In this document: positions 1 to 64,000 of the stretch, piece after piece | How the letters are laid out: every line of letters starts with the position of its first letter | Position numbering within the stretch: the stretch's first letter is position 1 | DNA from: Blepharisma japonicum | Lineage: Eukaryota; Ciliophora; Heterotrichea; Heterotrichida; Blepharismidae | Assembly (NCBI GenBank): GCA_949751835.1 | Contig: CATKHK010000050.1 | Coordinates: 1-64,000, forward strand | Length of the DNA stretch: 64,000 bases | Reading direction: 5' to 3' | The notes under the pieces: model-generated | The model's input: the letters and a program-made list of their open reading frames with translations, nothing else | What the model was told of the DNA's origin: nothing | Databases searched by the model: none | Program-made: the position numbers and the translations under genes

Positions 1-930
1 CAATAGATTTTAGAATGCCCATATCCTGATAGTAAAATTTTATTTTTCTTGCAAATGCAAGATGTAAAATAAGACGGAGCTGGCATACTATTTAAGTTTT
101 CCCATTTATTGTTTGCTAAATTGTTTTGATCTTTCGAGTTTTCTTTTAAATCAAGTTAATACAAATTATTATCCTCAAAAGCAAAATAAACTTTATTTAG
201 CCATAATCTTGTAAATCCAATAAAATTAATATTTTGTGTGCGTGGATTTTCTATTATAAATCATACTTTCTATTCATAAATGCTTTCATAAATATTGCCG
301 CTGGGCTTCTATGAAATAATGCTTCTTTTTATCTCACATATAATTTTGCTATAACCTGATTTAACACTATGTAGCTCGGAGTATCTATTTTGAATAATGT
401 CATAACAATTCTCTTCCTGAAAGTAATTTTTTTACTGTGAATGCAAGATGTAAATCAAGACGAAACTGGCAGAACGTTTAATATTCCCCATTTATGCTTT
501 ACTAAAACATATAATGTGATATCATGACAATAAGCATATGTAACTTCAATATTAATTTATAAATTTTTACAATTTGGTTTGGTAGATATTTATCAATTTT
601 AAAAAGGTTTCAGTGTGCATATAGTAGGAAATAGAATACTGTAGCTAGATATATTCTCATATTAAATCCTCCAAATTAGTAGACACAATTTTTTAATAAA
701 ATAAGCCAGAAAGCCTTAAAGCAGCTGGAGCAGTAACTACTTTGCTTAAATTATTATTCGATTCAATAATAAATGCAGTATTTAAAAGATTTCCATAACA
801 AAAAATTGAAATTTCCTGGAATTAAGCACATAATATATACCTATTTAATGAGATATTGAATTTAATAGCAAAAGCACCTTCAACACTTGAAAGTTTAGCT
901 TAAATTTAATATATAAATAATATAATTAAT
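1..930 (-). pseudogene. Decayed, rearranged Kelch-like family copies
   Basis: Minus-strand remnants of the tandem family described at 3869-5125. Bases 1-120 match the middle propeller segment of the neighbouring copy (compare 1245-1350). From about base 118 the match jumps directly to the C-terminal end of another copy (KIKTI-like end, compare 942-1000). Bases 300-540 and 660-870 match the middle and early propeller, but with stops and frame changes. No continuous frame exists even with TGA read as Trp, so this is a mosaic of at least two broken copies. It may continue beyond the left edge. Confidence 0.75.
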
Positions 931-941
931 ATAGAAGTTTG

Positions 942-2201
942 TTAAATTGTTTTAATCTTTTGAATTTTCTTTTCTTTTAAATCAAACTCATACAAATTAT
1001 AATTGTTTAAAGCAAAATAAACTTTATTTTGCCATAATGCTCTAAATCCAATCAAATCAGTATTATCTATACCCGAACTTCCTAATGTACACCAGACTTT
1101 CCATTCATGATTGCTTTCATAAATATTGCCACCTGTTTCTATCAAATAATAGTTTTTTTTATTCCCACATACAATTTTCATTAAGTTTACTTGGACATTA
1201 TGCAGCTCAGAGTAACTATTTTGAATGATGTCATAACAATAGATTTTAGAATGTCAAAATCCTGATAGTAAAATTTTATTTTTCTTGCAAATGCAAGATA
1301 TAAAATGAGACGGAGCTGGCATACTATTTAAGTTTTCCCATTTATTCTTTGCTAAATCATAACTCAAAACATTGTTTACAGGCGTGTTTGTATATCCTCC
1401 AAATATATAGATATAATTCTTATAATAAATCGAGCCAGAAATCATTAAGGCTAAAGGAGCAGGAGCTAATTGGTTTATTTTATTATTCGAATCAATAATA
1501 AATGCAGTATTTGAAGGGGTTGAATAATTTCCATAGCAAAAAATTGAATTTCCAGGGATTAAACACATTGATATGTAATGACTTTTTACACTATCTAATG
1601 AGATATTGAATTCAGTTGACACACTAATATTATTTAAGTCTGTTTTCACAATCTTCATTGTGTTATTTCGAAACACTATAAATTGACTGGATTCAGCTTT
1701 ACTTATTTTTTTAGCTATTTTTCCTTTATCATCTATGAGGAACTCTGATTCACTAAAAATATCTAAAAAATCTTTAAGTTTTTCTATTGATTCTTCTGGT
1801 TCCAATACCAAAAGGTCATAAACTTTATTATTGTCTACTTTCGATATGATTTCCAATTGATTTATTTCAGAAATCAATTCTCAGTGTTTTTGAATGGCTT
1901 CTTCAAAAGAATTCAGCGTAACTTTTAGTTTTTCATTAAGAAGTTTAATCTGCATTGATAAATCAGAAATAGTTTTTCTTCTAAACTCATACAAATTTTC
2001 TAACGATTTATGAAGATGATCAATAACGGCTTTTTTTGTTATTGGATTTGGTAAAATTGTTAAGGATTCAGGATGACGCCCTGATTTAGATATGGTCTTA
2101 AGATGAGCAACAATGTGCAAGTCACACGAATAAATTGGAGGATTGGAGCATGGGCATATAAATTCCACTTTGTTTTGACATTTGTCTTTTCAGCATTCCA
2201 T
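942..2201 (-). CDS. Kelch-like protein with N-terminal zinc-binding module
   Basis: 419 aa once TGA is read as Trp; a single frame runs from ATG (2201) to TAA (942) with no intron. The start MECWKDKC is chosen because every family member begins with M-x-C-W at this point and a TATA-like stretch lies just upstream. Cys3, Cys8, the C-P-C pair, Cys26, His29 and His33 of the zinc module are intact. It is the most divergent full-length member (LPNPITKKAVIDHL where others have PETKRALID) and resembles the fragments at 9192 and 17060, so it probably belongs to an older subgroup. The function is not known. Confidence 0.85.
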
Positions 2202-2432
2202 TTTATTTTTTATAGAATCTCAACGTATAAAAATATAATTGATTACAAAAATAAAGAAATGCCTAAATTGGTATGAAGTAATGAAGATACTAAAGAAAGT
2301 TATACTAAATCACTAAAATATTATCATAAAAATTATAATAAATATTGCCTATTGCTGCTGCCATTGAAGTTTTCAGCTTTTCATATTTCTATAAATTGCT
2401 TTAATATAAATAAATTCATAATTTTTATATTA

Positions 2433-3762
2433 ATAAAAGCCTGCAAAGCTATCTCGCTGTATCAAATTCATTAACATATTGTCAAACTCAATTTCAATGT
2501 CAGAACAGATTTTTAACGGGGAAAATATGGAGTTTTCTGATCAAACTCCATTAATATTGTCCTCTGTAAATAGTTTATTTTCAAGAGAAATTGAATTACT
2601 TACAATATATTTTGAATGCTTTTAGTATAAACCTGTTCATTAAACACCGGTAAATGTCTAATGAAGTCCCTCTATCTTGCAATATAATTCTCCTTTTAAG
2701 TTTTTTGTCTAACAGATTTTCATCAATCAATTTATCCATAGATTTATTCAGTCTAATACTATTCATATGGGTTTTTCATTTACGAAAATTTTATAAAAAA
2801 TTTCTTAACGAATAAAGATCTGCTATTAATTTTTTAGCAATTTCACGTATTCTCTATCTCTTTTAGTTTCAAAATGCTTCCTATAACAATCTTCTAAAGA
2901 CGTAAAAACAGAACTTCAGATGGATTGAATCAAATGATTTATTGCGTCCATTATATAATGAAAGATCAGGAGAAATAGAAGGAGTCTTTTTAACACTAAG
3001 ATTTAAAACTTGAGCAAATTTTGCAGAAATATTGTTTTTTCTGATATTCAAATAGCGTTCTTTCATCACTTGGAGCTCTTAGGCCATTACAAAGCATAAT
3101 TAATCCATCATCCCTATTATCTTCTAAATAATTTGTTTTAATACCATTAATAGAGTTCTGATAGTTATTTAGACAATAAGTCTTATATAATTTGCTAATT
3201 GCTCTTATCATATTAATTAAAAAGTTGTTTTCTTTGTTTGCTCATACTCTTTAAATATTTTTTTCGTCTTGCCTACTCAAAATACTTTCAAAAGCAGCAA
3301 AAACTGAATATCGATATCTATTTTAATTTTCTTCATAATTCTTTTCAACTTTGCATGCATTTCGTCAACACTGCTTGCTGTTTGAAATGATTCCAGCTAT
3401 TTTTAAAAATTCTTCAATGCATCTTAAATGGACACAATTCAGCCAATTCAATTGAGGGAAATTCATGCATATCTCTCTTTGTTGAAAATTAGCATCTAAA
3501 AGAAATTCAATCATTTTTATTAGCAGATTGTATAATTATTGCAGTGTTTTCTCCAATAGCGCATTTAGCATAAACAATGTCTTTTATGATTGAATTTAAC
3601 TCTCAGCTGCTAGATCGATAGCAATGCCCTTGCAGTATGTCGTCTTCTATTCTATTTTTAGAGCAGCTTGATGCCAGTTCTAGCTCCATTTACAAATATT
3701 AGCCTATTGGCAACGAATTAAGTCAATATCAACGATTTAAAATTAAAAATATTTGATAGATA
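2433..3762. repeat. Duplicated 1.3-kb decayed segment, copy A
   Basis: This stretch is closely matched, in the same orientation, by 12639-13942, with small indels. The minus strand keeps blocks of protein-like sequence in shifting frames, for example NGLRAPSDERTLFEY, KKTPSISPDLSLY and FPQLNWLNCVHLRCIEEF, but no continuous frame. It is probably a dead copy of an unidentified gene captured between array units; I do not recognise the protein. Bases 2202-2432 between the Kelch-like start and this repeat hold nothing I can name. Confidence 0.7.
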
Positions 3763-3780
3763 ACTATTTTTTAATAAATA

Positions 3781-3868
3781 TTAGATATGGCACATAATCT
3801 GTGGCATAAAATCCAAATTTTAAAATGTTGCTAGTTATACGCTAAGCTTAGCTTTAGTTATTAATCTA
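3781..3868 (-). repeat. Conserved 3' flank of the array genes
   Basis: About 90 bases downstream of the stop codon (minus-strand sense) recur after most members, for example near 7520-7600, 10320-10410 and 14030-14117. They include the sense sequence TAATAGATTAATAAC directly after the last Ile codon, so the stop is followed at once by an in-frame TAG. The flank was therefore duplicated with the gene. It may carry the poly(A) signal, but no motif proves that. Confidence 0.55.
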
Positions 3869-5125
3869 TTAAATTGTTTTGATCTTTTTGCATTTCTTTT
3901 TTATCATATCAAATTCATATAAATTATAAGAATCAAAAGCAAAATAAACTTTATTTTGCAATGAAACACTATATCCAATTAAATCGGCATTTTCAATTCC
4001 TGAGCTACCTATCGTACTCCAGGCTCTTCATTCATAGCTTCCTTCATAAATATATCCGCCTGCTTCTATTAAGTAAGCATTTTTATCATTTCCACAAACA
4101 ATTTTTGCCTTATTTGATTGAATGTTATGTAACTCAATGCAGCTATTTTGAATAATATCATAACAATAGATCTTTGAGTGTTGAAAACCAGATAGTAATA
4201 TTTTATTATTGTTAGCCATGCATGACACAAATGTAGACGTAACTGGCAAAGGATTTAAGTTTTCTCATTTGTTTTCTAATAAATTATATCTAAATGCATT
4301 ATTTACATACTCACTACCATTTCATCCTCCAAAAATATAAACACAGCTATTATAATAAATAGAGCCACTGAGATACAGACTATGCTCTGCATTAACTACT
4401 TGTTTAACATTATTATTCGATCGAATAATAAATGCAGTATTTGTAATTGGATGACTTCCATAGCAAAAAATTGAGTTTCCAGGAATTAAGCACATTGCTA
4501 TGTAACAGCTTTTTGGACTATCCAATGAGATATTGAATTCAGTTGATGAGTAATCATTTAAATCTGTTTGCACAATTTTTGTGGAATTATCGCGAAAAAA
4601 AATAAATCTATTTGATTCTTTTATGAAAGGCTCTATTGTTAATTTCCCTTCATCATCTATAAAGAAGTTAGACCCATCAAAAATATCAAAAGAATCTTTA
4701 AGGAGACTAATGGCTTTTTCTGGTTCTAAAGCCAGTATCTCATGTATTTTAGTCTTGTTAAAATTTGATATGGCATCTGTTAGCTTTATTTCAGATATTA
4801 TTTTGCGCTGCTTTTTTATAAATTCATCAAATGATTCCAATGTAATTTGCATTTTCTTGCTAAGTTGCTTAATTTGCATTGAAAAATCTGAAACAATCTT
4901 TCTTCTTAGCTCATACAAATCTGATAGTGATTTGTGAAGACAATCAATAAGAGCTCTTTTTGTTTCTGGATTTGGTAAAGTTGTTAAGGGATCTGGAAGA
5001 TGCCTAGATTTAGATGCGGTTTTTATATGAGCTGCGAGATGGATATCACATGAATAAATAGGAGGATTGGTGCATGGGCAAACAATTTCCACCTTATTTT
5101 GGCAGTGGTCTTTTCAGCACTTCAT
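3869..5125 (-). CDS. Kelch-like protein with N-terminal zinc-binding module (best-described member)
   Basis: 418 aa, no intron. Start MKCWKDHC at 5125. Residues 1-35 form a B-box-like zinc module (C3, C8, C16-P-C18, C26, H29, H33). Residues about 50-150 are charged and helical, probably a coiled coil. Residues about 155-418 are beta-rich with Kelch-like blades (SIFCYG, SIYYNSCVYIFGG, NAFRYNLLENKW, KIYCYDII, GGYIYEGS, NLYEFD). TGA encodes Trp at residues 4, 268, 287 and 366; residue 369 is TGG. Zinc module plus coiled coil plus propeller suggests a protein-interaction scaffold, possibly TRIM-like, but there is no RING domain and no proof of ubiquitin activity. The next copy begins 185 bp upstream. 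Confidence 0.9.
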
Positions 5126-5310
5126 TTTATAAGTTAATGTCCAAAATTAATAGGCCTTGTGAATAATGATAAAATTAGCCTTCATGCTTTGCTTCAGCAC
5201 ATTGAAGTTTTTTGCCTTTAATTCCAGTTGGCATATAATTAGTGACATAAAATCCAAGATTTAAAAATATCGCTAATAATGTGCTAAGCTTAACTTTAGT
5301 TATTAATCTA

Positions 5311-6570
5311 TTAAATCGTTTTGATCTTTTTGCATTTCCTTTCTTTCATATCAAATTCATATAAATTATAATTGCTAAGAGCAAAATAAACTTTATTTTG
5401 CCATGAAACACTATATCCAATTAAGTCGTCATTTTCAATTCCTGAGCTACCTATCGTACTCCAGGCTCTTCATTCATGGCTTCCTTCATAAATATATCCG
5501 CCTGCTTCTATTACGTAAGCATTTTTATCATTTCCACAAACAATTTTTGCCTTATTTGATTGAATGTTATGCAATTCAATGTAACTATTTTGAATAATAT
5601 CATAGCAATAGATCTTTGAGTGATTAAAACCAGATAGTAATATTTTATTATTGTTAGCCATGCATGACACAAATGTAGACGCAACTGGCAAAGGATTTAA
5701 GTTTTCTCATTTGCTTTCTAATAATTTATATCTAAATGCATTATTTGCAAGCGCACTTCCATTTCATCCTCCAAAAATATAAACACAGCCATTATAATAA
5801 ATAGAGCCACTGAGATACAGACTATGCTCTGCATTAACTACTTGTTTAACATTATTATTCGATTCAATAATAAATGGAGTGCTTGTATGTGTTGGATGAT
5901 TTTCATAGCAAAAAATTGAGTTTCCAGGAATTAAGCACATTGCTATATTCTGGCTTTTTGGACTATCCAATGAGATATTGAATTCAGTTGATGAGTAATC
6001 ATTTAAATCCGTTTTCACAATTTTTGTGGAATTATCACGAAAAAAAATAAATCTATTTGATTCTTTTATAAAAGGCTCTATTGTTAATTTCCCTTCATCA
6101 TTTATAAAGAAGTAGGATCCATCAAAAATATCAAAAGAACCTTTAAGGAGACTAATGGCTTCTTCTGGTTCTGAAGCTAGCATCTCATCTATTTTAGTCT
6201 TGTTAAAATTTGATATGGCTTCTGTTAGCTTTATTTCAGAAATTATTTTGCGCTGCTTTTTTATAGATTCGTCGAATGATTCCAATGTAATTTGCATTTT
6301 CTTGCTAAGTTGTTTAATTTGTATTGAAAAATCTGAAACAATCTTTCTCCTTAGCTCATACAAATCTGATAGCGATTTGTTAAGAAAATCAATAAGAGCT
6401 CCTTTTGTTTCTGGATTTGGTGAAGTTGTTAAAGGATCTGGAAGATGCCTAGATTTAGATGCGGTTTTCATATGAGCTACGATATGCATATCACACGAAT
6501 AAACAGGCGGATTTTTGCATTGGCAAGCAAATTCCAACTTATTTCCGCATTGTTCCTTTCAGCACTTCAT
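5311..6570 (-). CDS. Kelch-like protein, tandem copy
   Basis: 419 aa, one frame from ATG (6570) to TAA (5311). The N-terminus MKCWKEQCGNKLEF carries the full set of zinc ligands, but the middle pair reads C-Q-C with a KNPPV linker, shared with the copy at 15501-16760. The helical and propeller parts are almost the same as in the 3869-5125 copy, from which a 185-bp spacer separates it, so this pair probably arose by a recent duplication or was homogenised by gene conversion. Confidence 0.88.
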
Positions 6571-7602
6571 TTTATAAGTTAAAGTACAAAAATTAATAGC
6601 CTAAGTAAACTACCGATATCATTCATGGTTAATAGTATAAGTCTTGGCAATTGACTATGAATTTCACATGTCAAGAAACCGAGAAAATAAATTTACAGTC
6701 CAAGAATGACAGCTCAGAATTTTAGAAAAAGAAATTAAAGATGTTCAAAAGCCAAGATTAACAAAATTTTAATTATTTCTAATATTTTTAACTATTTTAA
6801 AAGAGACCTTTGTCTTTCACATACATATGCTATATTAAAAATTTATTTTATTTAGCAAATAATCACTGTAGAAAAATTGAGCTGTATTATTTTTAGCAAT
6901 ATATGATACAAATAAGGATTAAAGTTTTCTTATTCATTTTCTAATAAATTGTATCTTAGTAATGAAAAATTTGTATTTAGTTTAAATGATGAAGATAATA
7001 TTAATAATTATGAACTTCACATAACACAATGCAATAGAAATATAGTTAAATTAAGTTAGAATTGCTTATGCTAAATTCAAAGATTTCAAATAAAAGCCTA
7101 TTAACCTCAAGTTCATATGAATTATTGTTTGAAGAGAAATTGGGATAAAAATAGTAGGAGTAAAAATGAAAAACCCTCAATAAAAATACAGTAAATTAAA
7201 CTCATAAAAAATTGTGGCAATTTTTTTTAAAAATTCCATGAAAAATCCCAATGGAAAAGCTTTAGGTGAAAATTTTGATTTTTTCTCAAAAATAACTTTC
7301 AAAAAATTACAATATAGAATTAATGGCATTAAAATCTAAAGAGTCAAATAAAATAATTATGAATATTAAATGTTCTCTTAATCATTATTCTAGAAAATTG
7401 AAATAAAACAGATGAATAAATATATTTTATCTTAATTAAAAATTTAATTTTGTTATTTAACGTAATGTTTTCCTTTATTATAGCAAGCCCTATAGATTTG
7501 TGCCTTAAAAAAATACTAGATAAGACATATAATCAGTAACATAAAATCCAAGATTTAAAAATATTGCTAATAATTTGCTATTTAACTTAAGTCATTAATC
7601 TA
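6571..7602. other. Spacer with a short Kelch-like remnant
   Basis: About 1 kb of AT-rich sequence without a usable frame. Bases 6887-6965 match the mid-propeller part of the neighbouring genes (minus strand) but are broken. Bases 7060-7115 resemble the left end of the duplicated 1.3-kb segment. The last 100 bases are the conserved 3' flank of the next gene. I see no RNA gene. Confidence 0.5.
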
Positions 7603-8865
7603 TTAAATTGTTTTGATCTTTTTGCATTTCTTTTCTTTCATATCAAATTCATATAAATTATAATTGTAAAAAGCAAAATAAACTTTATTTTTCCATGAAA
7701 CACTGCATCCAATTAAATGGGTATTTTCAGTTTCTGAGCTGCATATTGTACTCCAGACTTTTCATTTACGGGTTCCTTCATAAATATATCCGCCTGATTC
7801 TATTACATAAGCATTATTATCATTTTCACATAAAATTTTTCCTGTTTTTCCTGATTGAATGTTATGTAATTCAATGTAACTATTTTGAATAATATCATAG
7901 CAATAGATCTTTGAGTGTAGGGTACCAGATAGTAATATTTTATTATTTTTAGCCAGGCATGACACAGAATAGGATGGAACTGGCAAAGGATTTAAGTTTT
8001 CTCATTTGTTTTCTAATAAATTATATCTAAATGCATTATTTGCAGGCGCACTCACAGTATGTCCTCCAAAAATATAAACACAGCTATTATAATAAATAGA
8101 TCTGCTAAGGTACAAACTATGTTGTGCATTAATTACTGGCTTTACATTGTTATTCGATTCAATAATAAATGCAGTGTTTGTAGGTGTTGGATGATTTCCA
8201 TAGCAAAAAATTGAATTTTCAGGAATTAAACACATTGTTATGTAGCAGCTTTTTGGGCTATCCAGTAAGATATTGAATTCAGTTGATGAGTAATTATTTA
8301 AATCCGTTTGCACAATTTTTGTGGAATTATTACGAAAAAGAATAAATCTATTTGATTCATTTATTAAAGGCCTTGCTGCTAATTTTCCTTTATCATCTAT
8401 AAAGAAGTTAGACCCATCAAAAATGTCAAAAGAATCTTTAAGGAGAATGATGGCTTTTTCTGGTTCTGAAGCCAGCATCTCATCTATTTTAGACTTGTTA
8501 GCATTTGATATGACTTCTGCTATAGCTATTTCAGAAATTATTTTCTGTTGCTTTTCTATAATTTTATCGAATGATTCCAATTTAATTTTCATTTTCTCAT
8601 TAAGTTGCTTAATTTGCAATGAAAAATCTGAAACAGTTTTTTTTCTTAACTCATACAAATCTGATAGCGATTTGTGAAGACAATCAATAAGAGCTCTTTT
8701 TGTTTCAGGATTTGGTGAAATTGTTAAGGGATCTGGAAGATGCCTAGATTTAGATGCAGTTTTTAGATGAGCTAGGAAATGCATATCACATGAATAAATA
8801 GGAGGATTTGTGCATGAGCAAACAATTTCAAGCTTATTTCCGCAGTGGTCTTTTCAGCACTTCAT
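7603..8865 (-). CDS. Kelch-like protein, tandem copy
   Basis: 420 aa, ATG at 8865, TAA at 7603. Start MKCWKDHCGNKLEIVC; zinc ligands are intact, with C-S-C replacing the usual C-P-C. The propeller carries small changes against its neighbours (LYLSRSIYYN, HTVSAPANNAF) and one extra Gly-Lys residue set near SGKTGKILC. TGA codons are read as Trp at the same family positions. No frame break is seen, so it is likely functional. Confidence 0.87.
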
Positions 8866-9191
8866 TTATGATTTAATACACAAAAATTAATCGCCTAAGT
8901 ATGCTATCGATATCATTCATGGCTAATAATATAACTCTTAATACATGGTAAGAAACTGAGAAAACAAATTTAGAGTCCAAGATGACAGCTCAAACTCTAC
9001 AAAATGAGATTAAAGATGTTCAATTACCAAGAGTGACAACAAAATTTTAATTATTTCTAATATTTTTAACTATTTTAAAAGAGATCTTTGTCTTTCACAT
9101 GCGTGTGCTATAGTGAAGATTTATTTTCTTGACTTTAGAGTTGAGGTTTCCTACTTGATCATCCTCACGCATTCTTTGGATGCAGTTTTCT
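8866..9191. other. Spacer between array copies
   Basis: AT-rich. Bases 8880-9120 resemble the 5' flanks of other copies (compare 6575-6840 and 11690-11940), which shows that upstream sequence was duplicated along with the genes. I see no gene. Confidence 0.4.
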
Positions 9192-9770
9192 CTATCTACT
9201 CTTCTTATGAAGCTGTGAAGCATGCTTTTCCATTTCTTTAAAATCTTTTACTTCCAATTTTATGCAGTTGTCTAATACTTTTTTAATTATTTTTCCTTTG
9301 TCATTGATAAAGAACTTTGACCCATAGAAAATGTCAAAAAATTCTTGAAGCCTTTTAATTGATTCTTCTGGCTCTAGTGTCAAAATTCTATTGATCTTGC
9401 TATTATTTAGTTTCGATATAACTTCTAATGAGTGTATTAGAGAAATCATCTCACAGTGGCGTTATAATGTCTTTAAATGAATTCAGTGTAATTTTTATTT
9501 TTTCGTTGGGAAGCTTGATTTCATTGATAGATCTGAAATAATTTTTTGCCTGAATTTGTAAAGTTTTGATAGTGACATATGAAGATAGCCAGCAAGTGCT
9601 TTTTTAGTTATCGGATTTGGTATAATTGATAAAGACTCAGGCTTATGGCCAACTATAAAAGAGATTTTAAGATGCCCTCTAAAATGAAAATCGCATGAGT
9701 AAACTGGAGGGGTTGTGCATGGACATACATATTCCAACTTGTTCTCGCAATTTTCTTTTCAACACTCCAT
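9192..9770 (-). pseudogene. Truncated, frameshifted Kelch-like copy
   Basis: It starts well (ATG 9770, MECWKENCENKLEY, all zinc ligands present) but loses frame at about 9505-9515, after SDLSM. A second frame change near 9450 leads into a helical segment (SLEVISKLNNSKINRIL), and it ends at TAG 9192 before any propeller blade. The family should be about 420 aa; only about 190 codons remain. It is closest to the 942-2201 subgroup. Confidence 0.8.
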
Positions 9771-10411
9771 TTATATTTATAGCATTAAAACGTTTCTAAA
9801 TATCTCACCCCCTCAACTTTGAGAAAAACAAGTGTTTTTGTTTTGATATATTTTTTATTTATATTCATTTATATATACAATTTTTAATTTGTGTAAATTT
9901 GAAAAGAAAATAACGAAAAATTAGAAGAAATTGATTAGATGATTAATTTCTTCATATTTCCTTAGCTCTTGCTATTTCAAATCGCATTTAACAATTTTAA
10001 GATCAATAGAATTTATTCTTAAATTTGATTCTGATAAAGTCTTTAAATTATCACATACAAGTATATCAAGCGGCTGCCAATATTTCATTCAATCTTTTGT
10101 TATCACCATTTTGGTTACTTATAAATCATAAATTGAACTAGAAGTCATATTAGTCTTATGAAAGCTAATCTGTTAATGAATAAGCAATTGAATTTCTCTT
10201 ATTGATAGCACACTGAGATAGCCATTAAGAATCTGATCAGTAATTTAGCCAGATTTCATGAAATCTAAAGTAATATTTTCTTTGATTATAGCAAGCTATT
10301 GATTTGTACACTAAAAAATAAATATTAGATATAGCATATAATCAGTGACATAAATCTAAGATTTTAAAATATTGCTAATAATGTGCTAAGTTAACTTTAG
10401 TTATTAATCTA
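9771..10411. other. Spacer between array copies
   Basis: AT-rich, with no open frame worth reporting. The last 140 bases match the 3' flanks of other family members (compare 7460-7600). Confidence 0.4.
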
Positions 10412-11671
10412 TTAAATTGTTTTGATCTTTTTGCATTTCTTTTCTTTCATATCAAATTCATATAAATTATAACTGTTAAAAGCAAAATAAACTTTATTTT
10501 GCCATGAAACACTACATCCAATTAAGTCGCTATTTTCAGTTCCTAAACTACCTATCGTACTTAAGACTTTTCATTCATGGCTTCCTTCATAAATATATCC
10601 GCCTGCTTCTATTACATAAGCATTTTTACCATTTCCACACACAATTTTTGCCTTATCCGATTGTACGCTATACAACTCAATATAACTATTTTGAATAATA
10701 TCATAGCAATAGATCTTTGAGTGCTGCCTGCCAGATAGTAATATTTTATTATTTTTAACCATGCATGACACATTATAGGACGGAACTGGCAAAGGATTTA
10801 AGTTTTCTCATTTGTTTTCTAATAAATTATATCTAAATGCATTATTTGCAGGTGCACTTCCAATGTATCCTCCAAAAATATAAACACAGCTATTATAATA
10901 AATAGAGCCACTAGCATACAGACTATGCTCTGCATTAACTACTTGTTTAACATTATTATTCGATTCAATAATAAATGCAGTATTTGCGATTGGTTGATAA
11001 TTTCCATAGCAAAAGATTGAGTTTTCAGGAATTAAGCACATTGCTATATTCCGGCTTTTTGGACTATCCAATGAGATATTGAATTCAGTTGATGAGTAAT
11101 CATTTAAATCCGTTTTCACAATTTTTGTGGAATTATCACGAAAAAAAATAAATCTATTTGATTCTTTTATAAAAGGCTCTGTTGTTAATTTCCCTTCATC
11201 ATCTATAAAGAAGTTAGACTCATCAAAAATCTCAAAAGAATTTTTAAGGAGACTAATGGCTTCTTCTGGTTCTGAAGGCAGCATCTCATCTATTTTAGTC
11301 TTGTTAAAATTTGATATGGCTTCTGTTAGCTTTATTTCATATATTATTTTGCTCTGCTTTTTTATAGATTCGTCGACTGATTCCAATGTAATTTGTATTT
11401 TCTCGATAAGTGTCTTAATTTGTATTGAAAAATCTGAAAGAGTTTTTCTCCTTAGCTCATATAAATCTGATAGCGATTTGTGAAGACAATCAATAAGAGC
11501 TCTTTTTGTTTCTGGATTTGGTGAAATTGTTAAGGGATTTGGAATATGCTTAGATTTAGATGCAATTTTTAGATGAGCTATGAGATGCATATCACACGAA
11601 TAAACAGGTGGATTTGTGCATGGGCATCCAAATTCTAACTTATTTTCGCAGTGGTCTTTTCAGCACTTTAT
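10412..11671 (-). CDS. Kelch-like copy with start codon changed to ATA
   Basis: All 419 codons plus TAA are open, and the N-terminus aligns as (I)KCWKDHCENKLEF, but the family start codon is ATA (11671-11669). No in-frame ATG lies in the short stretch upstream. The first internal ATG is in D-M-H-L at 11590, which would drop the first zinc ligands. Either this is a very young pseudogene, or it starts at a non-ATG codon or inside the protein. C16 is preceded by Gly (FGCPC), otherwise the zinc module is normal. Confidence 0.7.
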
Positions 11672-12638
11672 TTTGTAAATTAATGCAACAATCAATAGCC
11701 TAAGTAAGCTACCGATATCATTCACGGGTAACGGTATAATTCTTGGCAATTGATTATAAATTTCGCATGGCAAGAAACTAAGAAAAGAAATTTACAGTCA
11801 ACGATGACAGCACAGATATTTAGAAAAAGAAATTAAAATTGTTTACCAAGAGTAACAAAATTTTAATTATTTCTAATACTTTAACCATTTTCAAAGAGGT
11901 TTTTTTCTTTCACATGCGTGTGCTATAATATGAAAATTTATTTTCTTTACTTTTCTCCCTCCTCTATGTTATAAATGCTTCTTGGAAAGTATTACCTAGA
12001 TCTGACAGGATTATTTATTCGTAAACCATTTTAGTATGCTAAAAAATTTCGAAATTTAAATATCTAATAAGGAGACTAACTAGTACAAGTATTTATAATT
12101 AATGAATTTGTTATGACGATTCAAACAGATATAATATTGTCTCTTAATATGAATTTCCTATGATGAAACATGTAAATATAGATTTATCAGCATTCCCTTT
12201 AATTCCAAGTCAATCGCTGTAATATGAAAACCAGAAAATTTAATGACAGCTGAATAGAAAATATTTTTGATATCAAAAAATGCAGTATAATATCCAAATT
12301 ATTTTGCAAGTCAATTTCTCAAAAAAAAAATAGGATAAAAGCTTTCATATGAATAAGGAGAAGAATTGGCAGTCAAAATTCAGGAAGAAAATATTAACTA
12401 GTTATTTTAAAAAAAAATCAAAAGAATGGTGAGTATAGCTTTATTAAGATGCAGAGTTAATCCATGAAAAAGAAAACTCAATTAGGCCAAAATTAAAGGC
12501 TTATCTTAGTAAATAAAAGCTTTATATTTAGAAAAGAAATAAAGATATTATTAATATCGATAAATTTCACATAAAAATATAATAGAAACTACGGTTGAAC
12601 TAAAGTAAGAATTCTTATGCTAAATTGCAAGAATTAAA
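11672..12638. other. Spacer between array copies
   Basis: About 970 bp. The first 270 bases repeat the 5' flank of other copies; the rest is AT-rich with no frame or RNA gene that I can support. Confidence 0.4.
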
Positions 12639-13942
12639 ATAAAAGCCTGCAAAGTTATCTCGCTGTTTCAAGTTCATCAATATATTGCTAAATTCAATTT
12701 CAATGTCAGAATGAGCAGATTTTTAATGGGTAAAATATGGAATTTTCTGATCAAACTCCATTATATTTACCTCAGGAAATAGTTTATTTTCAAGAGAAAA
12801 TGATTACTTCCAATATATTTTGAATGCTTTTAGTATAAACCTGTTTATTAACATCGGTAAATGCTCTAACGAAGTCCCTCTATCTTACAATATAATTCTC
12901 CTTTTAAGTTTTTTGTCTAATAGTCACAGATTTTTATCAATCAATTTATCCATAGATTTATTCAGGTTAATACTATTCATATATGTGGATTTTTTATTTA
13001 CTTAAATTTTATCAAAATTTCTCGACGAATAAAAATCTGCTATTAATTTTTAGCCTTTCACGTATTCTCTGTCTCTTTTAGTTGCAAAAGGATAACTATC
13101 TTCTAAAGATGTAAAAACGGAACTTTAGATGAATTGAATCAAATGATTTATTGCGTTCACTATATAATAAAAGATCAGGAGTAGTAGAAGGAGTCTTTTT
13201 AACACTAGGATTCAAAACTTAAGCAAATTTTGCAGAAATATTGTTTTTATGGTATTCAAATAGCGTTCTTCCATCACTTGGAGCTCTTAGGCCATTACGA
13301 AGCATAATTAATCCATAATCCCTATTATCTTCTAAATAATTTACTTTAATGCCATTAATATAAACAATAAGTCTTATATAATTTGCTAATTGCTCTCATT
13401 GTATTAATTGAAAAGTTGTTTTCTTTGTTTGCTCATACTCTTTAAATTTTTTTTTCGTCTTGCCTACTCAAAATACTTTGAAAAGCAGAAAATCTGAATA
13501 TCGATATCTATTTTAATTTTCTTCATAATTTGTATGCATTCCTTCAACACTGCTTGCTGTTTGAAAATGATTCCTGGATATTTTTAAAAATTCTTCAATG
13601 CATCTTAAATGGATACAATTCAGCCAATTCAATTGAGGGAAATTCAATAATACCTCTCTTTGTTGGGAATTAGCATCTAAAAGAAATTCAATCATTTTTA
13701 TTAGCAGATTGTACAATTATTACAGTATTTTCTTAAATAGCACAATTAGCATAAACAATGTCTTTTATGATTGAATTTAACTCTCAGCTGCTAGATCTAT
13801 AGCAATACCCTTGCAGTATATCGTTTTCTATGCTACTTTGAGAGCCGCTTGATGTCAGTTCTAGTTCCATTTACAAATTATGGTTTATTTGGCAACTAAT
13901 TAAGTCAATATCAACGATTTACAATTAAAAATATTTGATAGA
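12639..13942. repeat. Duplicated 1.3-kb decayed segment, copy B
   Basis: Second copy of 2433-3762, same orientation. The minus-strand fragment at 13513-13716 (REVLLNFPQLNWLNCIHLRC) is longer than its counterpart in copy A, and other blocks are broken at different places, so the two copies decayed independently after duplication. The encoded product is unknown. Bases 13943-14117 then return to the conserved 3' flank of the next Kelch-like gene. Confidence 0.7.
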
Positions 13943-14117
13943 CAACAAATTTTATTGATGCTAGCCAGATTGCATCACTGAAATCATGCTGATAAAACCA
14001 CCAAGAGCTGCTTATCGGGCTATTAATATTAGATATGGGCACATAATCTGTGGCATAAAATCCAAGATTTAAAAATATCCTAATAATGCGCTAAGCTTAG
14101 CTTTAGTTATTAATCTA

Positions 14118-15374
14118 TTAAATTCTTTTGACCTTTTTGCATTTCTTTTCTTTCATATCAAATTCATATAAATTATAACTGCTAAAAGCAAAATAAACTT
14201 TATTTTGCAATGAAACACTACATCCAATTAAGTCGCTATTTTCAGTTCCTGAGCTACCTATCATACTCCAGTCTCTTCATTCATGGCTTCCTTCATAAAT
14301 ATATCCGCCTGATTCTATTATATAAGCATTTTCAACATTTCCACATATAATTTTTGCCTTATTTGATTGAATGTTATGCAACTCAATGTAACTATTTTGA
14401 ATAATATCATAGCAATAGATCTTTGAGTGTTGAAAACCAGATAGTAATATTTTATTATTTTTAGCCATACATGACACAATATAGGATGGAACTGGCAAAG
14501 TATTTAAGTTTTCTCATTTGTTTTCTAATAAATTATATCTAAATGCATTATTTACAGGCGCACTTCTTGTGGATCCTCCAAATATATAAACACAGCTATT
14601 ATAATAAATAGAGCCACTGGCATACAGACTATGCTCTGCATTAACTACTTGCTTGACATTATTATTCGATTCAATAATAAATGCAGTATTTGTAATTGGA
14701 TAATTTCCATAGCAAAAAATTGAGTTTCCAGGAATTAAGCACATTGCTATATTCCGGCTTTTTGGACTATCCAATGAGATATTGAATTCAGTTGATGAGT
14801 AATCATTTAAATCCGTTTTCACAATTTTTGTGGAATTATCACGGAAAAGAATAAATCTATTTGATTCTTTTATGAAAGACTCTATTGTTAATTTCTCTTC
14901 ATTATCTATAAAGAAGTTAGACCCATTAAATACATCAAAAGAATATTTAAGGAGACTAATGGCTTTTTCTGGTTCTGAAGCCAGCATCTCATCTATTTCA
15001 GTCTTGTTAAAATTTGATATGGCTTCTGTTAGCTTTATTTCAGATATTATTTTGCGCTGCTTTTTTATAGATTCATCGAATGATTCCAATGTAGTTTTCA
15101 TTTTCTCGATAAGTTGCTTAATTTGTATTGAAAAATCTGAAACAATCTTTCTCCTTATCTCATACAAATCTGATAGCGATTTGTGAAGAAAATCAATAAG
15201 AGCTCTTTTTGTTTCTGGATTTGGTGAAGTTGTTAAGGGATCCGGAAGATGCCTAGATTTAGATGCGGTTTTTATATGAGCTGCAAGATGGATATCACAT
15301 GAATAAATAGGCGGATTTGTGCATGGGCAAACAATTTCCACATTATTTTGGCAGTGGTCTTTTCAGCACTTCAT
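14118..15374 (-). CDS. Kelch-like protein, tandem copy
   Basis: 418 aa, ATG 15374 to TAA 14118. MKCWKDHCQNNVEIVC with intact zinc ligands. The C-terminus reads VKRI rather than the usual IKTI. It is very close to the 3869-5125 copy over the first 50 residues. It sits only 126 bp downstream of the next copy (15501-16760), the tightest spacing in the array. Confidence 0.88.
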
Positions 15375-15500
15375 TTTATAAATTAATGTCCAAAATTAAT
15401 AGGCCTTGCGAATCATGATAAAGTTATAATCTGTGGCATAAAATCCAAATTTTTAAATATTGCTAGTTATATGTTAAGCTTAGCTTTAGTTATTAATCTA

Positions 15501-16760
15501 TTAAATTGTTTTGATCTTTTTGCATTTCTTTTCTTTCATATCAAATTCATATAAATTATAATTTCATAAAGCAAAATAAACTTTATTTTGCAATGAAACA
15601 CTATATCCAATAAAATTAACATTTTCAATTTCTGAGTTACCTATCGTACTCCAGTCTCTTCATTCATGGCTTCCTTCATAAATACATCCGTCTGATTCTA
15701 TTATATAAGCATTCTCATCATTTCCACATACAATTTTTGCCCTTTTTGATTGAATGCTATGCAACTCAATATAACTATTTTGAATAATATCATAGCAATA
15801 GATCTTTGAGTGTTGAAAACCAGATAGTAATATTTTATTATTTTTAGCCATACATGACACAATATAGGACGGAACTGGCAAAGGATTTAAGTTTTCTCAT
15901 TTGTTTTCTAATAAATTATATCTAAATGCATTATTTACATATGCAATCCCATTACATCCTCCAAAAATATAAACACAGCTATTATAATAAATAGATCCAC
16001 TGGCATACAGACTATGCTCTGCATTAATTACTTGTTTAAGATTATTATTCGATTCAATAATAAATGCAGCATTTGTAGGAGTTGGATAATTTCCATAGCA
16101 AAAAATTGAATTTCCAGGAATTAAGCACATTGCTATGTAATGGCTTTTTGGACTATCCAATGAGATATTGAATTCAGTTGATGGGTAATAATTTAAATCT
16201 GTTTTCACAATTTTTGTGGAATTATTACGAAAAAGGATAAATCTATTTGATTCTTTTATTAAAGGCTTTGCTGTTAATTTTCCTGTATCATCTATAAAGA
16301 AGTTAGACCCATCAAAAATATCAAAAGAATCTTTAAGGTACTTAATTGCTTCTTCTGGTTCTGAAGCCAGCATCTCATCTATTTTAGTCTTGTTAAGCAT
16401 TGATATGGCTTCTGCTAGCTTTATCTCAGATATTATTTTGCGCTGCTTTTTTATAGATTCATCGAATGATTCCAATGTAATTTTCATTTTCTCGATAAGT
16501 TGCTTAATTTGTATTGAAAAATCTGAAACAGTCTTTCTCCTTAGCTCATAAAAATCTGATAGCGATTTGTTAAGAAAATCAATAAGAGCTCTTTTTGTTT
16601 CTGGATTTGGTGAAGTTGTTAAGGGATCTGGAAGATGTCTAGATTTAGACACGGTTTTCATATGAGCTACGATATGCATATCACATGAATAAACAGGCGG
16701 ATCTTTGCATTGGCAAGCAAATTCCAACTTATTTCCACATTGGCCCTTTCAGCACTTCAT
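15501..16760 (-). CDS. Kelch-like protein, tandem copy
   Basis: 419 aa, ATG 16760 to TAA 15501, no break. Start MKCWKGQCGNKLEF; its C-Q-C-K-D linker pairs it with the 5311-6570 copy, while its propeller (MPVPSYIVSCMAKNN) matches the 14118-15374 copy. The mixed affinity suggests gene conversion between array members. Blade four has CNGIAYVNNAF. Confidence 0.87.
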
Positions 16761-17059
16761 TTTATAAGTTAATCTACAATAATTAATAGCCTAAGTAAAC
16801 TACTGATATCATTCATGGTTAATAGTATAAGTCTTGGCAATTGACTATTGTCAAGAAACCGAGAAAATAAATTTATATTCCAAGATGACAACTCAGAATT
16901 CTAGAAAAAGAAATTAAAGATGTTCAATTACAAAGAGTAACAAAATTTTAATTATTTCTAATATTTTCAACTATTTTAAAATATGAAGCGATTACCAGCT
17001 GCTGAGCTACTTATGTAACTTAATTGAATGAAAAATTTCTGTAAATTTTATATTTTTCA

Positions 17060-17604
17060 GCTCATCGCTATCCAAGATCCTTCTTAAGTCATATAATTTT
17101 ATTTGATTCCTCCAAAATGCTCTTCATTTTTTTTATTCTTCCTTCATTATCTATAAAAAATGTTGATTCATCATAAATATCTATAAAGCCCATCTATTCA
17201 CTCTCCTGGCTCCAATTCTAAAATTTTATTAACTCTATTATTATCTTCTGATATATTATCTGATGAATTAATTTGAGAAATTAACTCGCAGTGCTTTTGA
17301 ATGACTTCTTCAAAAGAATTCAATGTGATTTTTATTTTTCATTGAGGAGTTTAATTTGCGTTGATAAGTGAGAAATAGTTTCTCTCCGAAACTCGTACAA
17401 ATTTGATAGCGATTTGTTAAGATAATCAATAAGTGCCCTCTTAGTTGATAAATTTGATGAACTTGTTAAATATTCAGGATGATGCTTGGCTTTAATTTTA
17501 AGATGATCACTAATATGTAATTCGCATGAATAAATCGGAGGGTTTGTGCATGGGCATACAAAATTCACTTGATTAGCAGCACAGTTCTGTTTTCAGCATT
17601 CCAT
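17060..17604 (-). pseudogene. Truncated Kelch-like copy
   Basis: ATG at 17604 gives MECWKQNCAANQVNF with one extra residue in the zinc module. The frame breaks near 17332, after IKLLNEK, but recognisable sequence continues in other frames (FIDIYDESTFFIDNEG near 17130-17180) and fades out at about 17060. The whole propeller is missing. It groups with the 942-2201 subgroup. Confidence 0.75.
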
Positions 17605-18012
17605 TTTATTTTTATAGAAACTCAAATATTTAAAAATGAAATCTATTGCAAGAGCATAGAAATTTTATTTATCTATGAATATACTATAAAAATTATACAA
17701 AAGAGCTAAATATACAATTTAACTATTCAAAAATTTTCATAAATATTGCCTCTTTCTTCTATCAATATTTATAATTTCTATTTCTATAGCCTGCTTGGAT
17801 ATAAATAAATTCATGAATGATACCATATAGCATATTTTCATTTCACTCTCAATAATATAACCCGAGCCTGGTTTTGGCTCAGTTAATGCCAGGTCTTGAT
17901 TACCAAGTAATACAATAAGTTTATCCCTAAGGAATCTTGCTAAAATGAGACAAAGGATAATTATAAACTAATGATGCAATAAATTTAACTTTAATTATTA
18001 ATCTCGAATCTT
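17605..18012. other. Spacer between array copies
   Basis: About 400 bp of AT-rich sequence. The last 60 bases resemble the 3' flank of the family. No gene is seen. Confidence 0.4.
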
Positions 18013-19395
18013 TTAAATTGTTTTGATTTTTTTGCATTTCTTTTCTTTCATATCAAATTCATATAAATCATAACCAAGAAAACCAAAATAAACTTTATTT
18101 TGCCATGAAAATTTGCATCCAATTAGTTCACTGTTATTAATGCCTGATCTTCCTATATTACTTCAGACATTCCATTCAAGATTTCCTTCATAAATATATC
18201 CACCTGCTTCGATTACATAAGCATTTTTATCATTTCCACAGACAATTTTTCTTCACATTCCTAATTGCGTATTATGCAATTCAATGCAACTATTTTGAAT
18301 AATATTATAGCAATAAATCTTTGAGTGATCCCTGCCAGATAATAAAATTTTATTCTCTTTTGAAGAGCTTAAGTAAATATTCTAAGTTGCTGTATTATTT
18401 TTAGCCATGCACGATACAAATGTGGATGGGGCTGGCAAAGGATTTAAGATTTCTCATTTTTTTCCTAATAAATTGTATCTAAATGCATTTCTTTCATACA
18501 CACCTAGAGTCCCTGCATATCCTCCAAAAATATACACACTGTTTTCATAATAAATAGAGCCCGAAAGCCCTAAACAAAATGGAGCATTAGTTATATGCTT
18601 TACATTATTATTCGATTCAATAATAAAGGCAGCATATGCAGGAGTTGGATAATTTCCATAGCAAAAAATTGAGTTTCCAGGAATGAAGCACATTGTTATA
18701 TAATGGCTTTTTGGACTATCCAAAGAGATATTGAATTCAGTTGATGAGTAATTATTTAGATCCGTTTGCACAATTTTTGTGGTATTATCACGAAAAAAAA
18801 TAAATCTATTAGGCACTTTTTTTCTTAATTTTCCTACATCATCTATAAAGTAGTTTGACTTATCAAAAATATCAAAATTGTCTCTAAGCCGCTTGATTGC
18901 TTCTTCTGATTCTGAAGTTAGTATTTTATCTATTTTAGTCTTGCTGGTATTTGATATGACTTCTGTTATCTTTATTTTAGAAATTATTTTACGCTGCATT
19001 TTTATAAATTCGTCGAATGATTTCAATGTAATTTTCATTTTCTCATCAATTTGTTTAATTTGCATTGAAAAATCTAAAAAAGTTTTTCTCCTTAACTCAT
19101 ACAAATCTGATAGCGTCTTGCTAATAATTAAATACTGTATCTTTGGCTGATAGGATTTTTTCTTTGGTCAATTTTATTATGGGATTATCTAAACTAGCGA
19201 TTTGTAAAGGCAATCAATAAGAGCTCTTTTTGTTTCAGGATTTGGCGAAATTGTTAAGGGATCTGGAATATGCTTAGATTTAGATCCAGTTTTCATATGA
19301 GCTGCAATATGTTTATCACATGAATAAACAGGAGGATTTGTACATGGGCAAGCAAATTCCAATTTATTTTCGCAGTGGTCTTTTCAGCATTTCAT
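18013..19395 (-). CDS. Kelch-like copy interrupted by two TA-flanked insertions
   Basis: ATG 19395 (MKCWKDHCENKLEF) and TAA 18013 are both in place, but the genomic frame is interrupted twice. An 84-bp insertion lies at 19111-19194, in the K-S-L-S-D-L motif, and a 42-bp insertion at 18351-18392, in the A-K-N-N-K-I-L-L motif. Both carry in-frame TAG or TAA. Removing them exactly at their direct repeats leaves 1257 bases, that is 418 aa, the normal family length, with no other defect. So the gene is either intact after removal of the insertions or a recent pseudogene. Its zinc module is complete. Confidence 0.75.
18351..18392. mobile_element. 42-bp IES-like insertion flanked by TATT
   Basis: TATT at 18351-18354 is repeated at 18393-18396. 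Deleting one unit plus the intervening DNA rejoins the gene with the same bases seen in its siblings. Read in the host frame (minus strand) it contains TAG. The ends are not GT...AG, so it is not a usual intron. No terminal inverted repeat is visible, though an internal CTCTT/AAGAG palindrome exists. Confidence 0.6.
19111..19194. mobile_element. 84-bp IES-like insertion flanked by TAGCG
   Basis: TAGCG at 19111-19115 is repeated at 19195-19199. Excision between the repeats restores the Lys-Ser-Leu-Ser-Asp codons found in every sibling. Inside, the minus strand has in-frame TAG and two TAA codons. A precise GT...AG intron cannot give the family sequence, and it is far longer than the 15-16-nt introns seen here. 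No clear terminal inverted repeats. Confidence 0.7.
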
Positions 19396-19919
19396 TTTAT
19401 AAATTAATGGAATAATCAATAGCCTAATAATTATCTGATTTCAATGCTTAATTTATTTAATTATTTATTGAAATAATCATGAGTGTTCAAAAGTCTTGTC
19501 TTTGAAATTTGAATACATGCTGATGATTGCTTTAAGATAATTCAATGCATCTTTGAAGCGCACAACAATATTAATATTTTTTATCTAAGTGATATCCAAT
19601 GCTCTACTGCAAGTAATGCCTAGAATAAAATTAGAAAAATGACGCCCTGGAGCAAAATAATCCGCTCTCACCTGCTAACTACATTAAGCAGAGCAATATT
19701 TTCTGGAAAAAGATTCGCATTTACTTATACGAATTTTCACATTCATAACAAATAATTGTATTTAAATACAGATGTTTTCATAATTATTATGCCAAGATTC
19801 ATGATTTTGTACTAAAAGTAATAAATATTATATATGGCATAATTAGTGGCATGAAATTCAAGACTAAATATTGCTAATTATGCATCAAGCTTAACTTTAG
19901 CTATTAATCTCCTAATCTT
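19396..19919. other. Spacer between array copies
   Basis: The first 40 bases are the conserved upstream element (TATAAATTAATG on the plus strand). The rest is AT-rich with no open frame. The final 100 bases are the family 3' flank. Confidence 0.4.
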
Positions 19920-21188
19920 TTAAATTGTTAAAATTTTTTTGCATTTCTTTTCTTTCATGTCAAATTCATATAAATTATAACCGGCAAAAGCAAAATAAAC
20001 TTTATTTTGCCATGAAACTTTGCATCCAATTAATTCGTTATTTTCAGTTCCTGAGCTACCTATTGTGCTCCAGACTTTTCATTCATGGCTTCCTTCATAA
20101 ATATATCTGCCTGCTTCTATTACATAAGCATTTTTATCATTTCCACATATAATTTTTCTTCACTGTCTTGATTGAATGCTATACAGCTCAATGTAACTAT
20201 TTTGATAAATATCATAACAATAGATCTTTGAGTGTTCTCTACCAGATAGTAATATTTTATTATCTTTAACTATACATGACACAAATGAGGATTGAATTGG
20301 CAAAGGACGTAAATTTTCTCATTTGTTTTCGATTAAATAATATCTAAATGCATTATTTACATATACACTTCCAGTACATCCTCCAAAAATATAAACACAG
20401 CTATTATAATATATAGAGCCGCTGGCATACTGACTATGCTCTGCATCAATCACTTGCTTAACATTATTATTCGATTCAATAATAAATGCAGCATTTGTAG
20501 GAGTTGGATAATTTCCATAGCAAAATATTGAGTTTCCAGGAATTAAACACATTGCTATATAATGACTTTTTGGACTTTCCAATGATATATTGAATTCAGT
20601 TGATGAGTAATTATTATTTAAATCCACTTGCTCAATTTTTGTGGTATTATCACGAAAAATTATAAATTTATTTGATTCATTTATGAATGGCTCTTTTTTT
20701 GTTAATTTTCCTGTATTATCTATAAAGAAGCTTGACTCATCAAAAATATCAAAAAAATCTTTAAAGCACTTAATTGCTTCTTCTGCTTCTGAAACAAGTA
20801 TTTCATCTATTTTAGTCTTGCTAACATTTGATATGACTTCTGTCATTTTGATTTCAGAAATTATCTTTCGTTGCTTTTTTATATATTCGTCAAATGATTC
20901 CAATGCAATTTTCATTTTCTCATTAATTTGCTTAATTTGCATTGAAAAATCTAACACAGTTTTCCTCTTTAACTCATACAAATCTGATAGCGATTTGTGA
21001 AGATAAGCTATAAGAACCTTTTTTGTTTCAGGATTTGGTGAAATTGTTAAGGGATCTAAAATATGCCTAGATTTAGATGCAGTTTTCATATGAGCTGCGA
21101 TATGTATATTACATGAATAAACAGGAGGATTTGTACATGGGCAAGCAAATTCCAATTTATTTTCGCAGCAGTCTTTTCAGCATTTCAT
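19920..21188 (-). CDS. Kelch-like protein, tandem copy
   Basis: 422 aa, the longest member, ATG 21188 to TAA 19920. MKCWKDCCENKLEF has an extra Cys at position 7, next to zinc ligand Cys8. Extra residues sit in KKEPFINESN and in DLNNNYSS. The C-terminus is KILTI. TGA is Trp at residue 4 and at the family propeller positions, plus one in RQWRKI. It forms a subgroup with the 18013, 21841 and 23899 copies (QINEKMK/QLNEKMK, VDLNN). Confidence 0.87.
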
Positions 21189-21369
21189 TTTATAAATTAA
21201 TGCAACAATCAATAACCTAATAATTATGATTTTAATGTTTAATATCTTTTAATTATTCATATTTATATTTCAATAGATCGTGAGTCCTCAAAAATCTTCT
21301 CTACGAAATTTTAATTCATGTCGAGTTTTGCTTTGAGGGTATTTCAAAGCCTCTTTTAATATTGTTTAT

Positions 21370-21509
21370 CTAAGGGATCTGGAAGGTGCCTAGATCTAGA
21401 TCAGCTTTCATATGAGCACCAATATTCAAGTCGTACAAATAAATAGGAGGATTTGTGCATGGACAAGCAAATTCTAACTTATTTTCGCAGTTATCTTTCA
21501 GCATCTCAT
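21370..21509 (-). pseudogene. 5' fragment of a Kelch-like copy
   Basis: Only the first ~45 codons remain. ATG 21509 gives MRCWK, then one A is missing in the Lys-Asp codons, which shifts the frame. The zinc-module sequence and the RHLPDPL-like segment are still recognisable at DNA level. Nothing of the helical or propeller part follows. Confidence 0.65.
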
Positions 21510-21840
21510 TTTATAAATTAATATACAAAAATCAATAGCCTAAAAATTGGTTGATTCCAATGCTAATTTCTTTTAATTATTTATATTCATGATTATTTGA
21601 AAAGATCATTAATTTTCAAAATCTCATCTGTGAAGCTTGGGTCAATTTTTAACGTTTTTGTGTCAAATATACACTAAATTTCACATTCATAACAAATAAT
21701 TGTAATTAAATTAAGATGCCTTTCATGTTGATTATACCAAGCCTCATGGTTTGCTCACTAATAATATGAATATTATATAGCATGAAATCCAAAATTTAGC
21801 ATATTGCTTACTTTAGTATTAATCTCTAATAAATAATCTA
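21510..21840. other. Spacer between array copies
   Basis: AT-rich, with flanking sequence similar to other 5' and 3' flanks of the family. No gene is seen. Confidence 0.35.
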
Positions 21841-23088
21841 TTAAATTGATTTGATATATTTGCATTTCTTTTCTTTCATATCAAATTCATATAATGTGTA
21901 TGTGTGAAAAGCAAAATAAACTTTATTTTGCCATACAACTTTGCACCCAATTAATTCGGTATTTTGAGTTTTTGAGCGACCTATTGTGCTCCAGACTTTT
22001 CATTCATGATTTCCTTCATAAATATAGTCACCTGCCACTATTACATAAGCATTTTTATCATTTTCGCATATGATTTTTCTTCCTCATTGAATGGGATGCA
22101 TCTCAGTGTATCTATTTCGAATAATATCATAACAGTAGATCTTTGAGTGTTCACTACCAGATAGTAATATTTTATTATTTTTAGCAATGCAAGATACAAA
22201 TAGGGATGGAACTGGCAAAGGATTTAAATTTTCTCATTTGTTTTCTAATAAGCAATATCTAAATGCGCTTGCATATGTACTTTCTGCCCGCCCTCCAAAA
22301 ATATAGACACAGTAATTATAATAAATAGAGCCATTGAGACCCAGACTATGTTCTGCATTCATTACTTGCTTAACATTATTATTCGATTCAATAATAAATG
22401 CAGCATTTGTAGGATTTGGATAATTTCCATAGCAAAAAATTGAGTTTCCAGGAATTAAGCACATAGTTATATACATGCTTTTTGGATTATCCACTGGGAT
22501 ATTAATTTCAGTTGATGAGCAATTATTATTTAGATCCACTTGCACAATTTTTGTGGAATTTTCACGAAAAATAATAAATCTATTTGAAGGCTCTGCTTCT
22601 GTTAATTTTCCTTCATCATCTATAAAGAAGTTTGACTCATCAAAAATATCCAAAGAATCTTTAAGACATTTAACTGCTTCTTCTGGTTCTGAAGCCAATA
22701 TTTCGCCTATTATAGTCTTGCTGATATTTGATATGGTTTCTGTCATCTTTATTTCAGTAATTATTTTTAGTCGCTCTTTTATTGATTCGTCGAATGAATT
22801 CAATGTAAATTTCATTTTCTCATTAAGTTGTTTAATTTGCATTGAAAAATCTAAAACAGTTTTTCTCCTCAACTCATGCAAATCTGATAGCGATTTGTGA
22901 AGACAATCAATAAGAGCTCTTTTTGTTTCGAGATTTGGAAGAAATATTAAGGCATCTGGAATGTGCCTAAATTTTGATGCAGTTTTGGTATGAGCTACAA
23001 TGTGAATATCACATGAATAGACAGGAGGATTTGTGCAGGGGCAAGAAAACTCCAGCTTATTTTCGCAGTGGTCTTTTCAGCATCTCAT
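21841..23088 (-). CDS. Kelch-like protein, tandem copy
   Basis: 415 aa, the shortest intact member, ATG 23088 to TAA 21841. MRCWKDHCENKLEFSC keeps all zinc ligands. It has a shorter linker before the propeller (AEPSNRFIIF, lacking the FINE residues of siblings), HPIQWGRKI instead of HNIQSNKAKI, and a C-terminal KYIKSI. The several unique changes with an open frame argue that it is maintained. Confidence 0.86.
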
Positions 23089-23898
23089 TTTATAAAATAT
23101 ATGATAGTTATAATTACCTGATTTCAATAATTATTTTTTTTTACTTTTTATGCTATGATTATATTGAATAGATCTTTAGCCTTCAAAAGTATTGCCTATG
23201 AAACTTGAATCCACTCCGATGCTTTTGCTTCAAGCTTATTTCAATGCCTCTTTTTTAATTAACTGCAATATTTTTTATCTTAATCGATTCAGGATGGCAG
23301 CTGTTTAAACAGCATTCTGCTTAGCATAATCTTAAATACAAAAAATTAGAATTTAAATCTTTTTTTAATTGGATTTTCTTTTCTTTAAATCTTACAAGTT
23401 ATAAGCTCGAAAAGCAAAATAAATTTTTATTTTTTTAAACTATACATCCAAGTTAATTGTCATTCCCATATATAATTTGTATTAAAATACAGCTACATTT
23501 ATCAGGGATAAACCTTAATATTAGAGAGACATTAAGTGTTCCACTTCATTTTATACATCTTAAGAGGTCTTTAAACATTATAGTTTACCTAAGCCAATAA
23601 AAAAAAAATTAGAATAAAGATATCCTGAGATAAAATAATCACTTTCACCTACTAATTGCAGTAAACGGAGGAATATTCACTGGAAGATTCGCACCTACTT
23701 ATACACTAAATTTTCATATTCATAACAAATAATTGTAATTAAAATTAAGATCTAATTATATCAAGTCCGATGATTTGCGCTTTAAATAATAAATATATAT
23801 ATGATATATAATAAGTGGCATTATCCAAGATTTAAAATATTGCTAACTAATTATACGCTAAGCTCTATTTTATTTATTAATCTCCAATAAAGACTCTT
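23089..23898. other. Spacer with a C-terminal Kelch-like remnant
   Basis: About 810 bp. Bases 23370-23500 resemble the last propeller blade of the family on the minus strand (Asn-Lys-Val-Tyr-Phe region) but are broken. The last 130 bases are the family 3' flank. Otherwise AT-rich, with no gene. Confidence 0.45.
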
Positions 23899-25161
23899 TT
23901 AAATTTTTTTGATTTTTTTGCATTTCTTTTCTTTCATATCAAATTCATATAAATTATGATTGCAAAAAGCGAAATAAACTTTGTTTTGCCATGCTACACT
24001 GTATCCAATTAAGTCGTTATTTTCAGTTCCTGAGCTACCTATTGTATTCCAGACTTTTCATTCATGATTTCCTTCATAAATATATCCACCTGTTTCAATT
24101 ACATAAGCATTTTTATCATTTCCACATACAATTTTTCTTTTTCCTGTTTGAATGTTATGCATCTCAATGTAAATATTTTGAATAATATCATAGCAATAGA
24201 TCTTTGAGTGCTCTTTACCAGATAATAAAATTTTATTATTTTTAGCAATGCATGATACAAATGATGATTTAATGGGCAAAGGTTTTAAATTTTCTCATTT
24301 GTTTTCTAATAGATAATATCTAAATGCATTACTTACATGTGCCCTTCCTACATATCCTCCAAAAATATAAACACAGCTATTATAATATATAGAGCCGCTG
24401 ATATATAGGCTATGTTCTGCATTAATCACTTGCTTAACATTATTATTCGATTCAATAATAAATGCAGTATTTGAAGGAGTCGGATAATTTCCATAGCAAA
24501 AAATTGAGTTTCCAGGAATTAAACACATAGTTATATAATGGCTTTTTGAACAATCCAATGAGACATTAATTTCAGCTGATGAAAAATTATTTAGATCCAC
24601 TTGTACAATTTTTGTGGAATTATCACGAAAAATAATAAATCTATTTGATTCATTTATGAAAGGTTCTGTTTTTGTTAATTTTCCTACATCATCTATAAAG
24701 AAGTTTGACTCATCAAAAATATCAAAATAGCCTTTAAGGCACTTAATTGCTTTTTCTTGTTCTGAAGCCAATATTTCGTCTATTTTAGTATTTCTGGCAT
24801 TTGGTATGACTTCTGTCATCTTTATTTCAGAAATTATTTTGCGTTGTTTTTTTATAAATTCGTCAAATGATTCCAATGTAGTTTTCATTTTCTCATTAAG
24901 TTGCTTAATTTGCATTGAAAAATCTAAAACAGTTTTTCTTCTTAACTCATATAAATCTGATAGTGATTTGTAAAGGCAAGTAATAAGTGCTCTTTTTGTT
25001 TCTGAATTTTGTGAAATTATTAAGGGATTTGGAAGATGCCTCGATTTAGATGCAGTTTTCATGTGAGCACCAAGATGTGTATCGCATGAATAAACAGGAG
25101 GATTCGTGCATGGGCAAGCAAATTCCAACTTAGTTTTGCAGTGGCCTTTTCAGCATTTCAT
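23899..25161 (-). CDS. Kelch-like protein, tandem copy
   Basis: 420 aa, ATG 25161 to TAA 23899. MKCWKGHCKTKLEF; zinc ligands intact. The propeller reads PIKSSFVSCIAKNN and GKEHSKIYCYD, and the last residues are KKIKKI. It is the last full-length member toward the single-copy region. Confidence 0.88.
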
Positions 25162-25197
25162 TTTATAAATTAATGCAACAATCAATAGCCTATAATT
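25162..25197 (-). promoter_or_regulatory. Conserved upstream element of the array genes
   Basis: Directly upstream of the ATG, the sense strand reads ATTAATTTATAAA, preceded by GGCTATTGATTGTTGC. The same block stands before the copies at 11671, 19395 and 21188, and in weaker form before others. Its position next to the ATG implies a very short 5' leader, with the TATAAA-like stretch as a core promoter candidate. That role is inferred only from conservation. Confidence 0.5.
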
Positions 25198-25452
25198 AAC
25201 TGATTTCGATACTTAATTTCTTTTAATTATTTATATATATTATTTGAATAGATTGTAAGTCTTTTAGCGTCTTTTTTGTTAAATTAGAATCCAAATCAAC
25301 GCTTTTGCTTTGATCGTATTCGCAATATATTATTTATCTAAAGACTCAACAATCGCTATCACTTAAATTTTTCTTATCAAGTCTTTTTATGTTATAACTT
25401 AACAGCTTTTTTCTTGCAAAGTCATGCGATGGGCTATTTTATTTTGTTCATT

Positions 25453-25957
25453 TTAAAAGGTCTTTCTTTTTATTAATTTTTCATTATCGTCTATATAAAA
25501 ATTTGATCTATCAAAAACATCAAAAAAATGTTTCAAACGCTCAACCGCTTCTTCTGTCTCTAAAGCCAATATTTCTTCCATTTCTGTCTTTCTAAGGTCT
25601 AATCTGTCTTCTGCTAGATTTATATTTAAAATTATTTCTCTTTGCTGCTCTATCGCCTCATCAAGGGATTTCAATGAAATTCTTATTTTTTCATTAATTT
25701 GCTTAATTTGCATTGAAAAGTCAAAAACCATTTTCCTCCTGAACTCATATAAGCTTGCTAGTGATTTATGGACACAATCAGTCAGCGCTTTTTGAGTTTC
25801 TAAATTAGGCAAAATTTTACCAAACTTTTGATTATGCCTAAATTTAGACATAGTTTTCATATGAGTACTAATATCCAATTCACATGAATAGCAAAGATGA
25901 TTTTTGCTTTCACAAGCAATTTCCACTCTTAACGCATTTGCCTTTTGAGAATTTCAT
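25453..25957 (-). pseudogene. Truncated Kelch-like family copy
   Basis: About 157 codons are open from a GTG at 25926, encoding the second half of the zinc module and the helical segment, ending at TAA 25453 (IKRKTF) before the propeller. The family ATG at 25957 is out of frame by one base, and Cys3 and Trp4 read Phe and Ser. The C-P-C pair is degraded to C-E-S. It is the most diverged fragment and marks the edge of the array. Confidence 0.75.
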
Positions 25958-26042
25958 TTTATTAATTGCGCAATAATTAATCATTAACTAAATTATTATA
26001 AAATTTTTTTCATTTTTATTTGAATATATTTACTTTGATTAC

Positions 26043-27312
26043 TTATTTGAATAGATCATGAGTTTTATCGAAGTCCATTATTCCTCCAAATGCACCAGTA
26101 GTGAAATCATGATCAACGTCAATATTTTCTTGAAAATGATTAACCCACATAGAGGATGGTATAATATCAGTATCCATATACGGATTACCTCCAATGTTTC
26201 TTTCAGGCTGAGGTAAATCGTCATCATCACTTTCACTTGTGGATGAACTTTCAGACTCGGATTCTTCTGGCTGAGGTGGAGCTTGAGGCTCTGTTCTTGT
26301 TTGTTGAACTAATTGTTGGAGCTGGCTGTCTAAGTCTTTAAGCCTATTTGTAGTGGTTTCTGGAGCTGGTTTTGGAGTTTCTACGACTGGAGTTTGCTTT
26401 TTCCTTGATTGTGGCTTAGTTGGGTTTTGTAAGCATCCTCTTACATATTTTTCTAGCTCTCTGCAGACTTTGGAAGGAAGTTTATCGATGTCAAATTCGA
26501 GTTCTTCGCCTTGGACATCCATGCATTCTTGGACGATGTCTAAAACTCCTCTTAAAAATTTTGGGTCAAGCCTTTTGATGTTCTGACACAAGAGTTTTTT
26601 TTCTTGTAAAGTCATAATTTTATCTGGCTGTGGAGGAGGTGGCTGCTGCTTTACTTGCACTTTGGCACTTGTAGTCCCTGTGCTTTGGATTTCTTTAATC
26701 CCCTTTGATAATTTTTCGATTTTTCTATATAAATCTTGGACAATATCTTGCTTTTCCACCAATATTAAGCTTTCATTTCCCTTCATCAACTTCTCAAACA
26801 ACGAGCTAAGTTCCATAGTCATATGGTATAAATCTGATCCTTTTGCGTTGTAAAAGAAGGAATTGCTCCAAATAAGCCTTATATCCATAGCAAATTGATA
26901 CCCACTTTCATATTCCCCATTCTTAAGCTTCTGTTCTACTGTTCCCAAATCCATCGGCTCCTGTATCGTTGTTCGGTAATCAGGCACCAGCACAGGGTCA
27001 ACTGGCGCCAAGAATGGCTCAGCCATCGGATGCTTCTTCAAGGTTTGTAGGATTTTGTAAATTTTTCTGAAAGGTTCTCCTTGTTTAGGGGCTAAGTCTG
27101 CTTCTTCATATGAGACAGTTTTTTTGGCACGCGCCGGCCTTTCAACCGGATCAGAAGCTTGAAATCGCACATCAAAATCTAAATTGTCAGCCTCGGACTT
27201 GCGCTGAGTAGATTTTTACCGGTCTAGTATCTTTCTTAATAATAGGGAGGAGCTTATACTTAGGAGGCAAAAGCGTGTTTAGCGCTGTGAGCTGAGTGTT
27301 GGTCAGTTCCAT
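26043..27312 (-). CDS. BET-type bromodomain protein
   Basis: 417 aa from two exons (27220-27312 and 26043-27203) around a 16-nt intron. Residues about 70-175 form a bromodomain (PMAEPFLAPVD, YRTTIQEPMDLGTVEQKL, SNSFFYNAKGSDLY), with the acetyl-lysine-contacting Asn in the F-F-Y-N stretch. Residues about 230-300 match the NET (extra-terminal) domain (LCQNIKRLDPKFLRGVLDIV, FDIDKLPSKVCRELEKYV). The C-terminal third is Gln- and acidic-rich. This order defines BET proteins, nuclear readers of acetylated histones that help transcription; it has one bromodomain where animal BETs have two. Upstream lies a C-rich region with an inverted repeat. Confidence 0.92.
27204..27219 (-). other. 16-nt intron
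   Basis: The sense strand reads GTAAAAATCTACTCAG. Removing it joins the ATG-led exon (MELTNTQLTAL...TRP) to the bromodomain frame (RKSEADNLDFDV). Without removal the frame is lost. The tiny size matches the 15-16-nt introns known in heterotrich ciliates. Confidence 0.88.
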
Positions 27313-27347
27313 ATATCCCCTTATACACCAATCACAGACCTTGTATG

Positions 27348-27406
27348 CACCCTAAAACCCAAATTTCATTTTTGTATAGGAAAAATATGGAAAAGGTTTT
27401 AGGGTG
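27348..27406. promoter_or_regulatory. 12-bp inverted repeat upstream of bromodomain gene
   Basis: CACCCTAAAACC (27348-27359) is repeated perfectly inverted as GGTTTTAGGGTG (27395-27406), with a 35-nt spacer, 36 bases upstream of the ATG. Next to it, 27404-27510 is strongly purine-rich on the plus strand. It may be a binding site or a short hairpin; the function is inferred. Confidence 0.45.
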
Positions 27407-28940
27407 TAGAAGGAGGAGCAGAAGAGGTTTGAATGAGCAGGGAGAGGAAGAGAAGGTGGGGTTTAGCTTGATAATGTAGGTTGAGGGGAGAGGATTGAGA
27501 AAATGAGGGTAATTTGCAAGGAAATTCGGCTTTTTTGGAAGCTGAATTTTAAGGTTTTTTGAGTTAGCTTTTCTTATAGCTTGCTATCAAATTTATTGGA
27601 ATTTTCATAGGTGGATTATTAGTTGAAAGAAGAGGGTTTTTGATACAAAAATATTTCGTAAAAAGTAATTTTCATATTGTTATTTGTTTAATTCAAGGTA
27701 AACTGAACTCTTGAATAGCTCAGAATTTGTTTATGATGCCAATCTAAAAGAGCCTTATGGTGAGGTATAATCAATTAGATCTATATCTTCATAATTATGA
27801 GAATTGGTTGTGTCAGTTGTACAGTTTATAGGAGATTTTAATTTAGCAATTATTTATAAATTTTAAAATATTTAATCTGAAGGGCATAAGGCTTTCGATT
27901 AATAAAAACTGTTAAGCTTTTTCAGTTATTAGCGCTAATGATGAGCTTACTATATATGGTTTTAATTAAAATTATTTAATTTCTTTGCATTACTTGAAGT
28001 TAACGATTACGAATTTATCATAAATCATATGATTGTAAAATTCTGATTAATATTTAATTCGTGATTTAATTCTTTTTAAATATCCTTCTTTATTTCTAAT
28101 ATACTTAACAATCTTACCACAGCAATAAAGTATTTACTTTAAATAGTACGGTAAATTCATTTTATTAGCATCAATTGCATTCAAATATCTTTTAATTCTT
28201 TATACACCTACTGATTTGCGATTTTTTTAAACAATTTTCTTTATTTTGAATGTGATCTGAGCTACAAGCTCTTTTATACATAAATAATTTAATTAAGCGA
28301 TAATAGAATTTCAGATTTAGATCATTTAAGTTTGTTTTATATCTGCTTTCAAGGTTTGCTTTATTGATATATTGTATACCTTGGAATTCTCAAACAATTA
28401 TTGCGAGATACATCTAAATACTTCTATTCATTTTCATTTATATTTTGCGGGCTTTACTCTATTTTTTATCTAGCTTTGAAGCGGTGTAGTAAAGCTTTTC
28501 AAAAGCCTTTAGAATAAATTTTATTTATAAAGCCACTTGTCTAGATTATATTTTATATCAATATGGCAAAATACTATTTGGCTTTGGGCTATAGCAATTC
28601 AAATTCAAATTTCAGGAAAATCAAAATGATAAATGTAAATCCTAATATTTCCATTTAATAGATAGCTTCTATATGTTATACAGAAGGCTCGATTTCTCTC
28701 TAAGTGCTATTTTGAAACTCATAAAATGCATTGATACATTATTAACAAAATTTCAGACTCCTTTACCTTAGGCTGAATGTAAAAGGGTAGCTGGAGAATG
28801 ATATGTTGAAAAAAAAAGCGAACTGCTTTATAATATTAATAGTTCATCAACGTCTAATCAAAAAATGGCATATTCGAGCTTTCTGTTTCCAGAACGGTAA
28901 TTTCTTCTTTTGGTTAAACTAAATATTAGATTTAAGTCAC
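27407..28940. other. Long AT-rich intergenic region
   Basis: About 1.5 kb. After the G/A-rich stretch to about 27510 it is AT-rich with only short frames, no recognisable RNA gene and no similarity to the array. Confidence 0.35.
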
Positions 28941-29210
28941 CCAAAGAGTTTATTCAATGACAGGGAAGTAAGGGCTCACGATACGTAGCATAGAACTCCT
29001 GCTCTTAGGAATCACTTTTTTAAAGTGTACCAGAAGCCAAGGCAGTGGAGACTAGCCCCTTTAGAGTGCAGGAAGAACCCAAGTTGGCATGATTGAACTG
29101 AAAAAGCAGCTGCCTAAGAACTCAAAATTGGTAAAAAACGAACACTTAGATTAAAATCGAATAGGTTCAGAGACCTGGCGACCCATGCAAAAGCAAAGCC
29201 TTTAAGTAAA
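28941..29210. other. GC-richer non-coding island, possible RNA gene
   Basis: About 270 bp clearly richer in G and C than the surrounding spacer, with no frame open throughout in any direction even with TGA as Trp. Short complementary pieces occur, for example AAAGTG near 29016. I could not match it to tRNA, 5S rRNA, SRP RNA, RNase P RNA or spliceosomal RNA by eye. It may be an unrecognised structured RNA or a decayed insertion. Confidence 0.3.
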
Positions 29211-29682
29211 AAGGATAAAGACATTAAACTTTTAAGCAATTAAAGAAACGATAAAATTCATCAAGGAAGCATGCATAAAATTAATTTGAAGAAGAATTAA
29301 ATAATATCAAGAAGTTTACCTGTTTTGTAAATATTCCTAAATATCCCTTGGAGTTTTCATCAGAATTTTCTTTATCAAATCAGAATTACCATTCAAAATA
29401 TTTTATGATTTTTGGACACAAAATGTCTTAATCATCAACTTATAAAATCAACCTCTTTGGGTAAATTTTAAAATAAATTAGTTCAGCTTATATATTTATC
29501 ATTATTTTAGAGCTTCAGACTTTTTGCTATTTTTCTTGACCCTCCATCTTAATGCCAAACCATAGCCATAAAAAATGTTTAGATTATTGAAAGGCTCAGC
29601 CTCATGGCACAGGACCTCTCATCTCAACCCATCTGAATGAACTAACTTCGAATTTGCCAAAAATTGGAGCAATTTAAATAAA

Positions 29683-29955
29683 ATGTTCAATCTTCGTCAA
29701 TATTATATAGAAATTGCTCCTCCATTCTCAAAGCATGCTTATCCAAGAGTCGCAGAAATGGAAAAACTTGATGACGACTTAGGGTATTATCATGCTAAAC
29801 GCTCTATATACAGATTTATTGCATGGATAATTTTTTGCGCATTTTTTATAGATACCGAGATATTCGAATCTCCATTAAGATTTTGGAGAGAAGACGCTCA
29901 AAATATGCACGATGTCGTCAAGGTACGGCAAACTCATGTGCTAGATTTTAAATAA
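29683..29955 (+). CDS. Small single-pass membrane protein, unknown
   Basis: 90 aa, MFNLRQYYIEIAPPF to VLDFK, TAA stop, no TGA codons. One probable membrane segment (RFIAWIIFCAFFI) around residues 48-60 follows a basic stretch (HAKRSIYR). Size and layout resemble accessory subunits of mitochondrial respiratory complexes, but I recognise no family. It ends 28 bp from the oppositely oriented gene at 29984. Confidence 0.6.
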   Translation: MFNLRQYYIEIAPPFSKHAYPRVAEMEKLDDDLGYYHAKRSIYRFIAWIIFCAFFIDTEIFESPLRFWREDAQNMHDVVKVRQTHVLDFK

Positions 29956-29983
29956 TAAAATTATTTATAAGAAAATGATTATT

Positions 29984-30499
29984 TTATTGTGATTTTATAT
30001 GACTTTCTAAGAAAAGGGTTGGAAATCCCAGCGCTAAAATAATTACAGTAGTTTTCACAAGCACCATCCCTATAAGTACAACCAAAATAGGCAAAATTGA
30101 TAAAAAATACAGCAAGGCTTCTACGTCAATAAAATACTTGAACTCTTCATTACAGTTGGACGGAAAATTTAGATAAATGTAACCTGCCCATCCCAGGCTC
30201 AAAATCCCAAATAAAAGTGTGGAAATTCCTGGGAAGGATAAAGAAAGGCTGCTTTCTTGGGTGACTTTATCGACTTTTACAATGGTTGCAGTTAAAGTAG
30301 CGGAGATTATTAATGCGATTGATATAAGGTATCTTCCTCTCATTCAAATAGTAGCCTCACAGCCTGTTGAGCTTATATCAAAACTAAGAGCGAGGAAACA
30401 AAGCTGAAAAAGAACTATAAGTCACCAATAAATTTTTGTGCAGCGGATCCCAAACATTCATCTTTTATCGAAGCTTCATAACCAAATAAGTGTTTCCAT
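29984..30499 (-). CDS. Polytopic membrane protein, unknown
   Basis: 171 aa from ATG 30499 when three or more TGA codons (after IWL, DKR and ATI) are read as Trp; TAA stop at 29984. Four or five hydrophobic segments (WLIVLFQLCFLAL, YLISIALIISATL, ISTLLFGILSLGWAGYIYL, LLYFLSILPILVVLIGMVLV and a last one) with a short polar loop rich in Cys/Asn. I do not recognise a family. It is convergent with the small gene at 29683. Confidence 0.65.
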
Positions 30500-30794
30500 T
30501 TCTTTTTGATTGTCAATAATCCAAATTATCAATTATTTAAATTTAACAATTAATTTTATGTTCTTGAATAGAAATTATACAGATTACCACGGCTAATTGT
30601 GTTATTATCTTACCCATTTAGTATTAAGTATAATAAGTAAATCTTATTTACTTAATATTGCTTATCTGCTATCAATATAAATAAGTATTTGCCTAAATTT
30701 TCTTTTATTTAAAAATATTTTCAATCTTCAAATTACTTTAAAAATGAAATAAAAAAGTATCAATATTAAAACAAATTTTGAATAAATGGATTAA

Positions 30795-33293
30795 TTATAG
30801 TCGATCCAAGAAGTTCTCCAGAGGAGGTATTACTTCATTCAGTCCTTTCCTTTGCCTTACATTCTTTATCAGTCCTCCTAGTCCAGAATTTGCATCATAT
30901 GGATCTCCATTAACTACATCCCAATGGTCAAACACACACTGTGGAAAAGCTTGTCCTGACGTCATTGATCTCAAATGTCCTGAAAACCCAAAGCTCTCAG
31001 CCACTGGCAAATAAGCTTTCACCACAGTCATACTTGTCCCAGAAACTGGCTCTTCCGCCTGCACAATGCCCCTCCTTGCTGTCAAACACTGATAAACATT
31101 TCCAATCACTTCATAAGGACACTGTATTTCTACCATATAAATAGGTTCTTGCAATGTAGGAGACGCTGTTAGAATAGAAGCAATACAAACATTTCTGGCA
31201 GTTGGCATAATTTGTCTAGATCCTCTATGTACAGGGTCACTATGCAGCATGGCGTCTACAATATTAATTCTTATCCCTCTCATTTGTTCACCACATAAGA
31301 CTCCTTCTTTAGTTGCCCATTGGAAGCCGGATTCTATATGGTCTCTGACTTCCATTAAATATTGTAAGCCTTTGGTTTGATCTACAAGGATGTTTGGACC
31401 TGTGGTCTCAGGGCCGAAACACCATATACGTTTAGAGTCGTTTAAGTCCCAGGCATATTGGTTGAATAAAGCTTGTGAGCGCAGTTTAGGGTCTTGCAGA
31501 GAAGAAACTTTGCCAAGTTCTATGGCTTCAGACAGTCCTTGTGCTAATGGTTCAGCTGTAGCCCAAAGTCGATTGAGTTTATTAGGAGCTTTTGATAGAC
31601 AAACTTGGCTTGAGTTGTTCAAAATAGTTTCTTTATAAGTCACAATAGGATCCGCAGCTACAATTTCAATCCCTGACAGCTCTCGGAGATCCCTTAAGCA
31701 GATTTCTACATGTAGCTCTCCACATCCTACAATTACATGTTCTCCTGTTTCTTCTGTTATGCATTGTACAAGTGAATCTTGCTTGCTGAGTCTTACAAGT
31801 CCTTCTACTAGTTTAGCGATTTCTGCAGCATTTTTAGGTCTTACAGCGACTCTTACAATAGGGCTGACTGAGTATTTCATTGATTTAAATAAGTGTGCTT
31901 CTTCATGGTCAGTAATGGTACCTGTTTTTACAAGAAATTGGTCTACACCAATAAGTCCTGCAAGATTGCCACAAGGTATATCGCCGATTGGTTCCACAAT
32001 TCTTCCCATCATAATTACTGTCCTTTGGATATTCTTTATATACAAATCTTCTTTTTCTCCAACTACATATTTAGGGCCCATAATTCTGACTTTTTGTCCT
32101 GACGCGATTTTCCCTGAAAAAACTCTTCCAAAAGCAATAAATCGGCTTTTGTCTGAGGATGGGACTAGTTTTGATACATAAAACATCAGGGGGCCGTTAG
32201 GGTCACAGTTTCTTATAGCTTGAGCACACTCGTCATCAAGAGGGCCTTCATAAAGACAGTTTACTCTATATTGTTGGGCAAATTTAGGAGATGGTAAGTG
32301 GAAAATAACCATTTCTAATAAACAGTCAGCAGCGTTGATCCATTTTTGCATGATTTTCTTTAGGAGTCTTTTTTCTCTGAGTTCTCTGTCTTCTTGTTTA
32401 ATTTCTATACTGAGATGTCTGAGGATTTTATTGATCCCTTCTTCATTATTAGTCATAACATTTTTTGCAAGTCGCTGTATCGGTTTCAATATAAGGTCAT
32501 TAAAAGCTCTTTCAAGTTTTTTTCCTGAGTCTGCTATAGGGCTCTTTTTTCACTTTTTCCCTTCAGCGTCAAAGTATCAGTCTCCCCATAGTTTTTTCAT
32601 CATTTTTCCTGGGTCTGCATTCAGTTTATTTGCATAGATTTTTGCAAAAGTTCTCAAAGTAAAAGCCCATCCCATAAGTCCAGACCCAAAGGCACAATTT
32701 CCTTTAGCTGGGTCAATCATGATGTCTCCCATAGTCCCATCATCATATATAGCAATGATAGAATTTACCTTCTCAATAGTCCTCAAGAAATTCTGATACA
32801 TTTCTTCAGGATCTAGCTGTAATTCTAACAAATGCCTGTCAACTTTATTTATCATCAGAACTGGCTTGATTTTTTCTTGTAAAGCTTGTCTTAATACAGT
32901 CTCAGTTTGTACACAGACTCCTTCTACACAATCCACAACTACAAGTGCCCCGTCTGTAACTCTGAGAGCTGCTGTGACTTCTGAGGAGAAATCAACATGT
33001 CCAGGAGAGTCGATTAAATTAATTAAAAAAGGGTCAGGGCTGAGCTCTTCTACATTATAGCATAAGGAGACACTAGTGGATTTTATTGTAATGCCTCGCT
33101 CTATTTCGTCTTTGCGTGAATCACAGAATCTGACATCTCCAGCATTGTCTTCATCTATAAGTCCTGCTTTGGCTATTAAGGAGTCAGTTAAAGTAGTCTT
33201 TCCATGGTCGACGTGGGCGATTACAGACATGTTTCTAATGTTCTCTTGATTGTCCATGATCTCACGAACTTGATCACCAGAGTACTTTACCAT
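30795..33293 (-). CDS. EF2: Translation elongation factor 2 (eEF2)
   Basis: 832 aa, one frame with two TGA=Trp codons near residues 240-250 (the other Trp are TGG). Translocase GTPase of the cytosolic ribosome. GTPase motifs: AHVDHGKTT (26-34), RGITIKST switch [14 protein letters not shown], and the later GSGLMGWAF. The C-terminal [10 protein letters not shown] stretch is typical of eEF2. The diphthamide histidine is His689 in D-P-V-H-R-G, but the usual G-G-G-Q after it reads G-S-R-Q. Length compares with about 840 aa in other eukaryotes. C-rich sense-strand runs lie about 70-150 bp upstream. Confidence 0.97.
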
Positions 33294-33784
33294 ATTTAAA
33301 TATACAGATTAGATCAGGTAAAATGGAAGAAATCGAAAAATCAGCCAATAGGAATTCAGGGGGATATTGGAATTCTGAAAGCAATTTCTGGTGATTAAAA
33401 ATGGGTCAGTGGGTGATGAGAATAAGGTTGGTAGGGGTTTAAGAATCTAAGTAAAGGTAAGAGGTATTAAGGTTTTTATTGGCAAAATAAATTGAGCTAT
33501 TTATTTTATTGTTTTTGGAGTGAAAATAATATTTAATAAAAATTTCAGAAATTGTGGAATTTAGATTATAAAAGTATTTTATATTGATTTTAATTAAGAT
33601 TTGGTTTAAAACTGAATTTTCCAGCTTAATTTTGATGATTTAATTAAGCTTTTAAAATTCAAAGGTAAAATAGGGATTGGAATATTTGATAAACAAAAGG
33701 TTCTGTTAATTGTATTTTAAAAATAAGCAATAATCTCATAGCAAGAGACATTAAATATAGCTGTTTGTACATTTATTTTTAAAT
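33294..33784. other. Intergenic region upstream of eEF2
   Basis: Plus-strand G-runs at about 33359-33365 and 33400-33442 (sense AAACCCCTACC) mark a probable promoter of the eEF2 gene. The remainder is AT-rich and without a gene. Confidence 0.4.
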
Positions 33785-34927
33785 TTAGTTATTTATCTGT
33801 TTATAAATATTTTCAAATTCTTGATTGCAAATTCGAACACTCGGCCTTTCTTCTGGGTCTTCACTCAGCATCATTGCAATTATAAATCTTACATTTTCTG
33901 GCAAAATTTCCAAATTGTGTGTTCTCAGATAATTCTGCTTTGTCAGAATAAAATAACACACAAGCCCATAAGAATAAACATCGCATTTATAATCTCTTTT
34001 TCCTGCTAAAGCTTCAGGTGCTGCATAATCTTCTTCTTTATAGCATAAAACCCCACTAGGTATTAAGTTTAAACAAACTGCATTTTCTAAATCTGCAATA
34101 ATCGGCTTATAATTTGCATCTATAAAAATGCTTCATGGTGAAATATTCATAGCTACTATATGTTTTATATGCATAAAAAAGAGTCCTTGGCCAATTTCAA
34201 TGATAAGATTTAGGCATTTTTGAATAGTCAAATTATTATTTCTTATATAAGTATCTAAAACTGTAGAAATATGTTGAAAAATCAAGCATTTGTGGCTTTT
34301 ATACTTAGTATACCCATAGCATTTTATTATATTTGGATGCTGTAAGTGACAGAAAATAAAACATTCATAATACATCTCATCTACCTTATATAGATTTATT
34401 ATTGGTTTAATAAAAACCATCGTATTATCTACCATAGTTGCTACTATCATGGTCATATATTTTTTACTCAATTTTTGAGCTTTAAAAATTCTACCTGAAT
34501 CTACAAACTGTACATCTTTTCCTATTTTGAAATGCTTTGCAAGAGGCTTTCTTGATCTTCTGACAAGATTTATAAAGTATAAACTTATAGAATTATTTAG
34601 AAATTCCTGATAAGTTGTTTCATCATCCCTGATAGGAATAGCTGTTGGAATTATCTCAAATTCAAATAGAGATGGACCTGTCTTCTTAAGTTTTATAGAG
34701 CTAAATGGAATTAAAGAATACTGCATCCTTTCATTTCTATACAAATCAATGAGATGTCTACTTAGCGCCTCACAAATTTCTTTACAATCATCTGTGGAAA
34801 TTAAGCACTCTTCAAGACTGTAAACTTGGTTTAAATCTATATGAGAATCAGGATTAATTGTCGTTCTATTTTGGGTTGAATTTCTTTTTGAAATACCAAT
34901 GATATCTAATGTAGGATTGACTGACAT
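33785..34927 (-). CDS. Protein kinase-like protein, probably a pseudokinase
   Basis: 380 aa, ATG 34927, TAA 33785, one TGA=Trp at 34130. The C-terminal 200 residues have a kinase fold (HLQHPNIIKCYGY, LIFQHIS, a helical region, YAAPEAL, KCDVYSYGL, EDPEERPS). The catalytic HRD-like position reads A-M-N-I-S-P, the DFG position reads A-D-L-E, and no glycine-rich loop is obvious. Catalysis is therefore unlikely. The first 130 residues are of unknown type. The fold points to the tyrosine-kinase-like/receptor-interacting group, as an inference only. Confidence 0.8.
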
Positions 34928-35033
34928 TACAAAATTTTATAAAAATTTCTATTTTTATGAGATATTCCTCATTTTGATATAAATTAATTGCTTTAATATG
35001 AGAATTATTTAAATAACCTAATAATATATTTTA

Positions 35034-36392
35034 CTATAAACTAAGCTCGAATAGCAAAGACTTAAGCAGCACTCTTTCTGTTATTTTCTTATGAGTAAAA
35101 ATCGTATTATAATGCCCTATGCAGATTTTGTCGACCATTTTGTACCTCTTATTTTCATAGTCTCCAATTTCCATTTTCCTCATAATGCTCCTATACGGGA
35201 CATTGCACTTCTCTACAGAAGTCATAACTGAGTCTCTATACTTAATTAAAGCACCATAATAAGCAGCTACTTCTTCATTTGAGTCTAAACTGTCAAAATA
35301 TTCGTCTAAATCGTTCACAAAGTGGTCAAGCTCTACTCCTTGTACTTTTAGCGCATAATTAAATAAATCTTCGTTAAAGTTGTTATAATAAGTAAAAAAT
35401 CCACATGCATTGGATTCTACTTGGGCTTTCATAGGGCAATAATCGATTCTTGGAAGCTCAGCCATAACGCAGTCGTCTAGGTTTTTGTCTAAAACAAAAC
35501 CAAAACCGATGATCATATTGAAATTTCTTCTTGGACCTCTACTTCAAATTACTTCAGTGTGGGCTTTTATGTTACGGTCAGCTGATAAAACTCCAGATGG
35601 AGGAAAACCTTGAAAACTGATGCCGACTGGCTCAGAGACACTTCTGTATTTGAAGGGGAGAGATTCTTGTTTTATCATTTCTACGATTGGTAAAATGCAT
35701 AAGCCATTGATATTTTCATCACCAACCTGAGCTGGGTATTCTTTGATTTTTTTTCATTGCTTTTTATTTATTTCAGTAGCATGGGAAATTGTTATTGCAT
35801 AGGCCCAATTTCATACCTCTTTACTAAAACAATGCCTGCAATCTTGCTTAAGAGAAGGAATTTTTTCTAAAGCCTTAATAAAATCTGCATATCCAGACTC
35901 ATAATTTAGTGGAAAATAAATTTCTGCCCTCTTTTGGAATATATTTAATAAATATTCATGCTCTGCTGTGGTTCAATTATGCAAATTATCAATTTCAGAT
36001 GGATAAGTATAGACGTATATATTTCCCCAATGCCTGAATTGATTGATGAATTTTTCATAAATTAATCTTCCGATCATAATAGTAAATTCCCCTAGAGGAT
36101 ATAGATAGCTATATCAGGGAAATTGATCAAAGCTTATAAGGGCAATATTTAAAGGAAATATTGCAAATGGTTCATATCTTTTAATGTCTCTTGTTGCCAC
36201 TATCCCATATCTTTTTTCTTCAGGAAAGTATTTAATTTTCACTCCCATTAAGTGTTGACTGATATCACCAAAAATAGCTTCTTTATCTTCTTGAGATGAC
36301 TCAGGAATTATGTAGCTGGACGTAAATAATATTAAGCAAGAAACCCAAAATATTTGCATTAATGCTTTATTATAATTAATTAGACTCAACAT
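35034..36392 (-). CDS. SET-domain-like protein with N-terminal signal or anchor
   Basis: 452 aa, ATG 36392 to TAG 35034, with many TGA=Trp codons (for example after FDQFP). A hydrophobic segment (IFWVSCLILFTSSYII, residues about 14-29) suggests a signal peptide or anchor. YGIVATRDIKRYEPFAIFP and FNMIIGFGFVLD match the start and end of SET domains of the SETD6/Rubisco-methyltransferase type, where a lysine methyltransferase fold is split by an insert. The N-H pair expected in the middle motif reads V-E-M-I-K-Q, so activity is doubtful. It is divergent from the gene at 36445, with a 52-bp shared spacer. Confidence 0.75.
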
Positions 36393-36444
36393 AAATTTTC
36401 CATGTTTTTTCCTTTATCAACACCTATTTTAATAATATTAAATC

Positions 36445-37440
36445 ATGAAGCCAATCACAAGAAATGACCCACAACACAGCTTATCGGCCCCTAAAAGATT
36501 CAGCACTCGCGAAAAACCTATCTTCGACTTCAAAAACGTCAAAATTTCCCCTGGTGCATCTCCATCTACCTTTATAGTAGAAAATATCCCTATAGACCAT
36601 AGTTCTCATAAGCAGCAAAACAATGTTTTTTTCAATTCCGCAATTCCTATACCTGAGCTAAAAATCCTTGGCGATATTGATGCTATTGATGAAGTATCTG
36701 AAGAAGAGCATGACACCCTTTCAAGCTGGGAAATCAATCGTAAGCGATTTGATCAATGGATGTCTAAAAGCTGCTCAGGAGTTCCCAATGATCCTGTCAA
36801 ATTCCACGAAGAGCTGAAAAAGCTGAAATCACACAAAATTGTTGACCCAATGCCCCTACAGCTGACTCCTCCACCACCAGGGTTTGAAAAAGTGATAAAA
36901 ATTGACAAGCCAAAAGTAGAAGAAGCGAAAAGTCCAGCAAAAATGGTGAGTGAACCTGAAAAAAGCTATTTAAAAGTGGAAGAGTCGAAAAAAAAATTCA
37001 CGTGGGCTGATTTGTCAAGTGATTCTGATTTTACACCAACTCCTGTATCTATATTAAAAGAACATGAAAAAGAGCCTGCGAAGGGTATACAAATTGAGCA
37101 GGAGCCTATAATCTTGAAAAGTCCACCTCAGAAAGGCAGTTTAGTTAAGAGAGAAAAAAGAGGAAAATTTAATGAAGAGCAAGTCATAGAGAAAAAATTT
37201 ACAGGAAAATTGAAATTTTATCAGCTGAAGAAAAGATTTGGATTTATTACTCTTGATTTAGACCAAGCTGATATATTTTTATGTGAAGATGATTTACTAC
37301 TGTCTGGAATCAACCATAAAAAGTTCAAGGAAAGTGTGATCAATAAGCAGCCTATGAGTTTCAGATTTCATATAAAAAAATACATAGAAAATGGGAAGGA
37401 AAAGCGCAAGGCAATCGATATTGAAATAGTTGATTGGTAA
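36445..37440 (+). CDS. Cold-shock-domain protein
   Basis: 331 aa, no TGA codons. The N-terminal two thirds are low in structure, rich in Lys, Glu, Pro and Ser. Residues about 250-331 resemble a cold-shock domain (GKLKFYQLKKRFGFITLD, an RNP-1-like R-F-G-F-I, then D-I-F-L), a single-stranded nucleic acid binding fold. One short motif (KKFTWADLSSDSD) could be a docking peptide. Probably an mRNA-binding protein. It shares a 52-bp divergent promoter with the SET-like gene. Confidence 0.75.
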   Translation: MKPITRNDPQHSLSAPKRFSTREKPIFDFKNVKISPGASPSTFIVENIPIDHSSHKQQNNVFFNSAIPIPELKILGDIDAIDEVSEEEHDTLSSWEINRKRFDQWMSKSCSGVPNDPVKFHEELKKLKSHKIVDPMPLQLTPPPPGFEKVIKIDKPKVEEAKSPAKMVSEPEKSYLKVEESKKKFTWADLSSDSDFTPTPVSILKEHEKEPAKGIQIEQEPIILKSPPQKGSLVKREKRGKFNEEQVIEKKFTGKLKFYQLKKRFGFITLDLDQADIFLCEDDLLLSGINHKKFKESVINKQPMSFRFHIKKYIENGKEKRKAIDIEIVDW

Positions 37441-37923
37441 CAATAAGCTAATACAAACACTTTTAATTTATGTACTTTTTTAATGCTTCAATTCTTTTTG
37501 TTTTTTATATAAAATTGATTTTTGATAATCTAGAAAATGGAGCAACTATTTATAATAAGAATTGTTCAAATTATTATATATAAAGGATTTCTTACTTATT
37601 ATAATCCCAAATTCAACCATTAATTGTGATATTTCATATTAGTATAAATTAAAAGGCTTTAAATAATTTAAAAATATTTGAATTTATGGTCCGACTTTAC
37701 TATAAGAGTATATGTCTATTCAAAAAATTAATATATTCTCATTTAGATTTTTTTATTTTTAAAGTGGAATCAAATTGAAAACAGTTTTAAATAAATTAAA
37801 AGTGATTTTATGGATTCGTCAAGTATCTCTTATTTTTTATAAGGATAAGTTTAAAAATAATACAGGTAGTATTTAAAAATAATAAAAATCATTATTTATA
37901 AGAGTCTTTAGGTATATATATAA
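37441..37923. other. AT-rich intergenic region
   Basis: About 480 bp, very AT-rich with runs of A and T; no frame, repeat or RNA gene that I can support. Confidence 0.35.
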
Positions 37924-39537
37924 ATGTCAGGAGTGAAAATCATTTTACTTATGATCTTTTGCTATACTGGGGTTAATGGTGGCTACTTGTACCCTGAACA
38001 AATTCACATTTCTTGAACAGAAAATTCCAATGAAATGAGAATTACTTGAGTTACTTATTTAGAAAGCCAACCAATAGCAGCATATTCCCCAATTGTAAAT
38101 AAAGGCTCATCAGAAGATTGAAATTTTGTAGTAGGAGAAACTAAGCCATTTCTTGAAAGTAATATAGATGATACAATAAAACTACCCTATTTTGGCATAT
38201 TCGGTATCGTCCCTGTGATTATTTACTTCTTTTTATGATTTCATTATAATTTAGCAATGCTTTTTTGAACGTTTATTATTTCAGCAATTTATACTCATTT
38301 AATTCCCTCAGAAAATAAAATCGCGGAAGAGTTTATTTATATTTTTAACGAAGGATTATACGGGATAGACTTTTATGGGATATTAAATATTGTCATAGAT
38401 GCCACAATTTCTGGAGAATTGAATTTTGGCTTAGGAGAGAGATACCAATATGTCCATACAGCTGTGCTTTATGATTTATCCCCTGACTGCTGATATGAAT
38501 ATAAAGTAGGTAATTTTGGGTTTTGAAGCAAAAAATATGTATTTTATGGCAGAACCCCTATTTATGAAAATGAGTTTGAAGATGTCGATGACCCATATTC
38601 TATGATTATATTTGGAGATTTAGGGACTGGCCCAATTGCTCAGCCTACAAAAGAGCTTCTAGAGAAAGAAGCCTTAGAGAGAAACTCCTTGGGGATTTTT
38701 CACTTAGGAGATATTGCTTATAATTTAGATAAAAAGAATGGGAAAATTGGAGATGAATATTTAAATATGATCGAACCAATAGCAGCATCATTGCCTTATA
38801 TGACAGTTCCTGGAAATCATGAAAAATTTTATAATTATACTCAATATAAATCCAGATTTTATATGCCAATCAATAGCAAAAATCAGGGAACTGGGTATTT
38901 CTATTCTTTAAATTTAGGTCCAATTCATTTTATTTTTCACAACACTAATCTTTATTTTGATGAAAGCACTAAAATTGAAGCTGACATCCAGTTAAAATGG
39001 CTTGTAAATGATTTACATAAGGCAAATAAAAATAGAAAGAAAAGACCTTGAATAATTGTATTATCCCACCATCCTCTTTATTGCTCTCAGAATTGATTTG
39101 AAGAAGGCAGTCAAGAAGATTGCGGAAGTGAGCCTGCTGTCTTAAAACCAATTCTTGAGGATTTATTTTATAGTAACAGTGTAGATTTATTGATTCAAGC
39201 CCATGTTCACAACTATGAGAGAGATGCTGCAATTTATAAAAATAAAACAATTCCTAGCGAATTTGATAATCATCATTGGCACGTTAATCCGAAAGCTCCA
39301 ATTTATATTGTGAGTGGGAATGGTGGGAATCATTATGGAAGAAATGACCCGAAATCTGCAACTCCACAACCATGGTCAAGATTTTTAAGTGATGATTATG
39401 GGTTTGGAAGATTAAAGGCAATCAATAATACTCATTTGTATTGGGAACAGATTAGCGCTGTGACAAATAAAGAAATTGATTACGTTTGGATTGTTAAAAA
39501 GCATACTAGATATGATCCAAGCTTGTTGGAGTATTAA
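37924..39537 (+). CDS. Purple acid phosphatase with an 89-codon insertion
   Basis: 537 codons read through when TGA is Trp. Signal peptide (VKIILLMIFCYTGVNG), a fibronectin-like N-terminal domain, then a metallophosphatase domain with the five metal motifs: F-G-D-L-G, H-L-G-D-I-A-Y, P-G-N-H-E, L-S-H-H-P, Q-A-H-V-H-N-Y-E-R. Homologous to the tandem pair at 49742 and 51429. Nine Trp codons are TGA, two of them inside the inserted segment at 38165-38431, which adds 89 hydrophobic residues between E-S-N-I and G-E-R-Y-Q-Y. Without it the protein would be 448 aa, as its paralogues. Probably secreted or lysosomal. Confidence 0.85.
38165..38431. mobile_element. 267-bp TA-flanked in-frame insertion (IES-like)
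   Basis: TA at 38165-38166 and TA at 38432-38433 bound the segment. Joining at TA gives E-S-N-I-G-E-R-Y-Q-Y, aligned with E-S-K-I-G-Y-K-Y-Q-Y of the paralogue at 51429. It is 267 bp (89 codons), free of TAA/TAG in the host frame, with two TGA (Trp), and encodes two likely membrane segments (FGIFGIVPVIIYFFLW, LAMLFWTFIISAIY). Terminal inverted repeats are not evident. It could be a retained internal eliminated sequence or a captured coding segment. Confidence 0.65.
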
Positions 39538-39867
39538 GTTTAGATAAGATTATTTTATCTATTTAGCTTTTTTGAAATTAATAATAATTTTAATAAAAAA
39601 CAATTAACTATAAATTATACTAGAAAATATTTATTGTCGTTATTAAATAAAACAGAAACTCTCTTATTAAAATATTTTAAAACTAGGATAGAATTAAATG
39701 AAAATAAAAAATTATTTTCAAATATTTTAGACTGAAAATCATTAAATTTAAAAAAAATGAAAAAAATAAATTTGATAGAATATTTATTTTTCTCTATGGG
39801 AAAGAGTAATATTTTTTCATTTTACAAAGCAGTCAAAGCTAATTTTCTTGGGGGCTTTAAAATATAA
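39538..39867. other. AT-rich intergenic region
   Basis: About 330 bp between the phosphatase stop and the HMG-box start; AT-rich, nothing recognised. Confidence 0.35.
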
Positions 39868-40299
39868 ATGAAATCTCTTGTTAAAAGGCCTCTTCCAGCA
39901 CATACACGATATATCCAGTTTAGAAGTGAAGAATTTAAAGGCTTATATAAGCTGACTCCATCAGAGATCGTTGAGCTTATGCTTGATGAATGAAGAAATT
40001 TATCAGAAGATGAAAAATCACCTTATCTGGATGCAGCAAAAGAAGAACGTGACGATTTTAATAAAAATTGAAGGGAAGTCGAAGCAGTTGGTGTTGACAG
40101 CTTTATGAAAACTATTAAAGAAAAACGACAGGAAAATGAAATAGATTCTGAATTTCAAGAAGACCCTATTCTTGCAATTATTAATCATAAGAGAAATTGG
40201 AAGAAAACTTGGGGTAAGAAAAGAATACTGGAAAATAAAAGGAAAAACGGCAATTTTTGTTATAATGGAAGGAAAAAAATTAAACTGAAATTGAACTAA
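39868..40299 (+). CDS. HMG-box protein
   Basis: 143 aa from ATG 39868 with two TGA=Trp codons at the two conserved tryptophans of the fold. Residues about 8-72 match an HMG box (R-P-L-P-A-H-T-R-Y-I-Q-F start, EIVELMLDEWRNLSEDEKSPY, the terminal Y-L-D-A-A-K-E-E-R). The tail is strongly basic (KKTWGKKRILENKRKNG). A small chromatin or mitochondrial-nucleoid DNA-bending protein is likely. The Trp role of TGA is well supported here, because these are fold-core positions. Confidence 0.85.
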
Positions 40300-40609
40300 T
40301 TTAAATGTTAACCCTTAGAATTTTGAGAAATTTACCTCAATCTCACTGATTCGGGTTAATAAAACAATAGATTCATGATTTTATTTATTGCTTTTGTTGC
40401 AGGATATTTAATTCATAGATAATTTTTGCTGTGAAGTAGTGTTCTTCTTTAAATATCCACTGGTTTATACCTCAGTTAATTTTTTTCATTCTCTACCATA
40501 AATAAGGTCTGTAATTTGGGTCATTATTCTTAACTCTTAACTATTACGCTTATTGAATTTCGAATTAAATATTTTGTTTTTAACTATATAATATAACAAA
40601 CTTCAATTC
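40300..40609. other. AT-rich spacer between convergent genes
   Basis: About 310 bp; it holds the 3' ends of the HMG-box and sorting nexin genes. Nothing else is recognised. Confidence 0.35.
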
Positions 40610-42046
40610 TTACCATTCAAGAACTTGATGCTTTTTCTCTAGTCAGAAATCACTTTCAGTCTTGTATCTTTTTCTTTGGGACTCTATTATACTTATCAAA
40701 GAAGCTTGAAAATGGACTTCTCTTTCTTTACCATACCAAGCAAATTCGTTTTTAATAGTATTTTCAATTGTAACTAAGCGCTCATCCATTTCATTAGTTT
40801 GCATTTTTAGCTCTTCTATTTCTTTTATATATCTTCCTGAAGAATCTTCATCTGCAGCGCTTCTTTCAATTTTTTTCATAATTAAACTTTCAACCTCAGA
40901 GTAATCTTTTAATAAAGATTTATAACTATCTAATGCTGTTTGCATTCCAATAATTTTCATTTGTTCCTCTTTTATTTCTAAGGACAACTGGTTTAATTTT
41001 GCAAAAAAATTTACTTGAAAGCTATGAGACTCTTGCAGAATTTGATTAAACCTTGGATTTTCGTTGAAATTAAAAGATTCAAAAATTTTCTGCGAATTGT
41101 TTTGAGCTTTAATCCACTCTCCAAAAGCAAAATCTAAGTCTTTTATATATGGTTCAATATAATTCAGCTCCCTATCAATATTTATAAGATCCTGACTTAC
41201 TGGTGTAATTTTACTTATAAACAAATTTTCAAATTTTGTCTTAATTTTATCTATCGTATCCTGCAAATTCAAAAAATCAAAATGATAGACATGGCTTGAA
41301 TCTTCCAATCTCTGAGACTCGCTCGAAAAATTTTCATCCTTACATTTTAAAAACAGCTTAAAAGCTTCAGAATTCATTAAAACTGGATGTTTTGACAAAA
41401 TAATCAAATATTTTTTCATATTTTCTCTTCTTTTTTCCAAAAAATTTGAAGTAGTATTTCCGAAAACCTGCTTTTCTGGAAGTGGCGGAATATTGATTCC
41501 TGGATATGTCTTTAAAAGAGTATTCCTGAGCCACTCCAGCTGCCTAAATCTTCGTTTTACTTTGAAAACTTCTCCAAGAAATTGGCTATTGATTGTATAA
41601 ATATAGTAAGATTTCCATCCTATTCATCCTGATTTAATCATTTGTGGGAAATCTACATCAATTATTCACTTTGAGCTTTCAGCTATCAGAGATGCTGCAG
41701 TATCTTCATTTTTAGGATCGCAATGTCGACTGAAATAAAGTTCTGGTAAATCAATTTCATTAGTATTTTTTACCGTATGGATCAAATCGACGTCTTCTCA
41801 TCTTGTGACTTTTAAGGATTCTGAAGGAATTCCAAGCTGACTATTAGGCTCATGGGATTTATTATTTTGTATTGGGAATAATTGTTTTGGAGCCTTGTCG
41901 GATGTAGTTGGGCTTGAGTCTAAATCTGAAGAAGATAGATCAGAATGCTCAATCTCTAAATCAAGAGCTAAAGGCTGGAAGAGTTGTGTTCGGGATCTTT
42001 GCGGGTTTGACTTGTAAGTGGTTATATCTTCTTTTGAATTTAGCAT
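40610..42046 (-). CDS. PX-domain sorting nexin
   Basis: 478 aa, ATG 42046, TAA 40610, several TGA=Trp. The first ~95 residues are polar and disordered. Residues about 118-245 form a PX domain (F-K-V-K-R-R-F-R-Q-L-E-W-L, then a Pro-rich P-G-I-N-I-P-P-L-P-E-K, then R-R-E-N-M-K-K-Y-L), which binds phosphatidylinositol 3-phosphate through the R-R-F motif and a later basic residue. The rest is a long helical region (residues about 260-460) that fits a BAR domain, so it is probably an endosomal SNX4/SNX1-like protein. Confidence 0.88.
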
Positions 42047-42455
42047 TAATTATGATAATTTCAGTGATTCTATAAAACGATTATCAGAAATGCAAGAGAA
42101 GGTGAAAAAATAAATAAAAGAGAATAGATCCACAACAATTTAAAATAAATGATGGAGTTTGGATAAAAGCAAGTTTAGATTTTTATAGTAAAAAGTATTT
42201 AACTTAAAAGCTTTATTGGGTTAAAGAGAAAAAAATCAAATTTAATTAAAAGGAAGGCGTTGGATTCTCTCAATTTAAGACTGATATTAAAGAACAAACA
42301 TTGGCTTATGTTATAATTTAGAATTAATCTAAAATTTAGCGAAAAAGCATTGAAATTTTACATAATCATAATTTAAATTATAGCTGATTAAAAATGCAAG
42401 CATAAAAAGTTTTATTTGCTAGCTGTTTTATTCTTATTTTACAAATAAATTTCAA

Positions 42456-42808
42456 TTAAATTTCTTGCATTCTTCTGAGTGCTTTGAGGATCGATATAGA
42501 TTCAAAACATAATATATTAAAATCAAGCTTCATATCATTGAGCACGGGTCAAAAACGAGCAGCTCCTATTGTAAAATCAAGTATTAGACCAAGGTCATAT
42601 ACATGCAACTTTTTCATAAAAATGCTCAAATTTTAATGTTATTTTTTCTAATACACTGCTTGGAATTTTTGCTCATTTAATCATATTTGGATATTGTAGA
42701 CAAAAATTCTTTTGAATCAATTAATATTGTAGAGAGATGAAAAGGACTATCCAATATTGGCTTTTTCAATCTCAAAAGATTTTCATATGGATTCTTAATT
42801 AGACTCAT
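42456..42808 (-). pseudogene. Small gene with two homopolymer frameshifts
   Basis: ATG 42808 to TAA 42456. It would encode about 116 aa (MSLIKNPYENLLRLKKPIL... to LRRMQEI) if one base were absent from each of two runs: T5 near 42685 and A5 near 42595. Between the breaks, reading TGA as Trp, the protein sequence is continuous and plausible (CLQYPNMIKWAKIPSSVLEK, DLGLILDFTIGAARFWPVL). It could be a dead gene, assembly errors in homopolymers, or a +1 frameshift gene. The family is unknown. Confidence 0.45.
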
Positions 42809-42937
42809 ATTTTCAAATATTTACAAGTTTTCAGGCAGATATCAAAATTTCCCTTTCATATTTTCAAATATCTTAGTCTCACACTTTCCTAAATTGTCTT
42901 TTAAAAACAATAAGATCTAAGTTTATAATAATAAAAA
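42809..42937. other. Spacer
   Basis: Short AT-rich divergent spacer; no element recognised. Bases 42047-42455 on the other side of the broken small gene are likewise AT-rich and empty. Confidence 0.3.
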
Positions 42938-43225
42938 ATGATTCCTAGATGGTTCTTGAGATCAAGATTTTGGTTTGTCTGCGGGTTCATGGACGAATAT
43001 CTGTCAAGAGATGGTATGGCTATCGCTATGGCTAGTTTGGTTATGTTTATTCCTGGATATTTATGGGGTGTCCACATCAATAGAGAAGCAGAAGTCCATA
43101 ATTCGCATCTTAATTATCAAATTGAATTTGGAACCCGCAGAAATAGACTTGCGCACTCACTGATCTTTGAAGAGTTCGAAATGCAGGTAGAAAACTGGCG
43201 CAAGTTCGCAGAAGGTGATGCTTAA
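42938..43225 (+). CDS. Small membrane protein, unknown
   Basis: 95 aa, ATG after an A-rich leader, TAA stop, Trp all TGG. A probable membrane segment (MAIAMASLVMFIPGYLWG, residues about 27-46) is followed by a polar helical tail (REAEVHNSHLNYQIEFG, EEFEMQVENWRKFAEG). The basic, Trp/Arg-rich start (IPRWFLRSRFWFV) might be a mitochondrial targeting region. It could be a mitochondrial complex subunit; I do not recognise it. Confidence 0.6.
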   Translation: MIPRWFLRSRFWFVCGFMDEYLSRDGMAIAMASLVMFIPGYLWGVHINREAEVHNSHLNYQIEFGTRRNRLAHSLIFEEFEMQVENWRKFAEGDA

Positions 43226-43420
43226 GGCTTAATCTTAACTAACCAAATTGGTTTAAAATGGTTCGAGAGTATTATTACTTTTAGCTGAGGATATTTATAT
43301 AAAAGAAATTGAAATGGTTAAAGGAATTATGCATTTTTTCAACAAAATATCTTTGGTTGAATGCTTTGTAAAGAAATTTAATTGGTTTATTTGTATAGAT
43401 AATGAGTAGAAGATTTTTAT

Positions 43421-43969
43421 TTAACTTTGAGGTTCTCGTGATGTCAATCCAATAATTACCATGCCACCTATCAATAAATATTTCAAAATCGGATAATCAG
43501 CCAGCCATATCGTAATTATCCCTACATAAGGTATGTAAAACCAAGTTCTTCCTAAAAGATCTTTTTTCTGTATGAACAACTGCCCAGGTGAGTACAATCC
43601 TCTATCATTAACTTTATTGTTATCGCCTTTTGTCAACATATAATAGTCATCATTTTCTTCATGGAGATTCATAATTCTATGAACTATCGGAATATCACGA
43701 TCCCCCAGCTTGTAAACAACGACATCTCCAGGCTGTAACGGAGGGTAATTCCAATGTTCTAAGAACAAAATATCTCCTCTATAATAAGCTGGCTCCATAG
43801 ACCCACTCAGCACAACTACAATTGGACTCTCGGTATTGAAAGACAGCATAAACCCTTTCCAAGTCATCAAAGCCGTCGCTATAACCAAGCAGAGATTGAC
43901 AAATTGGTGGAAAAATCTTCTTTTGTTCATGATTTTGAATTCATTGAGTGTGTCTACCACTATGTGCAT
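43421..43969 (-). CDS. SEC11: Signal peptidase complex catalytic subunit SEC11
   Basis: 182 aa from ATG 43969 (a second possible start is at Met14, 43930). Endoplasmic reticulum serine protease that removes signal peptides. One N-terminal membrane segment (FVNLCLVIATALMTW), the S-G-S-M-E-P box with the nucleophile Ser57, His97 in V-H-R-I, Asp116 in K-G-D-N-N, and a C-terminal hydrophobic segment. Length and motifs are typical of eukaryotic Sec11, which uses a Ser-His-Asp set rather than the bacterial Ser-Lys. Confidence 0.96.
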   Translation of the reverse strand: MHIVVDTLNEFKIMNKRRFFHQFVNLCLVIATALMTWKGFMLSFNTESPIVVVLSGSMEPAYYRGDILFLEHWNYPPLQPGDVVVYKLGDRDIPIVHRIMNLHEENDDYYMLTKGDNNKVNDRGLYSPGQLFIQKKDLLGRTWFYIPYVGIITIWLADYPILKYLLIGGMVIIGLTSREPQS

Positions 43970-44062
43970 TTTATATACGTGGACAATATATAAATTAAAA
44001 TTAATTCCTGACTTAAATAAAATGGGTTAGTTTTAGCATAAGGAGAATTTTCTTATGAAAAA

Positions 44063-44752
44063 TTAATAAAATATTGCTTTAGCTGCCATCCATAGAGAAC
44101 AAGTAAAAACTGGAATTGTGAAATTGTCGTCTATATAAGGAACTGTGATTAGTTCTGATAAAAGAGCTATAAAGAATGCAAGTAAAAAGTTAATTTCCAC
44201 TCCGGATATAAAGTGATATATCAGTGCAGCTATAGTACCGCATGTAGCTGCTCCAAGTGATCCTGAAACTGATTTTTTTGATGTGATTTTTGGACCGCCT
44301 ACAAGAATTCCAATAATTGAAGCAGCAGGATCACAAATGCTTACGTTAAGAATACTCAAAATTACAATATCTCGTTGGGTTGTGAGGTAAACTATGACCA
44401 TAACTCCAGCTAAGAAAAATAATGCTGCAGGAGGAGAGTCTCATTGTTCATGAGGCCTTAAAAGCCACTCCCAGTGTGAAATAAACCACTCGTTCAGGCG
44501 TGGGAAAACTTTTCTTCTGCAGATATCAAAAATAATAAAGCAGATTGTGGGGATAGTAATAAGTCATCTTGCTTGAGTTTGGTCGACGAAATGATAAATA
44601 GCTATAAATAGCATTCCTGTGGCAAAGTGCTGAAATCTTCTGACAAGATGAAGACTTTCAGCTATGTTTCCTTCTCCATGTCCTATAATTTTGAGAGCTG
44701 CGTGAAATCCTATCACAATAGCACTTGCAACTAAGATTCAGACCCAGATCAT
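44063..44752 (-). CDS. CTP-dependent lipid kinase-like membrane protein (Dgk1/dolichol kinase family)
   Basis: 229 aa, ATG 44752, TAA 44063, with at least three TGA=Trp codons (MIWVW, ARW, EQW). About six membrane segments. The motifs C-D-P-A-A-S-I-I-G, K-K-S-V-S-G-S-L-G and D-D-N-F-T-I-P-V are those of the family that includes yeast Dgk1, dolichol kinase and phytol kinase, which use CTP to phosphorylate lipid alcohols at the ER. The first Gly of the usual G-D-P is Cys here. The substrate cannot be told from the sequence; the short length fits Dgk1 better than dolichol kinase. Confidence 0.82.
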
Positions 44753-45719
44753 AATGGTAATTTATTAAATTAAATAAGTTAGATATAGTCAGAAATTTGT
44801 TTACAATTGAATTATATGCATTATCTTATTCCTTCGTTAGCAATGTCAATTCTTCTAAATAGAACTTTATATTAGCAAGTTCTCTAGAATTTCTACATCT
44901 CATAGAATCCTAGACAATATTCGGATTTATATATAATTGCATAATCTTTTTAAAGATTCAACAAATTCGAAATTTTTATTGAGAACTTCAACAAGAACAA
45001 TTTTTCTCTATATATACCTATTAAAAAATTTAGCATCATTATTAAAGCTGAATTATCTTATTAAGACTTGTGCTTCTTTCTGAATTGATATTTTTTGATT
45101 GCAAAATAGATTCATCTTAACTAAACATACCGTTGGCTATATGCTCCACATCATCTTAAAAATCAAATTTTTTTGAAATGATTATATCTGTATCTTATAT
45201 TTCTAATATCATGATAACACTCATAAACATTTGTGAGTCTGCATATCGGCCAATTTATCTGCAGAAGAAATTTTTTTTATTATAAAATTCTTTATTGATT
45301 TAAATTGCCATCACATATTAACTCATTTTCCTCCATTAAAGTAATTTCTTTGTTGACATTGAGTTCTTTTTAAGATCAAAACCTTGGAATTTTCCTCTTT
45401 GGAAAGTTCAAATCGAAATTTAATTCCTTAATATTTTCAAACTTCACCCTTTTCAAAATAGCTACTTTTTATACTCTCTTATAACCTTTTAATAATATCC
45501 TATGAATCCAGGCTAATATCTAATTTACTTGCAAAAAAGCTCTGAATATTTGTCCACTGAATCTTTTTTAATTATAAATTCAAATTTTCTGGCAATTACT
45601 TGATTAAAAATTTTATCATAAAATTTATAAAATTAAAGGCTCTGACTGTAAAACTAATAAAAATTTCAAAGCCAAATCTGATATCTCTTTTAGATTAATA
45701 ATTTATCATTAGCTTAAAT
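44753..45719. other. AT-rich region, possible decayed coding sequence
   Basis: About 970 bp with no continuous frame. The minus strand has scattered protein-like pieces (for example ELNFDLNFPKRKIPRF near 45380-45430 and RYRYNHFKKIWFLRWCGAY near 45140-45200), broken by TAA/TAG. It may be a dead gene; support is weak. Confidence 0.3.
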
Positions 45720-46118
45720 TTAGATTTGTGTTCTTCTTGCAAGTATTGAACTTTTTTTGAAGTTCAAAACAACAGGAGCTTTATCATGGCTATTTCTTGA
45801 ATTATTCCAAGAATTTTCCGTCACAGGGTCATTATTTTGTGTGTTAGGTACAATTTTTATTAAATTTTTCAAACAGCCACTTTTCGGCTGATGTTTATCA
45901 CTGGCAACTCTGCATGGGCTTGGAGTCTTCATATCCATCAAAACCTTAACTAGCTGAGGATGTTGTGCTTGAAAAGATTTAAAGCTGGTCTGTATATAAG
46001 GATAAATCTCAGGGACGTCAAGAAGATTGTGTGTGTCACAAATTGAGTTTTCAATTTGTATTGTGTAAATTTCTGTGTCATTGTGTCTTGAGTCTTCAAA
46101 AACTGTTTTGCTGTTCAT
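45720..46118 (-). CDS. Hypothetical polar protein
   Basis: 132 aa from ATG 46118 (MNSKTVFEDSRHNDTEIY), TAA 45720. No membrane segment or known domain; rich in Asn, Ser, Thr and Lys. A purine-rich plus-strand stretch upstream (46320-46450) is like those before other genes here, which supports it as a real gene. TGA-free. Confidence 0.5.
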   Translation of the reverse strand: MNSKTVFEDSRHNDTEIYTIQIENSICDTHNLLDVPEIYPYIQTSFKSFQAQHPQLVKVLMDMKTPSPCRVASDKHQPKSGCLKNLIKIVPNTQNNDPVTENSWNNSRNSHDKAPVVLNFKKSSILARRTQI

Positions 46119-47146
46119 GATTTTGTGTAATTTATATCTCAAAGGTAAATGTGGCAATTGATGGTTATGGTATATGTAAAGAATCCCAGTAATGATAATT
46201 TAATCTGAAGATAGATTTTAGCTATCGATTTATTGTTAGTGGCTCTTTTCTATATATTCTTTAAGAGTCAGTAAAAAGAAATCTGGCGCTAAATTGAATT
46301 AAGTTAAAAGTGGCAGAAAAATCTTCTTGAGGAAAGCTTTTGTGAGGAGATGTGAGAGGAGAGGAAATATAGATGGCAAAAGAAAGGCATAATTTTTTCA
46401 AAAAGTGGAGAATGAACTGAAATACGACCAAAATGATGGGGTTGGCAAGTGCTTATTGGGTATGATAATATCAAATATGAATATCAGAAAACAGATCAAA
46501 ATTAAATGAGAATAGTGCTTTGTTGAAAAAATGAGAATCCTCTTGCATATTTTATAAGTATTTTGCAGTTTAATCGAATATTATCGAATATGAGTTTCGC
46601 TTAATTAATTATAAAATTGGATGAAGTCCAGTGCCTCGTTTTTTTATTTTAGTCTAACTGAAAAAGTTCAAAAAAGGCGATCTCTGATTGAAATTTGCAA
46701 GATTCTTAAAGAAACCTCAACATGAGATAGAGATACTGATTTACTGATATAATTGACTCTTGCGGATTACATATTTTAATTTACTTAACTTTTGCTTATA
46801 TATAAATTGCAGGATAAATAAATGCACATAATTAAAATTTGCACAAGTCTTTTAACAATTTTATGTGCTAATCACTCTAAGCTTAAATTTGAAAAAAAAA
46901 ACTCAGCTTAAAATATTTTATATGATGGAAATGCCACTACCATGAAATTCAGTTTACATATAGATTGGTTGTCCTGATTAAAAATGAGAATATATATAAA
47001 TAGCAGTGTTCATATGAATTTTTTACATATAAAAAACGGGTTTGGTCGCCAATCTTATCTTATTTATCAATGATCAATTTTTTTGAAGGAAGCAACAATA
47101 GAGAACTCTAATTCCGTTATTTTTATTATTATAATTAATTAGAATC
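46119..47146. other. Divergent intergenic region
   Basis: About 1 kb between two divergent genes. G/A-rich on the plus strand at 46330-46450, otherwise AT-rich. No gene or RNA is seen. Confidence 0.35.
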
Positions 47147-49396
47147 ATGATTTCTTTAGAAACTGAAAGTAGATTAGCTGAACTTCTATATGGTATTTCA
47201 CAAGGAGAAAACCAAGTCGAAATTCTACGTCTCAACCTCTGCAAAAACAATGATTTTGAGCCTTATTCTGCTTTCAAACACTTAGATCGACTCGGTCTTG
47301 GCTCCTTATCCAGCAGCGACCTTCGAACATTTTTAGATCGAAACAACCTCCAAATATCAGAGCAAGACAGTTATATGATAATTCGGCAATATGACTCCAA
47401 CTCAGATGGGCGGCTTTCTCTTAACGAATTCATCTCATTTGTATTACCAAGCACCAACGAAACAGTTAGAGAAATTGCTCAATCCCGTCCTACAAAATTA
47501 TCCTTATCAATTGACGCGGAATACTTGCTTCTCCGTCTATTTGAAGCTGAAATAGAAAACCAAAGAGAATTAGAAGCCAAAAGGAAAGATTTAGTAGGCA
47601 GACATGACTTTAATTTATTAGAATGTTATAGAGCTATTGATTTTAGGAATTCTCAAACAATAGATAGAGGAGATTTATTTGAGTTTTTAAGGAAAAATAA
47701 TTTTAGGGCATTTGAGAGTGATATAGATGCAATTATTAGAAGAATTGATAGTGATGGAGACTCAATTATAAGTTATCTTGAGTTTGTAGATTCAGTGTTA
47801 CCTGCAGAGCCTGTGCTGAGATCATCTATACCTTCATCAAGCTTTAATAGGTCAATTGGATTATCAAATAGGGAAACTAGAAAAGCGACGTCTCCGTTAA
47901 GATCAATATCTCCTAATAGAGATTCAATTGAAGCTTCATCAATATATAGATCATCTGAAAGATCGCCAACACCTATAAAAAGACCTGCTTTAAGCGAATA
48001 TGAACTTATATCATCGCCAAGAAGGGCTGCTTCTCCTCTTAGAGGTACACCTTTTAAGCAGTCATTAATAAATAGTGAAGTATTAAAGACCTCACCATTG
48101 CGTAGATCTCCATCTCCTCCTAGGATTTCTCCTTATCGTTCTTCAATTGAGCCACTTGGAAGAGAATCTTCAATAAGAAAATCAAGCCTAGAGTCTGATA
48201 ATATGCAATCAATTAGCAAGATCAGTCCATTTAAGAGCTCTCCTTTGAGGAATTCTTCATTAACTAGAGAAATCAATGAACTTTCTTATCAAACTGATCC
48301 AAAAGTATCTCCGTTTAAAAACGCTTCATCAATTTCTAACAGTGAGTCTACAAATAGAAGCTCTCTGATAAGAAATTCATCCCCATTTAGAAATTCTATA
48401 GCTCCGAATGAAGAATCTTTGTATCAAATACCAAATAAAGTGTCTGCATGGAAATCATCTATAGGCAGCTCATATATAAATGGGTCGAATTTTGAAAATT
48501 CTATTGGTGGAAGACATTCTCCTCCACCAAGAAACTCAATTTCTCCAACAAAATCGTTGAGCATACCGAGATCACTAAAGAAGGATTATTTTGCTGCTAA
48601 TAGAGATTATGATTTAGGCAAACCAATAAGAAACAGTGATAATTCTGTGTCGAAAATTTCGATTGCATCAGAAACTTCATTGACTAGTCAAATAAGCTAC
48701 AGTTCAAAAGATAACGTTGAAAATGATTTAATTTCCCTATTTAAAGAACAAATAAAGCTTTCCAGAGACTTAGAAAGACTAAAAATCGAGCTGAGTGACA
48801 AGTTAGATTTCAACCTAATCGATGCCTTCCGTATGTTTGACTCAAACGACAAAGGCTCTATAACAGTCTCAGAAATTGAAAACACCCTAAAAGAACTCGG
48901 CCTTCCCATCTTGCAAGACGAAGTCTACCTCTTATCTCGGCACTACTCTAACACCCAAGATACAGTTTTACAGTTTTCTGAATTCGCAGAAATGTTTATC
49001 CCTAAGCAAGACGAGTATTCCAACGTCTTAAGAAACAGAATTCCATATAATCTTCCTATATCACAGCGCAAATCAGTGTTCTCGCATGATACTCATGATC
49101 TTTATATCAGCCTGCTTAAGCTTCATTTGAAATCTGAAGCAATAGCAGAAAGTTTACGTCAGGATTTATCGAGAAAAAAATTTAACATTCATGAAGCTTT
49201 TCAAATAGTTGATCAGGATAGGGATGGGTTTATTATAATTGAAGAATTAGAAAGGATTTTGGAGCATTATAGGGTGCATGTGGATAGGAAAGATGTGGCA
49301 GCTTTATTAAATAGATATGATAAAAACAAAGACGGAAGAATCAGCTATTCTGAGTTTGTGCAAGAAGTAACATCTAAGTCTCCTAATAAGTATTAA
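47147..49396 (+). CDS. Large EF-hand calcium-binding protein
   Basis: 749 aa in one exon. Two N-terminal EF-hand pairs (residues about 40-110 and 160-225) and two C-terminal pairs (about 555-620 and 680-745) flank a Ser/Pro/Arg-rich unstructured centre (many S-P-L-R, S-P-F-K and R-S-S repeats). The best loops are D-S-N-S-D-G-R-L-S-L-N-E, D-S-D-G-D-S-I-I-S-Y-L-E, D-Q-D-R-D-G-F-I-I-I-E-E and D-K-N-K-D-G-R-I-S-Y-S-E. First hands of several pairs are degenerate, so perhaps four or five bind calcium. Helix-loop-helix pairs repeat about every 170 residues in each half, with the same L-x-R-L-x-L/DL-x-R-KD-F-N spacing before them. Cytoskeletal or ciliary scaffold is a guess. Confidence 0.88.
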   Translation: MISLETESRLAELLYGISQGENQVEILRLNLCKNNDFEPYSAFKHLDRLGLGSLSSSDLRTFLDRNNLQISEQDSYMIIRQYDSNSDGRLSLNEFISFVLPSTNETVREIAQSRPTKLSLSIDAEYLLLRLFEAEIENQRELEAKRKDLVGRHDFNLLECYRAIDFRNSQTIDRGDLFEFLRKNNFRAFESDIDAIIRRIDSDGDSIISYLEFVDSVLPAEPVLRSSIPSSSFNRSIGLSNRETRKATSPLRSISPNRDSIEASSIYRSSERSPTPIKRPALSEYELISSPRRAASPLRGTPFKQSLINSEVLKTSPLRRSPSPPRISPYRSSIEPLGRESSIRKSSLESDNMQSISKISPFKSSPLRNSSLTREINELSYQTDPKVSPFKNASSISNSESTNRSSLIRNSSPFRNSIAPNEESLYQIPNKVSAWKSSIGSSYINGSNFENSIGGRHSPPPRNSISPTKSLSIPRSLKKDYFAANRDYDLGKPIRNSDNSVSKISIASETSLTSQISYSSKDNVENDLISLFKEQIKLSRDLERLKIELSDKLDFNLIDAFRMFDSNDKGSITVSEIENTLKELGLPILQDEVYLLSRHYSNTQDTVLQFSEFAEMFIPKQDEYSNVLRNRIPYNLPISQRKSVFSHDTHDLYISLLKLHLKSEAIAESLRQDLSRKKFNIHEAFQIVDQDRDGFIIIEELERILEHYRVHVDRKDVAALLNRYDKNKDGRISYSEFVQEVTSKSPNKY

Positions 49397-49741
49397 ATAA
49401 TTATATTTAGCCTTTAAGTATCCTGAGAAGATATGCCAGATCTCATAAGCCAAAGAAATGGCCAATATTTATTTTTAAGCTATTTAAATCTGTTTCAAAA
49501 TTTGAAAAAGCTTTGATTTCTGTTGAAATTATAATAAATATTTCAGAAATCCATTTCGAAGTAATATTAATATGAAAATGGTGAAAAACTAAAATTTATT
49601 CTCCCCGTCCCTGTACAAAAAGCTTTGATATCTTCATCCTCCAAAAAGATAAATAATTCCAATAATTTTATCTTTTGAAAGCTCATAGGCTAGTTGTGCA
49701 GATATTTATGTCATGAAATTGGCTTAATATATATTTCTGAT
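49397..49741. other. Upstream region of phosphatase, with C-rich box
   Basis: AT-rich apart from a pyrimidine-rich box TTCTCCCCGTCCCTGTAC at about 49599-49616, about 130 bp before the start codon. A similar box lies before the next phosphatase. Confidence 0.35.
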
Positions 49742-51082
49742 ATGCAACTTTTGCTGTTGATTATTGGTTTTGGAACGGCTTTCGCCGGATATGTCCATCC
49801 TGAGCAGATTCATCTTTCTTGGACAGAAGAAATCAACCAAATGAGGGTTACCTGGGTAACTTATCTAGATGTTCCAGCACAAGCTGCTTATAGGCCGATT
49901 TTATGCGGCAATGTTCCGTCACCTTCGAACTTCACCCTTATCAATGGCGAGACCAAGAAATTCCATGAAGGGAGTCACTTTTGGGAATACCAGCACATTC
50001 ATACTGCAGTTTTTGATAACCTTGATTCTAATTGCTGGTATGAATACAAGGTCAAGAATTTGGGAGTTTGGAGCAAAACTTATATATTCAATGGGAGAAC
50101 TCCAGATACGAATGCAACGTTTAGAGACGTGAACAATCCATTTAGCTTGGTGATATTTGGAGACTGGGGAACTGGCCCAAATGGCCAATACACTAAGCAT
50201 TTACTTGGCGAGGAAACATTGACAAGAGACTACTTAGGGATTCTTCATATGGGTGATATTGCATACAATTTAGATAGCGACGATGGTAAAGTTGGAGATA
50301 CTTATCTTAATATGGTTGAGTCTATTGCAGCATCTTATCCTTACATGACTCTTCCTGGCAACCATGAAAAGGCTAGCAACTTCTCTCACTATAAAGCAAG
50401 ATTCAATATGCCAAATAATGGCATAAACCAAGGCACAGGCTATTTCTACTCCTTCAACCTTGGCCCCGCCCATTTCATAATGTACAATACAAACCCATAT
50501 TTCGATAATATGAATACCACAGCCGATGCTGAGCTTGAAACCGAGTGGATTGCTAATGATTTAGCTATTGCCAATAAACAAAGAGATATAAGACCATGGA
50601 TCATTACATTAGCTCATCACCCACTCTATTGCTCTCAAGATTGGTCTAATGAAGACAGTATAGAAGATTGTGGGGAACAGCCAGCTGTTCTTAAGCCAAT
50701 TTTTGAAGATTTATTCTATAATAATAGCGTCGATCTTGCATTACAAGCACATGTTCACATTTATGAAAGAGACGCTCCAATATATAAAAATGAAACAATT
50801 CCAAGTCAGTATGATAGCCAGAATATGCATATAAATCCAAATGCTCCAGTTTACATTGTGGGAGGGGCTGCAGGAAATCGCCTTGGGACGAATGTACCAG
50901 CTTCAAAAACTCCTCAGCCTTGGGCGAGGTTTTTAAGTAATGACTATGGATATGGAAGATTGACTGTGTTTAATAAAACGCATATGCTTTGGGAGCAATT
51001 CAGTGTACTTCAGCTCACTGAGATTGATTATGTTTGGATTATCAAAGACCAGGCAAGATACAAGCCAGTTCTTTTAAACTAA
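49742..51082 (+). CDS. Purple acid phosphatase, tandem copy 1
   Basis: 446 aa from Met at 49742 (MQLLLLIIGFGTAFAGY), preferred over an upstream in-frame ATG at 49694 because it gives a clean signal peptide and the same length as the next paralogue (445 aa). Metal motifs: F-G-D-W-G, H-M-G-D-I-A-Y, P-G-N-H-E, L-A-H-H-P and Q-A-H-V-H-I-Y-E-R. Iron/zinc-type binuclear acid phosphatase, likely secreted or in digestive vacuoles. All 12 Trp codons are TGG, unlike the relative at 37924. The downstream copy starts 346 bp after it. Confidence 0.95.
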   Translation: MQLLLLIIGFGTAFAGYVHPEQIHLSWTEEINQMRVTWVTYLDVPAQAAYRPILCGNVPSPSNFTLINGETKKFHEGSHFWEYQHIHTAVFDNLDSNCWYEYKVKNLGVWSKTYIFNGRTPDTNATFRDVNNPFSLVIFGDWGTGPNGQYTKHLLGEETLTRDYLGILHMGDIAYNLDSDDGKVGDTYLNMVESIAASYPYMTLPGNHEKASNFSHYKARFNMPNNGINQGTGYFYSFNLGPAHFIMYNTNPYFDNMNTTADAELETEWIANDLAIANKQRDIRPWIITLAHHPLYCSQDWSNEDSIEDCGEQPAVLKPIFEDLFYNNSVDLALQAHVHIYERDAPIYKNETIPSQYDSQNMHINPNAPVYIVGGAAGNRLGTNVPASKTPQPWARFLSNDYGYGRLTVFNKTHMLWEQFSVLQLTEIDYVWIIKDQARYKPVLLN

Positions 51083-51428
51083 ATATAATCGGCTTGATTA
51101 AAATTTTTATAAATAAATAGAATTCTTATATAAATCAGCCTTTTATTAAAATTTAGGATTAGTATTTATGTCTAAATCTATTATAGACATATATTCATAT
51201 TTTGGTATTTGTAAATAATCTAATTATTTTCTAATAATTCTTTGCTTTTCATAAGATTTAAAATGGCTAAACCAATTGAATTCTAATTTCCTCTCCTCTA
51301 TACCTATTGATTCAAAATCGCCAAATCCTATTACATAAAGGTAATTTTTGAAATAAATTTACCTTTGAGATCGCATTGTCAATGTGCACATATTGACGTC
51401 ACAAACTGAATAATAAATAATTCTGATC
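51083..51428. other. Spacer between tandem phosphatases, with C/T-rich box
   Basis: About 350 bp. TTCCTCTCCTCTATACC at about 51288-51304 is a pyrimidine-rich box some 125 bp before the next ATG, matching the distance of the box before the first copy. Likely the promoter of the second copy. Confidence 0.35.
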
Positions 51429-52766
51429 ATGAAACTGGTTTTATTCCTGATTGGTATTGGACTCACTATTGGAGGATATATTTATCCTGAACAAATCCAT
51501 CTATCCTGGACTGAAGAAATAAACCAGGTAAAGGTCACCTGGGTAACTTTCTTAGATCTCCCACCTCAAGCTGCATTCAGACCTATTTTATGTGGGAATG
51601 TCCCATCTCCTTCAAATTTCACTTATATCAAAGGAGAAACCAAGAAGTTCCGCGAAAGCAAAATCGGGTATAAATATCAATATATCCACACGGCAGTCTT
51701 CGGAGACCTTTTACCCACTTGCTGGTATGAATACAAGGTCGGTAATTTTGGCGTCTGGAGCAAGGTTTTTATGTTCAGTGGGAGAACCCCTGATACTGAA
51801 CAGACCTTTGAAACTGTCAATGACCCTTATACTCTAGTTGTTTTTGGCGACTGGGGAACTGGGCCTATTGGACAATATACCAAACATTTACTTGGAGAAG
51901 AGACATTGACTAGAGACTACTTAGGGATCCTTCATATGGGTGATATCGCTTATAACATGGAGGATGAAAATGGTAGGGTTGGAGACACCTATTTAAGAAT
52001 GATTGAGCCTATAGCTGCAACTTATCCTTACATGACAGCTCCAGGCAATCATGACAGTTACGGGAACTTCACCCACTATAAAAACCGATTTAGCATGCCT
52101 AACAATGGAGCCAACGAAGGAACCGGCTATTTCTACTCTTTCAACCTAGGCCCTGCACATTTCATAATGTACAACACTAATTCTTACTTCAAAGAATATA
52201 GAAAAGTGGAGGCTGAAGTGCAAACTCAATGGCTCGCTAATGATTTGGCTGAAGCTAACAAGCAAAGAGATATAAGACCATGGATCATTGTGCTAGCCCA
52301 TCATCCTTTGTATTGTTCTCAGGATTGGTTTGAAGAGGGAAGCCAAGAAGACTGTGGAGAACAACCTGCTGTCCTTAAGCCAATTCTTGAAGATTTGTTC
52401 TATAGCAATAGTGTGGACCTTGCAATGCAAGCCCATGTTCATAACTATGAAAGAGATGCTGCTATATATAAAAACCAAACAATTCCTAGCCAATATGATG
52501 GACAGAATATCCATATAAATCCGAATGCGCCAATTTATATCACAAGTGGGAATGCAGGGAATTACCTTGAGCATAATGACCCAGCTTCAACAACTCCTCA
52601 GCCATGGGCGAGGTTCTTAAGCAATGATTACGGCTATGGAAGATTGACGATCTACAATAATACTCATCTGTATTGGGAACAGTTCAGCGCAACTGCGCTT
52701 ACTGAGATTGATTATCTTTGGATTGTGAAAGATCAGCCAAGATATAAGCCATCTCTTATTAACTAA
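51429..52766 (+). CDS. Purple acid phosphatase, tandem copy 2
   Basis: 445 aa, MKLVLFLIGIGLTIGGY signal peptide, TAA stop. About 80 percent alike to the previous copy. Metal motifs: F-G-D-W-G, H-M-G-D-I-A-Y, P-G-N-H-D, L-A-H-H-P, Q-A-H-V-H-N-Y-E-R. Asparagine sites N-F-T and N-Q-T suggest glycosylation. All 11 Trp codons are TGG. Its N-terminal E-S-K-I-G-Y-K-Y-Q-Y gives the reference for locating the insertion in the paralogue at 37924. Confidence 0.95.
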   Translation: MKLVLFLIGIGLTIGGYIYPEQIHLSWTEEINQVKVTWVTFLDLPPQAAFRPILCGNVPSPSNFTYIKGETKKFRESKIGYKYQYIHTAVFGDLLPTCWYEYKVGNFGVWSKVFMFSGRTPDTEQTFETVNDPYTLVVFGDWGTGPIGQYTKHLLGEETLTRDYLGILHMGDIAYNMEDENGRVGDTYLRMIEPIAATYPYMTAPGNHDSYGNFTHYKNRFSMPNNGANEGTGYFYSFNLGPAHFIMYNTNSYFKEYRKVEAEVQTQWLANDLAEANKQRDIRPWIIVLAHHPLYCSQDWFEEGSQEDCGEQPAVLKPILEDLFYSNSVDLAMQAHVHNYERDAAIYKNQTIPSQYDGQNIHINPNAPIYITSGNAGNYLEHNDPASTTPQPWARFLSNDYGYGRLTIYNNTHLYWEQFSATALTEIDYLWIVKDQPRYKPSLIN

Positions 52767-52898
52767 CTTATTGAATTAAATTGAGAGCTTACATGCTCAG
52801 TTATATTTTTTACTAAGAATAATCGATTGAGCTCATTTACGTTATAAAATAATAATATAAAAAAATCTGAAAAAAAGTTATTAATATATTAAAAATAA

Positions 52899-53342
52899 TT
52901 AATTGCCTCTGTTTTCCAGTTCTTTGAAAATCGAAAGCCTCTTATTCCCTGGCATATTTTCTATAAAACCATTCCTTGAACATTTTGCATCAATATCGGG
53001 TGAATTATCTCTATGTTTGAATTGGCATCGATAACCATAAATACAATACCCGAGCTCAAAAAATTGTTTACATTTTTTTGTTTTGTAGTTTTTGGTTGCA
53101 TGGCCGCGCAATCTTAATTCTGAGTCGCCATGGGCAAATGCACATCGACTACCGAATTCACAGATTCCGGCTTCCCAGTTCTTACATCGTTCTGTTTTGT
53201 ATTTAATTTTGAAATCATTGTCAGTCTTTTTAGGAGAGAGATCTTTGAGTACTCCATAGGACATTAATGATTCTTCTAGAAAATTAAGAGTAGCGTCATA
53301 AGGGAGGAAGGCAGGCTGCAAGAAATCTGTATGCCATGACAT
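52899..53342 (-). CDS. Tandem CCCH zinc-finger protein (TIS11/tristetraprolin type)
   Basis: 147 aa, ATG 53342. Two CCCH fingers with the classic leader: Y-K-T-E-R-C-K-N-W then C-E-F-G-S-R-C-A-F-A-H, and Y-K-T-K-K-C-K-Q-F then C-I-Y-G-Y-R-C-Q-F-K-H. The first finger has seven, the second eight, residues between the first two Cys. Such pairs bind AU-rich elements in mRNA 3' ends and promote decay; the short linker (about 18 residues) is right for this. The tail is polar and of unknown function. Confidence 0.92.
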   Translation of the reverse strand: MSWHTDFLQPAFLPYDATLNFLEESLMSYGVLKDLSPKKTDNDFKIKYKTERCKNWEAGICEFGSRCAFAHGDSELRLRGHATKNYKTKKCKQFFELGYCIYGYRCQFKHRDNSPDIDAKCSRNGFIENMPGNKRLSIFKELENRGN

Positions 53343-53923
53343 TTTAATATTATTTATTAAGGATGATTATTAAAGAGAACTAATAATTACCGTTTCTGGT
53401 CAGGTTTAAATAATGGTAGAAAATGAAGATTATTTAAACTTATTTAAAATTATTTTAGTAATTATCAATTTTGATTGCTAGTAAAATTATTTATTGAATT
53501 TGTAGAAGAGCTGATGGTTTTTATCAGGAATTTAAATATGTCTCGTGAAATTAATAATATAAAATACAGATTGTATGAGAATTAAAGCTCATGTTTCGGT
53601 AACTGGAAAAATAAAAAATATTATTAAAATTATATTCAAAAATTTAGCCTTTGGAATAAAATGATTAAATATGCTTTATAAATTATAAGATTCTTTATAA
53701 ATAATTTATTCGTGATAATACGTTTGAAGAGAATTTTCTTTATATTTATTATTGTCTACACATATTATCACGATTTTCAATGTCATCACTATAGCATGCT
53801 TTAATTTACTAGGATATTTAGTTTTTTTTAAATATCAATAGCTTCTATATTATGATAGGGAAAATAAGAAATTTATTATTCGCTATAGTATTGAATTAAA
53901 ATTCGAAATAATTACAATTATTC
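53343..53923. other. AT-rich intergenic region
   Basis: About 580 bp between the CCCH gene start and the 3' end of the kinase gene. No frame or RNA recognised. Confidence 0.35.
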
Positions 53924-55465
53924 TTATATAAATCTGATAGAGATATCTGTAGATTCCAAGCGGCTGGAGTAATCTGGATACACAGACTTTCTCCCTCTTG
54001 GACTAAATTTCAAAGAATTATTGAGATATTCTTGAACATGAGGCGTTTTAACCCGTTTTGCATTTCTTTCTCCAGCATTTAAAACAGTTAGCGGTTTTAA
54101 CAAAATCGCAGGCTTTGGTTTTACCAATTCTCTTGGAATTGGTTTGGGTATTGTATTTTCTTTTAAAACTAACGAATTCTGCTCTTTTTTAGTGTGAGGA
54201 GATATAGAATGTACATAAGCTTCATTTCTAGGTGTCGCTCTCAGTGGAATCTGCACACTTTCTCTCCTTGAATGCTTGCTATGCTTTTTCTCATACAATT
54301 TTTCAATTAAATTTGGCTCCTTCACCACGTCAACAGTTGTCTCATTCAAATCTCTGTCATTTTCTTTTTCAAAAGAGTCCCTCACCGAAGTATCATAAAT
54401 TACAGTCCCATTCAGTCCAGGAACTTTATAAGTTTTTTTCGGCCGCTTTGACTTTTTCAGTAATAAATAATAGGTAGCTGTAGCATGATTATGCTTGTTA
54501 TTTAATACAGAAGTTTCTGTATTTGCGACATCAAAGCCTAACTGTCCGAGATATCTGAGAACTTTTTCGCTTATAGCAGGGTTTTCGTCTTCTGAAAGCT
54601 CTGACCTTGATTCTTGCGAATAAAGATTAAATCATTGATGCCTCCTGACCATATCAATAGTCCATCTTTCGTCTGGGCTTGTATTAATTAATCGCTTTAA
54701 TAGGTCTCTTGCTTCATTACCAACCCATCTAGGACAATTATAATTCCCACTTAATATTTTTTTGTATAATTGTGAAGTATTTGGGTCTTCGAAAGGAAGA
54801 TGCCCACATATTAAGGCAAATAATATTATTCCACAGCTTCATAGGTCGACTTTATTTCCATAGCGTTTTCCAGCAATCATCTCTGGGGCTGCATAACAAG
54901 GGCTTCCACAAGCAGTTTTTAAAGTTTCACCTGATTTGTGAGTATTTGACAATCCAAAATCAACGATTTTTATATTTAAATTTTCGTCAAGTAGCAAGTT
55001 TTCTGGTTTTAAATCTCTATGAATAATGCTGTTTTTATGAAGATACTCTACCCCAGCTAAAATTTGTTGGAAAAATCTGCACGCTTGAGGTTCTTTTACT
55101 TTATGATGAGACACAATATAGTCGAACAGTTCTCCTCCGCTTGCGTATTCCATAATTAAGTAAATATGTTTGGAAGTTTCAACTATTTCATATAACTGTA
55201 TCAAATTCGGGTGTTTGACTGTCTTAAGGATTTTAATTTCCCTCGATATTCTTTCAATGTCTCCACTGTCTTTAATTTTGTCTTTTTCCAGTATTTTAAT
55301 CGCGACTTTTTCACCTGTCAAGATGTGAGTGCCAAGTTTTACTTTTCCGAACGTGCCTTGGCCTAGAGTTTTGGTGATAATATAATGCCCAATATTATAA
55401 GATTTGTGAGAGGACGGACGGGGCATTGAGAAATTTGTTGAGGAAGATCTTCGTTGGGTAGTCAT
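53924..55465 (-). CDS. SNF1/AMPK-like Ser/Thr kinase
   Basis: 513 aa, ATG 55465 to TAG 53924, several TGA=Trp. Kinase domain about residues 27-285: G-Q-G-T-F-G loop, Lys57 in V-A-I-K, Glu76, catalytic Asp151 in H-R-D-L-K-P-E-N, D-F-G at 169, and activation-loop Thr184 in L-K-T-A-C-G-S-P, equivalent to the AMPK T-loop threonine phosphorylated by LKB1-type kinases. A UBA-like helical segment follows (ISEKVLRYLGQLGFD). The C-terminal tail is basic and disordered, without a clear KA1 domain. Probably energy/stress signalling. Confidence 0.92.
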
Positions 55466-55575
55466 TTATAGCTGTTGGATTTAAAATGGAAGTTATTCAT
55501 GAGAATTATTTAAATTCAAATGAATTTGGTGAAGGGGAAATATATTGAAATAGTTATTTTAAAACTTTTATTATT

Positions 55576-56667
55576 TTATTTTCTTAGAAAAGGAGAGTTT
55601 GCTTGCATTAATGGCATCATGTGAGGATATATCATTGGCTGCGGCATCATATAAGGAGAAAACTGTGGGCTCATAACTGGATAATAAGGCCCTGTAGGAA
55701 ACATCATTGGCTGAGGTGCTATAAACTGTGGCTGAATCACTTGTTGAGGCACTATTACAGGATTACCTGGTGCCTGCACTGTCTGCGCTGCTTTTTTAGG
55801 AGGCGAGCTTGGTGGAGACATAGAAATCAAGTTTTGGCTATATCTGATATTTTCTTGTTCTTTTACTTGTTCAGAAATCCCATGTAGTGTATCTTCTCTT
55901 AATCCTCTAAAAATCGGCAATTCTCCTTCATAATATTCTGAACAAGAACTGCAGAAGTCCTTAAGTCTTGCTGCAAATGTATTATACATGAAGCAAAATT
56001 CTTTCGCCTCCTTTGCCATTTCGACGTTTAATCTTGGGAAAACTTGTATAATCGCCTGTATACAGCATTTAAAAATTGCATACAATGGAGCTACTTCACA
56101 CATTAACCATTTGGCTAATTCAACGGCACATGAGAGAACAGCTTTGTATTCAAGCGCTTTGCATAATGGGTCTTTTATTGATAGAAATTCTGATAATTGT
56201 TCTACAAATAATCTCGTAATTTCTATAAGTTCATCGTCTCGGAATTCTTGGATAATTGTGAGAAGCCTTTCGCTTCTCCAATTTTTAAGAATTTCTTCAT
56301 ATTGCAAACTTGCTTTAGCTCTCAGCTTCAAAAATGAAAAAAGCGGATGAATGATAGGGCAACAATGCGCCCTCGGATAATTATCATCATAGAAAAAGTT
56401 CAGCTGCAGGTTTAAGTCTGCAATATTTGAAAAAACATTTTTCCTTTCACATCTTCTGACAAAGTGAAATAAAATCATCATTGTCTTGAATCTAATTAGT
56501 GTACAACTATCTCGGAGCCTATGCACGATCAAAGGAAAGGTTTTTTCAATCTGCAGATTAGAATTGCCTTCAATGGCATAGAGCAGCGCCGAAAGATGCT
56601 TGGTTTTGGGAGCATTGCAGTCTTTGCTTCTTGTTGCTTTTGAAAGTGAGGTTTTGAATTTGTCCAT
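55576..56667 (-). CDS. ANTH-domain clathrin adaptor (AP180/CALM type)
   Basis: 363 aa, ATG 56667, TAA 55576, TGA-free. Residues 1-270 form an ANTH superhelix: the start K-A-T-R-S-K-D-C-N-A-P-K-T-K-H matches the phosphoinositide-binding motif of AP180/CALM. The tail is Pro, Gln and Met-rich (repeated P-Q and M-M-P), low in structure, and could hold clathrin-interaction sites though no classic box is clear. Recruits clathrin to membranes. It lies 110 bp upstream of the kinase gene in the same direction. Confidence 0.92.
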   Translation of the reverse strand: MDKFKTSLSKATRSKDCNAPKTKHLSALLYAIEGNSNLQIEKTFPLIVHRLRDSCTLIRFKTMMILFHFVRRCERKNVFSNIADLNLQLNFFYDDNYPRAHCCPIIHPLFSFLKLRAKASLQYEEILKNWRSERLLTIIQEFRDDELIEITRLFVEQLSEFLSIKDPLCKALEYKAVLSCAVELAKWLMCEVAPLYAIFKCCIQAIIQVFPRLNVEMAKEAKEFCFMYNTFAARLKDFCSSCSEYYEGELPIFRGLREDTLHGISEQVKEQENIRYSQNLISMSPPSSPPKKAAQTVQAPGNPVIVPQQVIQPQFIAPQPMMFPTGPYYPVMSPQFSPYMMPQPMIYPHMMPLMQANSPFLRK

Positions 56668-57073
56668 TTGAAGTAAATAATGGAGGGATTAATGAATTAA
56701 AATATCGTTAAAATATGAATAATCATGATATTCGTTTTATGATAAAATCAAAAAAATTGTGTCCGATGGTATCAATCTACACTATTTGGCTTGCGATATA
56801 AACATTAATCTTTAAAATTATTTTTATTCGATAATAATAATAAATATGAATTACTTCACAATAGATTTAAATATAAATTAAGTAAAATATCAGAGGTATT
56901 TTACACAGATACCTGAATTATATGAGAAAATTTATTTAAACTTTTCAAAGTTAAAAAATATGGCTTAATATATACAATTTCAATATTAAGCAGAAACATT
57001 GATATGTGTAGAGAAAGGCTCAACTCATTAAATATTCTCTTATTTTTTGACGTAGAAATAAATTAAAATTAAA
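56668..57073. other. Divergent intergenic region
   Basis: About 400 bp of AT-rich sequence between the ANTH and Rab genes; no element recognised. Confidence 0.35.
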
Positions 57074-57718
57074 ATGGAAAGAAAAGGATACAGCAAGTCA
57101 CCAGAATACGACTACCTAATTAAACTTGTACTTATAGGAGATGCCGCAGTTGGAAAAAGCTCCCTTCTATTGCGATATGTAGATGATTCCTTCGAAAATG
57201 CCTACAACTGTACAATAGGTGTAGACTTCAAGATCAAAAGCTTATATATAAATGACAAAAAGGTTAAATTGCAGATTTGGGACACAGCTGGCCAAGAACG
57301 ATTTAAGCCGATAACAAACTGCTACTTTAGGGGTTCACATGGATGCTTAGCAGTATATGATATATGTAATCAAGAAAGTTTTGACAATCTGAAGTCATGG
57401 ATTCATGATTACAGAGAAAACAATACATTAGAAGCTGGTGAAAATATCCTAGTTATTGGCAATAAAACTGATAAGATAGCTGAAAGAACAGTTAGTCTTC
57501 AAGAAGCCAAAGATTTCGCTTGCCAATCAAAGTGCGAGTATTTAGAATGCTCTGCTAGAAGCGGAGAAGGGGTGCCTGGAATTTTTGAAGCTGTAGCAAA
57601 GCTGATAATTTCGAAAATGAAATTTGAGTCATTATTAGTGATTGAGCCGAAATCGCAAACCACAAAAGGAAAAAGTTTAATTCCTGAAAAAATTACTAAG
57701 AAATCAAGATGTTGCTAA
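57074..57718 (+). CDS. Rab-family small GTPase
   Basis: 214 aa, no TGA codons. G-D-A-A-V-G-K-S-S P-loop, switch I T-I-G-V-D-F, W-D-T-A-G-Q-E-R-F, G-N-K-T-D-K and C-S-A-R-S-G-E-G nucleotide motifs. C-terminal C-C for geranylgeranylation. Closest in motif to Rab1/Rab8/Rab35-type secretory Rabs, but the subgroup is not certain. The C-terminal hypervariable stretch is Lys-rich. Its stop is 12 bp from the stop of the convergent gene at 57731. Confidence 0.96.
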   Translation: MERKGYSKSPEYDYLIKLVLIGDAAVGKSSLLLRYVDDSFENAYNCTIGVDFKIKSLYINDKKVKLQIWDTAGQERFKPITNCYFRGSHGCLAVYDICNQESFDNLKSWIHDYRENNTLEAGENILVIGNKTDKIAERTVSLQEAKDFACQSKCEYLECSARSGEGVPGIFEAVAKLIISKMKFESLLVIEPKSQTTKGKSLIPEKITKKSRCC

Positions 57719-57730
57719 TTCAAAAAATTA

Positions 57731-58408
57731 CTATACATTAACCTTTTTATAAGAATCTAAAAACATCTTATAGCAAGCTTCAAATGGCTTCCCTACATTT
57801 TCTTGATTTTTTTTAATCAGTCTTGGAGGTTTTTTATCTTTATATCCCATCACTAATGATGGTTTTGCTCTATAAGGAGTTGTCTTAACCTCAGTAGCAC
57901 AAGGGACTGGTAAAAATGATAAATATTTTTCGTCTTGAAGTATAGAACAATCAGTGTCTTGTGTTTCTTTTATACTCGAATTTTCTAAGTTCTTGCAAAA
58001 GCTATCTTTTTGTAATACTGATGATGCTTTTATCGCGATTTTTAACAGCTCTTGTGAGTGGTCATTTTGAAATCTTTCAGCCGAGCGAGCTCTGATTAAA
58101 TATCTGCTCAGTTTGTGGCTTTCAGCTTGAGGACGAGCTGAGAGCCCTGATTTTATTTGATGCCATTGCTCAGTTATGGACTCTACCTTTGACTTAATGT
58201 CGTCAGGGCTTGTCTCTCGGCTTAGTGAGCTAAATTTTAAAATTGATCGCTCTTCTCTGAGATTTTTGAGACTAATTAATCTTAATGAACTCATCTCAGG
58301 CGATAAGGAATGTCTGTGGATTGTTTGGGTTTTATTTGAAGCTTTAGGGGATTTTAAATAACTGGCAGATACTGAGGCTGCCTCACCTAGGAAAATTGGC
58401 TTATTCAT
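57731..58408 (-). CDS. Hypothetical Ser-rich protein
   Basis: 225 aa from ATG 58408 (MNKPIFLGEAASVSAS). The open frame goes upstream to 58621, but that part is hydrophobic AT-rich sequence and probably not coding. Ser, Lys and Arg-rich, no known domain, several helical stretches; a basic S-L-S-R-E-T-S motif could be a phosphorylation site. No TGA codon inside. Confidence 0.6.
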   Translation of the reverse strand: MNKPIFLGEAASVSASYLKSPKASNKTQTIHRHSLSPEMSSLRLISLKNLREERSILKFSSLSRETSPDDIKSKVESITEQWHQIKSGLSARPQAESHKLSRYLIRARSAERFQNDHSQELLKIAIKASSVLQKDSFCKNLENSSIKETQDTDCSILQDEKYLSFLPVPCATEVKTTPYRAKPSLVMGYKDKKPPRLIKKNQENVGKPFEACYKMFLDSYKKVNV

Positions 58409-58700
58409 TTTAAATATAATGAAACTCCCGTTATAAACAAAAGGGAAATTACCAATACTGAAGAATACTAAGATATTAATTTTCTTAAAAGAATTTAATT
58501 GTGATTTTTTTGGAAAATAATTTACATCTGGAGGATAATGCTTTATTTTGGATAGGCATTTCTTTTTTATAATAATAAGCAATAAAAAAATAATTAAATT
58601 ATTTGTGAATACTATTCTCAATGGATTGAAAATCTGCTTAAACCTCTCAGAAAATCATTAATCCTGAACGACTTCATCCATTTAAACTCATAAAAATAAA

Positions 58701-59177
58701 ATGTCAAGACTCCTTACATTTTTATTTCTCCTTTTCAATATCAACATCTTCTCTGCAGAACTTCTTACAGAAAATAGCATCAGCCAGTTTATTTCGGGCT
58801 TTGCTAACGGTGTAAGGTCATCATCAACAATAGATATTCCTTGCATTACTGCCTATCCTGCTCTCGTTACCCAATTCTCCACTCTAGAAAATGCAATTTC
58901 TAAATATCAAGACTTTTCAACTCTCCTTCACATTTTTAAGTCTACAGTTACTGGCCTAGTCTCCTTCTGCCAAACTTGCAATTTTCAAAACATAATTTTG
59001 ACAATTCAAGCAATGCTTACAACAGGTGAAGGTCTTGACACTATATTTATCCTGATTTTCACTAATCTTTCCTTCTATCAGAATGCTTTGAGCATAATAC
59101 AAACTTCTTTAGAGAATGGCTTGTATTATGAGGCTGGAACACAAGTTGGAGTCATTTACTACAATTTATTCGGATAA
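58701..59177 (+). CDS. Secreted protein, unknown
   Basis: 158 aa. Clear signal peptide (RLLTFLFLLFNINIFSA, residues 3-19). Mature part is amphipathic and mostly helical, with Cys in D-I-P-C-I and a close pair in C-Q-T-C that could form disulfides. Ends YYNLFG, TAA. It starts 292 bp from the divergent hypothetical gene and ends 19 bp before the TRAPPC2 gene. Family not recognised. Confidence 0.7.
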   Translation: MSRLLTFLFLLFNINIFSAELLTENSISQFISGFANGVRSSSTIDIPCITAYPALVTQFSTLENAISKYQDFSTLLHIFKSTVTGLVSFCQTCNFQNIILTIQAMLTTGEGLDTIFILIFTNLSFYQNALSIIQTSLENGLYYEAGTQVGVIYYNLFG

Positions 59178-59196
59178 ATAATAATTTGGTAATAAA

Positions 59197-59583
59197 ATGT
59201 TTTTAATCATAGGGAAAAATGATGTGCCGCTTTATGAAGCCAATTTAGGGACTGTGAGAAAAGAGATAGGACATTTAAATCAATTTATCATACATGCTGC
59301 ACTAGATATTGTTGATGAAGAAGCTGCAAATTCTCCAAATATGTATCTAAAAACTGTTGATAAATTTAATGACATTTACGTATCTGCATATGTGACTGCT
59401 GGGAATATCCGACTTATGCTAGTTCATGACTCCCGAAATGAAGACGGAATTAGGAACTTTTTCATTGAAGTCCATGAAAATCTAATAAAAGCCCTCATGA
59501 ACCCTATGTTTGACTTAATCCGTGGCTTTTCCCAGCCATTTGATACAAGAGTGAAAAACGCAGCTAAGCGGTTCTTAATATAA
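59197..59583 (+). CDS. TRAPPC2: TRAPP complex subunit 2 (sedlin)
   Basis: 128 aa. Matches TRAPPC2/sedlin over its whole length: F-L-I-I-G start, N-Q-F-I-I-H-A-A-L-D-I-V-D-E, V-T-A-G-N-I-R-L-M-L, I-R-N-F-F-I-E-V-H-E, and the C-terminal Asp-Pro/Arg stretch N-P-M-F. A core longin-like subunit of the TRAPP tether in ER-Golgi traffic. A single exon, TAA end. Confidence 0.94.
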   Translation: MFLIIGKNDVPLYEANLGTVRKEIGHLNQFIIHAALDIVDEEAANSPNMYLKTVDKFNDIYVSAYVTAGNIRLMLVHDSRNEDGIRNFFIEVHENLIKALMNPMFDLIRGFSQPFDTRVKNAAKRFLI

Positions 59584-59622
59584 GCATATTTACATAAAAA
59601 ATACTTTTAGTGTGATTATTAA

Positions 59623-61032
59623 TTAAATGAATGCTTGAACTGCATTAGTTGTGTAGATAAGCTCAGTTTCAAGTCTAGCTTCACATATAAGGAAATTAAT
59701 GTGAATTATATCTTCAGCTATTAATTTCATGTCTATAAGCTCTATGTGGCGTCTTGTTACCCTATGAGGAGCACAGGCTACCTCTTTTATGTAAGTTTTA
59801 GTCTGTCTTTTAATTTGCTCGTTAACATTACTATAATCATAATCATCATATTCCAGGCCGTATACCCTTTGTGTGTACATTCATATGGCTCGCCTTAAGT
59901 TAGCTGTGTTTATACCTTCTTCACCCCCGATTGTATCAAAAGTCATAACAAATGTATACCTTATTCGATTCATCAATTTTTCTGCAATTCCAGGCAGGTA
60001 TTTTTCAATAATATTGAAGCCTTGGTCGTTTCAATTGAAATCGCTGGGTCGCACTGGTCTTCTATGAGCAGAAATATCATAATGAGTATATGTTAAATAT
60101 CCACCTGCTATTCTGTCATAGTCGTCTTCATCCTCTTCAAGGTCATCAGATATAGATGCTCTCCTATTTTGCTTTACCAAATCATATTCTGGACAAATTC
60201 CGAGCCCTAGAACTATACTGGATAATGAGTGAAATACACACAAAATTACAAGGGCATGACACAGTTCAGAAATCTGCCAATTTCCTAGTAAGGCGTGTAT
60301 ATCATTTTCATCAAATTCTCATGGCCTATGTGCAAGCTTTAAGTTTGCAGTGCTTAGCTCTTTTATCTTGGATGGAACTTCTGATATTCCTTGAGGGGAA
60401 AATCAACTTGCTTTGCCTCCATATAATTTTCCTTGTTCTTCGCAAGTACTCATTAGATAATCACATTTATGTGCTGCAGAAGCCATGTATGCAATATAGA
60501 TTCTTCACTCAAATTGTAATGGTCCGCTTTCAAATAAAACTTCTTTTATTACTTCACAATGCTTTTGCATATAATCTGGGAAAGCTCCCATTATCCTATC
60601 TAAATGTGTAACACGTCCCAGTGTGAAGAACAGTTCTTGGTTAATCGTCAGATAAAGCGACTTTTCTCGATCAGACCTAAAATCTGCTTCGCCTATTAAA
60701 GGCTTGATTTCTCTAGCAGGAATATAAGCGCTGACCGTTTCTACAAAGCCCGGATCGTATGCCTAATTTAACTTTACAATTCGATTAATTCGAAGAAATT
60801 CCTCACTTGCTTGCTTTATGTCAAGTAAAGGACACTCCACAGCAAGGCGGATGATGGTTTTTTCGTATTTAGTGCGAAATAAATGTTGATTTATGTCACT
60901 TGAACTATGAATTAAGGTTTGACACATAGAGAGAAATGATTTAAACTAGCTGCAAATTACTTCTGCTTCTCGAGCTTCAGGATCTCTTATAAAAAGTGCC
61001 TTAATGGTGGAAATACTCCCTTCTGTATCCAT
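59623..61032 (-). CDS. Sestrin
   Basis: 459 aa from three exons (60961-61032, 60778-60945, 59623-60762), both introns in phase 0 and 15 nt. Motifs shared with animal sestrins: R-I-Y-I-A-Y-M-A-S-A-A-H-K-C-D-Y-L, L-A-H-R-P-W, H-S-L-S-S-I-V-L-G, R-R-A-I-W and Y-D-D-Y-D-Y. Sestrins link oxidative stress and leucine to TORC1 through GATOR2. The redox Cys is Cys180 and Tyr182 is kept, but the His two turns later is Cys187. Acidic insert E-E-D-E-D-D before the C-terminal half. Confidence 0.93.
60763..60777 (-). other. 15-nt intron (sestrin intron 2)
   Basis: Sense GTAAAGTTAAATTAG. It would add an in-frame TAG if kept. Removal joins N-R-I to A-Y-D-P-G-F in phase. Confidence 0.88.
60946..60960 (-). 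other. 15-nt intron (sestrin intron 1)
   Basis: Sense GTAATTTGCAGCTAG, between E-A-E and F-K-S. It also ends in a TAG that would stop translation if unspliced. Confidence 0.88.
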
Positions 61033-61481
61033 TTAATATAGAACGGAAGACGAGCGGAAAACTTTTTGATTATATTATGAGGGTTTAAATTTTCTTGGGG
61101 AGCAGAGAAGGATGAAATTTTTTTGGGCAGGAATTCAAGAGGTTTTAGAAATTTTTTTATTAGTGAATAATGGAAATTTTCAAAAATGAGAGGGAGATAG
61201 ATACAATGACTGCACTTTCTTTGGATTATTTTATAGCTTGAGTCTGGTGTTGTAAGATTTTTGAAGTCAAATAAGGCAATTTTATTTTGGAGAAATGTTT
61301 CAGATACCTGCAGAATTTTTTATTAATGATCATGGAATATTATTGAGCAGAAGAAAATTAGCATTGAATACGAAAATTGTGCGGGATAGTGCTAATTTCA
61401 AAATTAGATGTTTTGGCATGTCAATTTCAATTTTTAATATTACTTAAGCTAATCCATAAATGGTTTACGATAAATTAGGAT
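61033..61481. other. Divergent intergenic region with C-rich sense motif
   Basis: Upstream of sestrin, the minus strand has CTCCCCAAGAAAA and AAACCCTC at about 61078-61106, similar to C-rich boxes before eEF2 and the bromodomain gene. Otherwise AT-rich. Confidence 0.35.
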
Positions 61482-61808
61482 ATGGAAGGATCAGACAATA
61501 TCATAAGAGTTAGTGCAAAAAACAAGCCAGGAACTTATGTATATGAAGGCAAAGAAAAACTCAAGAGCCATGGTACTGTGTCTTTCCATGCTATGGGAAG
61601 CTCCATAACTAATGCAATTAGAGCTGCTGAAAGATTGGTGTCACTTGGATATGGAACAATGGAAAAGTTTGAAACTCAAAAAATCACATCCTCAACTTCT
61701 GAAGGAGAAGATAAAAATGTGTGCAAGGTCGTCTTAGAGCTTAAGAAGACAGCAGACTTTGAAAAGATAAGCGAAGAGTTTGAGAAACAGAAACAAACAA
61801 GCAAATAG
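61482..61808 (+). CDS. Alba-domain protein
   Basis: 108 aa, ends TAG (so TAG remains a stop in this organism). Alba fold: I-I-R-V-S start, V-S-F-H-A-M-G-S-S-I-T-N-A-I-R-A-A-E-R-L-V central helix, then E-T-Q-K-I. Binds RNA or DNA; eukaryotic relatives are RNase P/MRP subunits and translation regulators in protists. The tail is Lys-rich and short. Start chosen at the first ATG, with no upstream in-frame alternative seen nearby. Confidence 0.92.
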   Translation: MEGSDNIIRVSAKNKPGTYVYEGKEKLKSHGTVSFHAMGSSITNAIRAAERLVSLGYGTMEKFETQKITSSTSEGEDKNVCKVVLELKKTADFEKISEEFEKQKQTSK

Positions 61809-62080
61809 ATATTTAAGTCATCATAATTACTTAAATTATAAGAATGCGGTCTAGAACAAAATTATAGTTGATTAGTTTATTATCGATTAATATTACGCTC
61901 ATAAAATTTAATGTGATTTAAATGAGTAAATATAAATCTAATAGGTAGTACAAATGATATACTGTTGATACATTTATTTGCAAAAGATAATGTTCTAATG
62001 CTGATTTTATCGCTTTCGATATTGAGATCAGATTAATTTCAATCTTTATTTGAAAGTGCTTAGAAATATTTTTATCTAAG

Positions 62081-64000
62081 ATGGCTGATGATTTCAAAGT
62101 ATCCGAAAATCTCCAAGATTTAGCTCAAGATGGCAGCTTAAAAGATTCTCAGTTGATATGAAGAATCTGTCAAGCTCTCCCTTCACTCCCTCAGAACCAG
62201 CAACTTTCAATAATCGACCAATTATTGGATATTGCCCGATGCAAGCAATACAACCCATCCTTAATTTTATCTTTATCAATGAGGAGCCCAGTTGATAATC
62301 GGAAAGAATATTTACTCAACAATCTTATAGAGCATATGATTTTTGCCGAGCCAGAAGCTCAAGAAAAATTGTCCGAGCTAATTTCTTTCTTAATTCACTC
62401 AGTTGGGGCTAATCTAAGACACACACACTTTGTTTTCCAGATTTTAGCTAATAATCAGCTTGATTATAAGTCAATAACAGCTGCAATTCGAGTACTTCAA
62501 GTTTTGATTTCTCCAAATAAATCATCTGAACCTTATTCCTATTTTTATTTTACAGGCCGAGGCTGTGGACTACAAATTACCCAAAAGAAGGCAACTCCTT
62601 TTCCGTTTAAAAATGCAATTTCTATCTGTTTGTGGTTCAGATTGGAAAAAACATCAGAAGAAGTGTCAAGATTATTTACATTCCATTCACAAGGAAATGG
62701 TGGAGTTGAAGCCTATTTTGTGGAAAATACCCTTTATTACCGCTCATTAGGAACTGATTATAATCCGCCAGGAAAAGGATCTAATGGAATAAAAATTTTT
62801 GAATTTGCGACTGAGGAATGGATATTTTTAGCACTGGAAAATGAAAAACAAAAATATGGAAAAAAACAGCTTAGAGTGGCTGTTAATGGAGAAGAAATAT
62901 GCAACACTACGATGGATTTTCCGAAAATAAAAGATAATGCAGAGCTCACGCTTGCTGCTATAGGTTTGAATTTTACAGGAGAAATAACAGCAACAATGGT
63001 GTTCAATGAGCTTATTTCTATGCAGAAGATGAAATTGATTTTTCAAAAATATTCAACGTGAGGACCACAAGGCCATGAATCATTAAGATCCTTATGCAGA
63101 GTTGTAGATAAAAGCTTAGGAAAAAAATTGGTGATGTTTTATCACCCTTTACACACTTATCAAAATATCGTTTATGATGGACAGAATTTTGCTGATGGAA
63201 AGCTTTTTGGGGTGTCTGGTGTCAAAGCAATAAATATTAATAGAATTTCTAATATTGGAGGAATAGGAGCATTATTACCTATATTAGAAAAAATCAAAGC
63301 AGTTCCTGACAATAATGGTGAATTACTATTAGAATGGATGATGCTGCTTATAATCTCTTTACAAGACTTGCCAGAGAACCAAAAAGAAGCCACCTCAATT
63401 AATTTTTTCAGATGTGTTGCTGAAATCCTAATTGGTTTTGATAAAAGCAGTATCAATGATACTATTATTGATATGCTTGAACAAATATACAGCATTTGTG
63501 CATTTGGCAAGCTAAAAGACCAGCTGGTAAACCATCTGCTTTGATGTGTAGAAATATGAAAGGAAACTGACCACGTAGTGCAAAATCAGCTATACAAACT
63601 TATAAGAAAATTGTACGGCAAGTCAAGCAGAGAAGGAAATAAATTTAAAGAAACAATAAAAATCCTAGATATTGTGATAGAACATTATAATTTAAAAGAA
63701 AATATTGATGAAGATACAAAGAAGCATATTTCTGACATTATATCTATAATAGAAATATGCTTGATCTCTGGAGGGGAAGAAACTGCATCTGATATTGAGC
63801 AGATTGTGTCTGTTTTATATAGCAAACCAAGCACATTTATTCAATATAACTTACTTCAGCTTTTAAAGAAACTAATTAATGAAAAAACAGAAGAAATGTT
63901 GGGAGTTTCTCCATTAATGTTTGCAAAGCACTTTGTAGAGGCAGCTGGGCTTGAGCTACTTTTATATCTAATTTCTTCATCTTCAACAGAAATCCGAGGC
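62081..64000 (+). CDS. Neurobeachin/LRBA-like BEACH protein, 5' part
   Basis: Open for 640 codons from ATG 62081 to the window edge with several TGA=Trp. The first ~150 residues are helical repeats. Residues about 165-320 form a concanavalin A-like lectin domain (F-Y-F-T-G-R-G-C-G-L, C-L-W-F-R, L-R-V-A-V-N-G). Then more armadillo-like repeats as in neurobeachin and LRBA. The PH-BEACH-WD40 end would lie beyond the edge, so assignment rests on the lectin plus repeats. Such proteins are large vesicle-traffic scaffolds. Confidence 0.82.

Follow-up and report, generated by a model that had tools for sequence, protein, structure and literature searches.

Introduction

In the parts of the published accounts drawn on here, Blepharisma stoltei reads TGA as tryptophan, carries the telomere repeat CCCTAACA and has introns predominantly 15 and 16 nt long (PMC9942806). 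The same species is described as having about 40,000 internal eliminated sequences (IESs), about three quarters of them TA-bound and ~70% intragenic, with a median of 255 bp, and in the sections used their length peaks do not include 267, while terminal inverted repeats are common but not universal (PMC9942856). With such statistics, an IES origin of an intragenic insert of this size is not odd beforehand. For Paramecium, the available excerpts state that exonic IESs of 3n length without stop codons are under-represented (PMC3464196) and that precise deletion is the sole way in which an exonic IES can be lost (PMC8354472). Among the titles and abstract openings listed in a literature search, none was recognised as a case of an IES turned into coding sequence.

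Here we describe an in-frame insertion in a phosphatase gene of Blepharisma japonicum. The window analysed comprises the opening 64,000 nt of contig C50 in an assembly of 45.2 Mb and 224 contigs. The insert is probably a genuine coding insertion, translated within the phosphatase and present in the sole assembled copy of the gene.

Results

An intact phosphatase gene carries an insertion found in none of its checkable relatives

The host gene is, by its domain content, a purple acid phosphatase with predicted enzyme activity (Table 1). Its intact open reading frame contains three Pfam domains, PF16656, PF00149 and PF14008, and the N-terminal, metallophosphatase and C-terminal matches score 68.6, 60.4 and 48 bits, each above its cut-off, the N-terminal match (PF16656) coming as two stretches. 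The metal-binding motifs GDxG, GDxxY, GNHE, xHH and HxH are presumably among the residues common to the family copies. The host retains 65 of the 67 residues that are invariant across 16 relatives; the missing two, an Arg and a Cys, lie beside the insert, suggesting that more than one change has taken place in that part of the domain. It is directly before the insert, at residues ~55-75 (window ~38086-38148), that the host diverges most strongly and that these two residues were lost. Comparison of the host flanks with the two window paralogues gave dN 0.29 and dS 1.8 for the 51429 gene and dN 0.31 and dS 2.2 for the 49694 gene, corresponding to dN/dS of ~0.14-0.16 in both cases, with dS saturated. 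The host gene is intact and under constraint. In the family tree it clusters with the C50, C27 and C77 copies with a support of 0.97. Its order relative to the C77 copy lacks support (0.13) and its branch measures 0.39 substitutions per site, so that the insertion could be either ancient or recent.

Table 1. Coordinates of the host gene, its insert, the window paralogues and the candidate features of the insert
Feature	Position in window	Strand	Description	Basis
Host gene, purple acid phosphatase	37924..39537	+	537 aa, TGA=W, hydrophobic N-terminus	ORF, Pfam
89-codon insertion	38165..38431	+	TAG at both ends, 3' copy starting at 38432	Family alignment
Rival intron-like interval	38159..38434	+	276 nt, GTAATA...CTTAG ends, in phase	
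First hydrophobic stretch	38182..38238	+	Residues 87-105	19-residue hydropathy mean 1.98
Second hydrophobic stretch	38251..38307	+	Residues 110-128	19-residue hydropathy mean 1.65
Paralogue without insert	49694..51082	+		ORF, Pfam, alignment
Nearest window paralogue, without insert	51429..52766	+	64% identity over aligned flanks	ORF, Pfam, alignment

A sequence-only reading of this window had proposed that the gene carries 89 extra codons compared with its two window paralogues, that joining at TA restores an exact family fit, and that the segment is a multiple of three and free of TAA and TAG in frame. All of this held in our analysis, with one qualification concerning the boundary. The insert is 267 nt long with 28.5% GC and contains no TAA or TAG in the gene frame, whereas the five remaining frames have 3-7 each. 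Joining at TA leaves a protein of 448 aa (...FLESNIGERYQYVHTAV). When gap placements were compared, the best alignment to the 51429 paralogue put all 89 residues exactly between ESNI and GERYQ, and the 49694 paralogue gave a four-way tie, so that the boundary is sure to within a few codons.

The survey of the family across the assembly yielded at least 26 matched places, of which two are the halves of the host, three are pieces of a single place on C34, and 21 are other copies. The insert is absent from all 19 of these copies that cover the site, the 49694 gene among them; the remaining two (L022 and L025) align only downstream of the insertion point and were left out of the count. Within the N-terminal (PF16656) domain the insert occupies a variable loop, directly before a conserved I-H-T strand, and the loop at this point differs in both length and sequence between relatives. 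The C34 place (C34:35353-36326; L026, L027 and L029) holds a phosphatase copy in three out-of-order pieces and is apparently rearranged or broken.

The insert reads as translated sequence with non-coding-like codon choice

An open frame like that of the insert was obtained in 1.1% of 20,000 dinucleotide shuffles, which contained 4.2 stops on average; the open frame exceeds chance expectation. In the gene frame the codon-position periodicity of the insert stands at the 52nd percentile among coding pieces, and it is matched by 1.9-2.4% of non-ORF frames and by 1.4-1.9% of wrong frames. Among the 4698 non-ORF frames, which include some remaining real genes, 73 were both open and periodic; among the 2670 wrong frames there were 8.

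The full codon usage of the insert falls below that of 99.6% of 245 in-frame pieces, a comparison confounded by its hydrophobic amino acids. Its synonymous codon use, which is not so confounded, ranks at the 1.5th percentile among 544 coding pieces and resembles that of non-ORF DNA, with a score of -0.027 compared with -0.017 to 0.038 for the host flanks. Taken from its letters, the insert reads as a translated segment that would be either non-coding or fast-evolving in origin, and the recruitment of AT-rich non-coding DNA would suit its codon use.

The base rate of such events was estimated in the first part of the contig, where window 1-26000, at the contig start, holds an array of related tandem ORFs, most of them ~418-430 aa long and on the minus strand, with 26-30% GC. 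Insertions of at least four residues held by at most two members numbered zero among the 10 related ORFs of the 1-26 kb array, the shorter pieces at 18382 and 25453 being excluded from the comparison.

Searches for a source of the insert

The insert is unique by DNA in the assembly, and no second copy was found there by protein either; a single weak protein match on C58 (E 0.14, 28% over 61 aa) was taken as chance. No family was found for it in Pfam, NCBIfam or PHROGs, no PDB sequence matched it, and scans of viral_contigs and genome_contigs confirmed no relative. The top hit by local blastn reached 32.6 bits, less than the 35.7 bits averaged by 30 shuffled queries. A donor gene or repeat was rejected as the source on these results.

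Two internal arrangements were also considered. An imperfect direct repeat of 29 nt (72%) lies in frame, 300 nt apart, at 38110-38138 in the left flank and at 38410-38438 across the right junction. It was reached by 8% of 200 shuffles when the whole left flank and insert were searched, and by 0 of 200 when the search was limited to 70-80 nt per junction, a span chosen after the repeat had been seen; its match at the protein level was reached by 46% of 500 shuffles. A partial tandem duplication is a possible source, but one not relied on here. A hairpin or palindrome in the insert DNA was rejected as well, as 154 of 200 shuffles folded at least as well as the strand itself.

An intron would have to be unusually long

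One way in which the gene could yield a product of family length is splicing. An unusual intron of 276 nt (Table 1), spliced always or sometimes, would give soluble and membrane forms of the enzyme. Its ends fit: GTAA and TAG in phase are present by chance in 0.23% (within 6 nt) to 0.51% (within 9 nt) of 5541 random segments, and all five candidate 15-nt introns found in the genome (among them L033 and L034) have GTAA...TAG. The motif test was, however, post hoc. The accompanying test of intron length was crude, other lengths such as 36 and 42 nt (6 each) being as frequent as 15 nt, and what persuades us of the 15-nt candidates is their shared motif, not their count. The length of the interval speaks against an intron, as 15-16 nt predominates in the part of the B. 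stoltei description cited above (PMC9942806), and no clear long intron was found among the 124 kinesin and 23 chaperonin matches of the genome. About 97 of the 124 kinesin rows, counted by hand, cover the whole motor in one frame; about 23-25 begin only at profile positions 19 to 96, where a short first exon past an intron could escape. For chaperonins, 15 of 23 rows cover the family in a single frame free of stops, one covers it with stops and seven are partial. Moreover, removal of 267 nt fits 16 of 20 relatives better than removal of the intron does (worse in 3, equal in 1), and an open, periodic frame is also at odds with splicing. We regard an intron as quite improbable.

The assembly appears to be of somatic type, and no excised form was found in it

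When TGA is translated as tryptophan, long genes in the window stay open from end to end. A three-unit pattern of the CCCTAACA repeat gave 77 forward and 91 reverse matches in the assembly, compared with 0 for the control, and among the 100 of these 168 matches that were listed it lies, for instance, at the extreme end of C17 and at the starts of C36, C47, C69, C78, C80 and C89. Because long genes are uninterrupted and contigs are telomere-capped, we infer that the assembly is of somatic type. The insert is present in this assembly, and no excised form was found in its 45 Mb: a query joined across the insert aligned only in two separate halves, with TAG as their overlap.

The sequence-only reading had suggested that the segment, lying between TA dinucleotides, may be an IES. 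That TA ends mark an IES found no support here. Among 5541 in-frame coding segments of 267 nt, in-phase TA/TA bounds occur by chance in 7.6% (within 2 nt), 26.5% (within 6 nt) or 45.1% (within 9 nt), and a second in-phase TA pair exists that gives 255 nt. The base composition thus makes TA bounds weak evidence for an IES. The TAG at both ends forms a TA-containing terminal direct repeat that is expected by chance in the same 8-45%; a terminal inverted repeat is absent from the insert ends (6 of 16 matches compared with a control mean of 6.04, and 60% of controls as good); and 267 falls outside the length peaks mentioned above. Periodicity in the gene frame, in addition, would not be expected of a segment that is regularly eliminated ahead of expression.

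Three routes through an IES can nevertheless be drawn. By capture, a stopless germline element of 3n length would have inserted at an exonic TA, its excision would have ceased and it would now be protein. The TA bounds with their TAG repeat, the non-coding-like synonymous codon use, and a size in the common B. stoltei range, where the sections consulted place most IESs within genes (PMC9942856), agree with this history; the frequency of TA bounds by chance, the lack of an inverted repeat and of any related sequence in the assembly, and an empty-site TA that is not common to relatives (the 51429 gene has ATC GGG) argue against it, and we consider it decidedly unlikely. Partial or alternative excision, giving two DNA forms and two proteins, would account for the TA/TA bounds together with the exact family length after joining, and the consulted sections report partly excised elements in the B. 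stoltei soma (PMC9942856). The assembly has no excised form, though assemblers can hide a minor one, and both the coding periodicity and the reported scarcity of exonic stopless 3n IESs in Paramecium (PMC3464196) run counter to this route, which we think very improbable. Finally, an ordinary IES might have been retained by an assembly artefact through germline reads mixed with somatic ones, and low residual IES retention, with scores up to 0.02, is described for such libraries in the same partial source (PMC9942856). Yet the other long genes of the window are uninterrupted, where ~1 IES per kb, as in B. stoltei, would mean dozens in germline DNA, and the insert is stopless and periodic; we give an artefact hardly any credence. 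Overall, an IES in the process of turning into protein-coding sequence, being exonic, 3n and stopless, and either having escaped excision or still being removed in some copies, seems to us unlikely but worth stating. Two forms produced through DNA excision are unlikely.

Hydrophobic stretches in the insert

Two membrane segments had been suggested inside an otherwise soluble fold, and two hydrophobic stretches are indeed present, with hydropathy peaks of 1.98 and 1.65. Over the aligned portions of 20 relatives the maximum beyond the N-terminus is 1.37. A value of 1.6 is, however, also reached by 25% of the non-ORF frames of the same AT-rich DNA. AlphaFold2 predicted three helices for the segment alone, with a mean pLDDT of 68 and ~84 at segment residues 21-50; the first helix spans both stretches unbroken, and as it has no turn between them the model itself gives a hairpin no support. 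The model of the whole protein was unusable (mean pLDDT 34).

Discussion

Of the readings considered, a constitutive coding insertion is the most likely and is preferred over the IES and intron readings; nothing here shows that the segment is cut out of DNA. In its favour are the open frame, the periodicity, the intact and constrained host, the lack of an assembled excised form, the inserts in kinesins elsewhere in the genome, and the placement in a variable loop. Against it stand the non-coding-like synonymous codon use, the lack of a homologue of the insert, the commonness of hydrophobicity in AT-rich DNA and the unbroken predicted helix. If the coding insertion is translated as part of the phosphatase, its two hydrophobic stretches might enter the membrane, perhaps in the shape of a hairpin. 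As two is an even number of crossings, both phosphatase flanks could then share the same side, lumenal or outer, and the likely effect of an insert dipping into the membrane would be to tether an otherwise secreted enzyme. Judged by sequence, the segment may form a membrane hairpin by which the phosphatase is anchored.

As a plain coding insertion this is a modest case, in which a probably secreted enzyme would have gained a possible membrane anchor within a folded domain. If it were IES-derived, it would be evidence that coding sequence can be recruited from DNA normally eliminated from the soma, and an IES giving a phosphatase its membrane segment would be a counter-example to loss by precise deletion only, as that rule is worded in the excerpt at hand (PMC8354472).

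Compared with known systems, the host flanks have the domain order of plant-type purple acid phosphatases (PF16656, PF00149, PF14008), and the 51429 paralogue matches PDB 3zk4, 1xzw and 4dhl by sequence. What separates the host from its relatives in the genome is the hydrophobic 89-residue insert in the N-terminal domain, which 0 of 19 checkable copies have. The insert resembles Blepharisma IESs, as far as the sections used describe them (PMC9942856), in its candidate TA-containing direct repeat, intragenic place and similar size, and differs from them in lying in a somatic-type assembly, in frame, stopless, periodic and without an inverted repeat. With the tiny GTAA...TAG introns of Blepharisma the interval 38159-38434 shares the end motifs but not the length, 276 nt against 15-16 nt. 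Among at least 120 kinesin motor matches in the genome, two motors (L042, C63:56051-57350; L043, C17:198181-199540) have in-frame insertions, 47 and 61 residues long, that follow approximately profile position 97. Like the phosphatase insert, these add tens of residues in one open frame within a conserved domain; they abound in Ser, Thr, Pro and Lys and have 40-44% GC, whereas the phosphatase insert is hydrophobic with 28% GC.
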